In this document: in pieces, positions 1 to 64,000 of the stretch
Position numbering within the stretch: position 1 is the stretch's first letter
How the letters are laid out: each line of letters opens with the position of its first letter
NCBI RefSeq assembly: GCF_016801985.1
Contig: NZ_JAEVLS010000003.1
Location: 310,001-374,000 of the forward strand
Direction: 5' to 3'
From: Steroidobacter gossypii
GTDB lineage: Bacteria; Pseudomonadota; Gammaproteobacteria; Steroidobacterales; Steroidobacteraceae
Length of the DNA stretch: 64,000 nucleotides
The notes under the pieces: model-generated
Database searches by the model: none
What the model saw: only the letters and a program-made list of their open reading frames with translations
What the model was told of the DNA's origin: nothing
Translations under genes and position numbers: made by a program

Positions 1-535
1 CCGGCGCGACGACCGTGACATGGATCCCGACGGGCTTCAGTTCTTGAGCCAGCGCTTCCGTCAGTGCTTCGACTGCAGATCGGGTCGAGCAGTACACGCC
101 GCAGCCGGCATGAGCGACATCTCCGCCGACGGAACATACATTGATGACATGACCGGTGCGTCGACGCCGCATGTATGGCAGCACCGCGCGCGCGACGGCC
201 AGCACGCCGAACACGTTGGTGCGATAGATGGCTTCGATTTCCTTGCCGGACGCTTCCTCGACGGCGCCGATCAGAACGTAGCCCGCGTTGTTGATCAACA
301 CGTCGATGCGCCCGAAACGGTCCACCGCGGCCATGGCCGCGGCGTGCGCTTGCGCCTCGTCAGTGACATCGAGTGCGACCGGCAGCGCGGCGGGATGATC
401 CCGATACCGCTCCACCAGCGCCTGTGGATCCGGAGCAGTCGCCACCACCGAATGGCCTCGGGCGAGGGACTGCTCGACGATGGACTCGCCGAAGCCCCGG
501 TTGGCTCCGGTGATCAGAACGACCTTACTGCTCAT
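1..535 (-). CDS. Short-chain dehydrogenase/reductase, C-terminus cut by the window edge
   Basis: This is the N-terminal 178 residues of an NAD(P)-dependent SDR oxidoreductase; the rest lies beyond base 1. Visible are the Rossmann glycine motif TGANRGFG at residues 9-16, the NNAG motif and the conserved serine in NVCSVGG. The usual YxxxK catalytic pair reads YCSTR, so the lysine position carries arginine (codon CGA), which is unusual and may mean altered or lost activity. The start is ATG at 535. The gene lies 82 bases downstream of the large regulator on the same strand and may be co-transcribed with it. The substrate cannot be inferred. Confidence 0.85.
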   Translation of the reverse strand, partial: MSSKVVLITGANRGFGESIVEQSLARGHSVVATAPDPQALVERYRDHPAALPVALDVTDEAQAHAAAMAAVDRFGRIDVLINNAGYVLIGAVEEASGKEIEAIYRTNVFGVLAVARAVLPYMRRRRTGHVINVCSVGGDVAHAGCGVYCSTRSAVEALTEALAQELKPVGIHVTVVAP

Positions 536-617
536 GCGCGACACATTGAGGCCGCGGCGGGGTCGGGACGAGTTTTGACCCGTGAATCGGTGTGAATCGC
601 TGTAAACGCCCCGGCAG

Positions 618-3356
618 TCAGGCGGATTCGAGCCCCGCCATGACCTGTAACAGCTTGTTCTCCCAGCTCGGTGTGCCTTCGCTGCGGGCCAGCTCCAGGC
701 CGCGCCGGACGCACTCGGCGGCGGCCTCGCGTTGCCCGGAATCGAGCAATATTTGCGCCTTGATCCGGTGCATCTCCGGCAGATCGTAGGACCGACCCAC
801 GGCTTCGCGCTGGGCGATCGCCTGGTCCACCACGTCGAGCGCGGCGCCCGGCTCGCCGGTGGCGCGCAAAGCATCCGCCAGGATGGCCGAACAATACGGC
901 GCTTGAGCGACCTGTCGTTCCCGATTCAGTCGTTGAGCGGCGTCCCTCAGCAGCGGCACCGCGGCCTCATGGTCGCCCAGACCGTGCAGCAACTCGCCTT
1001 TGAGCATCTTGCCGCCGGCGAAATAGGGCTCGAGCAAGTAGTGATGCGAGGTATCGGCCAGGCGCTCGATGGCCTGCTCGGCCTCGACCCAGCACTCTCT
1101 CCACAGGTACACCGACGTGGCATAGAGCAGGGTGAGGCAGTACGACACGGGATGTTTGAGCTTGGCGCCTTCGTCGATCGCCTGCGCCGCGACCTGCAAC
1201 GCCTTGTCGGTTTGTCCGGTGAGCCACAGGAGTCGCGCGCGGACCGCAAGACCGGGCGTGCGCTGGTCGTAGCCGAAGTAACGTTTTCGGGTGCCGGGCG
1301 GGGCGGTCGGATGTGACATGGCCGCATCACAACTTGCCAAAGCCGCGACCTGATCTCCGGCCAGGTGCAGGGCCATGCCCAGCATCCACTGCGCGCTGGC
1401 CATCTCAGCATGATTGGCCACTTCGGCGGCCGAAGCGGCGGCATCGCGCGCTCCAGGGAAGTTTCCGGTCCGAGCCGAGAACGCGTGCATGCCGGTGAGG
1501 AACTCGAACTGCCCCCGCTGGTCGCCGAATTTGCGAGCCAGCTCCAGGCCGCGCACGATTTGCAGCCGCACTCGCTCATCGTTGCCCAGAGAAAACATCG
1601 TCGAGACGGACAGCGTCCTGAGCAGCTGCGACTCGTGGATGCTGTCTCGATCCGCATCGATGAGCCGTTCCAACGCTCGCGAGCTCCAGACACGAGCCTC
1701 GGCCAGGAGCGACCAGCGCAGAATCACTCTCGTCGCAGCGACGCTCAGGTCTCGCGCGATGGCTGGATCGCCTTGCTCGGAGAAGCTCCATTCGAGCGCC
1801 GAGCGAATGTTGCCGAGATCACGACTGTCCAACGCGCCCGGCGCGGAGGCGTTTTCAGACTCGCGACAACGCAGCGCGAAGTAGCGCGCGTGTCTTGCGG
1901 CAATGAGCTGCGCTTCTCCGCTCTCGGTGAGTTTGAGCAGCGTGTAGGCACGCACCATTTCGAGCAAACGATAGCGAGGCTGGCCTTCGGTGATGCGCAT
2001 CGACACCAGCGATTTCGCCACCAGGCTCGCGATGATCTCGATAGTCGCGGAGGAATCCTCGTCCTCCTCGCCGACGATGGCCAGGGCGCCGGCGAGGCTG
2101 AATTCGCCCATGAACACCGACAATCGGCGTAGCACCTGTTGCTCCTGGTCGCAGAGCAGGGAGTAACTCCAGTCGAGGGTGGCGCTCAGCGTCTGATGTC
2201 TGGGCAAGGCCGTGCGACGGCCACGCCATGCCAACGCGAGTTGCTTCTCCAGCAACTCGGCCGTGCCGCGAATGCCGAACACGCTGACCCGCCCGGCGGC
2301 GAGTTCGACGGCCAATGCAATGCCATCCAGGCGGCGGCAGATCTCCGCGACGATCGGCGCTTCCTCATCGCTCAAGGTGATCGGCCCGGCGGTGGCGCCG
2401 GCGCGTTCCAGGAACAATTGAACGGCAGGATATTCGAGAGCGCGCGCGGCGGTCATGTCATCCGTCGTTTCCGGCGTGCCGAGCGGTTCGAGCGCATAGA
2501 CATGCTCGCCTTCGACATTGAGCAGTTCGCGACTGGTCGCAAGGATGTGGACGCGCGGCGCTTCGACGAAGATCCGCTCGGCGAGAGCGCCGATCGCCTG
2601 GATCACGTGCTCGCAATTGTCCAGGAGCAACAGCAGATTGGTCTCGCGCAGGAAGGCCAGGATTTCAGGCGTCGGATCTTCTTTGCGAACGGTCAATCCG
2701 AGCGTGGCGGCAATCGCATTGGGCACACCGGCGGCATCTGTGACCGCGGCGAGGTCGACGAACACCGCCGCGGTGAACTCCGGACTGAGCAGGTGCGCGA
2801 CGCAAACGGCGACGGTCGTTTTGCCGAGGCCGCCGGGGCCCACGATAGTAACGAAGCGAGTGCCTCGGACCTGTTGTGTCAGGGCGGCGATGGCGGAATC
2901 GCGGCCCACCATGCGGGTCAATCGCGCTGGCAGAGAGGAGGCGACACGAGCGGGGGCGCGCTCCGAGGTGGAAGCCGGCGATGCCGGCGCATGAGGCGTC
3001 GATTCCGATGGGACGTTCGAATGGGGCGTGGAGACGGGAGCGACGAACGAATAGCCGCGGCCGGGAACATTGGTGATGTAACGAGCGCCGTCAACGCCGT
3101 CGGTGAGCGCTTTCCTGAGCGCGGCCACGTGCACGCGAAGGCTGCTTTCCTCGACGATCACATCCGGCCACACTCGCGCGACCAGAGTTTTCTTGCCGAT
3201 CACCTCGCCAGCGCGCTCCACCAGCGTGATCAAAATGTCCAATGCACGGCTGCCGATTTCGACGGGTGCACCGTCTCGTAACAAACGGCGCTCGATGGCA
3301 TGCAGCCGAAACGGACCGAAATGGTACTCGCGTGCGGGTGAAGGGGGCGGGCCCAT
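618..3356 (-). CDS. Winged-helix transcriptional regulator with NB-ARC/AAA-type ATPase domain
   Basis: Predicted cytoplasmic one-component regulator of 912 residues. Residues ~10-105 form an OmpR/PhoB-type winged helix (YHFGPF start, VPGRGYSFVAPV end). An NTPase of the LuxR/MalT or NB-ARC kind follows, with Walker A GPGGLGKTT and Walker B LLLLLDNCEH. The C-terminal ~450 residues are helical and alanine-rich and look like TPR-type sensor repeats. The ATG at 3356 is preferred because it directly precedes the winged helix; the frame stays open to 3470, but the added residues look non-coding. It diverges from the ABM protein at 3488, and a target among the flanking genes is plausible but not shown. 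The ligand is unknown. Confidence 0.85.
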   Translation of the reverse strand: MGPPPSPAREYHFGPFRLHAIERRLLRDGAPVEIGSRALDILITLVERAGEVIGKKTLVARVWPDVIVEESSLRVHVAALRKALTDGVDGARYITNVPGRGYSFVAPVSTPHSNVPSESTPHAPASPASTSERAPARVASSLPARLTRMVGRDSAIAALTQQVRGTRFVTIVGPGGLGKTTVAVCVAHLLSPEFTAAVFVDLAAVTDAAGVPNAIAATLGLTVRKEDPTPEILAFLRETNLLLLLDNCEHVIQAIGALAERIFVEAPRVHILATSRELLNVEGEHVYALEPLGTPETTDDMTAARALEYPAVQLFLERAGATAGPITLSDEEAPIVAEICRRLDGIALAVELAAGRVSVFGIRGTAELLEKQLALAWRGRRTALPRHQTLSATLDWSYSLLCDQEQQVLRRLSVFMGEFSLAGALAIVGEEDEDSSATIEIIASLVAKSLVSMRITEGQPRYRLLEMVRAYTLLKLTESGEAQLIAARHARYFALRCRESENASAPGALDSRDLGNIRSALEWSFSEQGDPAIARDLSVAATRVILRWSLLAEARVWSSRALERLIDADRDSIHESQLLRTLSVSTMFSLGNDERVRLQIVRGLELARKFGDQRGQFEFLTGMHAFSARTGNFPGARDAAASAAEVANHAEMASAQWMLGMALHLAGDQVAALASCDAAMSHPTAPPGTRKRYFGYDQRTPGLAVRARLLWLTGQTDKALQVAAQAIDEGAKLKHPVSYCLTLLYATSVYLWRECWVEAEQAIERLADTSHHYLLEPYFAGGKMLKGELLHGLGDHEAAVPLLRDAAQRLNRERQVAQAPYCSAILADALRATGEPGAALDVVDQAIAQREAVGRSYDLPEMHRIKAQILLDSGQREAAAECVRRGLELARSEGTPSWENKLLQVMAGLESA

Positions 3357-3487
3357 GGTTCGAGTCTCGAGTTCGCGCGGGAAGCGTGGATGATACCGCG
3401 TACGCGGGACGGTAGCAGTGAATGCACTGATACCACGGCCCGCGGCGCCGTAGCGTAATGACCCGGTCAACGGATCGGAGGTGTGTC

Positions 3488-4102
3488 ATGGCAAGCAGCG
3501 GACTACTCATCCGGATGGACGCAATTCATGGCAAGGAGCGCGAGGTCGAGCAATTCCTGCGTTCGGCCGTGCCTCTGGTGGAGGAGGAGATCGGCACCAC
3601 CTCCTGGTTCGCCGTGCGTTTTGGGCGTGGCGAGTACGGAATCTTTGACACGTTCCTGGATGATGCCGCGCGCGAGGAACATCTGGCCGGGCCGGTCGCC
3701 GTCGCCTTGCGAGAGCATGGCGACAACCTGTTCGATTCCCCGTTGCGCATCCAGCGGGTGGAAGTGCTGGCCGACAAGATGCCGGTCACGCATCCGTTCC
3801 CGGACACCAAGGGCATCCTGCTCACCTTCAAGCCCAAGAGCGGTCACGAAAAGGAAGTGGAAGAGTTTCTGGTCGACGCCAGGCGCATGGTGATGGAGGA
3901 GCCGAACACCGCCGCCTGGTTCGCTCTCAAGACCGAGAACGGTGAGTACGGGATCTTCGATGTCTTCCCTGACAACGGTGCGCGCTTCGTGCACCTGGTG
4001 GGCCACGTGCCGCGCGAGCTGGCGAAACACGCCATGTCGTGGCTGGGCTCGGTGCCAGAGGTCGAGTTGGTCAGCGTGCAGGCCGAGAAGCTCGGGGTGT
4101 GA
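3488..4102 (+). CDS. Tandem antibiotic-biosynthesis-monooxygenase (ABM) domain protein
   Basis: Small soluble protein of 204 residues made of two similar ~100-residue halves. Each half carries a ferredoxin-like dimeric alpha/beta-barrel signature: WFAVRFGRGEYGIFD in the first and WFALKTENGEYGIFD in the second. ABM-domain proteins are usually one domain that dimerises, so this looks like an internal duplication giving a covalent dimer. The ATG at 3488 follows a good ribosome site (GGAGGT at 3477-3482). It diverges from the winged-helix regulator, which may control it. Family members range from heme-degrading and quinol monooxygenases to proteins without known activity, so no substrate is proposed. 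Confidence 0.8.
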   Translation: MASSGLLIRMDAIHGKEREVEQFLRSAVPLVEEEIGTTSWFAVRFGRGEYGIFDTFLDDAAREEHLAGPVAVALREHGDNLFDSPLRIQRVEVLADKMPVTHPFPDTKGILLTFKPKSGHEKEVEEFLVDARRMVMEEPNTAAWFALKTENGEYGIFDVFPDNGARFVHLVGHVPRELAKHAMSWLGSVPEVELVSVQAEKLGV

Positions 4103-4224
4103 CCGCGGCTGTTTGAAATAACGTGATCGCAATGTCATCGAAGCCCACCGCGCGCACGTGGAAATGAATGCCTAGGCAGCCGACACGACAAGGAACTTTC
4201 CCGACAAACATACGTTAGTCATGT

Positions 4225-5637
4225 GTGTTGTCAGCTACGTGTGTGAGAGCGGGCGCCACAGCGCGGACACGACCGGACTTCCGGTCATTGCTGCTGCTGA
4301 TTCCATTGGCCCTGAGCGCGGCCTGCGCTCAGAATCCGCAAGTCGAAACTCCTGAACGGACGCCACCGATCGTCACCCGACAGCGAGCGCTGTCCGAGCA
4401 CGAGAGCGATCCGTTGCTCAAGGCGGCGCTGGAGGATTACAAGAACGACGCCCAAGTGCGCGAGCTCGTCAGTGCCGTGCGGCGCTATTCGTCGGCGCCG
4501 TTGACGACGGGCAATCGCGTCGGCGTGCTCATCGACGGGCCGCAGACCTATGCCTCCATCGAAGCGGACCTGAAGGCGGCCCGACATCACATTCACCTGG
4601 AGACCTTCATTTTCGGCGCCGACGATATCGGCCGGAAGTTCGCAGATTTGCTGGCGCGCAAGCGCAAGGAAGGCATCGAAGTGCGCGTGCTCTACGACAG
4701 CATCGGCAGCATGGAAACCCCGAAAGATTTTTTCGAGCAGCTGCGTCGGCAGGGCATCGAGGTGCGCGAGTTCAGACCGATGAATCCGGTCAAGAACCCG
4801 CGCATCTGGGACATTCACAATCGCGATCATCGCAAGATCATCGTGATCGACGGCCAGGTGGGCTTCACCGGCGGCATCAACATCGATAACACCTATTCGA
4901 GCGCGTCGACCAGCCGGCCGGGGCCGAAGCGCGGCGTCGAAGACGGCTGGCGCGATACCCACCTGCGCATCGAGGGCCCGGCGGTCAAGCAGCTGCAGAC
5001 GTTGTTTTTGCAGTCCTGGGCGGAAGCCGGCGATCCGGTGCAGGCGACCGACGGCGATCGATACTTACCGTCGCCGCGATCGGCCGGCGACACGCTGGTC
5101 ACCATCGTTGCCAACGATAGCGAAAGCGAGGACCGCTCCCTGTACGGCACGTATCTCGCGGCGTTCAAACATGCCAGCAGCCGATTGTGGATCACGCACG
5201 CCTACTTTGCTCCCAACGACGAGCTGTTGGATGCGATGGCGGATGCCGCGCGTCGTGGCGTCGATGTGAGGCTCATCGTGCCGGCGTTCACCGATTCGCG
5301 GCTGGTGCTCAATGCCACTCAGTCGACGTTCACGCCCCTGCTGAAGGCGGGCGTGAAGATCTATGAATTGCAAGATGCGCTGTTGCACGCCAAGAGCGTG
5401 GTGATCGATGGCACGGTCTCGATCGTCGGCTCCGCCAATCTGGACATGCGTAGCTTCGTGCACAACGATGAAGTCAACGCCATCGTGATCGATCGCGATT
5501 TCGGTCGACGCATGGAGCAGGTGTTCGATCGCGACCAGCGCGCGGCGAGCCCGGTCACGCTGGAACGTTGGAAGAAGCGCTCGCTGTGGCAGCGAATGAA
5601 GGAGTTCAGCGTCAAGCTGTTCGGCTACTGGCTGTGA
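4225..5637 (+). CDS. Phospholipase D-family cardiolipin synthase-like lipoprotein
   Basis: Two-HKD enzyme of the PLD superfamily, most like cardiolipin synthases, which transfer phosphatidyl groups at the inner membrane. The two catalytic motifs are HRKIIVIDG (followed by GFTGGINI) and HAKSVVIDG (followed by IVGSANLDMRS). The N-terminus has basic residues, a hydrophobic stretch and LSAAC, a weak lipobox, so it is probably exported or lipid-anchored. The start is uncertain: in-frame GTG codons occur at 4225 and 4243 and neither has a clear ribosome site. The 3' end overlaps the convergent MBL hydrolase gene by 26 bases. Other phosphatidyltransferase or nuclease activities remain possible. Confidence 0.85.
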   Translation: MLSATCVRAGATARTRPDFRSLLLLIPLALSAACAQNPQVETPERTPPIVTRQRALSEHESDPLLKAALEDYKNDAQVRELVSAVRRYSSAPLTTGNRVGVLIDGPQTYASIEADLKAARHHIHLETFIFGADDIGRKFADLLARKRKEGIEVRVLYDSIGSMETPKDFFEQLRRQGIEVREFRPMNPVKNPRIWDIHNRDHRKIIVIDGQVGFTGGINIDNTYSSASTSRPGPKRGVEDGWRDTHLRIEGPAVKQLQTLFLQSWAEAGDPVQATDGDRYLPSPRSAGDTLVTIVANDSESEDRSLYGTYLAAFKHASSRLWITHAYFAPNDELLDAMADAARRGVDVRLIVPAFTDSRLVLNATQSTFTPLLKAGVKIYELQDALLHAKSVVIDGTVSIVGSANLDMRSFVHNDEVNAIVIDRDFGRRMEQVFDRDQRAASPVTLERWKKRSLWQRMKEFSVKLFGYWL

Positions 5638-6646
5638 CACCTTGCCAGGCGCGCATGAACTCCGCGCGTTGCGTGGCTTCGTCGTCGTGATAGCGCGATG
5701 AGAAATGAAACGGATGCGCGTCTTTGACTGACGCCAATCGGGCGACGGCGCCCGCTTGCGCCGTGGTGAGATGAGACTTGCCGGCGGCTAGCTCCTGGTC
5801 TGCTTCCAGGAACACCGCTTCGATGAACAGCAGGTCCGCGTCGGCGGCGAAGTCGATCAGGCGTTGCCGATTGGCGTCGGTCCAGCCCACGTCGGTGATG
5901 TAGCAGACCTTCTGGCCGGGCACGAACTCCAGCACGTCGCGTTTCAATTCGCCCAGCGAGAACGTTTCTTCGCGGAAGCCGTCGCGCGTGCGCCATCTGA
6001 CGTGAATGGGTGTGTCGTCAGGCGCGTCCGAGCGTGCTTGTTTTTTGAGCTCCGTCAGCCACGGGCCGGTGGGCAAGCCGCGGCTCTCGAGTCGATTCTT
6101 CCACACGTTGATGTGCGTGCTCTCCTCGAAGCGGAAGGCAAGTGATGTGATGTCGTGATGGTCCAGCGCCACAGTGCGCACCAGGAATTGTTCGTCTCGC
6201 AGGAGCACCCCGTCGTCGGCTGCGATGTTTGAAAGCGGCTCGCGCTGGAATCGGTCACGACTGCGGAAGCGGGCGCGCGCGACGGTGCCGTCCGTTCGCA
6301 TCTCATGCGCCTCGATGACGAAATCTACGCTGTAGTTCTGCACCAGATTCCAGGTGTACGCCGCGAGCTTATGCTCCACCTGCGAAATGAAATGCTCCGG
6401 TCCGTACAGACGCACGCCGGTATCGCGGCCGAGACATACGCGCAGCAGGTGATCGAAGCCCGCGAAATGGTCCATGTGCGTGTGGCTCACGAACACATCG
6501 CTCACTCGCAGCAGCACGCGCGTGGAGAGCGATCGTACGTCCCCGATATCGAAGAGCAGGGCGCGCCTCTGGAACTTCAGGTCGATGCACACGCCCGGGT
6601 CGCCCCACACTCCGTTGACCAGCCTGGCGTGATAGATCGGTCGCAT
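5612..6646 (-). CDS. MBL-fold metallo-hydrolase, RNase Z-like
   Basis: Predicted zinc hydrolase of 344 residues. The metal-binding HxHxDH motif is seen as SHTHMDHFAG around residues 54-63. Further ligands probably come from the TDVGWTD segment and a late histidine. The overall plan (N-terminal motif, C-terminal ITDVG and LFIEAVFL) resembles RNase Z/ElaC-type and related MBL proteins, but a tRNA 3'-processing role is not proven and the protein could act on another phosphodiester. It starts with ATG at 6646 and ends inside the tail of the PLD gene. The YCII gene lies upstream on the same strand with a 41-base gap, so the two may share a transcript. Confidence 0.8.
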   Translation of the reverse strand: MRPIYHARLVNGVWGDPGVCIDLKFQRRALLFDIGDVRSLSTRVLLRVSDVFVSHTHMDHFAGFDHLLRVCLGRDTGVRLYGPEHFISQVEHKLAAYTWNLVQNYSVDFVIEAHEMRTDGTVARARFRSRDRFQREPLSNIAADDGVLLRDEQFLVRTVALDHHDITSLAFRFEESTHINVWKNRLESRGLPTGPWLTELKKQARSDAPDDTPIHVRWRTRDGFREETFSLGELKRDVLEFVPGQKVCYITDVGWTDANRQRLIDFAADADLLFIEAVFLEADQELAAGKSHLTTAQAGAVARLASVKDAHPFHFSSRYHDDEATQRAEFMRAWQGVTASSRTA

Positions 6647-6687
6647 GCCCGCGCAACGCCGTCACACCGGTGAAGTTCCTGCGCCTG

Positions 6688-7044
6688 TCACTGTCCGGGG
6701 ATGGGCAGGCACTCCATGACTTCCACCGACTGGCCCGGGAAGATGGCGAAGTGCGGATGATTCTCGAACATGCGCGCCGCCGCCTCGTGGGACTCGGCCT
6801 GGACCACCACATAGCCGACCAGATTATTGGTGATGTCGGAAACGCCTGACCGATCGATCTGCTTGGTCTTGCCGAGCGGTCCACCTTGCGCCACCACGAC
6901 CGCCTGGTGCTTCTGCATCCAGGCGCCCCAGGCCTGCATGCCTTCCTGCTCGCGCTGCTTGCGCTGAGCTTCGGGCATCGCGTCCCACTGTGCTTTTTCC
7001 GGCGCGGTGGCCGCGCCGGTGTAGACCGCTAGGAAAGTTTTCAT
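6688..7044 (-). CDS. YCII-related domain protein
   Basis: Small cytoplasmic protein of 118 residues with the alpha/beta fold pattern of the YCII/DGPF group: MKTFLAVYTG at the start, a middle GGPLGKTK turn, GYVVVQAES, and a C-terminal EVMECLPI strand. The start is ATG at 7044, set by a strong ribosome site (AGGAGGG at 7048-7054); the open frame further upstream is ignored for that reason. YCII relatives are often small dimers found near ECF sigma factors or oxidoreductases, and no specific reaction can be assigned here. The nearest same-strand neighbour downstream is the MBL hydrolase. Confidence 0.75.
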   Translation of the reverse strand: MKTFLAVYTGAATAPEKAQWDAMPEAQRKQREQEGMQAWGAWMQKHQAVVVAQGGPLGKTKQIDRSGVSDITNNLVGYVVVQAESHEAAARMFENHPHFAIFPGQSVEVMECLPIPGQ

Positions 7045-7254
7045 GTGGCCCTCCTCAAAAAAATTGCGACTCGATGCGGCCGGGAACCGCTGGCGCTGCG
7101 CTTGTCCAATCGGTTCCGAGCCCGGGCTCGGTACTATAATTCTCCACGGCGGCCGGGACGACCCGCGCGGCTGTTTTAGCACGAGGGACGACCCTCGCGA
7201 TCATGGAGCGCACCATGAATGGTGCTCGCCGGCATCGTCGGATTGAAGATGAGC

Positions 7255-9099
7255 TCAGCTCGAGGACGGCGCTGACGCTTGGGCGGCGCCCGGAATCTCG
7301 TTCAGCGCCTTGCCTTCGCTGCGAGGCTTGCTGAACGGCGTCGGGCGCGTCGGCGCTTGCGGCGTGTTGCGAAGGAGCATTCCCATGCCTGCTTCGTAGC
7401 CGCCGCCGGCGACCTCGAGCGCGAAGCGTTCGGCATCGCGCTCGCGAATGGTGTCGATGACCTCTTCGATCTCCGCATCTTCCATGCCCAGCTGACGCAG
7501 GGCTGCGCCACCAAACTGCAGTGCCGATTCGAATGTTTCCCGGATGTGGTAGTCGACGCCCGCGCCGACCAACAGTCGCGCGTGCTCTCGATCGAAGGCG
7601 CGCACCAACAGCTTCGCTTGTGGGAACTCGGAGCGGACGAGTTCGACGATGCGATCGGACGCTTTCCGATTGTCGACGCACACGGCAATCGCTCTGGCAT
7701 TGCCCGCACCGGACGCTCGTAGCACATCCAGACGGGTGCCATCGCCGTAATACACGGTGAAGCCGAAGCCCTGGGCGGCGCGGATCATCTCGATGTCCGA
7801 ATCGATGATGCTCACATCGACGCCGCGCGCGAGCAGGGCCTGGCTCACCACCTGGCCGAAACGGCCGAAACCGATCATGAGCACGCTGCCGGTGAGGCCT
7901 TCGGCGATGGGAATGCCGTCCAGCGACTGGCGCGCTGGCTGTATGAAGCGGCGGACCACGATGACGACCAGCGGCGTGAGCACCATCGAGAGCACCACGA
8001 TCGCGGTGAAATTCGCGTTCACCTGGGCGTCGATGAGTCCGCGGGCGGAGGCGGCGCTGTAGAGAACGAAGGCGAACTCGCCACCTTGGGCCATCAACAC
8101 GGCGCGATCCAAGGCTTCGGGATGCGAGCTGTGGGTGAGCCGGGCGACGAAATAGATGCACAGCGCCTTGGTCAGCATCATCGCTGGGACGGCGGCGGCG
8201 ATCAGCGCCAGGTTCTCGGCGACGACGGACAAATCCAGGCTCATGCCTACGGCGAGGAAGAACAGGCCGAGGAGCAGACCGCGGAATGGTTCGACGTCGG
8301 CTTCCAGCTGATGCCGGAAAGTCGATTCGGAAAGCAGCACGCCGGCGAGGAATGCGCCCATGGCACTGGATAGCCCGCCGGCCTCCATCAACAGCGCCGA
8401 GCCGAGTACGACCAGGAGCGCGGCGGCGGCCATCACTTCGCGAGTGCGAGCGGCGGCGAGCAGGCTGAACAGCGGGTTGAGTAGCCAGAGGCCGGCGAAG
8501 ATCAGCGCCGCCAGCGAGCCGATGCCGGTGACGATGGCAAGCCAATGGGGAGTGTCAGTGGCGGCGGCGACGCTGGGCGAAAGGAAACTGACGAGCGCCA
8601 GCAGGGGCACGATCAGCAGATCTTCGAACAGCAGCACGGAGACCATCTTCTGGCCGTGCGGGAGGGCGATGTCGCCGCGCTCGGCGAGCAGTTGCATGAC
8701 AATGGCGGTCGAGGTGAGCACGAAACCGGCGCCGCCGACGAATGCCACCACCGGTGAGAAGCCGAACGCCATGCCAACGCCGGTGAGGCCGAGCGTGCAG
8801 GCGCCGATCTGCAGGGCGCCGAGGCCGAAGATCTGTTTTCGCAGGTGCCACAGATGGGACGGGCGCATCTCCAGGCCGATGATGAAAAGAAACATCACGA
8901 CGCCGAGTTCGGCGAAGTGCAGGATGGCTTGGGGGTCGGAGAACAGACCCAGGCCGAAGGGGCCGATCAGCAGGCCGGCGGCGAGGTAGCCCAGCACCGA
9001 GCCCAAGCCCAATCGTCTGAACAGTGGCACGGCGATGACGGCGGCGCCCAGCAGGGCGACTGCGCTGATGAGCATGTTGGAGTCTTGTTCGGGGGCCAT
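7255..9099 (-). CDS. Monovalent cation:proton antiporter, CPA2/Kef type with TrkA-N domain
   Basis: Inner-membrane K+/H+ or Na+/H+ antiporter of 614 residues. The first ~380 residues contain about 12 hydrophobic segments of the Na_H_Exchanger family (LGLGSVLGYLAAGLLIGP near residues 30-47, and FLAGVLLSES). Residues ~400-520 form a cytoplasmic RCK/TrkA-N nucleotide-binding domain with the Rossmann sequence MIGFGRFG followed by DVSIIDSD. This arrangement matches KefB/KefC/YbaL, which export potassium during electrophile stress or pH shifts. ATG at 9099 is used; a second ATG lies eight codons in. No KefF/KefG ancillary gene is adjacent. Confidence 0.88.
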   Translation of the reverse strand: MAPEQDSNMLISAVALLGAAVIAVPLFRRLGLGSVLGYLAAGLLIGPFGLGLFSDPQAILHFAELGVVMFLFIIGLEMRPSHLWHLRKQIFGLGALQIGACTLGLTGVGMAFGFSPVVAFVGGAGFVLTSTAIVMQLLAERGDIALPHGQKMVSVLLFEDLLIVPLLALVSFLSPSVAAATDTPHWLAIVTGIGSLAALIFAGLWLLNPLFSLLAAARTREVMAAAALLVVLGSALLMEAGGLSSAMGAFLAGVLLSESTFRHQLEADVEPFRGLLLGLFFLAVGMSLDLSVVAENLALIAAAVPAMMLTKALCIYFVARLTHSSHPEALDRAVLMAQGGEFAFVLYSAASARGLIDAQVNANFTAIVVLSMVLTPLVVIVVRRFIQPARQSLDGIPIAEGLTGSVLMIGFGRFGQVVSQALLARGVDVSIIDSDIEMIRAAQGFGFTVYYGDGTRLDVLRASGAGNARAIAVCVDNRKASDRIVELVRSEFPQAKLLVRAFDREHARLLVGAGVDYHIRETFESALQFGGAALRQLGMEDAEIEEVIDTIRERDAERFALEVAGGGYEAGMGMLLRNTPQAPTRPTPFSKPRSEGKALNEIPGAAQASAPSSS

Positions 9100-9159
9100 G
9101 TCGTTAGCCTGTGCGAAGAAACGGATGGTCTGCGTCGGCGGCTTGCAGCGGCAGGGCGG

Positions 9160-9224
9160 TGGTACCGGCCGTGGCTCGATGCCTTCCGATCAGACGGCAC
9201 TGGTACCGGCCCCGCTTCGATGCC
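9160..9224. repeat. Imperfect 24-bp direct repeat in the antiporter/LysR intergenic region
   Basis: Two copies beginning TGGTACCGGCC and ending TCGATGCC occupy 9160-9183 and 9201-9224, 41 bases apart. They lie upstream of the antiporter start (9099) and downstream of the LysR gene stop (9343). They could be a tandem binding site or a remnant of a local duplication. Nothing else stands out in 9100-9342. Confidence 0.5.
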
Positions 9225-9342
9225 TGCGTATGGGGCGACGCAGTCGCGGGGTTAGCTTGCGCGCGCAGGCTGAATCATATCGATCTGATGGCGCACGCGC
9301 AGGGGAAAGTCGTGGAGCGCGCACGATCGTGATAGTCGAGGG

Positions 9343-10260
9343 TCAGCGCGACTTGGGTGAGCGCTGGAACAGGTCGGCGACGACCGAGCGAAGCCAGCGG
9401 TTGCGTTCGTCGTGGTGGAATTTTCGGTGCCAGAACTGTTTCAGGTCGATGCGTGGTGAATCGAAGGGCAGGCCGACCACTCGAAGTTGGGCGGATACGC
9501 GGGAGAAGTAGCGGGCCAGGGGTTCGGGCACGGTCACGATCAGGTCGGATTGCGCAACGATGATGGGGGCGCTGGAGAAGTGTGGCGTCGTGAGCACCAC
9601 CTGGCGGCGCAGTTTGCGACGAGCCAGATACCGTTCGATCACCTCTTCAGTGCGACTCTCCGCACGCACCACGGCATGTTCCAACTGCAGATACTGCTTC
9701 AACGTGAGCTTGCTGGCCGTGACTGGATGATCCGACCGCAGCAGGCTCGCGAACGTATCCGAGAACAAGGTCTGCTGAAAGAAGTTGTGCTTCTTCAGAT
9801 CGGGAAAGTAACCCATCGCCAGATCGATGCTGCCCGCCTCGAGCCCGGCCGCCACATCGTTGGCTGGCAAACTCACCGCACGCACTGCTGCGCGAGGGGC
9901 AAGCCGGCGAAGCTGCTTCAACAGCGAGGGCAGAAACACCACTTCGCCCACGTCCGACAAAGCAAGACTGATGGTCTGATGGCTGGTGGCGGGATCGAAC
10001 GTCGGGGCCGCGACGATATCCGAGCCCACGCGTCCTAGAACGAACCGTGCCGACTCGACCAGCGACAACGCTCGCGGCGTCGGTTGCATGTTGTTGCCGG
10101 AGCGCACGAACAGCGGATCGTTGAAGAAATCGCGCAGCCTGGCCAAAGCGGCGCTCACGGCCGGCTGGCTCTTGCCGAGCTTCACGGCGGCGCCGCTGAC
10201 GCTGCGGCACTCATCGAGCGCCACCAGCGTGTAAAGGAGATTCAGGTCCAGCTCGTTCAC
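9343..10260 (-). CDS. LysR-family transcriptional regulator
   Basis: Predicted DNA-binding regulator of 305 residues. The N-terminal winged helix-turn-helix is clear: LDLNLLYTLVALDE, then AAVKLGKSQPAVSAALARLR, then DPLFVRSG. A periplasmic-binding-fold effector domain follows to the C-terminus. The GTG at 10260 gives the usual LysR N-terminus of a few residues before the HTH; the longer open frame upstream runs through the ligM gene on the other strand and is not used. It diverges from the O-demethylase gene with a 141-base spacer, the classical arrangement in which a LysR protein controls the divergent catabolic gene. The inducer is probably an aromatic acid, by inference from that neighbour. 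Confidence 0.88.
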   Translation of the reverse strand: MNELDLNLLYTLVALDECRSVSGAAVKLGKSQPAVSAALARLRDFFNDPLFVRSGNNMQPTPRALSLVESARFVLGRVGSDIVAAPTFDPATSHQTISLALSDVGEVVFLPSLLKQLRRLAPRAAVRAVSLPANDVAAGLEAGSIDLAMGYFPDLKKHNFFQQTLFSDTFASLLRSDHPVTASKLTLKQYLQLEHAVVRAESRTEEVIERYLARRKLRRQVVLTTPHFSSAPIIVAQSDLIVTVPEPLARYFSRVSAQLRVVGLPFDSPRIDLKQFWHRKFHHDERNRWLRSVVADLFQRSPKSR

Positions 10261-10329
10261 GATTGCCCCTGTCAGGCCCCTATCAAGCCATGAGCCACTA
10301 TCCGTTTGGCAAATACAGCGAATATATAG

Positions 10330-11808
<1,479 letters not shown>

Positions 11809-11814
11809 CGCCGA

Positions 11815-13911
11815 TCACTCGTGCTCCGCCTTGCGGCGGAGCTCCTCGGCGACTTCTTCGGCCGGCAGCATCAGCGTCTCGTCGGACAGCACGACGGCTT
11901 CGGAGATGGTGGGCGATTCGTCATGCGACTCGCCCGCGCTGACAGCCTGTTTGACCGAGGGCAACGAGCTGTCGGCATTGCGCACCACCTTGAAGGCCTC
12001 TTCGGCTTCCAGCGCGCCATAATAGAAATAACCTTGCGCATAGTCGCAGCCCATCCGCTGCAGATCGTTCGCGGCCGCATCGGTTTCGACGATTTCGGCC
12101 ACGGATTTCAGTCCCAGGCTCGAGGTCATCTGCACGATGGCCGCGGCGATGGCGCTGTTGGCGTGAGCGCTGCCGGCGCGATCCACGAACGGCCGGTCGA
12201 TCTTCACATAGCTGAAAGGGAACAGCTGCAGATAGCTGAGCGAGGAGTAACCGGTGCCGAAGTCGTCCAGCATCATCTCCACGCCCAGGCTGTGCAGGTC
12301 GTCGAGTATGTCGCGGGCCGCGCCGGGGTTGCTCATCAGCCCGCCTTCGGTCAGCTCCAGCTTCAGAATCTCCGGCGGCGTTCCCGTGTCTTTCAAGACT
12401 CGCGCGACGAAGGATGTGAACTCGGGATCGCGCAGCGCCGCGGCCGAAATATTCACTGTGAGATAGAAGTCGCGCTCGCGAGGCAGTCGATGACGCCACT
12501 CCGCGGCGAGCGTGCAGACCTGCTGGATGGTCCAGCGGGTGATGGGCACGATCAAACCCACTTCCTCGGCGAGCCCGATGAACTTGTCCGGCGTCAACAC
12601 GCCTTCGATCGGATGCCGCCAGCGCAACAGCGACTCGGCGCCGGCAACCCGCCGATTGCGCAAGTCGACGATGGGTTGATACATCATGTGCAGTTCGCGG
12701 CGCTGGAGCGCGACGTGCAGGTCGGCCTCCAGACTCACAAGGCTGGCGGCGCTGCCGCCCATCGCGGGCTGATAGGCCACGGCGGTCGCGGTGTCATGGC
12801 GCTTGGCGACGGATAGAGCGATATCGGCCTCACGCACGGCTTCTTCGGCGCGTTGCAGGCCCGAATCGATGCAGGTCACGCCGACGCGAGCGGCGGCGTT
12901 GAGGCGATGCTTGCGCAGCTCGAAGGGCTGTTGCAGCTCCCCTTGCAGGATGCCGGCGATGTCGAGCGCGGCGTCCGTCGAGGCAACGTCGAACACCAGC
13001 ACGGCGAACTGATCGCCGCTCCAGCGCGCCAGCACACATTCGAGCTGCGCGGTGGCTTTCTGGAAGCGACGCGCTGCCTGCACGACGAGCTCATCGCCCG
13101 CGGTGTGGCCCAGCGAGTCGTTGATCAATTTGAAACGATCGATATTGATGAGCATCACCGCGAGCCGCTTGCGCCGACGGGTGCGCACTTCTCGCAGCGC
13201 GCGGTCCAGCTGATCCATGAAGTAGCGCCGGTTCGGCAAGCCCGTGAACGCGTCGTGATAGCGAGAGTGCTCGAAGCTCTGTTGCAGGTTCTGACGTTCC
13301 TCGATCTCCATCGCGAGCTTGCGATTGGTCGCCTGCAACTGCCGGCGGGAGAGGGAGAGCGCATCGCGGGCTCGATGCAGGGCGTGCACCAGATCGTGAG
13401 TGGCGAATGCGAGCAGCCAGGCGACCACCGCCAACAACGCGATGGCTGCCGCGAGCTCGCGAGCGGGATACCAGCCGGTCTTCGGTCGTAACGCAAGCTG
13501 CACGTATCCACCAGACAATTCCTGCGCGTACGCCTGCGGAAGTCGGATGCGGCTGATGATGGCGTCGGCGAGCGGCTCGATCTTGCTGCTGACAAAGATT
13601 CTCGGCGCGCCGCCGGAGCCATCGACCTTGGACAGCTCGAAGTCGTACCCGGCATCGACCATCCGGTTCAGCTGCAGCTTGGAGAGCACTTGATCCAACT
13701 CGCCGGCGGAGCCTTGTTGCGCGAGTGTTTGCAACTGCCGCTCCAGGGAGCGGCTGTAGGTCGTGACCAGCGTGCCTGCGGTGGCGCGCATCTGTTCGGC
13801 GCGCGCATTGACGCTCAGCGCGATCAGGCGACCGCCGGCCAGCAGCACGACGGCCAGCACCACGAGGGTGAGCCCCCATTGCGAGCCATGCTTGAAGGAC
13901 GAAAGTTTCAT
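11815..13911 (-). CDS. Membrane-anchored GGDEF/EAL c-di-GMP phosphodiesterase-type protein
   Basis: 698 residues. One TM at ~13-33, an extracytoplasmic sensor of ~120 residues, a second TM at ~152-170, then a coiled region, GGDEF (~215-380) and EAL (~390-640). The GGDEF site reads SGDQF (298-302), so cyclase activity is unlikely. The EAL site reads ESL (426-428), but the other catalytic residues of the family are present: N487, E522, DD 549-550, K570, E609 and Q626. This supports an active phosphodiesterase whose degenerate GGDEF may sense GTP. It is the last gene of the overlapping seven-gene operon, sharing ATGA with the barrel gene, which ties that operon to c-di-GMP control. Confidence 0.88.
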   Translation of the reverse strand: MKLSSFKHGSQWGLTLVVLAVVLLAGGRLIALSVNARAEQMRATAGTLVTTYSRSLERQLQTLAQQGSAGELDQVLSKLQLNRMVDAGYDFELSKVDGSGGAPRIFVSSKIEPLADAIISRIRLPQAYAQELSGGYVQLALRPKTGWYPARELAAAIALLAVVAWLLAFATHDLVHALHRARDALSLSRRQLQATNRKLAMEIEERQNLQQSFEHSRYHDAFTGLPNRRYFMDQLDRALREVRTRRRKRLAVMLINIDRFKLINDSLGHTAGDELVVQAARRFQKATAQLECVLARWSGDQFAVLVFDVASTDAALDIAGILQGELQQPFELRKHRLNAAARVGVTCIDSGLQRAEEAVREADIALSVAKRHDTATAVAYQPAMGGSAASLVSLEADLHVALQRRELHMMYQPIVDLRNRRVAGAESLLRWRHPIEGVLTPDKFIGLAEEVGLIVPITRWTIQQVCTLAAEWRHRLPRERDFYLTVNISAAALRDPEFTSFVARVLKDTGTPPEILKLELTEGGLMSNPGAARDILDDLHSLGVEMMLDDFGTGYSSLSYLQLFPFSYVKIDRPFVDRAGSAHANSAIAAAIVQMTSSLGLKSVAEIVETDAAANDLQRMGCDYAQGYFYYGALEAEEAFKVVRNADSSLPSVKQAVSAGESHDESPTISEAVVLSDETLMLPAEEVAEELRRKAEHE

Positions 13912-14714
13912 CGCCCTCTCGAGCCGAGGAACGCGGTGAACGTCAGCGTCACCGTGATCTTCTCGCTGTCGGAGACTTTGAGGTAGTCGCCCAGCAGCTG
14001 GAACTCACCGCGCTTGAAGGTCCTGCCGATGCCCACAAAGCCTTGCGTGGAATGGGTCGGCGGCAGCACCACGCCCGGCAGAGGGACCAGCACCGCGGGG
14101 TTCGCGGTACCGGTGGAGCCGCCGAGGAGCAAGTTGACACGTTTGCCGTAGTAGTCGGCGCGCGCGCTGGTGAGCTCGGTGCCGAGATTGCCGCTGACAG
14201 ACTTCGCATAGGAAACATTGGTTACGAAGCGCGGTGTCCAGACGTAGGTCAGACCCAGCTCGGGCAGATTGCCATCGGTGGTATCGATCTCGAACTGGCG
14301 CGTCTCGAGCTGCACGGAGAATTTGCTGGTGAGCGCCTGGCTGATGCCGAGGACGCCCACCCTGTAGTCGAACTTGCGGCCGACGTCGTCACCCTCGCCG
14401 TAGTAGGCCTCGGCCAGAAAAGTGAATCGTGAGCTGGGCTCACCCCGGCCCCAAGCGCCGCGCAGCGAACCGTAGGTCAGCTCGGTGTCCTCGACGAACG
14501 TATGATCCACACCGCCGCCCACGAGTGCATTGGGCGTAAGGTAATGCAGATAGCTGAGCGCACCGCCGCCGCCATCGGCATCCGAGTTTCGAAAGTTCGA
14601 GACGTTGCCACTCACTGACAACTTGTCCGGCGGGCGCGCGTCGATCTCGGCGGCGGTGGCGGGAATGGCCGCCGCCATCGACGTGAGACACAGAGCAGTG
14701 AGCGAAAGCCTCAT
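13908..14714 (-). CDS. Predicted outer-membrane beta-barrel protein, unknown function
   Basis: 268 residues with a clear signal peptide (MRLSLTALCLTSMAAAIPATAA, cleaved near residue 22). The rest alternates polar and hydrophobic residues with frequent aromatic strand ends (YLHYLT, FTFLAEAYYG, GLTYVWTPRFVTNVSYA) and finishes in a strand-like TVTLTFTAFLG. This is the pattern of a small outer-membrane barrel of about 12 strands. I do not recognise a specific family. It overlaps the genes on both sides by four bases (ATGA), so it is translationally coupled within the seven-gene operon. A role as an export or anchoring pore for the operon's product is inference only. Confidence 0.7.
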   Translation of the reverse strand: MRLSLTALCLTSMAAAIPATAAEIDARPPDKLSVSGNVSNFRNSDADGGGGALSYLHYLTPNALVGGGVDHTFVEDTELTYGSLRGAWGRGEPSSRFTFLAEAYYGEGDDVGRKFDYRVGVLGISQALTSKFSVQLETRQFEIDTTDGNLPELGLTYVWTPRFVTNVSYAKSVSGNLGTELTSARADYYGKRVNLLLGGSTGTANPAVLVPLPGVVLPPTHSTQGFVGIGRTFKRGEFQLLGDYLKVSDSEKITVTLTFTAFLGSRGR

Positions 14715-16126
14715 GGGGGTGTCACCAACGTTGAATTGGAAGCGCTGTTCTTTGGAGCGTCGACGAGCGTGGCCGCCGTGATCTCGCTGCGATCGAGCGC
14801 GGCGCGGCCCATCGGCAGGAACGAGACGATGTACAGGCGCTCGTCTTCACCGGGCAGCGGCGTGGCGGAGCAGGTGACTTGATACACGCGAGGGCCAATC
14901 TCGATGTGCATCTTGCGTCGCCCGGTGAGGCCCGGCTCCCACCAGCGAGCCGGCATGCCCCCGAGGGTGAGCATCTGCGCCGCGTCGACATCCTTATCCA
15001 AGGCGGCGAACAGGGCCTGCGCGGGTTTGTTGAATGAGAGCAGGCGTCCTTGCGAGTCGATCACCAGCATGGCCTGACCGCTGACATCGAGCGCGGCGTG
15101 TGCGGTGAACTCCTCGGTCTTGTCGTGAATGACCACGAGAGAGAAGCGTCGTCCCGTCTGCGTGAGGTGCCGCACCTGAACCTCGGTGGCGCGCAGTCGG
15201 TCGTCGACTTTGATCATGCTGAGCGGCACGACGCCGCCATTGCCCGTGATCAATTCCTGCACCATTTCCGGATAGGAGAAACGAATGGTCTCGAACAGCG
15301 CATGACCGGACAGCGAATCGCCGCTCTGGAACTTCGACGCTCGCGTGCTGGCGCAGACCACCTGCAACGTATCGCTGTCGACGAGCAGCGCAGGCAAGGG
15401 CATGGCCTCGATCAGCGTCGTCCAGAATTCCTGCCCTCGCTCGGCTTCTGCGCGTGCGACATCCACGTGCGAATGCAGCCGCTCGAAGATCGTGCCCAGA
15501 TATTCGGCGGCGACAGCGCAGGCGAACATCAGGATGGTGAAGACTTGCAGCAACACCGCGTAGAACGCGGACGGCGCATAGAAGCCAGGGAAAGGCGAGC
15601 TCGCGGCGGCGCCCTGCTGGCCGAGGATCACGGCGAGGGACGCGCCGATGGTGCTGAGGCCGGGCACGTACCACCGCAGCTCGGGAGCTTGCGCCAGCGC
15701 CACGACACCCGCGACCACGATCGCAATCAGCGCCATCAAGTACGGTTGCCAGCGCGATAGAAAGATGGCGCCCACCACGGGCAGCACGAAGACCATGAGG
15801 AAGGCCGGGTTCTGCAAGCCGCCGGCGTTCATCCAGACGAATCCCACTACGAGGATGCCGGCCACATGCAGCAGCGTGAGCACCGGGCGGCGTTCGCCGA
15901 CACGTGCAGGCTTGCCGACCACCGTAAATGCGATGTGAATCGCGCCGAGCGCAAGCAGCCCGAGGCAGGCGGCGACGAAGTTGATATCGAGCGCGCTGAC
16001 CAGCCAGGGCACCACCGTTGCGAGCAGAATCGCGAAGATGGTCAGCAGCCACGTGTCATCCAGAAGATGGATGCGTGGATCGGTCCACGTCGGCGCGGGT
16101 ATCAGCTGTGTGTCACCGATGTTCAT
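14711..16126 (-). CDS. Polytopic membrane protein with two PAS-like domains
   Basis: 471 residues. Residues ~26-212 hold six or seven hydrophobic segments, resembling an integral membrane sensor (MASE-like) module. Two PAS-like domains follow in the cytoplasm, starting near residue 236 (EAMPLPALLVDSDTLQVV) and 345 (ALDVSGQAMLVIDSQGR). There is no histidine kinase, GGDEF or HTH domain, so it lacks its own output and must act through a partner. The GGDEF/EAL protein two genes downstream is the obvious candidate. Four-base overlaps occur with both neighbours. The first PAS is followed by a second with a Trp-rich segment (ARWWEPGL). The function is unknown. Confidence 0.7.
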   Translation of the reverse strand: MNIGDTQLIPAPTWTDPRIHLLDDTWLLTIFAILLATVVPWLVSALDINFVAACLGLLALGAIHIAFTVVGKPARVGERRPVLTLLHVAGILVVGFVWMNAGGLQNPAFLMVFVLPVVGAIFLSRWQPYLMALIAIVVAGVVALAQAPELRWYVPGLSTIGASLAVILGQQGAAASSPFPGFYAPSAFYAVLLQVFTILMFACAVAAEYLGTIFERLHSHVDVARAEAERGQEFWTTLIEAMPLPALLVDSDTLQVVCASTRASKFQSGDSLSGHALFETIRFSYPEMVQELITGNGGVVPLSMIKVDDRLRATEVQVRHLTQTGRRFSLVVIHDKTEEFTAHAALDVSGQAMLVIDSQGRLLSFNKPAQALFAALDKDVDAAQMLTLGGMPARWWEPGLTGRRKMHIEIGPRVYQVTCSATPLPGEDERLYIVSFLPMGRAALDRSEITAATLVDAPKNSASNSTLVTPP

Positions 16127-17379
16127 CGCTGCACGACTCCACCGGACGCCTTCGCGTTGCCGGCCGCGACTGTGGCCGAGCCGATCTTGAAATTGTTGCC
16201 TTCGAGAAACGGTGCGGAACGAATCTTTTCTCCGCCACCCTCGGGCTCGAAGTCGATCACCTTCAGCGGCAGTCCGCGCGGCCGCATCACCTGGTTGCCG
16301 CGCAGAATGGGCGAATCGCCGATCACGTCGATGCCGGTGACCTTCGGCTCGATGATGGTGTTGTCGATGGCGCTGCTGGGATTGCGTGGCGTGCCGAGTA
16401 CGAACGCCAGGCCGTAGCCGCTGTTGTGAATCCGATTGCCGCGCACCAGGGTGTCGGCGGAGCCTTTGAGCATGATGCCGTAGGCGGCGAGGCCGTCGAA
16501 CTCGTTATCTTCGATCACGACACCGCGTGCATTCTCGGCGACGATGCCCATGGCCGCGCCGCGACTGATACGATTGCCGCGCGCGACCGCACCAGTGCCC
16601 ATCAACTGCATCGCCGCTTCCTGCGAGTCGAGCAACTCGTTGCGTTCCAGCAGCACCGACACGTTCGCAGTCAGGATGCCGATGCGCTCCTTGCTGAAAC
16701 GATTGTCGCGAATGCTGATGCTGCCGCCGCCATTGTCGGGCTCGCTGCGCACCGCCCAGAGCCCGGCGTCACGATGCCCGGAGAACTCGTTCTTCACCAC
16801 CACGGCGTTGCGGTTGGAGGCGGCGAAGCGCACGCCGACCCGATTGTTCGCGAAGCGATTGCGCTCGAGCATGATCTGGTTGGAGTTCTCCGCCACATCG
16901 ACGCCGACGTCGCACGACTCGATGGTCGTCGTTTGCAGCTTGAAGCGCTCGGCGCCGCGCAGGACGATGCCGGTCGCCTTGCAGTCGCGGATACGAACAT
17001 TCTCGATCGAGACATTCGCGCCGGCGACATCGAGCACCGCGCCGGTGGACAACGTGCTACCGTCGATCTCGGTGCCTTGCTCGTCGCCGACGAGGCGGAT
17101 GCCATGCGCGTTCGCCAACGGCGGGAGCGTGGAGGCCAGCGTGATCTTGGGGACCTGCAACGCGATGACGACTTCAGTGTCGGCCGCGGTGGCTTTGAAC
17201 AACGCTTCACGCAAGGAGCCCGGGCCGCGGTCGTTGCCGCTGGTGACATCGATCGAGGCGGTGTTGGCTGCCTGGCCGGGTGTTTTCTCTCGCGACTCGT
17301 ACCAGTAGCCGAGCCCGACGAAGACCGCGAGCAGCACGAACACCGCGATGGAGATGCTGGAGCGACGGCTAAGCGGCAT
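16123..17379 (-). CDS. Membrane-anchored right-handed parallel beta-helix protein
   Basis: 418 residues. An N-terminal basic stretch plus TM (residues ~9-27) anchors it, and the rest should be periplasmic. From ~90 onward it has repeating coils of 20-25 residues with N/G turns (NRFANNRVGVRF, NEFSGHRDAGLW, NRFSKERIGILT, NEFDGLAAYGIML, NRIHNSGYGLAF), the hallmark of pectate-lyase-like beta-helices (NosD/CASH repeats). Such folds occur in polysaccharide lyases, C5-epimerases such as AlgG, and deacetylation complexes. No catalytic triad could be assigned. It sits between a methyltransferase (11-base overlap) and the PAS protein (4-base overlap). Acting on the operon's glycan is an inference. Confidence 0.75.
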   Translation of the reverse strand: MPLSRRSSISIAVFVLLAVFVGLGYWYESREKTPGQAANTASIDVTSGNDRGPGSLREALFKATAADTEVVIALQVPKITLASTLPPLANAHGIRLVGDEQGTEIDGSTLSTGAVLDVAGANVSIENVRIRDCKATGIVLRGAERFKLQTTTIESCDVGVDVAENSNQIMLERNRFANNRVGVRFAASNRNAVVVKNEFSGHRDAGLWAVRSEPDNGGGSISIRDNRFSKERIGILTANVSVLLERNELLDSQEAAMQLMGTGAVARGNRISRGAAMGIVAENARGVVIEDNEFDGLAAYGIMLKGSADTLVRGNRIHNSGYGLAFVLGTPRNPSSAIDNTIIEPKVTGIDVIGDSPILRGNQVMRPRGLPLKVIDFEPEGGGEKIRSAPFLEGNNFKIGSATVAAGNAKASGGVVQR

Positions 17380-18238
17380 GGGCGCCTCCGGTACGCTGCA
17401 AGACGAACACCGCGTGCCACGACTGTTGCACGGCGACCCTGCCGAAGATCACGTCGATGGGCGTCGACAGCAGCGTCACCGCCGCGATGGCCGACACCGC
17501 GAGCGGGCGAGGCAGCCGTCGCAGATGGGGCAACAACCAGGTTTTGAACGGCGCGGGATCGACGCCGCTGATGGCGCGCAGCTCGACGCCGGCCTCTGCG
17601 AACAGATCCAGGTAGACACTGCGCTGGCGGGCTCGGAACACCGTGGTGTCGCAGTGCTGAGCGACATCCACAGGCGCAGCTTCCAGCAACACCATTCGTC
17701 CACCCGGTGCGAGATGACTCGCCATGCGCTGCGCGGCCGAGCGCAGCGCTTCCGGATCGAGAATGTGCTGAAGCACGGTGACGCCGAGAATCAGATCGAA
17801 TGTTTCTCCCGCATCGAGCTGCGCCAAGTCCTGCACCAGGAAGCGACAGCGGTTTGAAACATTCTTGAGCTCGGCGCGACGCCGGGCTTCGGCGATCATG
17901 GTGGGGCTCAAGTCCATGCCCGTGACGCTGCCGCCTCGTTTGGCGAGCAACGTGCTCCAGCGCCCGACGCCGCAGCCGACATCGAGCACCCGCGTGCCGG
18001 GTTGGATGTTCAGCCAGGGACGCAGCGCCAGGTGCTGGCTATAATGGATCATGCGGTTGTAGAACTCCGGCATGCCGTACGAGCACACGGCCGCAAGCCC
18101 CGAGCCTTCGGCGGCGAAACGCCGCGCGCGATCTTCCCAATAATGTTGGGGCAGGTAGTGCTCGGGCGCCGGCGCGCCCCGGGCGTTCACATGGGCATTC
18201 ACGGGGGCATTCACAGGGACGTTCAAAGGGGCGTTCAT
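17369..18238 (-). CDS. Class I SAM-dependent methyltransferase
   Basis: 289 residues with a Rossmann methyltransferase fold. Motif I is VLDVGCGVGR (residues ~84-93), the acidic post-I residue is in GMDLSPTMI, and motif IV is in FDLILGVTVLQHI. The C-terminal ~70 residues contain a hydrophobic, membrane-proximal segment (PLAVSAIAAVTLLSTPIDVIFG). The first 20 residues are a low-complexity N-A-P-V-type repeat encoded by a 12-bp tandem DNA repeat. The start is ATG at 18238 overlapping the TGA of the glycosyltransferase gene. Within the operon it would methylate the glycan, its lipid carrier or a pathway intermediate; the acceptor is unknown. Confidence 0.82.
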   Translation of the reverse strand: MNAPLNVPVNAPVNAHVNARGAPAPEHYLPQHYWEDRARRFAAEGSGLAAVCSYGMPEFYNRMIHYSQHLALRPWLNIQPGTRVLDVGCGVGRWSTLLAKRGGSVTGMDLSPTMIAEARRRAELKNVSNRCRFLVQDLAQLDAGETFDLILGVTVLQHILDPEALRSAAQRMASHLAPGGRMVLLEAAPVDVAQHCDTTVFRARQRSVYLDLFAEAGVELRAISGVDPAPFKTWLLPHLRRLPRPLAVSAIAAVTLLSTPIDVIFGRVAVQQSWHAVFVLQRTGGAHAA

Positions 18239-18240
18239 GA
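18181..18240 (-). repeat. 12-bp tandem repeat, five copies, covering the methyltransferase start
   Basis: Five degenerate 12-bp units (core GGGCRTTCAC on the plus strand) fill 18181-18240 exactly. On the coding strand each unit reads as four residues of the type N-A/V-P/H-V, giving the methyltransferase a repetitive N-terminus. The array includes the start codon and the stop codon of the preceding gene. A change in copy number by one unit would keep the frame. Confidence 0.75.
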
Positions 18241-19677
18241 AGCCTTCCGCATGAGACTGGTTTTCTCTTCCAGGGGCAGCGTCGTGCTGGCGCTGGGCAG
18301 CGGCTCGTAGTGATCGCGGTACACCCGGCGACCCCACAACTTCATCGCCAGCCAGTTGACGTAACCGACCGTCATCGGTGCGATGTGAGTAAGGGCGTAG
18401 AACAGGTACAGGGGCACGATGGGCGCGATGTAGGCGCGCTCCTGTTTGGGCACCACGGTGAACAACGCGAACACGCCAAGGGCGAGATAGCTGCCAATGG
18501 CCGCGATGAAGTACGTCGGGTTGATCAGCGCGTTTTGCGGAACCAGGTTCGCCAGGAACAGATTGTCGAAGCCGCTGATGAAGCTCAGCACCAGCAGCAG
18601 GGCGCTGATGATCTTCAACGGGTGAACGATCAGCGACAGGCCGCCCAGGTAGATCACGAAATGATACATGGCGAACGGGGTTCGCTTGCTGATGCGCCAG
18701 ATCTCGCTGAAGCGCTCGACGTACACCTTCAGCAGCCCGTAGTACCAGCCCACGCGCTGCGAGAACCAGCGTCGCACGTTGCCCGGGCCTTCCGTGCTGA
18801 CCACCAACCGACCATCGTAGTAGATGCGCTCGCCGTGGCTCAGCAGGATCAGCGCGTTCTGCAGATCCTCGGCGTAGACCGAATGGGTGTGCTCGGCAAG
18901 GGCCCGTTCCAGCGCGCTGCGCCGATAGCAGGAAACACCCGAGGTGATGCTGTAGTCGGCCAGGCTTTCACGCCCGATGCGAAACGCCAGCGCATATTCG
19001 AAGGCCTGGAACCGCGCGAGGAAGCCGTCTGGCTCGATCATCACACGCGGGCACACGGCCGCGGCGCCGGATTGCTGGAAGTCGCGAATGAACCGCTCGA
19101 AATCGATGCGACTGCCGCCGCTCTTGTCGCGAATGCGAATGTCTGGATCGACCACCAACACGGTTTCGATATGTGGCGGCAGACGTTCCAACAGGCGGCG
19201 GATCGCGCCGGGTTTTTTACGATTCACGCCATCGTCGAAACAGCGCCAGCCCGCATGGCGCAGACGGAGCACCGTCGCATCGGTGGAGCCGTCACTGATC
19301 AGCCACACCTTGTCGCGATAGGGCGCGAACGCGTCCATGAACTCATCGAGCAGCGGCTCGAGATTGTAGATGGAGGCGATGATGGCGTACGGACGCACCG
19401 GGACCAGTTGCCGCGCGCCGCTCGGCAGTGCCGCAGATAAATCGATGGACAAGTGACGATTCTCTTCGGTGGGCGCGGTGGCGATGTGCCGGCGACGCAC
19501 ATGCAGGCGCAGAATGAAATCCAGCGCGTCGGTGTAGACGATCAGATTCGCCAGTCCGTACACCAGCAGCGAGAAGCTCGCGGTCTGCAGATTCGCCGCC
19601 GACAGCGCGATCCAGCCGGCGAGCAACGCACATACCCCCAACGGGGCCAACAGACTCCAGGGGGTATTGAATTTCAC
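18235..19677 (-). CDS. Membrane glycosyltransferase family 2 (processive synthase-like)
   Basis: 480 residues. Two N-terminal TMs (~9-28, 33-52), then a GT-A domain with SDGSTD (~128), VVDPDIR carrying the DxD-type D177/D179, and YAEDLQ carrying the base ED (270-271). A QRVGW motif (307-311) follows, equivalent to QxxRW of cellulose and hyaluronan synthases but with Gly for Arg. Several TMs close the protein. This plan suggests transfer of sugars from a nucleotide-sugar donor at the inner face, possibly coupled to extrusion. Start GTG at 19677 overlaps the stop of the radical SAM gene (GTGA). No polymerase or flippase gene is nearby, which fits a self-contained synthase. Confidence 0.82.
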   Translation of the reverse strand: MKFNTPWSLLAPLGVCALLAGWIALSAANLQTASFSLLVYGLANLIVYTDALDFILRLHVRRRHIATAPTEENRHLSIDLSAALPSGARQLVPVRPYAIIASIYNLEPLLDEFMDAFAPYRDKVWLISDGSTDATVLRLRHAGWRCFDDGVNRKKPGAIRRLLERLPPHIETVLVVDPDIRIRDKSGGSRIDFERFIRDFQQSGAAAVCPRVMIEPDGFLARFQAFEYALAFRIGRESLADYSITSGVSCYRRSALERALAEHTHSVYAEDLQNALILLSHGERIYYDGRLVVSTEGPGNVRRWFSQRVGWYYGLLKVYVERFSEIWRISKRTPFAMYHFVIYLGGLSLIVHPLKIISALLLVLSFISGFDNLFLANLVPQNALINPTYFIAAIGSYLALGVFALFTVVPKQERAYIAPIVPLYLFYALTHIAPMTVGYVNWLAMKLWGRRVYRDHYEPLPSASTTLPLEEKTSLMRKAS

Positions 19678-21275
19678 GCTATCGCGACGGCACGTTTGGC
19701 CGTCGCCCTCCTGTCCTGAGGTAAGCGGGACTCGAGCTCGGCGCGCACCTCCTGCTCGGAGGCGACGTCGATTCCATGTTGAGCGAGAACCGGCACACCG
19801 GCGAGGATCCATACCAGCGAGCGCAGCCGTGAGGGCAGGTGCGCGGCGCGAGGTTGCAGCTCTGCCAGCACCGCTTCGAAATTGCGCTCGATCTGCAAAA
19901 TCACTTCGCGCACCGTGGGATCCATGGGCAGGATCTTGGCCGGCTGCTCCCATTCGATGTGGGTGCCGTCCACCTGCCGATGCGCATATTCGGTGTGCGG
20001 ACGAAGCGCGGGGTCTCGCGCAAAGGCCGCGCCCGAGAACGGAATGACATAGGGATACATACCGATCTCACAACCTTGCCGCAGCCATCGATACGCTTCG
20101 CGCAAGGTCTCCGCCACGTCCTCGAGCGTCGCGCGCGGCGAGCTCAGAATCAGATCCAGAAACGGCGTGATGCCCAGCTTCAAAGTCTCGGTCAACATCG
20201 GCTCGATGTGACGATGGATCTGGCCCTTGTTGAATTCATTCAACACGTTGCGCGAAAAGTTTTCGATGCCGAAACCGAGTACGCGGAAACCGGCGCGGCG
20301 CATCGCACTCAGACGCTCCTCGCTCATGGCGTCGATGCGATTGGTGCTGATGAACTGCAGATGCTTCGGCAGCTCGCCGGACTGCTTGGCGGCCACGATG
20401 CCCTCGCACAGCGGCAGCACGCGGCGGTCCTTGGAGAAAACGAAAATGTCGTCCTGGAAGATGATGGTGCGCACTCGCGGATGCGTCGCGACGATGCGCT
20501 TGATCATCGCGAGACATTCATCGGCATCCAGCCGGGCGATCGAAGCCACGCTGCCTTGCGCCTCGTGCAGAAAATTGGTCGAAGAACAGAACGTACAGCC
20601 CATCGGGCAGTAGTTCAGCGTGATCAGACGCACCGAGCGGATTTCCGCCAGCGCCGCTTCCCGCGCCGCTTTGGTGGGCAGGCCGCCGACGCGATAGGCC
20701 GCTTCGAGCCTTTCCCAGTAGGCCTCGTACGGCATGCTTTCATAGGGCGTGGAGAAGATCGCGGCGCGCAACTCGTCATGGTTCAGCGCCGTCTGCGGCA
20801 ACCGAAGCAGCGTGCCGTCATCGCGTCGCTCGGCGGTGCCAACGATGCCACCCAACGATTGCTGCGATTGCAGCCGCGTGGCGATTTCCAGCAGCGGGCG
20901 TTCACCTTCGCCGAGAATCACGCGATCGAACGGACCGAGATCGAACATCAGCTCGGGACGAAACGTCGCTTCCATGCCGCCGGCGACCATGAATGCCTTG
21001 GGCGCCAGCCGTCGGGCGAGGTGCGCCAGCTCCAGGTCGAACTTCAACGTCATGCCGGTGGTGGACACGCCGATGACATCCCATGTATCGCGCAATATTT
21101 CCTTTTCGAGCGCGCGCTCCGGCGGCCCCACGCAACAGTTGGGATCGAAGACTTTGACCTCGACGCCTCGTTCTGCCAGTACCCCGGCCAGCCGCCACAC
21201 GCCAAGCGGCGGCGCCAGAAAGGTGTACTCCCCGCAATGTGGGTCGTAGGGGCCCACTAAGAGAAATTTGGGCAA
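19674..21275 (-). CDS. B12-binding-domain radical SAM protein
   Basis: 533 residues. The first ~140 residues form a cobalamin-binding-like Rossmann domain (PPLGVWRLAGVLAERGVEVKVFD). The radical SAM core follows with the 4Fe-4S cysteines C223, C227 and C230 (NYCPMGCTFCSS). Class B enzymes of this shape perform difficult C- or P-methylations or carbon rearrangements (for example in hopanoid and antibiotic pathways). The only available start is TTG at 21275; the upstream frame has no ATG or GTG. It is the first gene of the seven-gene operon, with the promoter presumably in 21276-21462. The substrate is unknown; being next to a glycosyltransferase suggests a lipid or sugar-linked intermediate. 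Confidence 0.82.
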   Translation of the reverse strand: MPKFLLVGPYDPHCGEYTFLAPPLGVWRLAGVLAERGVEVKVFDPNCCVGPPERALEKEILRDTWDVIGVSTTGMTLKFDLELAHLARRLAPKAFMVAGGMEATFRPELMFDLGPFDRVILGEGERPLLEIATRLQSQQSLGGIVGTAERRDDGTLLRLPQTALNHDELRAAIFSTPYESMPYEAYWERLEAAYRVGGLPTKAAREAALAEIRSVRLITLNYCPMGCTFCSSTNFLHEAQGSVASIARLDADECLAMIKRIVATHPRVRTIIFQDDIFVFSKDRRVLPLCEGIVAAKQSGELPKHLQFISTNRIDAMSEERLSAMRRAGFRVLGFGIENFSRNVLNEFNKGQIHRHIEPMLTETLKLGITPFLDLILSSPRATLEDVAETLREAYRWLRQGCEIGMYPYVIPFSGAAFARDPALRPHTEYAHRQVDGTHIEWEQPAKILPMDPTVREVILQIERNFEAVLAELQPRAAHLPSRLRSLVWILAGVPVLAQHGIDVASEQEVRAELESRLPQDRRATAKRAVAIA

Positions 21276-21462
21276 GATGGCACCCGAACTTCTGACTTGT
21301 AAATTGTGCGGACATCAAACGCGCCAGAATGCCGCTACGTTCCGCGTAGGTAATATTTGATTTGCGTGCGCGACAATTCAGGTAAGTGTCGGGACGCGCA
21401 ACCCCATGCTGCAAAGTGTGCCCGGTCGCACCTGATGCGCAAGCCGGCGGAATACGGACGGG

Positions 21463-22698
21463 CTATAGCGTGGCTTCGACGCCGGCGGAAAATCGGTTGC
21501 CGCGATAGTCGTAGTCGGAGAGGTCGGCTTTGTTTTGGGTATATGCGTAGCGGGCGACCAATCGCCAGCGGCGGGACAGGGTGCGGGTCACGGCCAGACC
21601 CAGGTCGCTGCGGCGTTCGACGCCATAATCGGAGAGGTCGTAGTCGCTTTGCCGAAGCGAAGCATCGAACTGTACTGTCCAGTCGTTGTTGATGGGATGC
21701 TCCACGTCCACTCTCACTTCGTGGCGGGTCGAAGACAGCGTCGCTGCGTCGTAGTCGGCGAGCTCCAGCCGATATGACGCGTAGATATCCCAATCGGCAT
21801 AGGTCCATAGCAGCGCGGCGCTGCCTTCATGCCGCAGACCGCTGATCCCGCTGTATTCGTCGAGGCCGTCGATGTGATGCAAGCGATAGCGCGCGTACAG
21901 GTACAGATCCGGGCGCAACCCTCGACGTGTTTGTAACGAGAGCGTCTGTCTGCTCTCGAAGCCGGAGCCGTCGAGCAGCGAATAACCAGCCCGCAGGCCG
22001 GCGTCGTGGGTCCAGTCGCCCGTCGCCCAGCGGTAACGCGCGCCGCCGTAGCCGGTCCACTGATCGAATGTATCCAGATCCTGGTAGTCGGTGAGCATCA
22101 ACGCGCCTTCCAGGCGCCAGGCGTCCGCCACCGGAGTGCTCACCGCGAGTTGCAGATCGGCGAAGCTGTCTTCGGTGTCGCTGATGCCAAGCACATTGGA
22201 GTTGGAGACCAGCGCCACGTTGTCGTCGTAGCCCAGAGCGAAAGCGGCGTAGCCGTACCATACACGAGGCGTTTCCTTCGGGCGCAGCTCGGCCAGCCTG
22301 CTTGCGGCCAGCGCGTGCAAACGTTCGTCGCTGGTGGCGGGTCTGACTTTGTCGAACCAATCGGCGGCCGTGGCGGAATCGTTGCGAGCCAGCGCGACCA
22401 GGCCGAGGTTGTAATGAGCGAGCCCGGCCATGCTCGGCGTGCGGGCGGCTTCCAGAAATGCGGTCTCCGCGCGGGAGTAATCGCCGCTGCGATAGGCAGC
22501 GACGCCGATATTGAAATGAACCGCGGGGCCGGTCATGCCTGCGGCGAGCGCCGCTTCGAAGTCAACCAACGCTTTGGAGTAGTCGCCGGCCTGAAAGGCA
22601 GTGCTGCCGGAGCGGAACTGTCGTGCGGCCTCGTCGCTGGCCGCCAATGCTTCGATGCCGACCAGTAACAGCGCGAAATTCAATAACGCGGCAGGCAA
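21463..22698 (-). CDS. TPR-containing outer-membrane beta-barrel protein
   Basis: About 411 residues with a signal peptide ending ALAA. Residues ~22-135 carry three or four TPR units (GDYSKALVDFEAAL, GDYSRAETAFLEAA, NDSATAADWFDKV). The remaining ~270 residues are aromatic-rich amphipathic strands ending in FSAGVEATL, typical of a 14-strand barrel. A periplasmic TPR plus a C-terminal barrel resembles surface lipoprotein assembly modulators (Slam), but homology is not proven. The start is uncertain: TTG at 22698 gives a plausible signal peptide, while an ATT at 22722 would overlap the upstream stop. It follows the DDRGPP protein and may export or anchor it. Confidence 0.72.
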   Translation of the reverse strand: MPAALLNFALLLVGIEALAASDEAARQFRSGSTAFQAGDYSKALVDFEAALAAGMTGPAVHFNIGVAAYRSGDYSRAETAFLEAARTPSMAGLAHYNLGLVALARNDSATAADWFDKVRPATSDERLHALAASRLAELRPKETPRVWYGYAAFALGYDDNVALVSNSNVLGISDTEDSFADLQLAVSTPVADAWRLEGALMLTDYQDLDTFDQWTGYGGARYRWATGDWTHDAGLRAGYSLLDGSGFESRQTLSLQTRRGLRPDLYLYARYRLHHIDGLDEYSGISGLRHEGSAALLWTYADWDIYASYRLELADYDAATLSSTRHEVRVDVEHPINNDWTVQFDASLRQSDYDLSDYGVERRSDLGLAVTRTLSRRWRLVARYAYTQNKADLSDYDYRGNRFSAGVEATL

Positions 22699-22717
22699 GG
22701 GCCGCGCACGCGATGTT

Positions 22718-23572
22718 TCAATTGCGGGGTGAACGACTCGGGCGTTCGTTCGAGCGGATGCGATCCTGGGGAGGAACGCGGGCGTCCGATCGGGCGCGAG
22801 CATCCGGCCGACCGCGATCATCTGGCGGGCCGCGATCATCGGGAGGGCCACGGTCGTCGGGAGGACCGCGATCATCCGGCGGGCCGCGATCGTCGGGAGG
22901 CCCGCGATCATCCGGCGGGCCGCGATCATCGGGAGGCCCGCGATCATCCGGCGGGCCACCCGACGACCGTGGCCCGCGATCATCCGGCGGGCCGCGATCA
23001 TCGGGAGGCCCGCGATCATCCGGCGGGCCACGGTCGTCGGGAGGACCGCGATCATCTGGCGGGCCGCGATCATCGGGAGGCCCGCGATCATCTGGCGGGC
23101 CGCGATCGTCGGGAGGCCCACGATCATCCGGCGGGCCACGGTCGTCGGGAGGACCGCGATCATCCGGCGGACCACGGTCGTCTTGCTCGCGCCGACGTTC
23201 TTCGGCGGCGGCCCGGCGAGCTTGCTCACGTTGTTCGTTGGCTTCCTTGGCTCGTTCTTTGGCGGACTGCGCGACTTCGCGCCCCAGCTCCTGAGCTTCG
23301 CGAGCGCGATTCTGGCCCTGGGCGCGATCCTTCTCTTTATCTCCATCCTGACCCGGCCGGTTGTCGCGTCCGCCGGGCTGCGGGGCGGACTTGCGCTCGG
23401 GCAGCGGGATTCGGCGAACGACTTCGTCGGGCAGCTTGGCATCAGGATCCACGATGATCTGCATGGTCACGTCGAGGTCGTCGCCTCTGCGTTCCCGCTT
23501 CGATGCGGACTGCTGTTGCGCCAGAGCGCCGTGCGCCAGCAAGCACAGGGCGATGATGGTTACGTACCTCAC
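22718..23572 (-). CDS. Secreted low-complexity protein with about 20 DDRGPP repeats
   Basis: 284 residues. Signal peptide at 1-19 (start GTG, hydrophobic IIALCLLAHGALA), a short N-terminal domain (VTMQIIVDPDAKLPDEVVRR), then a basic and acidic coiled stretch (KERAKEANEQREQARR). About 20 DDRGPP hexapeptides follow, one replaced by PRSSGG, and a short R/S/P-rich tail. The repeats should be extended and highly charged. No enzyme motif is present. It starts 65 bases after the anti-sigma gene and its stop touches the start of the TPR/barrel gene, so the four genes look like one sigma-controlled envelope operon. A structural or periplasm-spanning role is speculative. Confidence 0.7.
   Translation of the reverse strand: MRYVTIIALCLLAHGALAQQQSASKRERRGDDLDVTMQIIVDPDAKLPDEVVRRIPLPERKSAPQPGGRDNRPGQDGDKEKDRAQGQNRAREAQELGREVAQSAKERAKEANEQREQARRAAAEERRREQDDRGPPDDRGPPDDRGPPDDRGPPDDRGPPDDRGPPDDRGPPDDRGPPDDRGPPDDRGPPDDRGPPDDRGPRSSGGPPDDRGPPDDRGPPDDRGPPDDRGPPDDRGPPDDRGPPDDRGPPDDRGRPDARARSDARVPPQDRIRSNERPSRSPRN
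22803..23184 (-). repeat. 18-bp tandem repeat array encoding DDRGPP hexapeptides
   Basis: About 21 near-identical 18-bp units in direct tandem, with plus-strand forms such as GCGATCATCCGGCGGGCC and variants with CGGTCGTCGGGAGGA. Read on the minus strand they encode D-D-R-G-P-P units. One unit at 22956-22972 is inverted in place relative to the others, which gives P-R-S-S-G-G in the protein. The units contain no spacers, so this is a coding microsatellite and not a CRISPR array. Confidence 0.9.
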
Positions 23573-23637
23573 TCGTGGTCGAATGATGGTCGCCCACCCC
23601 TCGGGTGGCAAGCAGGCAGCTGTGACGGGCGTCATGG

Positions 23638-24210
23638 TCACGAGGTTTGGCTGTCCAGCACGTTGAGCCTGACAGTCACCCGGCGCGTGCGGCCGCCGTG
23701 CTCGATGACCGCCACCAGCTGGCCGGCGCCGGTTGACCGAGCCACCACCGGCAGCGACAGCACGTTGTTGCCGGGTGCGAGATGCGTCTGCCAGTCGATC
23801 TCGCGCTCCTCCTCGAAACCTTCCAAGGCCACGCTGCCGGTGGCCACGATGCGGATGGTCGCGTCTTCGAGGGCGCGTTCGGAATCGATCAGGACGTCGA
23901 TGGCGCGAGTTTCGTTCAGCGCGAGTGTGATGTCCGCGGGACTGGAGCCCGGCGGGCGTAACAGAAACAAGGTGAACAGCACCGCGACGGCGGCGCCCAC
24001 GACTGCACCCGTCCAGGTTTCCCAACGGCTCACCAGGTGCGCGAGCCGGCCTCGCGGCCGCGCCTGACCGGTGGCTTTGGCGAACGCACGATCGACGAAC
24101 TCGGGACGTGGCTCCGGCGCAGGCATGCGCTGGAGCGCCCGGCGCAAGATTTCGGAGTCTTTATCCACGGTATATGCCTGAATGTCGGAAGGTGACGACG
24201 GTGGGCCCAC
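23638..24210 (-). CDS. Membrane protein next to ECF sigma factor, probable anti-sigma factor
   Basis: 190 residues. A cytoplasmic N-terminus of ~80 residues, one TM at ~88-108 (GAVVGAAVAVLFTLFLL) and a periplasmic ~80-residue beta-rich domain ending VTVRLNVLDSQTS. The position directly behind the sigma gene (3 bases) and the topology fit an anti-sigma factor that releases sigma on an envelope signal. The zinc-binding HxxxCxxC motif of ZAS anti-sigmas is absent, so it belongs to another class or to none. The start is GTG at 24210; another GTG at about 24168 is possible. Confidence 0.65.
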   Translation of the reverse strand: MGPPSSPSDIQAYTVDKDSEILRRALQRMPAPEPRPEFVDRAFAKATGQARPRGRLAHLVSRWETWTGAVVGAAVAVLFTLFLLRPPGSSPADITLALNETRAIDVLIDSERALEDATIRIVATGSVALEGFEEEREIDWQTHLAPGNNVLSLPVVARSTGAGQLVAVIEHGGRTRRVTVRLNVLDSQTS

Positions 24211-24213
24211 GCT

Positions 24214-24807
24214 TCATACACGAGCCAGCCGTGAATTTCGTTCCGAGGCCAGCAGTTCCCGCAACCTGGCGCGGGCGCGGTGCAATCGTGACTTCAACGT
24301 ACCCAGCGGCACGTCCATGATCTGCGACAACTCCGGCAGGCTGTAGTCCTCGATATCGTGCATCGACAACACGACCCGGTGTTCTTCGCCGAGGCTTTCC
24401 CACGCAGCCAGCACCCGCTCCTGGGTGAGCTCTCGTTCCATCAGTTCGGCCGGACCGGCCGAAGGATCGATGTATTCCTGGCCATCGTCTTCGCCGCTGT
24501 CCGCGGGCGCGTCGGCGACGAACTGCACCGGCGAGCTGCGCTCGCGCCGCACCTGATCCACGAAGATGCGATACATCACCCGCAGCGCCCACGGGCGGAT
24601 GCGGTCGAGCCGACGTAACTCATCGAGCTTGGGAAACAGGCGGACCAGCAGTTCCTGCACCAGGTCTTCGGCGCGGTCCACCGCTCCAGTCCAGCGAAAC
24701 GCGGCGCGGTACAGGGCGGGGACGTGCGGTCTCAGCAGATGGTCGAACTCGGCTGCCGCGTTGGCATGCGACGGACGATCGCGCTTCTGCAGAACCATGA
24801 TTGCCAT
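24214..24807 (-). CDS. ECF-type RNA polymerase sigma factor
   Basis: 197 residues with both ECF regions. Region 2 begins FDHLLRPHVPALYRAAFR and carries the core-binding and -10 recognition helices (AEDLVQELLVRLF, RPWALRVMYRIFVDQVRR). An acidic linker of ~30 residues follows (ADSGEDDGQEYIDP). Region 4 contains SLGEEHRVVLSMHDIEDYSLPEL and the recognition helix VPLGTLKSRLHRARARLRELL. ATG at 24807 is used. It heads an operon with the anti-sigma-like gene, the DDRGPP protein and the TPR/barrel protein, which are its likely regulon core. No consensus ECF promoter was identified upstream by eye. Confidence 0.9.
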   Translation of the reverse strand: MAIMVLQKRDRPSHANAAAEFDHLLRPHVPALYRAAFRWTGAVDRAEDLVQELLVRLFPKLDELRRLDRIRPWALRVMYRIFVDQVRRERSSPVQFVADAPADSGEDDGQEYIDPSAGPAELMERELTQERVLAAWESLGEEHRVVLSMHDIEDYSLPELSQIMDVPLGTLKSRLHRARARLRELLASERNSRLARV

Positions 24808-24930
24808 TAAGCCTCACACGGATCGTTCTGTCGAATGGTTCCGTTGGCAAAGCATTGGAACCGTTTGCTCGAGCCGACCGTGTCACTTCAAAGGCGTAAT
24901 GTCGCGTCGTGCCTGGAAGCGAGATTGGGA

Positions 24931-25029
24931 ATGTTCAATGACGATCAGGTGAAGATGACCGGTTCGATCATCCTCAGTTTGATCTGGACGCTGTTGGTCA
25001 GCAGCGTGTTGTTTGCTCTGGCGGGTTAG
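24931..25029 (+). CDS. Possible 32-residue single-TM small protein
   Basis: ATG at 24931 opens 32 codons ending at TAG. The last ~22 residues form one hydrophobic helix (IILSLIWTLLVSSVLFAL). A second in-frame ATG precedes the helix. It lies alone, divergent from the ECF sigma gene, and has only a weak purine-rich ribosome site. It could be a real small membrane protein or chance. Confidence 0.35.
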   Translation: MFNDDQVKMTGSIILSLIWTLLVSSVLFALAG

Positions 25030-25203
25030 CCGCAATCGAGTCTGTGACCGATGCCGCAGTCGACCGCGCCGCGAGTGTGCTAGCGCAGCTCAGTGGAGGG
25101 TCGAATCCGATTGCTCACAGTCTCACCTGATCAGCGACGTGACGCCCCTGTCGTGAGCCGATTTGTTTCTAGCGGGCGAGCAGTGTTTGCCGTGGGGAGC
25201 CGT

Positions 25204-25363
25204 GTCGCCGGGGCGGGGGAGCCGCCTCGGCGACGCGTTTTCTTTCTGACGCGGATGCGGGCGCATTCTTTCTGACGCGGGATCCGAGCATCTGCCCGGC
25301 CCCGCGTGGCGAGTCGGCAAAAGCGGTGACTTTTGCCTTCTCGCCCGCCAACGTTGTGGCGGG
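25204..25363. repeat. Hairpin-rich non-coding element, possible dispersed repeat
   Basis: Three perfect inverted repeats lie close together: GTCGCCG/CGGCGAC (25204-25234), GGCAAAAG/CTTTTGCC (25316-25337) and CCCGCCA/TGGCGGG (25344-25363). Between the first two is a 15-bp direct repeat TTCTTTCTGACGCGG at 25240-25254 and 25266-25280. The frames through it are Arg/Pro-rich and not convincing as genes. This density of structure resembles REP/BIME-like or other dispersed intergenic elements, but one copy cannot prove that. Confidence 0.5.
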
Positions 25364-25410
25364 TACTTCCCTGTTCCGGGGGCTGGGTGCCCTGACCTCA
25401 CATAACGATC

Positions 25411-26013
25411 TCAATGCACGCCGGGGCGCTGCTCGTTCTGAGTTGCGCGCGCGCCCTGGCGCTGACGGGCGTGGCTGCCTTCTTCGATCTCTTCGATGAT
25501 CTTGGCGGAGAAGGCGTCGAGATCGTCCGGGTTGCGGCTGGTGATGATGCCGCGATCGGTCACCACTTCGCGATCCACCCATTTGCCGCCGGCGTTGATC
25601 ACGTCCGTCTTGATCGAGTGATACGACGTCACCTGCCGGTCGCGCACCGCGTCCAGCTGCACCAGCAGCCACGGCGCATGGCAGACCGCCGCCACCACCT
25701 TGCCCGAATCCAGAAACGAACGAATCAACTGCAACGCCTGCTCATTCACGCGCAGCAGGTCGGGATTGATCTGTCCGCCCGGTAGGACGATGGCGTCGTA
25801 ATCGTCGGCCTTGACTTGATCGAGCGTCTTGTCGACGGTGACGCTTTCACCCCAATCCTTCAACTTCCAGCCGCGGATCTGGCCTTTCTCGGGGGCCACC
25901 ACGTCGACCTGCGCGCCAGCTTCTTTCAACTTACGCTGCGGGACCAACAACTCATCCTGCTCGAAGCCGTGTGTGGCAAGAATGAGGACTTTAGCTTGGC
26001 TGATTTCAGGCAT
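25411..26013 (-). CDS. DJ-1/PfpI-family protein
   Basis: 200 residues, class I glutamine amidotransferase-like fold of the PfpI/YhbO group (intracellular protease or protein deglycase/chaperone). The N-terminal strand KVLILATHGFEQDEL, the nucleophile elbow AAVCHAPWLL with the reactive cysteine and adjacent histidine, and the PGG turn (VLPGGQINPD) are all present. The C-terminal ~20 residues are a charged, low-complexity tail beyond the usual fold. ATG at 26013 is fixed by a strong ribosome site (AAGGAGGT read on the minus strand at 26019-26026). It is a single gene, divergent from the hydrolase at 26172. Confidence 0.88.
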   Translation of the reverse strand: MPEISQAKVLILATHGFEQDELLVPQRKLKEAGAQVDVVAPEKGQIRGWKLKDWGESVTVDKTLDQVKADDYDAIVLPGGQINPDLLRVNEQALQLIRSFLDSGKVVAAVCHAPWLLVQLDAVRDRQVTSYHSIKTDVINAGGKWVDREVVTDRGIITSRNPDDLDAFSAKIIEEIEEGSHARQRQGARATQNEQRPGVH

Positions 26014-26171
26014 GACGCACCTCCTTCAACGAGTACCACTAAGCGTGTGAATGCCACTGAAGTTCCGGGGCCGCAGGCCTCGATAGAAGGCGCGTGAGCA
26101 GGGTCGCCACGTGGACGTCAGCATCCGCCGGCGCTACAGTCCGTCGCTTCTTCGGAAAGGGAAATACCGGC

Positions 26172-27605
26172 ATGCATCGACGAGGCAGATTGTTTCGCAT
26201 GCTCTCGCTGTGGAGCTGCCTGGGTCTTGCTTGCGGAGCGAGCGCGCAGGAGCTGTCGACATGTGAGTTGCCGGACATCGCGCAGCAGGCGAAGTGCGGA
26301 ACGATCGAAGTGCCGGAGAACTGGCAGCGGCCCGAGGGACGAAAGCTCGGAATCGCAGTGGCGGTTCTGCCGGCAACCGAACCGAAAGCGTTGCCCGATC
26401 CGATCGTCTTCTTGATGGGCGGCCCAGCCGAAGATGCGATCAGCGCCGCGAGCGTGTTTGCGAAGTGGTACGAGCAGGCGAGGCGTGATCGCGATCTGGT
26501 ATTCATAGATCAGCGCGGCACCGGCAAGTCACATCGGCTGGCGTGCGACATCTATGCGGGCATAGACGCTGAAACATTGTTCCGGGACGCTTTTCCGCTA
26601 GCTCCCATCGAACAATGCGCTCGCGACCTGAGCAAGATCGCCGACCTCACCCAATACACCTACGGGCATTTCATACGCGACCTGGAGCACATACGCCAGA
26701 AACTCGGCTACGGCCCGATCAATCTCAGCGCCGGCTCCTACGGCACGCGCCCCGCGCAATTGTTCATCAGAACGTATCCACAAAGCGTCCGCACCGTCTT
26801 TTTCCACAGCATCGTTCCCATCGATGTCGCCATTCCACTGCCGATGAGCAAGGCGGCCCACACTGCGATGGACCGCGTCTTGAACGACTGCCAGGCGCAG
26901 CCGGAGTGTCGAGCCGCATTCCCTAACGTGCGCGAAGAACTCACCGAAGTGTTACGGCGGCTCGACACGCAAGAGGTGAAGGTCGCCATTGCCGGCCAGG
27001 CAGAGCAGGTGCGACTGCATCGCGGCCGTGTCGCCGAGCGGCTGCGTTCGATGATGTATCGGGAGGAGGGTGCGGAGCGCATCCCGCTGGTCATTCACCG
27101 GATGTATCAAGGTGACTACCGCGACGTGGTCGAAGACATCCTCGAGAACGCGCGGGGCGCATCCACTGCGATCAGCTTCGGCTTGTTCTTTTCGATCGCC
27201 TGCAACGAGGACGTGCCGTTCATTCGCGAGTCGGAGATAGCCCCGGCTACCGCAGGCACCTACCTGGGCGAGTATCGAGTCCGGCAGCAACAGGCGGCCT
27301 GTTCGAAGTGGCCGAAGAGCTCGTTACCCGCCGGTTATCGCCAGCCGATTCGTTCAACGGTCCCGGCGCTGTTCGTATCGGGCGATAGCGATCCTGCCAC
27401 GCCGCTGTGGTTCACGGAACATGCCGCGAAGGGATTCGGAAACAAGGCCGAAGTCGTGCTCGGCAATCGCGGGCACACCGAATGGCGGCCCTGCGTCGCT
27501 GAGATCTACCGGCGCTTCGTCAGTTCGGGAACGGCGCAGGACCTGGATACGTCCACCTGCAAGCCGGAACCGCGGCGTCCGTTCAAGATCCCCAGCGAAG
27601 GCTAG
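26172..27605 (+). CDS. Exported alpha/beta hydrolase, peptidase S33-like
   Basis: 477 residues. A signal peptide (basic start, LWSCLGLACGASA, cleaved near residue 26) sends it to the periplasm. The fold matches proline-iminopeptidase/tripeptidyl-aminopeptidase relatives: an oxyanion-side MGGPAED, DQRGTGKS, nucleophile elbow SAGSYGTR (Ser with Ala instead of Gly two before), acid in SGDSDPATP and His in GNRGHTEW. The catalytic triad is therefore intact. Cysteine pairs near the N-terminus (STCEL, AKCGT) suggest disulfides. ATG at 26172 is preferred over the earlier open frame because it begins the signal peptide. The substrate is probably a peptide or ester. Confidence 0.82.
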   Translation: MHRRGRLFRMLSLWSCLGLACGASAQELSTCELPDIAQQAKCGTIEVPENWQRPEGRKLGIAVAVLPATEPKALPDPIVFLMGGPAEDAISAASVFAKWYEQARRDRDLVFIDQRGTGKSHRLACDIYAGIDAETLFRDAFPLAPIEQCARDLSKIADLTQYTYGHFIRDLEHIRQKLGYGPINLSAGSYGTRPAQLFIRTYPQSVRTVFFHSIVPIDVAIPLPMSKAAHTAMDRVLNDCQAQPECRAAFPNVREELTEVLRRLDTQEVKVAIAGQAEQVRLHRGRVAERLRSMMYREEGAERIPLVIHRMYQGDYRDVVEDILENARGASTAISFGLFFSIACNEDVPFIRESEIAPATAGTYLGEYRVRQQQAACSKWPKSSLPAGYRQPIRSTVPALFVSGDSDPATPLWFTEHAAKGFGNKAEVVLGNRGHTEWRPCVAEIYRRFVSSGTAQDLDTSTCKPEPRRPFKIPSEG

Positions 27606-27806
27606 CAACCTGCCATCCCACGATCGCTGACGCCGTGAAATAAAAAGCGAGGTCGGCCGGTCCATAGAGGAACGGTCATCGTCCGCGCAGAAACCATGCG
27701 TGCACGGAACCAACGTTGGAAGATATCCAGCGTCACTCGAGGCCGGATGCCGCGGGCTCGCAGGATTGGATACGATGGGTAGCACTTTACGAATATCGGA
27801 GTCGCC

Positions 27807-28394
27807 ATGAACACAAGCTTGAAGGGGATGCTTCTGACGGGTCTGCTGGCGGTGGGCACGGCGTTGCCCGCGTGGGCAGCGTTGCAGGAGGGCGCCAAGG
27901 CGCCGGACTTCGTCGCGCAGGCATCGCTTGCCGGCAAGCCGTTTACGTTCTCGCTCAAGGATGCGCTGAAGAAGGGGCCGGTGGTCGTGTACTTCTATCC
28001 CTCGGCGTACACCGGCGGCTGCAACGTTCAAGCACGCACGTTCGCCGTCAACAAGGAGAAGTTCGCCGCGGCCGGCGCGTCCATCATCGGCGTCTCGCTC
28101 GACAGCATCGAACGGCTCAACGATTTCTCCGCCGATCCCGAATTCTGCGCCGGCAAATTCCCCACCGCCTCGGATGTGGACGGCAAGATCGCCCGTTCTT
28201 ATGAACTGACGGTGCGCGAAGGCAGTTCGGGCGCGAAAGACACGCGCGGACAGGACATCGATCACGGCTTCGCCGAGCGCACCACCTTCATCGTGACACC
28301 CGACGGCCGCATCGCCGCCACGGTCGGCGGCCTCAACCCTGTCGATAACGTCAATAAGTCCCTGGAAATCGTGCAGAAGCTCAAGGGCGGCTGA
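27807..28394 (+). CDS. Periplasmic peroxiredoxin (AhpC/TSA family)
   Basis: 195 residues with a signal peptide ending AWA/A near residue 24. The thioredoxin-fold peroxidase signature is FYPSAYTGGCNVQA with the peroxidatic cysteine at residue 72. The usual TPGC is TGGC here. A second cysteine at ~114 (EFCAGKF) could resolve the sulfenic acid. The C-terminal strand RTTFIVTPDGRI is typical. It should reduce peroxides in the periplasm using an unknown thiol donor. It is monocistronic, closed by a strong hairpin at 28423-28452. The upstream 200 bases hold no gene. Confidence 0.88.
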   Translation: MNTSLKGMLLTGLLAVGTALPAWAALQEGAKAPDFVAQASLAGKPFTFSLKDALKKGPVVVYFYPSAYTGGCNVQARTFAVNKEKFAAAGASIIGVSLDSIERLNDFSADPEFCAGKFPTASDVDGKIARSYELTVREGSSGAKDTRGQDIDHGFAERTTFIVTPDGRIAATVGGLNPVDNVNKSLEIVQKLKGG

Positions 28395-28422
28395 CGAAAG
28401 GCGGCTAGCGATGAATCGGGCT

Positions 28423-28452
28423 GGCGCCGGTGTTTGAACACTCTCCGGCGCC
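28423..28452 (+). terminator. Hairpin after the peroxiredoxin gene
   Basis: A perfect stem GGCGCCGG/CCGGCGCC with an inner GTGTT/AACAC pairing lies 29 bases after the peroxiredoxin stop. An AT-rich stretch follows (ATGAAAATATATAAA) without a clean U-run. The convergent hipA gene ends at 28544, so the hairpin may serve both strands. Confidence 0.6.
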
Positions 28453-28543
28453 ATTCCATGAAAATATATAAAGGTCCGTTGAAGGCTGGGCGTGCTGTTC
28501 CACCTGCACGATTGTCAGCATCCTGTCCGCGGCGCCACAGGGA

Positions 28544-29824
28544 CTAGTTCAATTGAATCTCATCCATCCCCATTCCCTCAACGGAGAACGGATTCAGAAA
28601 CTGACGAGTTGCGAGTAGCGCACGATCCGTCTTTGAGATCTCAGCCTCCTCGCACACAGCATCCCAGTGCTCTGCAATCGCCGCAACCTGCCGCTGTGCA
28701 ATCTCCATTGCTTCATCGTGCGACAACAGAAAGTGATGTGCGGCCGCCAGGCACGTTGAAATTCTGCTCAGGTTGTCGTTTCCTGCGATCAGCATTGCCT
28801 GCGATGCCTCATTGCCTGCCCGCGGCTGCGGACAAATGTCATAGGCAGGCGTCAGTCTGAGGTATTCACCGTCCCAAAACGCAGCGTGATTCCGCGCATG
28901 GTCGTCGGTGTTGCCGCACAGAATGTTGAAAACCAGTCGCGAGAACAACTCGCGCAGATCTGCCCGTGGATCGGCAAACCGATGACGAATGATTTCCGCC
29001 AGATCCTCGTAACTCGCATATCGGGCCATCATCTCGTCCAGACCCAGCAGCGTCAGGGCGGACACCATTGCCTTGCGCTGCCACCCTCCATTTACCGCCG
29101 CACGATCGAACCGCTCGACCAGCAGCACATCCCTGCTCGAAGCGCGCCTTAAGCTCACGCCGGCCGAGTTCAGCCCTGCGTATCGAGCCAACCGCATCGC
29201 GATGAATTCTGCTTTCACGATGCTGTACAGATCGGTTGATGAGGAGAACTTGGCCAGATACTTGAGGTTGCCATCTTGAATGAGCGCTTTCGGACGCGCT
29301 CCACCGATCGCGCTGCCGTGCTGCAAGGCCTCTGCGAGTTCCTGCGTGAGAGGCACGCCCTGTTCGACGCGGTCCGCTGCCTCCATCAACTCAGTCAATG
29401 TCGCATTAGCGCCCTGCCGTGGCACGTACTCCGTTGCCGATGTTTGAAAATCCAGAGCGCCTGCCCGATCCGAACCGGATTCCATGAGATACGTCAATTC
29501 ATCCAGTTGCGTTGTATCTGTCCGCGGACCGCGGATCCCGAGCAGCCTGTTGATCAATACGCGCCGTCCCCACGCATCAGGCGCCGCATCTCGAATACAT
29601 CCAGGCATCGAAAGGCCTGGAAGGAGGGGTAGCACCCCGGCGCGCAGTGGCAGCTCCGTGTCATAGAGCGAAATCGCATTGGTGCGATCCAGGTAACTTC
29701 GGCCGTAGTTGAACTCGAGCCGAGTGCCGTTGGCGCTCAATCGTCCGGCCACGACCGGGTCGGTAGCACCGGGCAACCACGTCCAAACGAATGCTTCCGT
29801 GAACCCCTTCTTCTTAGAAAGCAT
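28544..29824 (-). CDS. hipA: HipA-family serine/threonine kinase toxin
   Basis: 426 residues, type II toxin of the HipA family, which in E. coli phosphorylates glutamyl-tRNA synthetase and causes growth arrest. Visible are the N-subdomain FNYGRSYLDR, the flexible GSAIGGARPKA loop that holds the ATP-contacting and autophosphorylated serine, and the catalytic GNTDDHARNHA. TPAYDICP is the metal-binding/activation region. All key elements are intact, so it should be active. It overlaps hipB by 11 bases with the antitoxin first, the usual order for this pair. Its target may differ from E. coli's. Confidence 0.9.
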   Translation of the reverse strand: MLSKKKGFTEAFVWTWLPGATDPVVAGRLSANGTRLEFNYGRSYLDRTNAISLYDTELPLRAGVLPLLPGLSMPGCIRDAAPDAWGRRVLINRLLGIRGPRTDTTQLDELTYLMESGSDRAGALDFQTSATEYVPRQGANATLTELMEAADRVEQGVPLTQELAEALQHGSAIGGARPKALIQDGNLKYLAKFSSSTDLYSIVKAEFIAMRLARYAGLNSAGVSLRRASSRDVLLVERFDRAAVNGGWQRKAMVSALTLLGLDEMMARYASYEDLAEIIRHRFADPRADLRELFSRLVFNILCGNTDDHARNHAAFWDGEYLRLTPAYDICPQPRAGNEASQAMLIAGNDNLSRISTCLAAAHHFLLSHDEAMEIAQRQVAAIAEHWDAVCEEAEISKTDRALLATRQFLNPFSVEGMGMDEIQLN

Positions 29825-30161
29825 CCTGGACCTTCTTGTCGGGGTGCGTGTGAGCCGGCAGCAACGCGATCTGCTCGTCGGTGCGCTTGATCCTCGCGCT
29901 CAAGGCGGCACTATCCGCATCGTAGAGCGGTACTCCAACAATCGCCGCCGCCTCGAACACCGCGCCGATTTGACATCCCGGATCGCCTTTTTCGATTCGC
30001 TGAACCAAGCCGCGAGAAATCCCTGCGCGATCCGCAAGCTCTTGTGCCGTCATCCGACGCTGCTTGCGCGCAAGCTTGATCTGCTGGCCGAGCAGTGTGA
30101 TGGCCTGCCGACCGACTCGGGAGAATGGGCGTACCTTGGGTTTTGGCACAATTTGATCCAT
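29814..30161 (-). CDS. hipB: HipB-type XRE antitoxin
   Basis: 115 residues with a Cro/C1-type helix-turn-helix in the middle: GQQIKLARKQRRMTAQELADRAGISRGLVQRIEKG. The C-terminal part should bind HipA, and complexes of the two should repress the operon. ATG at 30161 is preceded on the minus strand by AGGT. Directly upstream lie nested palindromes (30155-30191) and a TATAAT box, matching classical toxin-antitoxin autoregulation. Confidence 0.88.
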   Translation of the reverse strand: MDQIVPKPKVRPFSRVGRQAITLLGQQIKLARKQRRMTAQELADRAGISRGLVQRIEKGDPGCQIGAVFEAAAIVGVPLYDADSAALSARIKRTDEQIALLPAHTHPDKKVQDAF

Positions 30162-30191
30162 ACCTAGTCCATATCTATCGGATATGGATCA
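30155..30191. promoter_or_regulatory. Nested palindromes, predicted HipB operator
   Basis: Two perfect 8-bp inverted repeats share one centre: TCCATATC/GATATGGA (30168-30188, 5-bp spacer) and TGATCCAT/ATGGATCA (30155-30191). They cover the hipB start codon and leader, downstream of the -10 box, so a bound dimer would block transcription. Confidence 0.7.
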
Positions 30192-30201
30192 TTAATGAAT
30201 C

Positions 30202-30207
30202 ATTATA
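30202..30207 (-). promoter_or_regulatory. -10 box for hipBA
   Basis: A consensus TATAAT on the minus strand, 41 bases upstream of the hipB start. A TTTGAC lies about 21 bases further upstream, which is longer than the ideal -35 spacing, so only the -10 is claimed. Confidence 0.5.
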
Positions 30208-30410
30208 CTAATCCGTAAATCGCCGCGCGTCAAAGCCGATGCGAGCTGCCTGTCGCTCGACGCTAGTACGGCCCGCGGGGCGCGCCTGGTTCTGGAGTTT
30301 CCCGAACCTCTGTAAGTTTCACGCCTTGCTCGCCACGCAGGGGTCAGATCGATGCTCAAGTCGAGGTTGGAAGAGGCGCAAGTTGCGGGGCCGCAGGTCC
30401 TTGTGGACGG

Positions 30411-31043
30411 TCAGCGTTCGATCAGGCCGGCGCGTAGCGCAATTAGCGTCAGCTCGGCCTGATTGCCGGCGTGCAGCTTTTGTTTGATGTTGTAGAGGTG
30501 CGTGCCCACGGTGGACGCCGAGAGGTTCAGCTCCGAGGCGATCTTGGGCACGGCCGCGCCATTGGCCAGACGCAGGAACACTTCGAACTCGCGTTCGGAC
30601 AGCGCCTCGATCAAGGAGCTGGCGCCGCCGACTTCGGCGAGCGCGATCTCCTGCGCGAGTTTGGGATCGATATAACGCTGGCCCGCCGCGACCATGCGGA
30701 CTGCTTCGAGCAGCGTTTCGGGCGCGGTGCGTTTGGATAGAAACCCGAGCGCGCCTTGTCGCAGAGCGCGCCGCGCGTGCATGGCGTCGTCGTGAGCGGA
30801 GAGCGCCAGGATTCTCACATCCTTATCTCGCGCACGCAGCCGCTTGATGGTTTCGAGCCCGCCCATCCCCGGCATGGACAGATCCAGCACCACCGTGTCC
30901 GGCGACAGTTCATCGAAGCGCAGGCAGGCCGCTTCGCCGCTGTCGGCTTCGGCGACCACGCGTACGTCGTTGACGGTTTCCAGGAGCAAGCGAAAGCCGG
31001 TACGCACCACGGTGTGATCGTCGACCAGCAGCACTTTGATCAT
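30411..31043 (-). CDS. NarL/FixJ-family response regulator
   Basis: 210 residues. The receiver domain has the acidic pair VDDH, the phosphorylation aspartate in VVLDLSMPG and the conserved lysine in FLSKRTAP. The LuxR-type HTH follows (LSEREFEVFLRLANG, IASELNLSASTVGTHLYNIKQKL). Its ATG at 31043 overlaps the kinase stop (ATGA), forming a two-component operon transcribed away from pqqABCDE. The kinase and regulator resemble pairs found beside methanol/ethanol quinoprotein genes. Control of pqq and xox genes is therefore likely but is inference. A 7-bp palindrome in the shared upstream region (32447-32463) is a candidate binding site. Confidence 0.9.
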   Translation of the reverse strand: MIKVLLVDDHTVVRTGFRLLLETVNDVRVVAEADSGEAACLRFDELSPDTVVLDLSMPGMGGLETIKRLRARDKDVRILALSAHDDAMHARRALRQGALGFLSKRTAPETLLEAVRMVAAGQRYIDPKLAQEIALAEVGGASSLIEALSEREFEVFLRLANGAAVPKIASELNLSASTVGTHLYNIKQKLHAGNQAELTLIALRAGLIER

Positions 31044-32386
31044 CGCTGCGCTCCGAGCGGGATCTCCGCCGTCAGCTCGACGCCATGCGGAGCATGTTCG
31101 GTCAGAGTCAGCTTGCCGCCCAGCATTGCCATTCTTTCTTGCAGTCCTCGCAATCCGAAATGTCCCGGCCGCGACCATTCTTCCGGGAGTCCGACGCCAT
31201 TGTCCGCCACGCGCACGCGCGCCGTCGAATCCGAGCATACGACTTCGACGTCCACCTGGGTCGGGCGCGCGTGCCGGACGGCGTTGATGACCGCTTCCTG
31301 CACCACGCGATAGATCGCGATGGTGATGCTATCGCCCAGCTGCGCCGGCAGCTCGTGGCGTAACGAGAATTGTATGGCCGGATGGCGACCTCGCCATTGT
31401 TTGATGAAGTCTTCCAAGGTTTCGGCCAGGCCCAGCGTGTCCAGCGTCAGTGGCGCGAGGCGAGGGATGAGGCCGTGCATGGCGTCGTAGAGCCGCGCGG
31501 CTTCCGTCGAAATCAATCGGGCGACCTCGGCGGTGCGCGAGCCGGCGTCGTGCTGATTGGCGATCACCACGGCGAAGCTGCGGATCGCCGTGACCGATTG
31601 GGCGAACTCATCGTGCAACTCCCGGGCAATCAGCCGTCGCTCTTCATCGAGCCGTTGCTCGATGAGTTGATCGAGCTCGCGTCGCTGCTGCAGGCGTTGC
31701 TCCGCCTCGAAGGCTTTGCGATCGCTCAGCTGCTTGTCCTGCAGCGCGGCGGCCATGCGATTGAAGGTCGCGCCGATCATGTTGGCTTCGTGACCTTTCA
31801 GCGGGGGCAGGCGATGCGCCAGTTCGCCTTGCTCGACGCGGGTGAGCCCGTCGACGATCACCGGCCAGGGCGCCATGGCCCGGCCGACCAGCCAGAACAC
31901 GGCGATATTGAGCACCGCGAAGGCGATGCCGCCGAATATCACAAGCTCGATCAGATTGTCCCAACCGTCGAGGATAGCGCGCGAAGCATTGGCCTCGACA
32001 CGCACTTCACCACCACCGCTCAATGGGAACACATGCACGGGCATGGTCGGCAATATCAGGGACGCAAACCAAGCCGGCGGTTCGCGGCCGGCCTTGTATG
32101 GCGAAGGCGGGGATTGATAGATCACCTCGTGATTCGCGTTCCGCATCGTGATCTCGTGCGCGCGCACGCGGCCGAGTTGCTCCAGGAAGGCGAGAATGGC
32201 CGCTTCGCCGCGTTGATCGAGTCCGACGATCATCCGCGCCAGCAACTGGGTGGCGACAATATTGGCGCCGGCGATTTCCTCGCCCACCGAGCGGCGCGTC
32301 CCGTCGAACTGCAGCCAGGCCGCCAGCATGACGAGCGCGGCGCTTAGGCTGGCGACGATCAGATTGACGTGAGTGCGGAGCTTCAA
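31040..32386 (-). CDS. Membrane sensor histidine kinase, NarL-partner (HisKA_3) type
   Basis: 448 residues. TM1 at ~7-25, a periplasmic sensor of ~120 residues, TM2 at ~150-172, a HAMP-like segment (TRVEQGELAHRLPP), then HisKA_3 with the phospho-acceptor in ARELHDEFAQS. The HATPase domain has NAVRHA and ADNGVGLP with GLRGLQERM. The start is given as TTG at 32386 because AGGA lies 6 bases upstream and the TM follows at once; GTG at 32422 is the longer option. Its product phosphorylates the regulator encoded next. The signal is unknown; a periplasmic cue related to alcohol or lanthanide availability would fit the neighbours. Confidence 0.88.
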   Translation of the reverse strand: MKLRTHVNLIVASLSAALVMLAAWLQFDGTRRSVGEEIAGANIVATQLLARMIVGLDQRGEAAILAFLEQLGRVRAHEITMRNANHEVIYQSPPSPYKAGREPPAWFASLILPTMPVHVFPLSGGGEVRVEANASRAILDGWDNLIELVIFGGIAFAVLNIAVFWLVGRAMAPWPVIVDGLTRVEQGELAHRLPPLKGHEANMIGATFNRMAAALQDKQLSDRKAFEAEQRLQQRRELDQLIEQRLDEERRLIARELHDEFAQSVTAIRSFAVVIANQHDAGSRTAEVARLISTEAARLYDAMHGLIPRLAPLTLDTLGLAETLEDFIKQWRGRHPAIQFSLRHELPAQLGDSITIAIYRVVQEAVINAVRHARPTQVDVEVVCSDSTARVRVADNGVGLPEEWSRPGHFGLRGLQERMAMLGGKLTLTEHAPHGVELTAEIPLGAQR

Positions 32387-32446
32387 GGTTCGTCCTGAAT
32401 GCCGGGAACGCCAAGTATGCACGGCGGGGCGCGAGGCGCGTTCGGT

Positions 32447-32463
32447 CTCATGAAAATCATGAG
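32447..32463. promoter_or_regulatory. Palindrome in the kinase/pqqA divergent region
   Basis: CTCATGA-AAA-TCATGAG is a perfect 7-bp inverted repeat, followed 5 bases later by a related TCATGAT. It lies between the kinase gene and pqqA, about 85 bases upstream of the pqqA start, a suitable place for a dimeric NarL-type regulator to control both directions. Confidence 0.5.
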
Positions 32464-32549
32464 TGGAGAATCATGATGCTCGCGTGGCGGCGCCGGCCCG
32501 CCCGGGTGCATGGTCGGCTTGGAGTCGAGCGATCCATAAGGAGCCAATC

Positions 32550-32624
32550 ATGATCTGGGAAACACCGGTAGCCATCGATCTGCGGCTGGGCATGGAAATC
32601 ACCATGTACGCTGAACATCGCTGA
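32550..32624 (+). CDS. pqqA: PqqA, precursor peptide of pyrroloquinoline quinone
   Basis: 24-residue ribosomal peptide that is the scaffold for PQQ. The conserved glutamate and tyrosine that PqqE and PqqD cross-link are present in the order E-x3-Y at E16 and Y20 (GMEITMYAEHR). The N-terminal MIWETP is close to known PqqA peptides. A ribosome site AAGGAG lies at 32538-32543, 6 bases before ATG. It is the first gene of pqqABCDE, 45 bases before pqqB. It is too short for most gene finders. Confidence 0.93.
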   Translation: MIWETPVAIDLRLGMEITMYAEHR

Positions 32625-32669
32625 GCGATGAGGGCGGGGCCGTCGCAACCCGGCGGCCTTGCCTGCTAC

Positions 32670-33575
32670 ATGCAGGTAAGAATTCTAGGCTCCGCCGCGG
32701 GCGGCGGCTTCCCGCAGTGGAACTGCAACTGCCGGAACTGTCTGGGCGTGCGACGGCGGGAGTTGAATGCACGGCCCCGGACGCAATCGTCGATCGCCAT
32801 TCGCGGTGCGGACGAGACCGCATGGACCCTGGTCAATGCCTCTCCCGACATCCTGGCGCAGTTGCAAGCCAACCCGCAATTGCAGCCGGCTCGCACGGCG
32901 CGCGACACGGGCATTCGCAACATCGTTCTAACCGATTCGCAGATCGATCACACCACCGGCTTGTTGATGCTGCGCGAAAGTCCGCGGCCCTGGCCGCTGT
33001 GGTGCACCGATGGCGTATTCGCCGACCTCACCAGCTCCAATCCGATCTTGCAGGTGCTGCAGAATTATTGTGGCGTGAATCGTCAGCGCATCGAGCCGGG
33101 TGAATGGTTCACCGTCGAGGGCAGCGAGGAGCTGCGCTGGCAGGCGATCGCGTTGCCCGGAAAACCGCCCCCGTATTCCAAACGCAGCGCTCAGCCCGGC
33201 GACGTGATCGGGCTGGTGGTCGAGGATGTGCGGGCCGCTCGGCGGCTGTGTTACGCGCCTGGCGTTGCCTCCGTCGATGCGTCGCTGTTCGAGCTGATGG
33301 CCGGTGCTCACTGCGTGCTGGTGGACGGCACGTTCTGGACCGACGATGAGCTGATCGAGCTCGGCGTGTCGCGCAAGCGCGCCGCCGACATGGGACATCT
33401 CACGCAATCCGGCGGCATGATCGGCTGGCTCGACCGGCTGCCGCCGAGCACCCGTCGCGTGCTGATTCACATCAACAACACCAATCCGATTCTGGTCGAG
33501 GACTCGCCCGAGCGCGAAGTCCTGAACGCTCACCACATCGAAGTAGCGTACGACGGCATGGAGATCACAGTGTGA
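32670..33575 (+). CDS. pqqB: PqqB, PQQ biosynthesis MBL-fold protein
   Basis: 301 residues with the diagnostic start [19 protein letters not shown], the cysteine cluster (NCNCRNC) and the metal-site motif [11 protein letters not shown]. It ends NTNPIL...AYDGMEI as in known PqqB. PqqB is thought to be a hydroxylase acting on the cross-linked Glu-Tyr intermediate; older work proposed PQQ transport. ATG at 32670 matches family N-termini; an earlier in-frame ATG at 32628, just after pqqA, would add 14 unlikely residues. The stop overlaps the pqqC start. Confidence 0.95.
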
Positions 33576-34282
33576 GCAACGCTGAGCTGGAGTCCGCCTG
33601 GAGCGCCGAGGATTTCGAGCAGAAGCTGCGAGAGCAGGGCCGCGCGTATCACATCTATCATCCGTTCAACGTGATGTTGAATTCGGGCCGAGCCACGCGC
33701 GAGCAGATTCAGGGCTGGGTGGCGAACCGTTACTACTATCAGATCAATATCCCGCGCAAGGATGCGGCCATCCTGGCGAATTGCCCGGATCGGGAGGTGC
33801 GGCGTCAATGGGTCGAACGCATTCTGGATCACGACGGACATGGCGACGATGCTGGCGGCATCGAGGCCTGGCTGCGCCTGGCTGAAGCGGTGGGCCTGGA
33901 GCGCACGGAAGTGGAAAGCCTGAGTCGCTTGATTCCAGGCGTGCGCTTCGCCGTCGACGCCTATGTGAATTTCGCGCGCCAGCAGCCGTGGCAGGAAGCC
34001 GTGTGCTCATCGCTGACCGAGCTGTTCGCACCAGACATTCATCGACAGCGTCTGTCGTCGTGGCCCGAACATTATCCCTGGATCGATCAGCAGGGACTGC
34101 AGTACTTCCGCAGTCGAATGTCGCTGGCTCAGCGAGACGTGAATCACGGGCTGGCGGTCACGCTGGCGTATTTCAAGACGCACGAACAGCAACGGCGCGC
34201 GCTCGAAGTGCTCAAGTTCAAGCTCGACATTCTCTGGGCGATGAACGACGCCATGGCTCGGCATTTTGGAGTGCAGTCATGA
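33572..34282 (+). CDS. pqqC: PqqC, pyrroloquinoline-quinone synthase
   Basis: 236 residues, a heme-oxygenase-like all-helical oxidase that performs the last, oxygen-dependent ring closure to PQQ without a cofactor. Typical segments are [41 protein letters not shown] and [13 protein letters not shown]. It starts with GTG at 33572, which overlaps the pqqB stop (GTGA), and its own stop overlaps pqqD (ATGA), so translation of the three is coupled. Confidence 0.95.
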
Positions 34283-34551
34283 CCCACGCCGACCGACCGA
34301 GCCTTCGCAGCGGAATTCGGTTGCAGTGGGAAGCCGTACAGAACTCGTATGTACTGCTATACCCCGAAGGCATGGTGAAGTTGAACACCAGCGCCTCGGA
34401 GATTCTGCGTCGTTGCGACGGCGTGCGCAGCGTCGATGAGATCGTGGCGGACCTGGAAGCCACGTTTCAACGCGCGGGTCTGCACGACGATGTGATGCAC
34501 TTTCTCGAGCTCGCAACCGCGCAGGGCTGGATTGGCGCGACTCAATCGTGA
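34279..34551 (+). CDS. pqqD: PqqD, PqqA-binding chaperone
   Basis: 90 residues. PqqD is a peptide-binding RRE domain that presents PqqA to the radical SAM enzyme PqqE. The family pattern RLQWE...[22 protein letters not shown] is clear, followed by the helix [12 protein letters not shown] and a C-terminal helix. It is free-standing, not fused to pqqC or pqqE as in some species. It is coupled to pqqC by an ATGA overlap. Confidence 0.94.
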
Positions 34552-34558
34552 GCACGAC

Positions 34559-35719
34559 ATGAGCACCGCCCATCCCTACTTGCCGGATGCTTCCAGCAGC
34601 GTGGGCCCGCCGTTGTGGCTGTTGCTCGAGCTCACCTATCGTTGCCCGCTGCAATGTGTGTTTTGTTACAACCCGGTGGACTTCGCGTCGGTCGAGAACG
34701 AGCTGACTACGCAGGAATGGCTGCGTGTGTTGCAGGAGTCGCGTGCGCTCGGCTCGGTGCAGCTCGGATTGTCGGGAGGCGAGCCGCTGGTGCGCGACGA
34801 TGTCGAGGAGATCACGGCTGAGGCACACCGGCTGGGTTATTACACCAACCTCATCACATCAGGCGTAGGGTTGAGCCGCGAGCGTTTGACGGAGCTGAAG
34901 CGGGCAGGGCTGGATCACATCCAACTGTCGTTTCAGGATTCCACGCGCGAGATGAATGATTTCCTGTCGCACACGCGCACCTTCGAACTGAAGCGGCGTT
35001 GCGCCGAGTGGATCAAGTCGAGCGGCTATCAGATGGTGCTCAACTGTGTGATCCATCGCCTCAATATCGACCACCTCGAGACCATCATCGACATGGCCGC
35101 GCGCATGGGCGCCGATTATCTGGAGCTCGCCAACACTCAATATTATTCATGGGCGCATTTGAACCGGGAGCACTTGTTGCCATCGCGCGCACAGCTGGAG
35201 CGCGCCGAGCAGACGATGCGCCAATGGCGCGAGCGGCTGAAAGGCAAGATGCGCATCTTCTTCGTCGTGCCGGACTACTACGAACAGCGCCCGAAACGTT
35301 GCGCGAACGGCTGGGGAACCACGCTGATGACCGTGGCGCCCGATGGGACCGCGCTGCCGTGTCATACGGCGAAGATGCTGCCGGGCTTGAGTTTTCCGAA
35401 TGTCCGCGAGCACGGCATGCGCGACATCTGGTTCGATTCCGAGGGATTCAATCGCTTCCGTGGCCAGGGCTGGATGAAAGAGCCCTGCGCCAGCTGTGAG
35501 GAACGCGACAAAGATCTCGGCGGCTGCCGTTGCCAGGCTTATCTGCTAGCGCATGATGCCGGCGCGACGGACCCGGTCTGCGCCAAGAGTCCGCATCATC
35601 ATGTGGTGCTCGCCGCCGTCGAACGGGCGCAGCAACCGCGAGCGCCCGAGGCCCCGCTGGTGTTTCGCCGAAAAGAAAGCTCGCGGGCGCTGGCCCAGCG
35701 GCCGCTGCCTACACGATAG
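34559..35719 (+). CDS. pqqE: PqqE, radical SAM enzyme of PQQ synthesis
   Basis: 386 residues. It forms the C-C bond between the Glu and Tyr side chains of PqqA. The radical SAM motif YRCPLQCVFCYNP has the three cluster cysteines. A SPASM domain follows, with cysteines in KRCANG, LPCHT, EPCASCEE and GGCRCQAY for auxiliary clusters. The C-terminal ~25 residues (beyond HHHVVLAAVERA) are basic and not conserved. ATG at 34559 lies 7 bases after the pqqD stop. It ends convergently with an 11-base overlap into the sigma-54 regulator gene. Confidence 0.95.
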   Translation: MSTAHPYLPDASSSVGPPLWLLLELTYRCPLQCVFCYNPVDFASVENELTTQEWLRVLQESRALGSVQLGLSGGEPLVRDDVEEITAEAHRLGYYTNLITSGVGLSRERLTELKRAGLDHIQLSFQDSTREMNDFLSHTRTFELKRRCAEWIKSSGYQMVLNCVIHRLNIDHLETIIDMAARMGADYLELANTQYYSWAHLNREHLLPSRAQLERAEQTMRQWRERLKGKMRIFFVVPDYYEQRPKRCANGWGTTLMTVAPDGTALPCHTAKMLPGLSFPNVREHGMRDIWFDSEGFNRFRGQGWMKEPCASCEERDKDLGGCRCQAYLLAHDAGATDPVCAKSPHHHVVLAAVERAQQPRAPEAPLVFRRKESSRALAQRPLPTR

Positions 35720-37682
35720 GTCCGCGCGAGTGTTGCAGCGGAATGTCGAGCCGCTTGCAACGCCGATATAACGTGTTGCGACTGACGCCCAGACGCTCGG
35801 CGGCGCGTGACATGTTGCCATCGCAGTCGCGAATGCATTGGATCAACGCATCGCGTTCGATGGAGCTCGGCGCCTCGCTGGTTTCTTCCGTGTGGGTCTG
35901 GCACAGCCGCACTTCGCTGGGCAGATCGACCAGCCGGATCACGTCGTTGTCGCAGATCGCGAGGATGGTGCGGATCACATTGCGCAGTTCGCGAATGTTC
36001 CCTGGCCAGCTGTAATCGAGCAGGCGCTGGAAAGCGTCCATCTCGATGGCCACGGGCCGGCCGTCGCAGCTCTCGGTCGCCAGGAACTCGCGAATCAAGC
36101 GTTCCTTGTCGCTGCGCTGAGCAAGCGAGGGCAGCTCGATGGTGATGCCGTTCAATCGGTAATAGAGATCCTCGCGGAATGCGCCGCGCGCGATCATCGC
36201 TCGCAGGTTCTGGTGCGAGGCGCACATCACCCGAAGATCGACCTGAATCGGCGTATCGGTTCCAAGCGGCATGACTTCCTGTTCTTCCAGCACGCGTAAC
36301 AGGCGTGTCTGCAAGCTCAGCTGCATGTCGCCGATCTCATCCAGGAACAGCGTGCCGCCGGAGGATTGCAGGATCTTGCCTTTCATGCCGCTCCTGCGAG
36401 CGCCGGTGAATGCGCCGGCGGTGTAGCCGAACAGCTCGCTTTCAATCAGCGTTTCGGGAATGGCGGCGCAGTTTAGAGCCACGAACGGCCGATTGGCTCG
36501 ATCGCTGGCGGCGTGCAGGGCGCGGGCAAACATTTCCTTGCCGGCGCCGGTCGGGCCTTGGATCATGACGGGCACGCGCGAAGTCGCCACCCGCCGCGCG
36601 CTGCGAATGTTGCGCGCCATCTGCGCATCTTCGCCGGCGAGGTCTTCCAGCGTGAAGATGCTCTTGCGCGTGGGCGCAGGCGGCAGTTGCAGAATCTCGC
36701 GCGTCGGCGTGGGAACCGAGATGGAGCGGCGCGCAGCCGCTTCCTGATCCAGGCTGAGAAAGAAATGTCGGCCGTAGGTCACATCGCGCACCGGGCGCAA
36801 CGAGGTGTCGGTGCGACGTGAGGGTTCGACCAGTTCGGCGGCGCTCACGTCAAAAATCTCGTCAATGCCGCGACCGACGAGGGACGCGCGATTCTTGGCG
36901 CGCAACAGCCACAACGCGGTCTCGTCGACCGCGACGATTCGGCCGTCGCGCGACACTGCGATGGCGCCGCTGTGCTGCAAGTTCACGAATTCCGGTCGCG
37001 CGTGGAAGCGGAACACGGTCTCGCTCTGGAACTGCTGCAGGAACAAACATTTTTCAATCAGCTGAGCCGACAGGCTCACCAGCGCCATGGTGTGCGCCAG
37101 ACTTGCGCGAGTGTCCCGCGCATTGAGCGTGGAAGCGTCGAGGACTGCGACCAGATTCCCCGAATGATCGCGAATCGGCGCGCCCGAGCACGACAGACCG
37201 ATATGACAGGAGCGGAAGTGCTCCTCGCGATACACGATCACCGGTCGATTCTCGGCGATGCAGGTGCCGATGCCGTTGGTGCCTTCCTGTCGCTCGCTCC
37301 AGTCCGCGCCGATCATGAGTCCGGCGGAGCGGAACACATCGACCAGCGTGGCGTCGGTCTTCTCATACAGCACGATGCCGCTGGCGTCGGTGAGCACCAG
37401 CGCGTAGCCGGAGCCCGCGATGTGCTCGTACAGCCAGTCGATTTCGGCAGACGCGATCTGTAACAGATCGGCATGCTGGACCAGGCGCTCGGCCAGTTGC
37501 GCCGCGTCGATGACGGTGGGCGCATAGGTGCGTCGCCCCGGATCGATGGAGTAGTCGAGCGCGCAGCGGCGCCAGGAACCGGCGATCGCCGGATGCAAAG
37601 TGAGCGGAGGACCGAGTGCCGGCGTCTTGGGCTCGCGCACGAGCTCCAGTACATTGCCCGCATGCACTGCTGTTGCGTCCAT
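35709..37682 (-). CDS. Sigma-54-dependent activator of the AcoR type
   Basis: 657 residues. A GAF-like sensor domain (~70-210), a PAS-like region, an AAA+ ATPase with Walker A GPTGAGKE, the sigma-54 contact loop GAFTGA and Walker B GGTLFLDEIG, and a Fis-type HTH at the C-terminus (NMSRAAERLGVSRNTLYRRCKRL). All parts for activating sigma-54 promoters are intact. AcoR relatives respond to acetoin, phenols or alcohols. ATG at 37682 has the ribosome site AAGGAGA. The gene diverges from the beta-propeller gene, whose promoter is a good -24/-12 element with inverted repeats upstream, so that gene is the probable target. Confidence 0.9.
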   Translation of the reverse strand: MDATAVHAGNVLELVREPKTPALGPPLTLHPAIAGSWRRCALDYSIDPGRRTYAPTVIDAAQLAERLVQHADLLQIASAEIDWLYEHIAGSGYALVLTDASGIVLYEKTDATLVDVFRSAGLMIGADWSERQEGTNGIGTCIAENRPVIVYREEHFRSCHIGLSCSGAPIRDHSGNLVAVLDASTLNARDTRASLAHTMALVSLSAQLIEKCLFLQQFQSETVFRFHARPEFVNLQHSGAIAVSRDGRIVAVDETALWLLRAKNRASLVGRGIDEIFDVSAAELVEPSRRTDTSLRPVRDVTYGRHFFLSLDQEAAARRSISVPTPTREILQLPPAPTRKSIFTLEDLAGEDAQMARNIRSARRVATSRVPVMIQGPTGAGKEMFARALHAASDRANRPFVALNCAAIPETLIESELFGYTAGAFTGARRSGMKGKILQSSGGTLFLDEIGDMQLSLQTRLLRVLEEQEVMPLGTDTPIQVDLRVMCASHQNLRAMIARGAFREDLYYRLNGITIELPSLAQRSDKERLIREFLATESCDGRPVAIEMDAFQRLLDYSWPGNIRELRNVIRTILAICDNDVIRLVDLPSEVRLCQTHTEETSEAPSSIERDALIQCIRDCDGNMSRAAERLGVSRNTLYRRCKRLDIPLQHSRGPIV

Positions 37683-37714
37683 GGGTTCTCCTTCGGTTCA
37701 TCCCCCATGCGGCA

Positions 37715-37766
37715 GTGTGTCAACTGTGTCGTGACAGTGTCACGCCCTGTATCGCCCCTGACACAC
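37715..37766. promoter_or_regulatory. Inverted repeats, candidate enhancer site for the AcoR-like activator
   Basis: GTGACA-G-TGTCAC (37731-37743) is perfect, and GTGTGTCA (37715-37722) pairs with TGACACAC (37759-37766) around it. The group sits about 85-135 bases upstream of the -24/-12 promoter, a normal distance for a sigma-54 enhancer, and also just upstream of the activator gene. Confidence 0.65.
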
Positions 37767-37849
37767 TTGCCGCGGATTGATTTTCCACTGCATCCCTTGC
37801 AGTGATCGTTACCGCCGGCTGCGCGAGTTTAACCGTCTTAGTTAATCTG

Positions 37850-37865
37850 TGGCATATGACTTGCT
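37850..37865 (+). promoter_or_regulatory. Sigma-54 (-24/-12) promoter
   Basis: TGGCATATGACTTGCT matches the consensus TGGCAYR-N4-TTGCW; GG and GC are separated by exactly 10 bases. Transcription would begin near 37876, about 19 bases before the start codon of the beta-propeller gene at 37895, leaving room for its AGGAGGG site at 37881-37887. Confidence 0.8.
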
Positions 37866-37894
37866 CGATCCGAACCCGAAAGGAGGGCAGAAGC

Positions 37895-38968
37895 ATGGCA
37901 TTTGTAGCTTGGCGGCCACTTGGATGGTTGATTTTCTTCGGTGTATGCGGATCGGTATTCGAAGTTGCCGCAGCCGATAACAATGCAGGCAGCGGCCGCG
38001 CCTATGTTTCCAACGAGGATGGACAGAGTGTTTCGGTGTTGGATCTGGCCAGCAACACCAGCATCGCGACCGTGGAAGTAGGCAAACGACCGCGCGGGCT
38101 GAAGCTCTCGCCCGACGGATCGCGCTTGTTCGTGGCGGTGAGCGGCTTGCCGAAATGTCCGCCTAGCGTGCCGGACGAGGTGTGCGCCAAGCGCGAGCGC
38201 GATTTGAAAGCCGACGGCATCGCCATCGTCGATACCGTCGAACACAAGCTTATCAAAGTGTTGGCGGCGGGCTCCGATCCGGAACAGTTCGCCATGAGCG
38301 CCGACGGCAAGCGCCTGTATGTGGCCAACGAAGACGTGGGCCTGATGTCGGTGGTCGACGTCGATGTCGGAAAAGTGCTTGCGAAAGTGAAGGTGGGGCT
38401 CGAGCCCGAAGGGGTGGGTGTGAGCCCGGACGGTCGCTGGGTGCTGGTGACCAACGAATCGGACAACTCGGTGTCCGTGATAGATACCAAGACACTCGAG
38501 GTGAAACAGCATGTCACGGTCGGCAAACGTCCGCGAGACATGGCTTTCAGCCCCGACGGCTCGGTGGCCTATGTGTCCGGAGAGCTCGATGCTTCGTTGT
38601 ATCGGATGGCGGTGCCGGCAGGCGAGCCGGTGCAACGCGTGTTGCAGCTCAGAGAGGCTGCCAAGCCGATGGCGGTGGTTCTCGATGATGCGCGCAAACG
38701 CTTGTATCTGAGCACCGGGCGCGGCGGCACGGTGGCCGTGGTCGATACCAAGCAAGCGCCGAAGACTTACAGGCTGATCAAGGAGATCGAGGTCGGCGCG
38801 CGGCCGTGGGGAATCGCGCTAACGGTCGATGGCCGCTTTCTCTACACCGCCAACGGCCCCTCCAACGACGTGACGGTGGTGGACACCACGGCGCTCAGCG
38901 TCGTGAAGCGCATTCCGGTGGGAAAAACCCCTTGGGGTGTCGTGATCGGGCCGGCCCCACCGCGGTGA
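37895..38968 (+). CDS. YVTN-type beta-propeller protein of PQQ-dependent catabolism
   Basis: 357 residues. Signal peptide (LGWLIFFGVCGSVFEVAAA, cleaved near 29), then about seven blades with the repeat pattern YVSNEDGQSVSVLDL, YVANEDVGLMSVVDV, VTNESDNSVSVIDT, YTANGPSNDVTVVDT. Proteins like this are encoded beside PQQ-dependent alcohol dehydrogenases and may help assemble the enzyme or a periplasmic partner. The activity is unknown. It is preceded by a sigma-54 promoter and a strong ribosome site. Its stop is followed by a convergent gene, so the promoter probably serves only this gene and not xoxF. Confidence 0.85.
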   Translation: MAFVAWRPLGWLIFFGVCGSVFEVAAADNNAGSGRAYVSNEDGQSVSVLDLASNTSIATVEVGKRPRGLKLSPDGSRLFVAVSGLPKCPPSVPDEVCAKRERDLKADGIAIVDTVEHKLIKVLAAGSDPEQFAMSADGKRLYVANEDVGLMSVVDVDVGKVLAKVKVGLEPEGVGVSPDGRWVLVTNESDNSVSVIDTKTLEVKQHVTVGKRPRDMAFSPDGSVAYVSGELDASLYRMAVPAGEPVQRVLQLREAAKPMAVVLDDARKRLYLSTGRGGTVAVVDTKQAPKTYRLIKEIEVGARPWGIALTVDGRFLYTANGPSNDVTVVDTTALSVVKRIPVGKTPWGVVIGPAPPR

Positions 38969-38995
38969 GGCCCAGCCGGTCATTTCTCGATCCGG

Positions 38996-39400
38996 TCAGT
39001 CCTTGATCAGGCCGCACTCGCGCTCTGCTTCGGACTCCAGCAGACGAAAGCGTTTGGCCAGGGCGCGGCCTTTTTCCGGATCGCGGAACACCGCGCCGCC
39101 CTCGCCAGGCAGCCCGGCGTAGCGCGCGAAGGTAATGGACTCGACGAAGTCGTCGTAGCTGAGCTGATCCGCGATGCGGTCGATCGTGCACGAGCACTGA
39201 TAGACGTTCGCGAGGCTGTCCTGATGCCTGCCGATACATTCATTCACGTATTCCACCCGCGCCTGCGTCGGATAGTCGTGCTTCGGCGGCGCGCTATTTA
39301 CTGGAATGCTGAATGTCACCAGCGCAACCACGAATCCGATCGTGATCATGCGCGCCGTCGAGCGGCGGGCTGCGGAGTGGCACAGGCGTTGCATCGTCAT
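38996..39400 (-). CDS. Small exported protein of unknown function with a CxC motif
   Basis: 134 residues. ATG at 39400 gives a basic N-terminus followed by a hydrophobic signal ([20 protein letters not shown]). The mature part has cysteines in [14 protein letters not shown] and ERECGLI, which could form two disulfides or bind a metal. The segment [20 protein letters not shown] is the most distinctive. I do not recognise a named family. It lies between the beta-propeller gene (convergent) and xoxF (divergent, 106-base spacer), so it may be an accessory periplasmic factor of the dehydrogenase. Confidence 0.65.
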
Positions 39401-39506
39401 GTTCGCCTCGTTGAGGTGGAGTGTGTTGGCGCCGACCATCATTGTGCATGCAGCGCGCCAGCGGCGATCAACAAAAAATTTCTCGGTCAGTCTCGGGGGA
39501 TTGAAC

Positions 39507-41336
39507 ATGAAACGTCAGCATTGCTGGGTCCTGCTGGTGGCTGCCACGTCCACTGTATCCGTGGCTTCGGCGACGGACTTGGAAATGGCCATGAGCAAGT
39601 CGTCCAATTGGGCGGCTCAAGCCGGCGATTACGCCAATCATCGTTATAGCGACTTGAAACAGATCAACGCCGGCAACGTCGGCCGGATGCAAGTGGCATG
39701 GACCATGTCGACCGGCGTCCTGCGCGGTCACGAGGGATCGCCGCTGGTCATCGGCGACACCATGTATATCCACACGCCGTTTCCGAACAACGTCTACGCC
39801 ATCAACCTGAAGGACCAATCCTACAAATGGAAGTATGAGCCCAAGCAGGATGCGGCGGTTGTCCCGGTCATGTGCTGTGACACTGTGAACCGCGGCCTGG
39901 CCTACGGCGATGGCAAGATCCTGCTGCAACAGGCCGACACCACGCTGGTGGCGTTGGACGCCAACAGCGGCAAGGTGATGTGGACCGCCAAGAACGGCGA
40001 TCCGAAGATCGGCGAGACCAACACCAACGCGCCGCATATCTTCAAGAACGTGGTCATCACCGGCATCTCCGGCGGCGAGTTCGGCGTGCGCGGTCGGCTG
40101 CTCGCGTATGACTTGAAGACCGGCAAGAAGCTGTGGACCGCGTGGAGCACCGGTCCGGACAACGAGATCCTGGTCGATCCGGCCAAGACCATGACCTGGA
40201 CCAACGGCAAGATGGCGCCGGTGGGCAAGGACTCCTCGATCAAGACCTGGAAGGGCGATCAATGGAAGCTGGGCGGCGGCACCACCTGGGGCTGGTATGC
40301 CTACGATCCGAAGCTGAACCTGGTGTATTACGGCACCGGCAACCCGGGCACGTGGAATCCCGCGCAGCGCCCCGGCGACAACAAGTGGTCGATGACGCTG
40401 TTCGCGCGCGACTTGAACACCGGCATGGCCAAGTGGGCCTACCAGATGACGCCGCACGACGAATGGGATTACGACGGCGTCAACGAAAGCGTGCTGGTGG
40501 ATCTGAACATCAAGGGCAAGCAGGTGCCCTCCATCGTGCACTTCGATCGCAACGGCTTTGCCTATACCTTGAACCGCGAGACTGGCGAGCTGCTGGTCGC
40601 AGAAAAATACGATCCGACCGTGAACTGGGCCACCAAGGTCGACATGAAGACCGGCCGGCCGGTCGTCGATAAGAGATATTCGCCAGGAACGACCGGCCCG
40701 GACGTGAACGTGAAAGACATCTGTCCGGCCGCGCTCGGCACCAAGGACCAGCAGCCCGTCAGCTTCGATCGCAAGAGCAACCTGTTCATGGTGCCCACCA
40801 ACCATGTCTGCATGACGTACGAGCCGTTCCAGGTTGAGTACACCGCGGGTCAGCCGTATGTCGGCGCGACTCTGACGATGTATCCGACGCCGGGCAGTCA
40901 CGGCGGCATGGGCAACTTCATCGCGTGGGACGCGGCACAGGGCAAGATCGTCTGGTCGAAGCCCGAGCGCTTCTCGGTCTGGTCCGGTGCGCTCACTACC
41001 GCCGGCGACGTCGTGTTCTACGGCACGCTCGAGGGCTACATCAAAGCGGTGTCCCCGAAGGACGGCAAGGAGCTGTGGAAGTTCAAGACGCCCTCCGGAA
41101 TCATCGGCAACGTGTTCACGTATGAGTACGGCGGCAAGCAGTACGTCGGCGTGTATTCGGGTATCGGCGGTTGGGCAGGCATCGGCATGGCGGCCGGCTT
41201 GACCGAATCGACCGAAGGCCTGGGCGCGGTGGGCGGCTATAAGGACCTGGCGAAGTACACCACCTTGGGCGGCTCGCTCTTCATCTTCGGACTGCCGGAC
41301 TCCACGTCCTCGGCCACCACCTCCCTGCAGCAGTGA
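39507..41336 (+). CDS. xoxF: XoxF-type lanthanide-dependent methanol dehydrogenase
   Basis: 609 residues, periplasmic PQQ enzyme oxidising methanol (and other short alcohols) to aldehyde, with electrons going to cytochrome c. The signal peptide ends ASA near 22. Signatures are the adjacent Cys123-Cys124 disulfide ([10 protein letters not shown]), [10 protein letters not shown] and eight-bladed W-motifs. Metal ligands by alignment are E191, N279, catalytic D321 and D323; the extra D323 in EWDYDG is the residue that marks rare-earth-dependent enzymes (calcium enzymes have Ala there). The sequence resembles the XoxF5 clade. ATG at 39507 follows CGGGGGA. It heads the xoxFGJ-frmA-gfa run. Confidence 0.94.
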
Positions 41337-41342
41337 AGATTC

Positions 41343-41786
41343 ATGAATTACAACGTTCAGCGGGTCATGAAGTGGTCAACGGTCGTTTTGAGTCTCAGCA
41401 TCGCCGCGGTGTGCGTCAGCGCAAGTGACGCGCCCGCGGCGGGCGCCAGCAAAGCGTCCGCGGGCGATGCTCTCTACCAGGTACAGGACGGCAACAAGGT
41501 CGACCAAAAAACCCTGCAAGGTTGGAAGACATGGCGGGCGCTCGCGTGCGAGCGCTGCCATGGCGCCGCCCAGGAAGGCATGGTCGGTCCGTCGCTGGTG
41601 GAGTCGCTGAAGACACTGAGCAAAGAGGACTTCCACGACATCATGATGAACGGGCGGCCCGAAAAGGGCATGCCGCCGTTCAACACCAGCGCCATGGTGA
41701 ATGAGAACTGGGAAGGCCTGTACGCGTATTTGAAAGGTCGCTCCGATGGCAAGATCCAGCCTGGTCGCCTCTCGCCGATGCAATAG
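41343..41786 (+). CDS. xoxG: XoxG-type cytochrome c
   Basis: 147 residues. A signal peptide (hydrophobic VVLSLSIAAVCVSAS), then a single heme c site CERCH (residues 69-73) and a distal methionine, probably in KGMPPFN. This is the expected electron acceptor of XoxF, carrying electrons to an oxidase in the periplasm. It starts 6 bases after xoxF and is surely co-transcribed. Its C-terminus overlaps the longer possible start of xoxJ. Confidence 0.9.
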   Translation: MNYNVQRVMKWSTVVLSLSIAAVCVSASDAPAAGASKASAGDALYQVQDGNKVDQKTLQGWKTWRALACERCHGAAQEGMVGPSLVESLKTLSKEDFHDIMMNGRPEKGMPPFNTSAMVNENWEGLYAYLKGRSDGKIQPGRLSPMQ

Positions 41787-41787
41787 T

Positions 41788-42647
41788 GTGCGCCTGGGCG
41801 CGTCCGCGCTGATTTGTCTGTTGTTGTCGCCAGGGGCAACTCCGGCGAATCAGGCGGAATCGGTCCTGCGCGTGTGTGCCGACCCGGACAACATGCCGTT
41901 GTCCAATCGGCGCGGCGAAGGCTATGAAAACAAGATCGCCGAGGCGTTGGCGAGCGATCTCGGCCGTCGCGTCGAGTACACCTTTTTCCCGCAACGCATG
42001 GGCTTCGTGCGCAACACGTTGCGAGCGCGCGATGAGAAGACCAAGCAGTTCAAATGTGACGTGATCATCGGAGTGCCCAAGGGATATGAGCTGACCGCGA
42101 CCACGCGGCCTTACATGCACTCCACTTATGCAATGGTGTTCGCGCAGCGTCCCGAGTTCGGCGATCTGCGGGCGGCGGACGACTTGATGAAGCTGCCCCG
42201 AAACAAGCTCGCTTCGTTGCGCATCGGAGTGTTTGCGCGCTCGCCGGGCGCCGACTGGTTGTTGCGCAACGGGCTGATGGAGCGCGCCGTGATGTACGCG
42301 GCTCAAAGCGGCGATCCCGCCGAGAATCCCGCGCACACCATCGAACAGGATCTGGCGGCGAACAAGATCGACCTCGCCATCGTCTGGGGCCCCATCGCCG
42401 GTTTCCTGGTGGAGCGACATTCGGGCGACCGGCAGTGGCAGGCGGTGCCGTTCCTGCCCGATCCGCAGATCAAGTTCGATTATGAGATCGCGATGGGCGT
42501 GCGCTTCGGCGAAAGGCAATGGCAGGGCGTGCTCGATGCCTGGATCGACCAGCACCAGTCGACCATCGATCGGATCCTGTCGAGTTATCGCATTCCGCTG
42601 CTCGACGCCAGCGGCCAGCTCAAGCAAACCGTTCCGGAGAAAGGTAC

Positions 42648-42651
<4 letters not shown>
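41788..42651 (+). CDS. xoxJ: XoxJ/MoxJ-type periplasmic binding protein
   Basis: About 287 residues, signal peptide (ALICLLLSPGATPA) and a periplasmic binding fold: LRVCADPDNMPLSNRRGEGYE, the QRMGFVRNTL turn, FKCDVIIGVP and DLAIVWGPIAG. Proteins of this kind are encoded with XoxF and XoxG and are thought to help activate or assemble the dehydrogenase, rather than serve an ABC importer; no permease is nearby. Two starts are possible: GTG at 41788, right after the xoxG stop, or ATG at 41746 inside xoxG. The stop overlaps frmA (ATGA). Confidence 0.88.
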
Positions 42652-43757
<1,106 letters not shown>

Positions 43758-43807
43758 GCGGCCAGTCAATTCCTTCAGATCAGGCAACAACGAATTGGAG
43801 AACGATC

Positions 43808-44383
43808 ATGGCAGCGTTAAAGATTCATCCGTCGGTCGACAACGGCGTGCAGGCCGGCCAGAGCGGTTTCGCGGGCGGCACCTTGACCTGCAGATGCAAA
43901 GACAATCAGGTCACGGTGAAACTGGCAGGGGACGTCGCGTTCAATCACGTCTGCGGCTGCACCAAATGCTGGAAGCCCGAAGGCGCGTTGTTCTCCATGG
44001 TCGCGGTCATTCCTCGCGACAAGCTCCAGGTCACGGCCAACGCGCAGAAGCTGAAGATCGTCGATGAGTCGGCCGCCATCCAGCGCTATGCGTGCACCGG
44101 CTGCGGCGTGCACATGTATGGCCGCATCGAAAACAAGAACCATCCGTTCTATGGCTTCGACTTCGTGCACACCGAGCTGTCCACCGACAAGGGCTGGGCA
44201 GCCCCCGAATTCGCGGCGTTCGTGTCGTCCATCATCGAGTCCGGCGCCAAGCCCGAGAACATGGGCGCGGTGCGTGCGCGGCTGCAGGAGCTCGGCTTGC
44301 CGACGTACGATTGCCTGTCGCCGGCGCTGATGGATCTGATCGCGACACACACCGCGAAGGCGAAAGGCGTGCTGGCAGCGTGA
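43808..44383 (+). CDS. gfa: S-(hydroxymethyl)glutathione synthase (Gfa)
   Basis: 191 residues. Gfa-family zinc protein proposed to speed formation of S-hydroxymethylglutathione from formaldehyde and glutathione. Zinc cysteines appear as [17 protein letters not shown] and [11 protein letters not shown], and the glutathione-site [11 protein letters not shown] is present. It lies 50 bases after frmA, completing the run xoxFGJ-frmA-gfa. Whether Gfa truly catalyses the reaction or just binds glutathione is debated for the family. Confidence 0.93.
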
Positions 44384-44396
44384 CCCAGCAGCAGCG

Positions 44397-45389
44397 CTAC
44401 CAGCGATGGTGAACGTGGCGGGCGATGTTTCGTTCGTACATCGAGCGCAACGCCTGCATTGTTTCCTGGGACAATGGCGCAAGGTCACTTGCGACCACGT
44501 TCGCCTGCGCCTGCTCTCGCGATTTGGCGCCGGGGATGACGACTGATACGGCGTCTTCCATCAGGATCCAGCGCAGAGCGAAAGCCGCCATCGACGCGCC
44601 TGCCGGCACCAGCGGACGAATCGCGTCGATGGCGTCCAGGGCGATTTCGTAGGGTACGCCCGAGAACGTCTCGCCGACATCGAACGCCTCGCCATGACGA
44701 TTGAAAGCGCGGTGATCGTCGGCGGCGAATTGTGAGTTCCTGTTCAACTTGCCGGTCAACAGGCCGCTTGCCAGCGGCACGCGCGCGATCACGGCAACCT
44801 TGCGCGCCTTGGCTTCCCTGAAGAACAGCTCCGCCGGGCGCTGACGAAAAATGTTGTAGATGATCTGCACCGAGACCACGCCGGGGTACTCGATGGCCTT
44901 GAGCGCTTCTTCGACCTTTTCCACCGACACGCCGTAGTGACGGATCCTGCCGTCGGCGATCATGCCTTCCATCGCCTCGAACACCTCGGGGCGGTAGTAC
45001 ACCTCGGTGGGTGGGCAATGCAATTGCACCAGGTCGAGCGTGTCGACGCCGAGATTCTTCCGGCTGCGATCCACGAACGCTTCGAGATTGGCTCGCGTGT
45101 AACCGTCACCCACGTGCGGCGACAACCTGCGCCCGGCTTTGGTTGCGACGATGGGACGCCGGCCCGTCCAGTCCTCGAGCACATCGCGAATGATGCGCTC
45201 GGAGCGACCGTCCCCATACACATCGGCGGTATCGATGAAGCTCGTGCCCGCTTCCAGGGCGGCGAGCAGCGCATCGCGCGCCTGTGACTCTTCGACATCG
45301 CCCCACGAGCCGCCGATCGCCCAGGCGCCGAAGCCGATTTCCGAAACGTCCCAGCCGGTGCGACCGAACGGGCGAGTGTGCAAGGTCAT
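44397..45389 (-). CDS. Aldo/keto reductase
   Basis: 330 residues, TIM-barrel NAD(P)H reductase. The catalytic tetrad residues can be seen in DTADVYGDGRSE (Asp, Tyr), VATKAGRR (Lys) and LVQLHCPP (His). Cofactor-site sequence VIPGAKSREQAQAN is near the C-terminus. ATG at 45389 has GGGAG about 8 bases upstream; the longer frame to 45434 is not used. It converges on gfa with a 13-base gap and diverges from the cytochrome oxidase cluster. The substrate is unknown. Confidence 0.88.
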   Translation of the reverse strand: MTLHTRPFGRTGWDVSEIGFGAWAIGGSWGDVEESQARDALLAALEAGTSFIDTADVYGDGRSERIIRDVLEDWTGRRPIVATKAGRRLSPHVGDGYTRANLEAFVDRSRKNLGVDTLDLVQLHCPPTEVYYRPEVFEAMEGMIADGRIRHYGVSVEKVEEALKAIEYPGVVSVQIIYNIFRQRPAELFFREAKARKVAVIARVPLASGLLTGKLNRNSQFAADDHRAFNRHGEAFDVGETFSGVPYEIALDAIDAIRPLVPAGASMAAFALRWILMEDAVSVVIPGAKSREQAQANVVASDLAPLSQETMQALRSMYERNIARHVHHRW

Positions 45390-45538
45390 CGATTCACTCC
45401 CGAAACGACACGGTAAAACGCGCAGGATAACCACGGCTGCGGGCGGTGTCGCGTCGATCGGCCGTTCGAGAACGGAACTCGATCGCGCATCGGCAGATTA
45501 AGGACTCAATACCGGCAGATGACACCGGGGCCGCCGCC

Positions 45539-46393
45539 GTGCGAACGGGTATCGCCCATCGCCACAAAATCCTGTTTGTCTCCATCGGCGCGATCGCGCT
45601 GGTCGTCATGGGCGCCGCCGCGGGCGCGGTGGTCTTGCTGTCCGGCGCGTACAGCACCGCTGCGACCAAGCAGCACTTCGGCATCACGTATCGCATCCTG
45701 GAGCTGGGCCTGCGCTTCTCTGTCACCCGTCACGCGGACCAGATCGTCGTGCCGGACCTGCAACGCGTGGCGAATGTAAAAGTGGGCTATGCCTGCTACC
45801 GCCAGTATTGCCAGCAGTGTCATGGCGCGCCCGGCGTGGCGCGCGATCCGCTGGGGCGCGGTCAACTGCCATCGCCGAGCAGCCTGTCCGAGTCGGCTCG
45901 CGATTGGCCCGAGGCGCATCTATTTTACGTCACGGCGAAGGGCGTACGCATGTCGGGCATGCCGGCGTGGGAATTCCGGATCTCGGAGGACGGACTGTGG
46001 TCCACGGTCGCCTATTTGAAAGCCATGCCGTTCATGACGGCGGCCGAGCATCGAGCGCTGGATGCATCGATGACGACAGAAACCTGTCCGCCGCCCGCCT
46101 CTGCGCCGCGCTACAGCCGGGAGAACGCGCACATCATGTTCCGACAATACGCCTGCGACAACTGCCACATCATCGGCGGCATGGTCGGGCCGAACACGCA
46201 CGTCGGGCCATCGCTCGAAAAATGGCGCGAGCGAAAATACATTGCCGGCGTCCTGCCCAATACGCATGAGAACCTAGTGCGCTGGATCGTCGCGCCGCAG
46301 GACATCAGCCCTCACACCCTGATGCCGGATCTGGATGTGATCGAATCGCACGCTCAGCTCATGGCGCGCTACTTGATGACGACGGACGAGTAG
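45539..46393 (+). CDS. Membrane-anchored diheme cytochrome c
   Basis: 284 residues from GTG at 45539. One N-terminal TM (ILFVSIGAIALVVMGAAAGAVVLL), then two cytochrome c domains with heme sites CQQCH and CDNCH and distal Met candidates in MSGMPAWE and HTLMPDLD. The frame opens earlier (GTG at 45446), but the added residues are Arg-rich and leave no room for a promoter against the divergent aldo/keto reductase. It is the first gene of the cytochrome oxidase cluster and probably passes electrons to CoxB. Confidence 0.85.
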   Translation: MRTGIAHRHKILFVSIGAIALVVMGAAAGAVVLLSGAYSTAATKQHFGITYRILELGLRFSVTRHADQIVVPDLQRVANVKVGYACYRQYCQQCHGAPGVARDPLGRGQLPSPSSLSESARDWPEAHLFYVTAKGVRMSGMPAWEFRISEDGLWSTVAYLKAMPFMTAAEHRALDASMTTETCPPPASAPRYSRENAHIMFRQYACDNCHIIGGMVGPNTHVGPSLEKWRERKYIAGVLPNTHENLVRWIVAPQDISPHTLMPDLDVIESHAQLMARYLMTTDE

Positions 46394-46395
46394 TC

Positions 46396-46779
46396 ATGCG
46401 TCATCGATCCATCGCGTGCCGCTCGATCGCACTGACGCTCATATGGTCATGGCTTGCCGGCTGCATCCCCGGTCACGACTACGAGCCCAGGGTCATCGGT
46501 GGAGATCCGGAGCGCGGGCGTGCGGCGTTGGCGCGCCACGAGTGTGGCGTCTGTCATGTGATTCCAGGGGTGCCCGACGCCGTGGGCAAAGTCGGCCCCG
46601 CCTTGGACCGATACGCGCGACGCTCGTATGTGGCGGGCAAATTCCCGAACGAGCCGGAAACATTGGTGCGCTGGATCGTGGATGCGCCCGCCATGGCGCC
46701 GCAGACTGCGATGCCCGCCGTTCCCATGTCGGACAAGGACGCGCGAGACATGGCCGCTTATCTCTATGAGTCGGATTGA
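46396..46779 (+). CDS. Cytochrome c lipoprotein
   Basis: 127 residues. A lipobox LAGC at about residue 22 suggests lipid anchoring. A single heme site CGVCH and a Met in TAMPAVPMSD make a small class I cytochrome c. It is related to the second domain of the preceding diheme protein (compare CHVIPG with CHIIGG, and PETLVRWIVDAP with HENLVRWIVAPQ), suggesting duplication. It starts 2 bases after that gene. Confidence 0.85.
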   Translation: MRHRSIACRSIALTLIWSWLAGCIPGHDYEPRVIGGDPERGRAALARHECGVCHVIPGVPDAVGKVGPALDRYARRSYVAGKFPNEPETLVRWIVDAPAMAPQTAMPAVPMSDKDARDMAAYLYESD

Positions 46780-46781
46780 GC

Positions 46782-47780
46782 ATGCAGTCGACTCATCCTT
46801 CCTCCGCTCTGGATCCTGCCGCGAACAGCGGCGCAGCGCTCATCGATCAGTTGGGAACTGTGCTCTATGTGGGGGCCGCGATCATCTTCGTGGCAGTGAT
46901 GGCGCTTGCGCTGTATGGCGTGATCGCAAGAGCCAGAGCGATCAATGCGCGCAGCTGGATTCTCGGTGGCGGTCTGGCGTTTCCGATCTTCACATTGACG
47001 GTGCTGCTGATGTACTCGCTGGCGGTCGGCAACGGCTTGAACGCCATCGGTTCAAGCAATGCGCTGCAATTGTTTCTGGAATGTTTCGGCATCGGCGAGG
47101 CCCGCGAGCGTGCGCCCGCGGACGGAGTGTTGAAAGTTCATGTCATCGGCAAGCAATGGTGGTGGGAAGTGCGCTATGAGCAGCCAGGACGAGAACCAGT
47201 GGTGCTGGCGAACGAGATCCGCATGCCGACCCATCGGCCCGTAGAACTGGTGCTCTCGACCACGGACGTGATTCACAGCTTCTGGGCGCCGTCACTGGCC
47301 GGCAAAGTCGACATGATTCCCGGTCGCACGACCCGCTTGCGGTTGCAGACCAGTGAGGAAGGAACATTCCGGGCGCTATGCGCCGAGTATTGCGGCGGGC
47401 AGCACGCGTTGATGGCGCTGTTCGTCATCACCCAGAGCGAGGATGATTTCGGTGCCTGGCTGGCGCGTCAGGCGCAGCCAGTGACTGAGCCGCGCGATGC
47501 GTTTCTGAAGCAGGGTTACGACGCGTTCTTTCGCGGCGAATGTCACGAATGCCATACCGTTCGCGGCACGCCCGCCAATGGCGTCTCGGGTCCTGATCTT
47601 ACGCACGTCGGCGGCCGCAGGTCGCTCGCGGCTGGGACCTTGAACAATCACATCGGCACCATGGCCGGCTGGATTGCTGGCGCGCAGGAGGTGAAACCGG
47701 GCAACAAAATGCCATCGAGCCTTGCGTACACCGGCGTCGAGTTGAGAGCGCTGTCGGCCTGGCTGGGGAGTCTCGAGTGA
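46782..47780 (+). CDS. coxB: Cytochrome c oxidase subunit II with fused cytochrome c domain
   Basis: 332 residues. Two TMs (~27-48, 60-82), then a cupredoxin domain with an intact CuA site: H165, C200, C204, H208 and M211 (CAEYCGGQHALM), and the aromatic patch KQWWWEVRYE. A C-terminal cytochrome c domain has CHECH at 254-258 and Met in NKMPSS. This makes it a caa3-like subunit that accepts electrons from soluble cytochromes. ATG at 46782 is used; an overlapping TTG at 46776 is possible. Confidence 0.93.
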   Translation: MQSTHPSSALDPAANSGAALIDQLGTVLYVGAAIIFVAVMALALYGVIARARAINARSWILGGGLAFPIFTLTVLLMYSLAVGNGLNAIGSSNALQLFLECFGIGEARERAPADGVLKVHVIGKQWWWEVRYEQPGREPVVLANEIRMPTHRPVELVLSTTDVIHSFWAPSLAGKVDMIPGRTTRLRLQTSEEGTFRALCAEYCGGQHALMALFVITQSEDDFGAWLARQAQPVTEPRDAFLKQGYDAFFRGECHECHTVRGTPANGVSGPDLTHVGGRRSLAAGTLNNHIGTMAGWIAGAQEVKPGNKMPSSLAYTGVELRALSAWLGSLE

Positions 47781-47782
47781 GC

Positions 47783-50299
47783 ATGCGTCCGCCCAAGGAG
47801 TTGCCGAATCCGTTGCCGCGCCCGGATGGTGAGTTCGAGCGTCTGCAAGCCGTGTGGGAACCGCCACGCGGCTGGCGCGCGCTCACGCAGGTGAACAACA
47901 CCGCCGTCGGGCTTTGGTATGTCGGCGCGGCGCTGCTGTTCCTGGTGCTCGGTGGCATCCTCGCCTTGATCATGCGAACGCAGCTGGTCGTGCCGGGCAA
48001 CAATCTGGTGGATTACGACCTGTACAACCAGCTGTTCACCATGCACGGCTCGGTGATGATGTTTCTGTTCGCCGTGCCGGTGATCGAGGCCATCGGCATT
48101 CTGCTGCTGCCGGCCATGCAAGGCGCGCGGGATCTGCCGTTTCCGCGGCTGTCGGCGTATGCATTCTGGGCCTATTTCGTGGGTGGGCTGGTGTTCTTCA
48201 CCACCATCTTTTTCGATCTTGCGCCCGATGGCGGCTGGTTCATGTATCCGCCGCTCACCAGCTACGAGTTCTCGCCAGGCTTGCGCACCGACTTCTGGCT
48301 GCTGGGCATCGGCTTCATCGAGATCTCGGCCATCGCCGGCGCGATCGAGATCGTGGTGGGTATTCTGCGCACGCGCCCGCCCGGCATGACCCTGGACAAG
48401 ATGCCCATCTATCTGTGGGCCATGCTCATCGTCGGCGCCATGATCATCTTCGGCTTCCCGCCAGTGATCCTGGCGACGGCGCTGCTGGAGCTGGAACGTG
48501 CGTTCCACTGGCCGTTCTTTCTGGCGGAGCGGGGCGGCGATCCGCTGCTGTGGCAACATTTGTTCTGGCTGTTCGGCCATCCCGATGTCTACATCATCTT
48601 TCTGCCCGCGGCCGGACTGGTGTCGATGATGGTGGCCACCATGGCGCAGACGCCGCTGGTCGGGTATCGCTGGATCGTGGTTGCGATGCTGGGCACCGGC
48701 ACCATCTCGTTCGCGCTGTGGGTGCATCACATGTTCGCGACCGGCATGCCGCACATCTCTTTGAGTTTTTTCTCAGCCGCGAGCATGGCCGTGGCCATCC
48801 CGGCAGGGCTGCAGGTGTTCTCGTGGATTGCAACGCTCTGGCGCGGCAATGTGCAACGGGCCACGCCGACGTATTTTCTGCTGGGCTTCTTCGGCGTGTT
48901 CGTGCTCGGGGGCCTTACGGGCGTGATGCTTGCCGTCGTTCCCTATGACTGGCAGGCGCACGACACGTATTTCGTTGTCGCTCATCTGCACTACGTGCTG
49001 ATCGGCGGCATGTTGTTTCCCGTGTTCGCGGGCATTTACTACTGGGCGCCCCTGATCAGCGGGCGGCAGCTGTCCGAGCGCATGGGTACGTGGGCATGCG
49101 CCATCATGTTCATCGGTGTGAATCTCACTTTCTTCCCCATGCACATCGCCGGCCTGCTCGGCATGCCTCGCCGCGTCTGGACGTACGCGGACGGGTACGG
49201 CCTCGAGATATACAACCTGCTGTCGACGATTGGCGCATTCATATTCGCGGCCGGCATCGGCATCGTGCTGCTGGATCTGCTGTTGCATTTTCGACCGGCG
49301 GGCAAGGTGAGCACCAATCCCTGGAAAGCCGGCTCGCTCGAATGGCTGCCGCAGGATAACTATGCCATTCGCAGCATTCCTTTCGTCACCAGTCGCGATC
49401 CGCTGTGGCAGCATCCGTCGTTGCCCGAGGAGGTTGATGCAGGTCGGCACTATCTGCCGGGCACGGTGACGGGCGGGCGCGAGACCATCGTCACCAGTCC
49501 CATCGATGCGCGGCCCCAATATCTGTTGCGCCTGCCGGGACCGAGCTGGCTGCCGGTGCTTGCCGGCGTCGGCACAGCGGTCTTCTTCCTGGCGCTCACC
49601 GTGAAATGGATGTTGGTCGCGGTGGCTGGGGCGGCGGTCGCTCTGGTCAGCATCCTGCGCTGGCTGTGGCAAAGCGACGTGGCGCCCTCGGGCAAGCTGT
49701 TCGACGTGGGAGGCGGGCTGAGCCTGCCTGACTACCTGAGCGGCAGCAGCTCGCATTCGTGGTGGTCGGTGGTGGTGTTGATGCTCGTGGACGGCAGCAT
49801 CTTCGCGTGTCTGATCTTTACGTTCTTTTATCTGTGGACCATCACGCTCTCCGACTTTCCGCCCGAAAGCCTCGATCTGCCGCTGCTTGGCAGCTCGGTC
49901 GCAGCGGCGCTCGCTTGGGCGGCGTCCGTGGGAGCGATGTATGTCGCCCATCGACAGTTGCGTCCGGATCGAACGAAGGTGGTCAGCCTCGCACTCGCAG
50001 CCGCGCTGATTGGCGTCTGGGTGGCGTTCGCACTCAGTTTGCACGCACTGCTTGCGACCAATCTACGGCCACAACTGCATGGCTTCGCCTCGACGGCTTA
50101 TACGATGCTGGCCTGGCAGGGACTGCATGCCGTGCTGCTGACGTTAATGGCCGGGTTCACGCTGCTGCGATTGTGGCTGGAAATGGTCGATCCGGTGCGG
50201 CGAGTCGTCTTCGATAACACGCGCATCATGTGGTACTACTGCGCGGCGCAGGGCCTGATTGCGCTCGCCGTGATGAACTTGCCGCGGTTGGCGATGTGA
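47783..50299 (+). CDS. Cytochrome c oxidase subunit I-III fusion
   Basis: 838 residues. Residues ~30-510 are subunit I with about 12 TMs: heme a ligand H88 (MHGSVMMF), CuB ligands H266 (cross-linked to Y270) and H315/H316 (WVHHMF), and HDTYFVVAHLHYVL carrying the other heme ligands. The normally glutamate position in GHPEVY is Asp (D268, GHPDVY). After a linker, residues ~565-838 form a subunit III-like bundle with about seven TMs. The protein pumps or transfers protons while reducing oxygen. ATG at 47783; GTG at 47777 is possible. No assembly factor (Cox11, Cox10/15) is adjacent. Confidence 0.92.
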   Translation: MRPPKELPNPLPRPDGEFERLQAVWEPPRGWRALTQVNNTAVGLWYVGAALLFLVLGGILALIMRTQLVVPGNNLVDYDLYNQLFTMHGSVMMFLFAVPVIEAIGILLLPAMQGARDLPFPRLSAYAFWAYFVGGLVFFTTIFFDLAPDGGWFMYPPLTSYEFSPGLRTDFWLLGIGFIEISAIAGAIEIVVGILRTRPPGMTLDKMPIYLWAMLIVGAMIIFGFPPVILATALLELERAFHWPFFLAERGGDPLLWQHLFWLFGHPDVYIIFLPAAGLVSMMVATMAQTPLVGYRWIVVAMLGTGTISFALWVHHMFATGMPHISLSFFSAASMAVAIPAGLQVFSWIATLWRGNVQRATPTYFLLGFFGVFVLGGLTGVMLAVVPYDWQAHDTYFVVAHLHYVLIGGMLFPVFAGIYYWAPLISGRQLSERMGTWACAIMFIGVNLTFFPMHIAGLLGMPRRVWTYADGYGLEIYNLLSTIGAFIFAAGIGIVLLDLLLHFRPAGKVSTNPWKAGSLEWLPQDNYAIRSIPFVTSRDPLWQHPSLPEEVDAGRHYLPGTVTGGRETIVTSPIDARPQYLLRLPGPSWLPVLAGVGTAVFFLALTVKWMLVAVAGAAVALVSILRWLWQSDVAPSGKLFDVGGGLSLPDYLSGSSSHSWWSVVVLMLVDGSIFACLIFTFFYLWTITLSDFPPESLDLPLLGSSVAAALAWAASVGAMYVAHRQLRPDRTKVVSLALAAALIGVWVAFALSLHALLATNLRPQLHGFASTAYTMLAWQGLHAVLLTLMAGFTLLRLWLEMVDPVRRVVFDNTRIMWYYCAAQGLIALAVMNLPRLAM

Positions 50300-50307
50300 G
50301 ATCGAGC

Positions 50308-50658
50308 ATGCAACATCGCTTCACGGCAACTACGTTCCTGGTCAGCGGTGGCTTGCTGGTCTGGATGGCGAATTTCACGTTCGTGTACGTGTTCGCCGCG
50401 TTGGCCTGCGCTCGCGGCTTTGCCGACGTGGATCTGCTCGGATTGCCAGTCGTGCCGTTGGCGTCTCTGGTCGCGACTTCGCTCGCTGGAGCAGTGACCG
50501 CAATGATCGTGCGTCGAGGCTTGGTGTTGCATCGTGAGAGCGACGAGCACACGCGCTTCATCGGGTTTGTGACATGGGCTGGCGGCGCGTTGGCGCTGGT
50601 GGCGCTGGTGCTGTTGGTGATCCCGGCGCTGGTGGTCAGCGCCTGCCCGCAGTACTGA
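50308..50658 (+). CDS. Small membrane protein of the oxidase cluster
   Basis: 116 residues with three hydrophobic segments (~10-35, 45-68, 88-112). It begins 8 bases after the oxidase I-III gene and ends just before the convergent YihY gene. I do not recognise a family, but position and topology fit an accessory or subunit IV-like protein of the oxidase. There are no metal-binding motifs. Confidence 0.6.
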   Translation: MQHRFTATTFLVSGGLLVWMANFTFVYVFAALACARGFADVDLLGLPVVPLASLVATSLAGAVTAMIVRRGLVLHRESDEHTRFIGFVTWAGGALALVALVLLVIPALVVSACPQY

Positions 50659-50666
50659 AGGGCAGG

Positions 50667-51677
50667 TCAATGTTTGCTCGCGCGCTTCCAGCGCCAGCCG
50701 CGTGGGCCGACCGTGTCGGCGGAGAATGCGCCACGCTCGCCCAGCGGTTTGCCCGGGCCGATGGTCGTATCGTTGACCGTCTGGCGCTCGAGCTCTGAGT
50801 TGATCTCGGCGCCGAGGATGACGACGTAGGAGGACACGTAGAACCACATCAGCATCACCACCACGCCACCCAGCGCGCCGTATGCTTCGCCGTATGAATT
50901 GAAGTTTCGCACGTACACCGCGAACAGCACGCTGCCCAACAGCCAAAGCGTGGCGGCGATGATCGATCCGGCATTGACCCATTCCCAGCGCGGTCGCGTC
51001 CGATGTGGGGCGAAGCGATAGAGCAGCGAGAAGGCGAACACGACCATCAGCCACAGCAGCGCCCAGCGCACGGTGAGCAGCACCCATTCGGTGGCGCCTC
51101 CCAGCGGGAAGAACGCCAGCACGACCGGAACCGCGACGCCGAGCGCCACCAGCAATACGAAGCCAAGAACACCGCCCACCGTAAAGGCGAACGAGACCAA
51201 GGTTCGCATCAAAAACGAGCGACGATCGTGCTCGTTGTAGGCCACGTTCATGGCAGTGATGAGCGCCACCATGCCTTTGCGCGCGCTCCAGATCGCCACC
51301 AGAATGCCCGCGACGACGCCGATGCTGAGCGTCTGATTGCGCTGATTCACCAGCTGATAGAGCTGGTTCTGCAGAATCTCCACCGTGCCTGCGGGGAGCA
51401 GGTGGCTGAATGCCTGGATCTGCGAGGCGATCGCCTCGGGTGAGGCGACGATGCCGTAAATCGCGACCGCAGCCGCGAGGCTCGGAAACAGCGCCAGCAG
51501 CCCGAACAGCGCAAGACCGCCTGCGACGATGGACACATTGTCGGCATCCAGCTGATTCTTCACGCGCCAGAGCACGTCCCACCAGCCGTGCCAATTGATG
51601 TCTCGGGGGCGGTGTGCAAGTCGGCCCCGGTCCGCTTCAGCGTCCGCGATCTCCGCGGGATTGACTGACACAGGCAT
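50667..51677 (-). CDS. YihY/BrkB-family inner-membrane protein
   Basis: 336 residues. After a hydrophilic N-terminus (~45 residues) come six TMs with family signatures: DNVSIVAGGLALFGLLALFPSLAAA, SIGVVAGILVAIWSARKGM, YRFAPHRTRPRWEWV and the C-terminal AYGALGGVVVMLMWFYVSSYVVILGAE. ATG at 51677 is used. Once mis-annotated as RNase BN, YihY proteins are transporter-like with unsettled function. It converges on the oxidase cluster. Confidence 0.88.
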   Translation of the reverse strand: MPVSVNPAEIADAEADRGRLAHRPRDINWHGWWDVLWRVKNQLDADNVSIVAGGLALFGLLALFPSLAAAVAIYGIVASPEAIASQIQAFSHLLPAGTVEILQNQLYQLVNQRNQTLSIGVVAGILVAIWSARKGMVALITAMNVAYNEHDRRSFLMRTLVSFAFTVGGVLGFVLLVALGVAVPVVLAFFPLGGATEWVLLTVRWALLWLMVVFAFSLLYRFAPHRTRPRWEWVNAGSIIAATLWLLGSVLFAVYVRNFNSYGEAYGALGGVVVMLMWFYVSSYVVILGAEINSELERQTVNDTTIGPGKPLGERGAFSADTVGPRGWRWKRASKH

Positions 51678-51750
51678 TGCAACACCCGAGCCGCTGCATC
51701 GATGTGGACTGGAGCAATGACGCAGCAAAAGGCAGGATGTTCCGCAAGGT

Positions 51751-53178
51751 TCAACGGCTTGCGCCGCCAGCGCATCGTTGCGCGTCCACGCCGGGCAGCT
51801 GTCCCTTGCGCAGCAGAATCAGATTGATTCGTGCGACGTAGTCTTCCGGGCTCAAGGCGATGGCCCGCTGGAATTGCGTGGCGGCCTCGTCGAAGCGACA
51901 CGCCATCGCATAAGCCATGCCGAGATTGTTCGCTGCGCGCGAGTTGTCGGGATTGCGCACACTCGCGTCTTGCCAGAACGTGATTTCGGTTTGGTAGACC
52001 TGGTTGCGCTCGAACGTCGCCCAGCTAAGCGCCGCAAGCAATGTTCCTACAGTGGCGAACAGCATCGCAGGTCGCTGTCGCCGCCAGAGAATCAGCCGCG
52101 TCGCAAGCCACCATGCAGGCCCCGTCAAGGCCAGGTACAGCTGTCGGTCGTTTGCCACGTCGAGCCGAGGCAGCAGCGAATTGGTGGGCGCCAGCCACAA
52201 CAAAAACCACAGCACGGCAAGCGCGCTCACTGGCGCCCGACGCACATTCCACAACGCCCCGGCGAGAATCGCCAACCAGGCCAAGCAAAGCATCGCGCTC
52301 AGCCCATCCAGCGTCGTCACGACGGGCAAACGCGGATCCGCATTGCTGTTGGTGATGCGGATCAGTTGACCCGCCAGATACAAGACGGCCTGCGCCTGCG
52401 TCAGAAGATTTTCACCGATGGTTCGGGTATCGAGGCTCACGGCCAGCAAGCGTCGATACGTCGGCAGGCTGAGCGCGATGCATGACATCAGCGCCACTAA
52501 TATCAACAGCGGCGCCATTCGCTTCAACGTCGTCGACAGCGGCCGATCGGCAGAGTAGAGCAGCAGCGCAAGCGGCAGTATCAGCGCTGTTTCCTTGGTA
52601 GCCGCGGCCAGGCAGAAGCAAACAGAGCACGCCGCGAGCCATGCGCGAGCCCAGGCTCTGGCTTCGCTTTGTTCGCTTCGGACCCAGCAATAAAGACTCA
52701 GCAGACAGAAACATCCGGCGAGCGAGCTCGAGCGGCCCGAGATATAAGTGACCGCTTCGGTCTGCGCCGGATGCAGCGCGAAGAACAGCGCCGCGAGCAA
52801 CGCCGCGCACGATGCGTCCGCTTCGGTCAGCCCGGCGCGCAATCCACGCGTACGAACCAGCGAGCAGACGAGTGTCGCACTGACCATGTGAATCAGGATG
52901 TTCACGACGCGGAAACCGGCGGGGCTCGCATCGAAACTCATGTTGAGCGCGTAGCTCAGTTTCAGCAGCGGTCGAATGCCCGGCATCGACTGCCACCAGG
53001 CAGCAAGCGAATGCACGCGGAGCTCATTGACGATGACGTTCCAATCATCGAATTGAAAACTCGCGGTCAGCGACGGCCACCACAGCGACACGATGGCAAG
53101 TGTGGGCAGCGCCGGCGCGAGCGTCGCCAATGACGATGCCCTCCAGATGCGCTGCTCAGTCCGCGCCAGCGAATGCAT
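51751..53178 (-). CDS. Polytopic membrane protein with glycosyltransferase-39-like domain and a C-terminal TPR
   Basis: 475 residues with about ten TMs. The N-terminal half has SFQFDDWNVIVNEL, an acidic loop like the DD motif of GT-C oligosaccharyl or mannosyl transferases, and LHPAQTEAVTYISGRSSSLAG, typical of TPR-bearing O-mannosyltransferase-like (TMTC) proteins. The last ~70 residues carry a TPR pair (DNSRAANNLGMAYAMACRFDEAATQFQRAIAL). A role in envelope glycosylation from a polyprenyl-sugar donor is likely. ATG at 53178 overlaps the carboxypeptidase gene by 23 bases, suggesting co-transcription. Confidence 0.72.
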   Translation of the reverse strand: MHSLARTEQRIWRASSLATLAPALPTLAIVSLWWPSLTASFQFDDWNVIVNELRVHSLAAWWQSMPGIRPLLKLSYALNMSFDASPAGFRVVNILIHMVSATLVCSLVRTRGLRAGLTEADASCAALLAALFFALHPAQTEAVTYISGRSSSLAGCFCLLSLYCWVRSEQSEARAWARAWLAACSVCFCLAAATKETALILPLALLLYSADRPLSTTLKRMAPLLILVALMSCIALSLPTYRRLLAVSLDTRTIGENLLTQAQAVLYLAGQLIRITNSNADPRLPVVTTLDGLSAMLCLAWLAILAGALWNVRRAPVSALAVLWFLLWLAPTNSLLPRLDVANDRQLYLALTGPAWWLATRLILWRRQRPAMLFATVGTLLAALSWATFERNQVYQTEITFWQDASVRNPDNSRAANNLGMAYAMACRFDEAATQFQRAIALSPEDYVARINLILLRKGQLPGVDAQRCAGGASR

Positions 53179-53953
53179 CTTCAATCATTCCATGCGCGAG
53201 CCACCAGCGCTGCGTTCCGCCCAACATCACCAGCCAGACTTCGTGATCCTGCCGGCGCACGTACGCAATCAAGCATTGACCGGCCTGTGACGTGTTGCCG
53301 GTCTTCAGGCCTTGCGCGCCTGCCAATCGACCGAGCAGGGCGTTGGTGCTGTTGAACTTGATGATGCGCCCCGCGCGCGTCGTCAGCTGCGCTTCAGGCA
53401 TTGCGCCCAAATGCGCAATCAACGGGACGGCCCGCGCGGCTTGCGCCAGCTTCAGCAGGTCGGCCACCGTGCTGTGCTGGCCATCGGCGTCGAAGCCGCA
53501 GGGATCGACGAAGTTGGAATCGGTCATTCCCAAGCGCACCGCTTGCGCCGTCATGCGCGCTCTGAACGCGGTGAGATTGGCGCTGAACCCTTCGACCAGC
53601 ACGCGGCACGCATCGTTGGCGGACCGGATCAGCATCGCTGCCAGCGCCGCCCCCGCGGTGATTTGTTCGCCCGCCTTCAGGCCGAGTCGCGAGGGCGGCA
53701 CGCTCGCGGCATAGGCGCTTACGGTGAGCCAGCGATCGGCCTTCCAATCGGTCTCCAGAACAACGAGCGCAGTGAGTAACTTCGCGAGCGAGGCGGGTTG
53801 CAATTGCAGCGTCGGCGCGCGTTGCCAGAGGATCTGATCATCGCGCACGAGCAGATAGCTGCGCGCCGCGTGAGGGTAGGGATCCGGCGCGTCAGCGTAG
53901 AGAGGAACAGCGATCGTCAGAAACAACGCGCCGAGCAGCGAGGCAAGCCTCAC
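53156..53953 (-). CDS. D-alanyl-D-alanine carboxypeptidase, S11 family
   Basis: 265 residues from GTG at 53953, with a signal peptide (LLGALFLTIAVPLYADA). The penicillin-binding motifs are complete: SLAK (SxxK) in QPASLAKLLTA, SAN (SxN) in LIRSANDACR and KTG in GLKTGNTSQAG. It trims the terminal D-Ala of peptidoglycan stem peptides in the periplasm. It lacks the C-terminal amphipathic domain of DacA, so it is short for PBP5/6 and nearer the PBP7/DacB-like small forms. A GTG at 53992, inside the DUF3617 gene, is an alternative start. It overlaps the downstream glycosyltransferase-like gene. Confidence 0.88.
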   Translation of the reverse strand: MRLASLLGALFLTIAVPLYADAPDPYPHAARSYLLVRDDQILWQRAPTLQLQPASLAKLLTALVVLETDWKADRWLTVSAYAASVPPSRLGLKAGEQITAGAALAAMLIRSANDACRVLVEGFSANLTAFRARMTAQAVRLGMTDSNFVDPCGFDADGQHSTVADLLKLAQAARAVPLIAHLGAMPEAQLTTRAGRIIKFNSTNALLGRLAGAQGLKTGNTSQAGQCLIAYVRRQDHEVWLVMLGGTQRWWLAHGMIEDAFAGAD

Positions 53954-53972
53954 CGATCGGCGCGAGCTGTGA

Positions 53973-54944
53973 TTAGTTGTTGAACAAGCCACCCAGCGCC
54001 TTCTTGCCCTTGTTGAACAAACCTTTGGTCTTGTCCATCGGCGTTTCGGCTTGTTGCTGTTCGGCCTGCGCCTGGTTGCTGGCGTATTGCGAGCAGAAGT
54101 TGCGATAACGTTCGGCGATCGCCGTGTAACGACGACCGGCGCACTGCGCAGCGGCGATGCCGGCCGCCTGAGTCGGGCACTCGGTAGCGATGAAGTCCAG
54201 CTTGCCGCTCTGCTCGGCGGTGAGGCACAGCCCTTCGCGTTCCTTCTCGACGCCGAAACCGCAGATGCGCGCGGAGTGGGTCAGCGGCTTGCCATTGAGA
54301 TTGTTCGGATCGTGGGCGGCCCAGTTGGCGTTCCGGCGTTCCTGTTCGGCGAGCCGCTGGAACTTGTCGTGCGAGCGGATGGCCTCGCAGTAGGTGCGCT
54401 GATCGGCCGGGTCCTTGCACATCGCGAGAAAACCGGGGCCTTCGGCTTTGGCGGCTTCCTTGTGGCAGTTCTCGATCATCTGCTGCTCGGCCAGCTTCTG
54501 CTGACGCTCGCCCTCGGCGATCATCTTCTTGGCCTGCAGGTTCATTTCGCCGCCGTCGCACTTGCCGAGCTTCTGGCCTTCGTAGCTCATGACCATGGTC
54601 TCACCCTGCGTGGTCATTTCCATCTTGCCCTGGTAGCGATCACTGCCGAGGTAGGTGAACTGCGCCGAGCCTTCCACCGGATCCTTGCCGGTACAGCGCA
54701 TCTTGAAGCTCTGCACGTTGCCGTCGCGCTTCATGTCGTAGATCTGGCAGTTCTCTTCGGTCTTGATCGGCGCGGTGTCCTCGCCCGGCTGCTTGCAGAT
54801 CTCCGAGGACATGCCCGGCATGGACATGCCGGCCATCTGCATGGAGCTGGTGATCCGCCATTTCTCGCCTTCGACCGAGCCCTGAGCGTGCGCCAGCGAC
54901 GCGCCGACGCAGCTGAGCAACAGCAGCTTGCATACCTGTTTCAT
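53973..54944 (-). CDS. DUF3617-type periplasmic protein with long cysteine-rich C-terminus
   Basis: 323 residues. The signal peptide ends AHA at about 20. The first ~125 residues match DUF3617 proteins (EGEKWRITSSMQMAGMSMPGM, Cys-containing KMRCTGKDPVEGSAQFTYLGSDRYQGKMEMT). The remaining ~190 residues are helical, with many cysteines (NCHKEA, AMCKDP, TYCEAIR, ICGFG, GLCLT, TECPT, AQCAG, NFCSQY) and a Lys/Gly tail (LFNKGKKALGGLF). That extension is unusual. ATG at 54944 is used. The function is unknown; it is probably an extracytoplasmic disulfide-stabilised protein. Confidence 0.75.
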   Translation of the reverse strand: MKQVCKLLLLSCVGASLAHAQGSVEGEKWRITSSMQMAGMSMPGMSSEICKQPGEDTAPIKTEENCQIYDMKRDGNVQSFKMRCTGKDPVEGSAQFTYLGSDRYQGKMEMTTQGETMVMSYEGQKLGKCDGGEMNLQAKKMIAEGERQQKLAEQQMIENCHKEAAKAEGPGFLAMCKDPADQRTYCEAIRSHDKFQRLAEQERRNANWAAHDPNNLNGKPLTHSARICGFGVEKEREGLCLTAEQSGKLDFIATECPTQAAGIAAAQCAGRRYTAIAERYRNFCSQYASNQAQAEQQQAETPMDKTKGLFNKGKKALGGLFNN

Positions 54945-55130
54945 GAGGATTCCCGCATGTTCGAATTCTGGGGAGCAGGCTCGCATGCGCCGCTTTTGGG
55001 CGTCTATGCCACGTCAAGGCAGTTGACTTTTGAGTGGCGATGCATTTGCGCATCGCTGTTTGCGAGGTCGTGTCGGATTCGAGCGGCCTCGACCGTCCTT
55101 GGGGGGAGTGTCACTTCACTGGAGCAAGTC

Positions 55131-55484
55131 ATGCCTTACGTGGAAGGTTTCATCGTCCCGGTGCCCAAGGATAAGCTCGCGCTTTACAAGGAAAAGGAGG
55201 CCGCCATGGGCGAGATATGGAAAAGCTACGGCGCCTTGAGTTACGTCGAATGCATCGCCGACGACGTGCCGTATGGCAAGCTCACCTCGTTTCCGCGCGC
55301 CGTGCAGGCGACGCCGGAGGAGACGGTGGTCCTGGCCTGGATCACTTATGAATCGCGCCAGCAGCGCGACGCGATCAACGAGAAGGTGATGGCCGACCCG
55401 CGCATCCAGGCGATCTTCGAGGACATGCCCATCGATGGCAAGCGCCTGATCACCGGCGGGTTCGAGGTGTTTTTGCAGATGTAG
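55131..55484 (+). CDS. DUF1428 (YbaA-like) protein
   Basis: 117 residues, ferredoxin-like alpha/beta fold of the DUF1428 family: MPYVEGFIVPVPKDKLALYK at the start, ADDVPYGKLTSFPRAVQ in the middle and EDMPIDGKRLITGGFEVF at the end, all strongly family-typical. The function of the family is unknown. ATG at 55131 has GGAG 6-9 bases upstream. It runs into a DUF2277 gene 20 bases later. Confidence 0.9.
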   Translation: MPYVEGFIVPVPKDKLALYKEKEAAMGEIWKSYGALSYVECIADDVPYGKLTSFPRAVQATPEETVVLAWITYESRQQRDAINEKVMADPRIQAIFEDMPIDGKRLITGGFEVFLQM

Positions 55485-55504
55485 GGATGGGGGACCGGAC
55501 GGAC

Positions 55505-55780
55505 ATGTGTCGCAACATCAAGACGTTGTTCAATTTCGAGCCACCGGCGACCGACGACGAGATTCACGACGCGTCGTTGCAGTTCGTGCGCAAGTTGAGC
55601 GGCTTCACGATTCCGTCCAAGGCCAACGAGGCGGCCTTCGAGCGCGCGGTGGAGGAGGTGGCAGCCGCCGCGCGCACGTTGCTACATTCCATGACGACCA
55701 ACGCCGAGCCGAAGAATCGGGAGATCGAAGCAGCGCGAGCCAAGGCTCGCAACGCTGCAAGGTTTGGCGCCAAGGCATGA
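55505..55780 (+). CDS. DUF2277 protein
   Basis: 91 residues beginning MCRNIKTLFNFEPPATDDEI, the family's hallmark, with KLSGFTIPSKANEAAFERAV next. Mostly helical and cytoplasmic, with unknown function. Start ATG at 55505. The preceding DUF1428 gene and this one probably form one transcript, with the GH43 gene 13 bases downstream. Confidence 0.88.
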   Translation: MCRNIKTLFNFEPPATDDEIHDASLQFVRKLSGFTIPSKANEAAFERAVEEVAAAARTLLHSMTTNAEPKNREIEAARAKARNAARFGAKA

Positions 55781-55793
55781 TTCGGAGTCGTCG

Positions 55794-57461
55794 ATGGACA
55801 AGCTGATAGGGAAGCCGCTGCTGGTGGTGGCGATGTTCCTGGCGCCGTGGCTGGTTCGAGCCGAGCCGGCCGTGTCGTTCGATTGGTTCGAATACACCGG
55901 CAAGGACGCGGTGTTCGACACGCCGCTGCCTGCCGGCAGCTACCGCAATCCCATTCTCGCCGGCTTCTATCCCGATCCAAGCGTCACGCGGGTCGGGGAT
56001 AAGTTCTATCTGGTGAACTCGACGTTCGCCTATTTCCCCGGCATCCCGGTGTTCGAAAGCAGCGACCTGGTGCACTGGCGTCTGCTCGGGCACGTGCTGG
56101 AGCGGCCGGAACAGTTGCGTTTCCAGGGCTTGGGCGTCTCGCGCGGCGTGTTCGCGCCGACCATCGAACATCACGACGGCGTGTTCTATGTGCTGAACAC
56201 GCTGGTGGACAGCGGCGGCAACTTCATTGTGACGGCCAAGAGCGCGGCCGGCCCCTGGTCGGATCCCGTGTGGCTGCCGGAAATCGATGGCATCGATCCC
56301 TCTTTGTTCGTCGATGCGGACGGCAAGGCATATGTATTGAACAACGGGGCGCCCGACGAGCAGCCTCGCTACGAAGGGCATCGCGCAGTCTGGATGCAAG
56401 AATTCGATCTGAAGCGCATGAAGCTGGTCGGTCCACGTCGTGTTCTAGTGAACGGCGGCGTGGATATTTCCAAAAAGCCCATCTGGATCGAAGGTCCACA
56501 CATTTTCAAGCGCGGCGACTGGTACTACCTCTCGTGCGCCGAGGGCGGCACCAGCGTGAATCACTCGCAAGTGATCCTGCGCTCCAAGTCGGTGTGGGGC
56601 CCTTACACGCCGTATGAAAAGAATCCGATCCTGACCCAGCGTGATCTGCCGAAGGAGCGCGCCCATCCCATCATCAATGCCGGCCATGCCGATCTCATCG
56701 AGGCGCCCGATGGCACCTGGTGGGCAACGTTTCTTGCGTCGCGCCCGTACGATGCGGTGAATTACAACACCGGCCGGGAAACCTATTTGTTGCCTGTGAG
56801 CTGGCAGGACGACTGGCCGATGATTCTGGGCCCGGGCAAGCCCATTCCGTATGTGACTTCGTCACCCAAGTTGCCCAACGTCCTTCGAGACGCGGCTGCG
56901 TTGAGCGGCAACTTCACGTGGCGCGACGAATTCGATGCGCGCGCTCTGGATGGCGCGTGGCTGCAGGTGCGCGCGCCTGCACGGCGCTGGTTCGACTTCA
57001 CGGCTGAGCGCGGGCGATTGCAGATGCTGGCCACGAGCGAGCGACTGGATGGCGCCGGCAATCCGGCGTATCTGGGGCGACGCCAGCAGCACCTTGCGTT
57101 CGAAGCGAGCACGGCCCTGCGTCTGCCCGAACAGCCCGGTGTGGCCGCTGGCATCGCCGCGTTCCAGAACAGCGATTACTGGTACTTCCTCGGGGCGCGC
57201 CGGGTCGGCGAGTCGGTGCAAATCTTTCTGGAGAAGAAGAGCGGGGCGACAGTGAAGCAGCTCGCGACCAAGACCGTGAAACCTGCCCCCCGTGGCGATC
57301 TCGAGCTCAAGATCGCCGGGCAAGGACGCAACTATTCGTTCTATTACCAGGGTGATGGTTGTCAGGCGCTGGTCGAAAACGACGACGGTTCCATTTTGAG
57401 CACCGAAGTCGCGGGCGGCTTCGTCGGCGCGACGCTCGGGCCACACGCCCGGCTCGAATAG
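55794..57461 (+). CDS. Glycoside hydrolase family 43 protein (beta-xylosidase/arabinofuranosidase type)
   Basis: 555 residues with a signal peptide (LLVVAMFLAPWLVRA). The five-bladed GH43 propeller shows the catalytic residues in order: base Asp in GFYPDPSV, pKa-modulating Asp in GIDPSLF, and acid Glu in WIEGPHIF. Residues ~375-555 form a C-terminal beta-sandwich (TWRDEFDARALDGAWLQVRAP onwards), as in xylosidases of the GH43_11/12 kind. It should release xylose or arabinose from short plant oligosaccharides in the periplasm or outside. No transporter or regulator is adjacent, so it is not part of a utilisation locus here. Confidence 0.88.
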   Translation: MDKLIGKPLLVVAMFLAPWLVRAEPAVSFDWFEYTGKDAVFDTPLPAGSYRNPILAGFYPDPSVTRVGDKFYLVNSTFAYFPGIPVFESSDLVHWRLLGHVLERPEQLRFQGLGVSRGVFAPTIEHHDGVFYVLNTLVDSGGNFIVTAKSAAGPWSDPVWLPEIDGIDPSLFVDADGKAYVLNNGAPDEQPRYEGHRAVWMQEFDLKRMKLVGPRRVLVNGGVDISKKPIWIEGPHIFKRGDWYYLSCAEGGTSVNHSQVILRSKSVWGPYTPYEKNPILTQRDLPKERAHPIINAGHADLIEAPDGTWWATFLASRPYDAVNYNTGRETYLLPVSWQDDWPMILGPGKPIPYVTSSPKLPNVLRDAAALSGNFTWRDEFDARALDGAWLQVRAPARRWFDFTAERGRLQMLATSERLDGAGNPAYLGRRQQHLAFEASTALRLPEQPGVAAGIAAFQNSDYWYFLGARRVGESVQIFLEKKSGATVKQLATKTVKPAPRGDLELKIAGQGRNYSFYYQGDGCQALVENDDGSILSTEVAGGFVGATLGPHARLE

Positions 57462-57530
57462 CGAGCTTCAAACATTGCGGCCCTCCGCAATGAGGGAACC
57501 TTGCGCGGCGCGGACGATTATTCGAGCAGC

Positions 57531-58322
57531 ATGCCCGAAGGTCCTTCGCTGATCATCCTGCGCGAGCAGGCGCAAATATTCAAAGGCAAGCGAGTGCTGG
57601 CCGCGGAGGGCAACTCGAAGATCGACAAGACGCGCGTGGTCGGCCAGCGCATCGTTTCGCTGCGCAGCTGGGGCAAACATTTCCTGATCGAATTCCCCGG
57701 CTTCACGGTCCGCATCCACCTGCTGATGTTCGGTCGCTACTGCATCAACGAGCGCAAGCCGGACAAGCCGATTCGTTTCGGGCTTCGTTTCGCGCGTGGC
57801 GAGGAGCTGAACTTCTACGCCTGCTCGGCGCGCTACCTCGAGGGCGATCTGGACAGCACGTACGACTGGAGCGGCGATGTGATGTCGGATTCGTGGAACG
57901 CCGCGGCCGCTCGCAAGAAGCTGCGCGCGATGCCCGATACGCTGGTCTGCGATGCGCTGCTGGATCAGACCGTGTTCGCCGGCGTCGGCAACATCATCAA
58001 GAACGAAGTGCTGTATCGGATCCGTGTGCATCCGTGCTCGAAGGTGGGCGCGCTGACGGCGGCGAAATTGCGGCAGCTGGTGGAGGAGGCGAGGCGCTAC
58101 AGCTTCCAGTTCCTCGAGTGGAAGCGGGCGTACGTGCTGAGCAAACACTGGCTGGTGCACAACAAGGGCATGTGTCCGCGCTGTGAGATCAAGCTGCAGC
58201 GGGCCTATCTGGGCATCACCGACCGGCGCACTTTTTTCTGCGAGCGGTGTCAGATCCGCTATTCGCCGCCCGCCCGGCGGACCGCCCGCGCCAAGCGCCG
58301 ACGGATTTCAGCGCGCCGTTAG
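57531..58322 (+). CDS. Fpg/Nei-family DNA glycosylase
   Basis: 263 residues. The mature N-terminus PEGPSL provides the catalytic Pro and Glu after Met removal, which fixes the ATG at 57531. The H2TH helix pair is seen in DALLDQTVFAGVGNIIKNEVLYR, and the C-terminal zinc finger in CPRCEIKLQRAYLG...FFCERCQIRYS. It removes oxidised bases and nicks DNA. It looks closer to endonuclease VIII (Nei) than MutM, judged from the sequence GRYCINER and the basic tail, but that is tentative. Confidence 0.85.
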   Translation: MPEGPSLIILREQAQIFKGKRVLAAEGNSKIDKTRVVGQRIVSLRSWGKHFLIEFPGFTVRIHLLMFGRYCINERKPDKPIRFGLRFARGEELNFYACSARYLEGDLDSTYDWSGDVMSDSWNAAAARKKLRAMPDTLVCDALLDQTVFAGVGNIIKNEVLYRIRVHPCSKVGALTAAKLRQLVEEARRYSFQFLEWKRAYVLSKHWLVHNKGMCPRCEIKLQRAYLGITDRRTFFCERCQIRYSPPARRTARAKRRRISARR

Positions 58323-58456
58323 ACGCGTCTTGCGGCGGCTGCCCCCGCCGGCGTGCCAGCCGGGCCCCGGGTTTGTTACTATCGCGCGCCCTCGGCCGCA
58401 TGGCGCGCCAGGCAAGTCGTTGGGAATCAAACGCTTAGGGAATATCCCGCTTACAC

Positions 58457-60352
58457 ATGCTACAAACCATCCGCGACAAGATCACCGGCTGGGTCGCCGG
58501 GCTTTTCCTGGGCGCCATCGCCATTGTGTTCGTGTTCTGGGGCATCGACTTCCAGTCCACCTCGGCAGCCTTCGCCGCCAAGGTGGATGGCGAGCGGATC
58601 CCGGCCGAGACGGTGCGCCGGGCCTGGCAGCAGCGCCAGTCTCAGTTGCAGCAGATGCTGCGTGACGAGCTGCCGCCGGAGATGGCCAAGGCCCAGCAGA
58701 GCGCGCTGCTGGATCAGTTCGTGCAGCAGTCGCTGCTCACCCAGCGCGCCCACGACCTCGGCTACCAGGTGAGCGACCAGGCGCTGGTCAAGCGCATCAT
58801 GGAAATCCCGCAGTTCCAGGTCGACGGCAAATTCTCTCAGGACCGCTATGCCGGTCTGCTGCGCTCCAATGGCACCACCGAATCGCAGTTCGAGTCGGAT
58901 CTGCAAGCCGAGCTGCTGCTCGAACAGCTGCAGAACGGCGTGATGGAGTCGGCGTTCACCGTTCCCTATGAGCTGGACCGCCGCTACGCGCTGGAGAAGC
59001 AGCAGCGCGAGATCGACTACGCGCTGATTCCGGCGAACGAGTTCCTGGCCTCCGCCAAGGTCACCGACGAGCAGATCCAGCAGTACTACGAGCAGAACGG
59101 CGACGATTTCCTGCTGCCCGAGACGGTCGATCTGCAATACATCGAGCTGACGCGCGCGCAGGCCGAGTCGAAGGTCGATGTGAGCGAGCAGGCGCTGAAG
59201 GAATACTACGAGCAGGTGAAGGAGCGCTTCGAGTCGCCCGAGCGCCGCCAGGCTCGTCACATCCTGATCACGGCCACCGACGGGCTGGATGACGCGGCCG
59301 CGCAGAAAAAGGCGCAGGAGCTCACCGAAAAAGCCAAGGGCGGCGCCGATTTCGCGCAGCTCGCCAAGCAAAATTCCAAGGACCCGGGCTCCGCCGAGCA
59401 GGGCGGCGATCTGGGTTGGGCGCAGAAGGGCATGTTCGTCGGGCCGTTCGAAGACGCCTTGTTCAGCATGCAGCCGGGCGAGATTCGCGGCCCGGTGAAG
59501 ACCCAGTTCGGCTATCACGTGCTCAAGCTCGAGAACATCGAGAAAGGCCATCTGCTGAGCTTCGAAGAAGCGCGCGCCGAGGTCGAAGCGGAATATCGCA
59601 AGGATCGCGCGCAGAGCGGCTTCTACGACGATTCGCAGAAAATGGCCGATGCCGCGTTCGAGGCGCTGACCGAGCTCGACTCGGTGGCGAAGAAGATGAA
59701 CCTGCAGGTGAAGGAGATCAAAGGCTTCACACGGGAAGGCGGCGGCGAGTTCGGCGCCGACCCGGGCGTGATCGATGCGGCTTTCAGTGAAGACGTGCTG
59801 GAGCGCCGGCAGAACAGCCCGTTGATTCCGGTGGGTGAAGACAAGGCGGTGGTGTTGCGCGTGGTCGCTCACAAGCCGGCCGAGCCGCGCCCGCTCGCCG
59901 AAGTTCGTGGCGCCATCGAATCGCAGCTGCGCTCCCAGCAGGCGCGTGAAGCGGCGGCGGCGAAGGGCGCCGATGCGGTGGCCCGTCTGCAGAAGGGCGA
60001 GAACTGGGAAGCGCTGAGCGCGCTGGGCGTGAAGCCTGTCGGCAAGCGGTTCGTCACGCGTGACGATTCGATCGCGCCGCCGGCGGTGCTTCGCTCGGCG
60101 TTCCAGGCGTCGAAGTCGGAGATTTCGGAAGCCAAGCCGTACGTGGCCGGTGTGACCACCGACGATGGCAATTACGCCGTGCTCGCCGTCACTCAGGTGC
60201 GCAATGCTGAAGCGAGCAGCGAGGCTGAAGCCGAGCGCAACAACCGTCGCCGGCAGCTCGAGCGCCGCACCGGGGGCGAGGAATTGACCGCCTACGTGGA
60301 AGAGGCCGAGCGCAACGCGGATATCGTGCGTAACGAAAAGGTATTCGAATAA
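58457..60352 (+). CDS. ppiD: Peptidyl-prolyl isomerase/chaperone PpiD
   Basis: 631 residues. One N-terminal TM (WVAGLFLGAIAIVFVFWGID) anchors it in the inner membrane. SurA-N-like helices follow, then a parvulin domain (~265-360) with RQARHILITA, FAQLAKQNSKDPGS, GGDLGWAQKGMFVGPFEDAL and FGYHVLKLENI. A C-terminal chaperone region ends the protein. It helps newly exported proteins leave the Sec translocon. The start is ATG at 58457. A strong hairpin at 60437-60469 ends the transcript. Confidence 0.94.
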   Translation: MLQTIRDKITGWVAGLFLGAIAIVFVFWGIDFQSTSAAFAAKVDGERIPAETVRRAWQQRQSQLQQMLRDELPPEMAKAQQSALLDQFVQQSLLTQRAHDLGYQVSDQALVKRIMEIPQFQVDGKFSQDRYAGLLRSNGTTESQFESDLQAELLLEQLQNGVMESAFTVPYELDRRYALEKQQREIDYALIPANEFLASAKVTDEQIQQYYEQNGDDFLLPETVDLQYIELTRAQAESKVDVSEQALKEYYEQVKERFESPERRQARHILITATDGLDDAAAQKKAQELTEKAKGGADFAQLAKQNSKDPGSAEQGGDLGWAQKGMFVGPFEDALFSMQPGEIRGPVKTQFGYHVLKLENIEKGHLLSFEEARAEVEAEYRKDRAQSGFYDDSQKMADAAFEALTELDSVAKKMNLQVKEIKGFTREGGGEFGADPGVIDAAFSEDVLERRQNSPLIPVGEDKAVVLRVVAHKPAEPRPLAEVRGAIESQLRSQQAREAAAAKGADAVARLQKGENWEALSALGVKPVGKRFVTRDDSIAPPAVLRSAFQASKSEISEAKPYVAGVTTDDGNYAVLAVTQVRNAEASSEAEAERNNRRRQLERRTGGEELTAYVEEAERNADIVRNEKVFE

Positions 60353-60436
60353 CGCAGCCGCATCGTTGTTCTATCTGGTGAGCTTCGCCGGCCAGGAATG
60401 ACGCCGGCGAGGCTGACGGGATCGGGTTACAGCAAC

Positions 60437-60469
60437 ACGCCGCGCGCTTCTTCGATGAAGCCGCGGCGT
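60437..60469. terminator. Hairpin between convergent ppiD and fabI
   Basis: Arms ACGCCGCG and CGCGGCGT with inner GCTTC/GAAGC and a TTCGAT loop form a 13-pair stem with one bulge. T-rich bases follow on the plus strand (TTGCTTTG). It can end both the ppiD and fabI transcripts. Confidence 0.7.
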
Positions 60470-60484
60470 TTGCTTTGATGGGGT

Positions 60485-61273
60485 TTATTCCCCTTCGGGG
60501 AAGGACATGCCGACCGTGCTGTAGCCCGCGTCGACATAGATGATTTCGCCGGTGATGCCGGCCGACAGGTCGGAGGCGAGGAAGGCGGCAGTGTTGCCCA
60601 CGTCCTCGATGGTGACGTTCCGGCGCAGCGGCGCAATGGAGGCCACGTGGCTCAGCATCTTGCGGAAGCCACCGATGCCGGCGGCGGCGAGGGTCTTGAT
60701 CGGACCGGCGGAGATGCCGTTGACGCGAATGCCCTTCGGGCCGAGATCCGCCGCCAGGAAACGTACGCTGGCCTCGAGGCTGGCCTTGGCGAGACCCATG
60801 ACGTTGTAGCTCGGCAGCGAGCGGACCGCGCCGAGATAGGTGAGGGTGAGGATGGAGCCGGCGCGTCCTTCGAGCATCGACTCGGCCGCCTTGATCACGG
60901 CGGTGAGGCTGTAGCTGGAAATGTCGTGAGCGATGCGGAAATTCTCGCGCGTGGTGGACTCGACGAAGCCGCCGCGAATGGCATCGCTCGGCGCGAACGC
61001 CACGGCGTGCACGATGATGTCGAGCTTGTCCCAGCTCTTTTTCAGGGTCTCGATACCGGCGTTGATGCTCTCGTCGCTGGCCACGTCCATTTCGAACACC
61101 GCGGCGGCGCCGAACTCCTTGCCCATGCCTTCGACGCGGTCCTTGAAGCGCTCCTGATAGCTGAACGCCAGTTCCGCGCCTTCACGCTTCATCGCCTGGG
61201 CAATGCCGTACGCGATGGAACGCTCGGTCGCCAGTCCGATGATGAGGGCGCGCTTGCCTGCGAGAAATGCCAT
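60485..61273 (-). CDS. fabI: Enoyl-[acyl-carrier-protein] reductase FabI
   Basis: 262 residues, SDR-type enzyme for the last step of each fatty-acid elongation cycle, using NADH. The diagnostic features are [15 protein letters not shown], the catalytic Y146, Y156 and K163 (same numbering as E. coli), and the substrate-loop region [11 protein letters not shown]. The final SFPEGE is less conserved. ATG at 61273 is used. It follows mltD on the same strand after 51 bases. Confidence 0.95.
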
Positions 61274-61324
61274 GAACCGCTCCAGTGGAAAGACTGGAGC
61301 GTAGTTTAACGGAACCGCTTCTCT

Positions 61325-63025
61325 TTAGATCCCCGCGCGGCGGCGATCTTCGAGGTACATCACCAGCCGCTGACCCGGCTTGATGACGCTGCGCTTGGTG
61401 AGGTTGTTCCAGCCGAGCAGGTCGGACAGGCGCACGCGGAATTTGTCGGCGATGGTCGACAGCGAGTCGCCGCGACGGACCACGTAGGTGGTGGAGCGAG
61501 CCACGGAGCTGCTGTCGTTGGAAGCCAGCTGCGCCGTGCCAGGCACCTTGAGGACCTGGCCGATCGAGAGTGTTCCACTGCGGGCGAGGCCGTTGCTGTG
61601 GGCGAGGCTGTTGACGCTCACCCCGTACTTGCGAGCGATGCTCCACAGTGTGTCGCCGCGGCGAACCACGTGCTTGTCCGAGGAGCCCCGGCGACGCACC
61701 GGCGGTTCATCATCTTCCAGCGCGGCGAGCTCCGCTGCCCCAGGCAACTTCATGCCCTTGGGCGCCGCTGCGATCAGCAGATCCTGACCAGGATGAATCA
61801 TGCTGCCGCGAATCTTGTTGGCGGTCTTCAGGGCCGCCACGGAAACGCCGTACTTGTCGGCGATTTCGCCGAGCGTGTCGCCACGACGCACGCGGTGATA
61901 GACGATGCGCACGCGCTCTTCGGGCGGCAACGCGGCGATGCCTGCCTGGAAGCGCTCGTGACGATCGATCGGCACCAGAATCTGATGCGGACCATCGGGA
62001 TCGGTGACCCAGTGATTGAACGCGGGATTGAGCGCCAGCAGCTCTTCCTTGGACAGGTCGGCGAGCTCGGCAGCGACGTGCAGATCGAGCTGACCGCCGA
62101 CATCGACCTTCACGAAGTAGGGCGCGTTCGGAATCGGCGCGAAGGCCAGCCCATGGCTGGTCGGATCGCCGACGATGCGACGCATGGCCAGCAGCTTCGG
62201 CACATAGGCGCGGGTCTCGCGCGGCAGTTTGAGGCTGAAGTAGTCAGTGGGCTTGCCCTCGCGCAGATTGCGCGCCACTTCGCGGGCGACGCGAGCTTCT
62301 CCGCAGTTGTAGGCGGCGACGGCCAGCAGCCAGTCGCCATCGAATTCGTCGGCCAGGAACTGCAGATAGTCGAGCGCAGCGTTGGTGGAGGCGATCACAT
62401 CGCGACGGCCGTCGTAGTACCAGTTCTGTTTCAAGCCGTAGCGACGGCCGGTGGCGGAGATGAATTGCCACAGACCGGAAGCGCGGGCGCGCGAATAAGC
62501 GACCGGATTGAAAGCGCTCTCGACGACCGGCAGCAGCGCGAGCTCGAGCGGCATGTTGCGCGCTTCGATCTCACCGACGATGTAGTGCAGGTAGCGCTCG
62601 CCGCGCTTGAAAGTGCGATCCAGATAGTCGGGGTGCTTGACGAACCAGCGCAGCTCCAGGTCCACCGAAGGGTGCTCGACATCGGAGAGCATGTAACCCT
62701 TGCGAATGCGCTCGAACAGGTCGCCCGCTTCGGCGGCCGGCGCGCCCTCCTGGCCGAGCTCGCGCACCAGGCGCGGTCCGGTCCTCGCGTCCAGCGCCTC
62801 GATGGCATCTTCGATCTGTTCCGGGCCCGACACGCCGATGGCGGCTTCGTCCAGCTTGGTGATGCTCGGGTCGAGCTCGACCATCTGCACCGGATCTTCA
62901 TCCTCGGGGTCTTCCAGATCGGCGCTGGGAGTGTGATTGCAGCCGGCCAGGAAGACCGCCCAAGGGACGACGAGCGTCGTTGCAAGAATTGCCCGCAGCG
63001 CGGACGCTGGTCGCCATTGAAACAT
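61325..63025 (-). CDS. mltD: Membrane-bound lytic transglycosylase MltD with LysM repeats
   Basis: 566 residues. A lipobox (FLAGC, Cys29) lipidates it to the outer membrane. The SLT catalytic domain has Glu169 in PVVESAFNPVAYS, and the family motifs SGLWQFISATGRRYGL and AVAAYNCGEARV. Three LysM peptidoglycan-binding repeats follow at ~378-422, 454-497 and 518-562. It cleaves glycan strands between MurNAc and GlcNAc to form 1,6-anhydro ends. The neighbouring gloB gene on the same strand is the arrangement also found in E. coli. Confidence 0.95.
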   Translation of the reverse strand: MFQWRPASALRAILATTLVVPWAVFLAGCNHTPSADLEDPEDEDPVQMVELDPSITKLDEAAIGVSGPEQIEDAIEALDARTGPRLVRELGQEGAPAAEAGDLFERIRKGYMLSDVEHPSVDLELRWFVKHPDYLDRTFKRGERYLHYIVGEIEARNMPLELALLPVVESAFNPVAYSRARASGLWQFISATGRRYGLKQNWYYDGRRDVIASTNAALDYLQFLADEFDGDWLLAVAAYNCGEARVAREVARNLREGKPTDYFSLKLPRETRAYVPKLLAMRRIVGDPTSHGLAFAPIPNAPYFVKVDVGGQLDLHVAAELADLSKEELLALNPAFNHWVTDPDGPHQILVPIDRHERFQAGIAALPPEERVRIVYHRVRRGDTLGEIADKYGVSVAALKTANKIRGSMIHPGQDLLIAAAPKGMKLPGAAELAALEDDEPPVRRRGSSDKHVVRRGDTLWSIARKYGVSVNSLAHSNGLARSGTLSIGQVLKVPGTAQLASNDSSSVARSTTYVVRRGDSLSTIADKFRVRLSDLLGWNNLTKRSVIKPGQRLVMYLEDRRRAGI

Positions 63026-63169
63026 CAGATTCCTCCACCTGCCTCGTCCCGGTGCCGGGCAGGCGTTGTCAAAGCCAAAATCGGCCCTTGAAACTCGGCA
63101 GACCGAGCCGGCGGGCGACTTTCACACTCCGGCGCGCTTCGGCGCCCTGATTGATCGTCTGCAACTTGC

Positions 63170-63191
63170 GTGTCCGCGTGCCTTCGGACAC
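63170..63191 (-). terminator. Hairpin after gloB
   Basis: A perfect GTGTCCG/CGGACAC stem with an 8-base loop lies 15 bases beyond the gloB stop. No T-run follows it on the minus strand, so termination is only probable. Nothing else is visible between gloB and mltD. Confidence 0.4.
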
Positions 63192-63205
63192 TGACTCAAA
63201 CGAGC

Positions 63206-63982
63206 TTACCGAAAGCTGTCTTTCCACTGACGGATGACAGCGAACACTTCAGGTTCACTCTGTAGCCCGCGGCCCGCATGGGCTTCAGCGGCCTGTTTCA
63301 CACTCTCGTCGTCACACCGCAGGAACGGGTTCACATTCCTCTCCCGCCTGATGTCCGATGGAATGGTCGCCTGATCGCGGGCCCGCAATTGCTGGCAGTG
63401 TTCGAGATAGCTCGCGGCCGCCCGATTCTCCGGCGCCACCGCCAGCCCGAACTTCAGATTGCTCAAGGTGTACTCGTGGGCGCAGTACACCAATGTTTCG
63501 GCCGGCAGCGCCGCAAGCTTCGACAACGAGCGATGCATTTGTTCCGGCGTGCCCTCGAACAGACGGCCACAACCGGCGCTGAACAGCGTGTCGCCACAGA
63601 ACACGGCGCCGTGACCGACATACGCGATGTGGCCGGCGGTGTGTCCGGGAACATCCAAGACCTGGAATTCGAGCTCGAGCTCGGCAAAGCGCGCTCGATC
63701 GCCTTCGCGCAGGCGCTGCGGATGGCCGGGCACGCTTTCGTTGGCGGGCCCGAAGACCGGAATGGAACGGTCGCGCAGCAGCTCGGTGACGCCACCGACG
63801 TGATCGCCGTGATGATGAGTGATCAGCAGCCCGGCCAGCGTGAGATTGCGATCGGCAAGGGTGCGCTCGACGGGGCGGGCGTCGCCCGGATCGACGACGA
63901 CCACGCGCGCAGGATCGCGCGGCGAATGAATCAGCCAGATGTAGTTGTCAGTAAATGCCCGAACCTGGGTCACTTGCAGCAT
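63206..63982 (-). CDS. gloB: Hydroxyacylglutathione hydrolase (glyoxalase II)
   Basis: 258 residues, binuclear metal MBL enzyme that hydrolyses S-D-lactoylglutathione in methylglyoxal detoxification. Metal ligands are THHHGDHVGG, PGHTAGHIAY and GDTLFSAGCGRLFEGT, with a late His in CAHEYTLSN and a substrate-binding RRERNVNPFLR. It is complete, with ATG at 63982 close to the window end. Confidence 0.95.
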   Translation of the reverse strand: MLQVTQVRAFTDNYIWLIHSPRDPARVVVVDPGDARPVERTLADRNLTLAGLLITHHHGDHVGGVTELLRDRSIPVFGPANESVPGHPQRLREGDRARFAELELEFQVLDVPGHTAGHIAYVGHGAVFCGDTLFSAGCGRLFEGTPEQMHRSLSKLAALPAETLVYCAHEYTLSNLKFGLAVAPENRAAASYLEHCQQLRARDQATIPSDIRRERNVNPFLRCDDESVKQAAEAHAGRGLQSEPEVFAVIRQWKDSFR

Positions 63983-64000
63983 GTTTTGGAGCGACCCCAG

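Follow-up and report, generated by a model that had tools for sequence, protein, structure and literature searches.

On the minus strand of the 64,000-nucleotide stretch of Steroidobacter gossypii DNA analysed here (the window), positions 11815–21275 hold seven genes, all six junctions of which overlap. The question raised by this locus is whether the seven are inherited as one unit and, if so, what that unit makes. The first-pass annotation had proposed an operon that matches no named pathway, and its positions and gene order were confirmed from the sequence. Its statement that every junction overlaps by 4–11 bases is likewise borne out by the stop and start coordinates, each overlap measuring either 4 or 11 nt.

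Layout and conservation of the seven-gene cassette

Reading from the radical SAM gene, the overlaps are 4 nt with the glycosyltransferase family 2 (GT2) gene (GTG start at 19677), 4 nt between the GT2 and methyltransferase genes, 11 nt between the methyltransferase and beta-helix genes, and 4 nt at each of the beta-helix/PAS, PAS/barrel and barrel/GGDEF-EAL junctions, suggesting that the seven would be carried on a single transcript with coupled translation. No sigma-70-type promoter match was detected in the 11600–21600 region (0 against 1.8 expected), terminator-like sites were near expectation (10 against 6.6), and the sole match of an Rfam scan of the window falls outside the operon. The overlap series 4/4/11/4/4/4 is repeated in four other loci (L008, L010, L011 and L012), while in L009 the last junction deviates (+14); in the remaining loci many junctions overlap, but not every one.

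Upstream, and outside the conserved seven, lie a gene for a TPR plus BBP2_2 barrel protein (21463–22683, minus strand, by Pfam; start approximate, placed by eye) and an ECF sigma factor gene at the head of the neighbouring block (24214–24807, minus strand; same place in L008, L010 and L011). The ECF, anti-sigma and TPR-barrel genes are in place in L008, L010 and L011 (tblastn), and the end of the TPR-barrel gene is present in L009 (clustering). The block is absent from the 5 kb upstream of L012 and had no match in other loci with long upstream flanks; the TPR-barrel neighbour was seen only in Steroidobacter/Peristeroidobacter loci, many other loci having too short an upstream flank. We set the block aside as a part of the cassette.

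The radical SAM gene led to 39 named loci. All seven genes stand in the window order in 18 of these, and in one more if a barrel recognised by eye is counted; six have a rearranged order, and contig ends truncate the other 14. The search used exact short peptides of the window radical SAM protein and so returned only relatives of at least about 60 % identity. Carriers include gammaproteobacteria, Acidobacteriota and others (phyla were assigned by record title, in many cases that of a metagenome bin, and the assignments may be incorrect), with Steroidobacter agaridevorans SA29-B, Peristeroidobacter soli JW-3 and P. agariperforans KA5-B among the named strains. The loci were scored with family profiles derived for the most part from these very loci, and the matches are thus partly built in; tblastn with the window proteins is the more independent test of order, and misses the barrel in most of the distant loci. 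Conservation of the order in other genomes was the check proposed in the first-pass annotation, and the order is indeed conserved rather than the homologues being scattered. Its retention in other phyla excludes chance for the gene arrangement. The order is not rigid, as in 7/39 loci (L016, L017, L020, L027, L035, L037 and L040) a gene other than GT2 follows the radical SAM gene. Two loci have unusual reading frames that are possibly sequence errors: in L020, barrel and GGDEF share one frame without a stop, and in L018 the PAS gene is split.

Co-occurrence was also assessed by genome. Of 297 genomes searched from the phylum of G218, four match the radical SAM protein and also GT2, and the remaining 293 have no match to either at the chosen thresholds, although three of the four were known from the earlier locus search and only four to five candidates were scored per genome. 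A search that started from GT2 returned six genomes (2/196 and 4/297); five of them also have the radical SAM gene, and G086 has a remnant GT2 only. For the six other proteins, pairwise identity correlates with that of the radical SAM protein (r 0.92–0.97, uncorrected for shared ancestry). Conservation is uneven: in distant loci the median identity to the window is 63 % for the radical SAM protein, against 24 % for PAS, 28 % for beta-helix and 24 % for the barrel (one locus), a comparison that excluded cut or badly placed proteins and drew on nine radical SAM, nine GT2, seven methyltransferase, seven beta-helix, six PAS, two GGDEF and one barrel protein. No named pathway of this composition was found in the family libraries, and literature searches aimed at the system returned no published description of it, in agreement with the first-pass annotation.

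Enzymes predicted to act on the sugar

The first gene (19674–21275, 533 aa; uncertain TTG start at 21275) encodes a member of the B12-binding radical SAM superfamily, with matches to the B12-binding domain (PF02310: 59.3 bits, cut-off 32.1, E value 4.2e-16) and Radical_SAM (PF04055: 41.7 bits, cut-off 29.5, E value 1.8e-10). The CxxxCxxC motif (C223, C227 and C230) and two further cysteines, C290 and C402, are invariant in 24/24 aligned proteins, and each of 21/21 carrier genomes has one match and no second protein (E≤1e-15). Domains and motif are shared with ApyD, BchE, HpnR, Sden_1168 and others, yet the cassette enzyme forms a separate family: on NCBIfam models the window protein scores at best 70.5 bits against 750 needed, and the models that it matches best are ApyD (a RiPP family), TIGR04013 and Sden_1168 (a P-methyltransferase family). 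Across the family there are weak matches at E≤1e-8 to HpnJ (18/24), HpnR (15/24) and rSAM_ladder (20/24), and a PDB sequence search returned an AprD4 fragment (E value 7.3e-6, profile positions 272–346). Two genes further on is a SAM-dependent class I methyltransferase (17369–18238, 289 aa; Methyltransf_25, E value 1.5e-23).

Between them lies a membrane GT2 synthase-like glycosyltransferase (18235–19677, 480 aa, GTG start; Glyco_trans_2_3, E value 3e-7). Its AF2 model (pLDDT 85) has a predicted membrane GT2 synthase fold: hyaluronan synthases take Foldseek ranks 1–13 (E down to 7.6e-12, TM 0.43–0.55, rmsd 6.4–20.9), followed by BcsA and chitin synthases. VIA gave Z 20.0–23.1 to hyaluronan synthases (the top one Z 23.1, rmsd 3.5, 367 aligned) and 15.6–20.5 to cellulose synthases, with the mannosyltransferase PcManGT as best match (Z 25.4, rmsd 3.5, 328 aligned). 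VIA matches ranked lower than the cellulose and chitin synthases are to widespread GT2 folds (Z about 14–15) and tell little, and the absence of a poly-GlcNAc synthase structure among the VIA matches listed excludes nothing. By sequence, no PDB relative was found at 0.1 and, at E≤10, only matches of 0.41 or worse. More members match PgaC than any other NCBIfam model (23/25, best E value 6.9e-13); NodC is matched by 3/25 and an XrtP-associated glycosyltransferase model, weakly, by 18/25. The window protein reaches 25.1 bits on PgaC against a cut-off of 422.3. Scores of this kind, below the curated cut-offs, led us to reject PgaC, HpnJ and the other named families as identifications. The AED motif is present, but the Arg of QxxRW is replaced by Gly (G310) in 25/25 cassette proteins, so that the motif reads QRxGW; the column was set by eight PgaC proteins selected because they hold QxxRW. 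With this Arg lost, processive polymer synthesis is not assured.

A clue to the substrate comes from a subtype in which DUF2334 and GNAT genes lie beside GT2 (5/40 radical SAM loci: L020, L027, L035, L045 and L056; also L047, a remnant without the radical SAM gene). PF10096 (DUF2334) scored 38.5 bits in L035 and 43.9 in L020 (cut-off 26), and the copies keep DDxH (3/3 that reach it; DxH in a fourth that is cut there) and HGL(H/N)H (5/5), the D/H residues of which we take to be metal ligands. These proteins thus appear deacetylase-like, fitting the NodB-like carbohydrate deacetylases. No PDB relative was found by sequence, matches to SufS being at chance level. The pair was not detected near 35/40 radical SAM loci, including the kin of the window, and PF10096 has no match in the window genome.

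Envelope proteins and c-di-GMP

The fourth gene (16123–17379, 418 aa) encodes a right-handed beta-helix protein (Beta_helix PF13229, E value 1.9e-35; NosD PF05048, E value 1.5e-23) with an N-terminal hydrophobic stretch at residues 3–21. Short stretches of this protein match NosD, a dehydroshikimate dehydratase, VexL and alpha-galactosidases in the PDB by sequence, and no catalytic residue set was recognised on inspection. The sixth (13908–14714, 268 aa) encodes a small outer-membrane beta-barrel of 14 predicted strands (AF2 model, pLDDT 78) that has no Pfam match at 1e-3 and only chance-level PDB sequence matches (0.12 and 2.2). Foldseek places FadL and OmpG first, and AlgE and PelB lower. 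A barrel gene was found in 24/25 loci spanning the region, with weak scores (30 bits) for L035 and L038 and as two pieces in L020; in the 25th, L043, it was seen by eye only.

The polytopic membrane protein between them (14711–16126, 471 aa) carries no output domain and has no Pfam match at 1e-3. PAS_8 is matched by 18/21 family members at E≤0.1 (best 7.8e-11; window member only 0.0012), and PDB matches are weak, the best being TyrR (0.00073). It had been described as a 7-TM double-PAS protein; one PAS domain is supported and a second weakly, and a simple scan gives six strong hydrophobic stretches, not a clear seven. The last gene (11815–13911, 698 aa; EAL, E value 6.8e-71; GGDEF, E value 1.5e-36) probably encodes a c-di-GMP phosphodiesterase. 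The window protein has a degenerate GGDEF site, SGDQF, but keeps all of the E, N, E, DD, K and E positions that we take to be the EAL catalytic residues, with ESL for EAL. In an alignment that excluded cut proteins, those above 760 aa and L017, L038 and L040, the first E, DD and K are kept in 20/20 and the last E in 19/20; canonical GG(D/E)EF occurs in 0/20, and 14 have GGDQF or SGDQF. The proposed c-di-GMP link stands on one EAL protein and is weaker than claimed. At L037 a hybrid histidine kinase replaces that protein; L038 lacks an EAL gene, its PAS protein is fused to a GGDEF domain, and a response regulator and a histidine kinase are encoded downstream. No PilZ match was found among the seven proteins at 1e-3.

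Proposed function and alternatives

From the observed genes, domains, overlaps, order, co-occurrence and motifs, and from the predicted GT2 and barrel folds, we infer catalytic steps, an amino-sugar substrate, a direction of transport and a mode of regulation. We would put at about an even chance a reading in which the cassette, inherited as one functional unit, serves to assemble an amino-sugar glycan of the envelope and to export it. At the inner membrane, GT2 would add sugar taken from a nucleotide donor. The radical SAM enzyme, together with the methyltransferase, would remodel and methylate the sugar, be it donor, primer or lipid-linked acceptor, while it still faces the cytoplasm. The anchored beta-helix protein may then handle the product in the periplasm and the 14-strand barrel pass or anchor it at the outer membrane. 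The membrane PAS protein would sense a signal, and the GGDEF/EAL protein would lower c-di-GMP locally and so set output; in the one subtype, the DUF2334 and GNAT proteins could act on the amino group.

Conserved order, co-occurrence of radical SAM and GT2 genes and correlated identities argue for a unit, although co-occurrence and gene order do not establish chemistry. The PgaC and NodC matches of GT2 and the DUF2334/GNAT neighbours of the subtype point to an amino sugar, the Foldseek and VIA likeness to hyaluronan and cellulose synthases to a synthase, the predicted barrel and its gene across the spanning loci to export, and the mostly kept EAL residues with no canonical GG(D/E)EF to regulation. 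Against the reading stand the lost Arg of QxxRW, PcManGT as best VIA match, the high rmsd of the Foldseek alignments, the weak XrtP-associated matches, the lack of PilZ, a deacetylase pair in few loci, a barrel closest to FadL/OmpG and not to polysaccharide exporters, an order that is not rigid and diverged envelope proteins.

The closest precedent is HpnI-HpnK-HpnJ, which are reported to make bacteriohopanetetrol (BHT) cyclitol ether; in that pathway an amino sugar is worked on successively by a glycosyltransferase, a deacetylase and a radical SAM enzyme (PMC12583986). This precedent lends the amino-sugar reading some support by analogy and qualifies the earlier statement that no known set contains a cobalamin radical SAM enzyme, given that a radical SAM enzyme acts there after the glycosyltransferase on a lipid-linked sugar. 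Glycosyltransferase and radical SAM genes share one group in both systems, whereas the cassette has a deacetylase only in the DUF2334 subtype and adds methyltransferase, beta-helix, barrel, PAS and EAL genes. The same precedent underlies the main rival, a non-hopanoid glycolipid pathway in which GT2 would add one or a few sugars to a membrane lipid, the radical SAM enzyme would rearrange or methylate the sugar, and barrel and beta-helix would move or hold the lipid. The weak HpnJ, HpnR and rSAM_ladder matches, the mannosyltransferase as best VIA match, an altered QxxRW that speaks against a processive GT2, and the fatty-acid transporter FadL as best Foldseek match of the barrel are consistent with it; however, the window radical SAM protein reaches only 42.7 bits on HpnJ against 577.6 needed, and hyaluronan synthases come first in the GT2 Foldseek search, so that we regard this rival as somewhat unlikely. 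Squalene-hopene cyclase (PF13243 at 1e-20) was not found in the window genome (97.63 % complete) or in any of the six genomes of its genus searched, the window genome included, and we rejected a hopanoid pathway for the window on this account. The cyclase is present in 6/21 carriers (some other carriers being incomplete bins); as it is absent in 15/21, hopanoids are not the general substrate and are an unlikely product.

It seems improbable that the cassette is a diverged version of one of the known synthase-dependent exopolysaccharide systems (of the poly-GlcNAc, alginate or cellulose type) to which the radical SAM enzyme and the methyltransferase were added locally. The GT2 motif series aligns with PgaC of PgaABCD/IcaADBC, the fold is predicted to be hyaluronan/cellulose synthase-like, one subtype has a deacetylase-like protein, and PgaABCD, like the cassette, includes an outer-membrane barrel (PgaA). 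The distance of GT2 from the PgaC cut-off, the QRxGW motif, the missing PilZ and a radical SAM gene in five of six genomes of the GT2-first search, the sixth being a GT2 remnant, all speak against it, and we know of no counterpart of the radical SAM, methyltransferase and beta-helix genes in PgaABCD/IcaADBC. With the alginate (Alg8/Alg44/AlgG/AlgE) and cellulose (BcsABC) systems the cassette shares a layout of inner-membrane GT2 synthase, beta-helix protein (AlgG in the alginate system), outer-membrane barrel and c-di-GMP protein, here a probable phosphodiesterase in place of a receptor; its 268-aa barrel is smaller than the AlgE chains matched (410–466 residues). Known synthase systems usually have PilZ, a co-polymerase or a TPR scaffold, and neither of the latter two was found in the conserved set. 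The alginate/cellulose likeness first proposed thus holds for predicted fold and layout, and not for the QxxRW Arg or the conserved scaffold. Least probable of all is that the cassette makes a small glycosylated metabolite, acting as a signal or resembling an antibiotic: natural-product clusters often include B12-type radical SAM enzymes and small methyltransferases, and ApyD, TIGR04013 and Sden_1168 head the NCBIfam matches, but the conserved ORFs include no NRPS/PKS gene (precursor peptides below 80 aa lay outside the search), and barrel, beta-helix and membrane synthase genes are present in the loci spanning the region.

Returning to the envelope glycan, we tentatively suggest, at a probability below that of the main reading, a secreted synthase-type glycan whose sugar is rebuilt by its dedicated B12-type radical SAM enzyme, by ring rearrangement, epimerisation, deoxygenation or C-methylation, with the QRxGW motif of GT2 fitted to the modified residue and invariant Cys290 or Cys402 as candidate hydrogen donor. 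We know of no radical-SAM-modified envelope polymer, and none was found in the literature searches aimed at the system. As named strains carry the cassette, none of which is known to be a pathogen, its product can be sought directly. If the glycan reading is right, the cassette would represent an unnamed envelope system, present across phyla, with its own radical SAM family at the centre. Radical SAM chemistry would then reach to glycans that are secreted or lie in the envelope, and the cassette would offer a natural test of the role of the QxxRW Arg in membrane GT2 enzymes.

Gene content and order of the cassette

The first-pass annotation had taken seven overlapping genes as one set, and this is borne out both by their coordinates and by a gene order shared across loci. 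The genes lie in a row on the minus strand (21275 to 11815), with overlaps at the six junctions of 4, 4, 11, 4, 4 and 4 bases by stop and start coordinates. Pfam and NCBIfam identified a B12-binding radical SAM protein (closest named kin: Steroidobacter and Peristeroidobacter), a GT2 glycosyltransferase, a class I methyltransferase, a right-handed beta-helix protein and, as the last gene, a GGDEF/EAL protein. For the fifth and sixth products, PAS and barrel, Pfam gave no match at 1e-3.

Several neighbouring features were recorded. A LigM gene (vanillate/3-O-methylgallate O-demethylase; 10351–11808, plus strand; 749.1 bits, cut-off 580) is convergent to the operon and ends 6 bases from it. On the other side, a gene at 22718–23629 (minus strand), located between anti-sigma-like and TPR-barrel genes, encodes a protein that carries an extended tract of PDDRG-type repeats, and the ECF-sigma-led block around it recurs in loci L008, L010 and L011. 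This block is set off from the radical SAM gene by 187 bases. A Guanidine-II (mini-ykkC) riboswitch was detected at 7150–7196 (plus strand; 36.2 bits vs gathering 32); no long plus-strand gene follows it directly, and a short open frame of ~43 codons was noted by eye.

We collected 39 loci via the radical SAM protein and read them by tblastn with the window proteins, start and stop coordinates and profiles. The whole set is spanned by 25 loci, the other 14 being cut by contig ends. All seven genes occur in the order and strand of the window in 18 loci (L008–L014, L018, L019, L021, L023–L026, L028, L031, L036 and L042), among which the contig stops within the last gene in L009 and L023 and the PAS gene is split in L018; L043 also has the window order, its barrel identified by eye only. 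The remaining six are rearranged: GT2 sits behind the GGDEF/EAL gene in L016, L020 and L027; the methyltransferase, a DUF2334 (deacetylase-like) protein and a GNAT protein precede GT2 in L035; the methyltransferase and barrel precede GT2 in L037, where a hybrid histidine kinase replaces the GGDEF/EAL gene; and in L038 GGDEF is fused to the PAS protein, after which come the barrel and genes for a response regulator and a histidine kinase. In L020 (15122–18319), the barrel and GGDEF/EAL frames are continuous with no stop between them, a topologically odd arrangement that is likely a sequence error, as the profile search splits the barrel match over two frames.

As far as their sequence reaches, 11 of the 14 contig-cut loci agree with the window order, while three disagree: the methyltransferase directly follows the radical SAM gene in L017 and L040, and GT2, GNAT and DUF2334 lie upstream of it in L045. 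Across all 39 loci, the gene behind radical SAM is GT2 in 29, another gene in seven and off the contig in three. A 40th locus, L056, encodes radical SAM, DUF2334, GNAT, GT2, methyltransferase, beta-helix, PAS, barrel (a 37-bit match) and GGDEF/EAL in order. The seven genes are thus a real unit.

Synthase, signalling and envelope proteins

Foldseek comparison of the GT2 AlphaFold model (pLDDT 85) returned hyaluronan synthases first (TM 0.43–0.55), then bacterial cellulose synthase and chitin synthases; VIA placed an archaeal mannosyltransferase at the top (Z 25.4, rmsd 3.5, 328 aligned), followed by hyaluronan synthases (Z up to 23.1, rmsd 3.5, 367 aligned). PgaC is present in 14 of 196 genomes of the order, and in the best 8 of these 14, taken for holding QxxRW, the motif QRLRW aligns opposite QRVGW in the window GT2. 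The Q, R, G and W of QRxGW are invariant in all 25 cassette GT2 proteins. The usual motif series is otherwise present, and together with the R-to-G change in QxxRW this suggests that GT2 is built like a processive synthase except at one defining residue.

The PAS gene encodes a polytopic protein, and for 18 of 21 family members PAS_8 gives a match at E<=0.1. Since the L038 member is fused to a GGDEF domain whose own motif is intact, the standalone PAS protein may once have driven, or may partner, a c-di-GMP enzyme. The window GGDEF/EAL protein reads SGDQF where the GGDEF motif would stand, and its EAL residues are preserved; none of 20 aligned GGDEF/EAL proteins has a canonical GG(D/E)EF, and nearly all retain the EAL residues. 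The beta-helix protein has a hydrophobic stretch at its N-terminus. The barrel model (14 strands, pLDDT 78) matched FadL and OmpG and, lower, AlgE and PelB, which points to a barrel and says little more.

Distribution among genomes

The radical SAM gene was found in 7 of 40 relatives at 1e-30 (own genome counted), in 1 of 196 genomes of the order at 1e-100 (the window genome itself, other known carriers being outside the draw) and in 4 of 297 genomes of the phylum of G218 at 1e-80 (the G218 locus, L036, is titled Acidobacteriota), three of the four being known already from the first locus search. GT2 was found in the same four genomes of that phylum (4/297, 1e-50) and in 2 of 196 genomes of the order at 1e-60, namely the window genome and G086; weak copies could be missed in these searches because few candidates per genome were scored. 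Each carrier has one match to radical SAM at 1e-15 (21/21 searched) and one to GT2 at 1e-20 (13/13 searched). The set thus occurs in few genomes and with a patchy distribution, yet it holds together as a group.

The G086 genome has no radical SAM match; in its locus (L047, 9297–10667, minus strand), a single reading frame links a GNAT domain with the rear portion of the cassette GT2 and adjoins DUF2334 and a phage integrase. On these grounds, the frame looks like a remnant, or else a new fusion.

In a 37-row tree of the radical SAM protein, the Pseudomonadota-titled rows and the window group together except for L040, with other phyla outside and poorly resolved. Median identities between the window and distant loci are 63% for radical SAM, 53% for methyltransferase, 41% for GT2, 32% for GGDEF/EAL (two loci), 28% for beta-helix, 24% for PAS and 24% for barrel (one locus). 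By this measure, the best-conserved core consists of the radical SAM and methyltransferase proteins.

Substrate hints and overall reading

The best reading of the cassette is an envelope glycan system, to which we give roughly even chances; the main rival is a glycolipid product. The NCBIfam model matching most GT2 members is PgaC, a poly-GlcNAc synthase (23/25; window 25.1 of 422.3 bits), with an XrtP-associated glycosyltransferase model second (18/25). DUF2334 and GNAT proteins occur in 5 of 40 radical SAM loci, plus the G086 remnant; by profile search, PF10096 (DUF2334) is present in at least 4 of 21 carriers, a lower bound since the DUF2334 gene of G393 was missed, and it has no match in the window genome. 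Bacteriohopanetetrol cyclitol ether is made by a combination of glycosyltransferase, deacetylase and radical SAM enzyme (PMC12583986). No hopanoid cyclase was found in 15 of 21 carriers searched, the window genome included, so the analogy is one of chemistry, not of substrate.

Returning to the envelope glycan reading, the literature searched for a synthase-type system of this kind showed no precedent for a radical SAM component, and we know of none. As its parts all belong to known superfamilies, the whole would be a new variant of the synthase-type envelope glycan systems.
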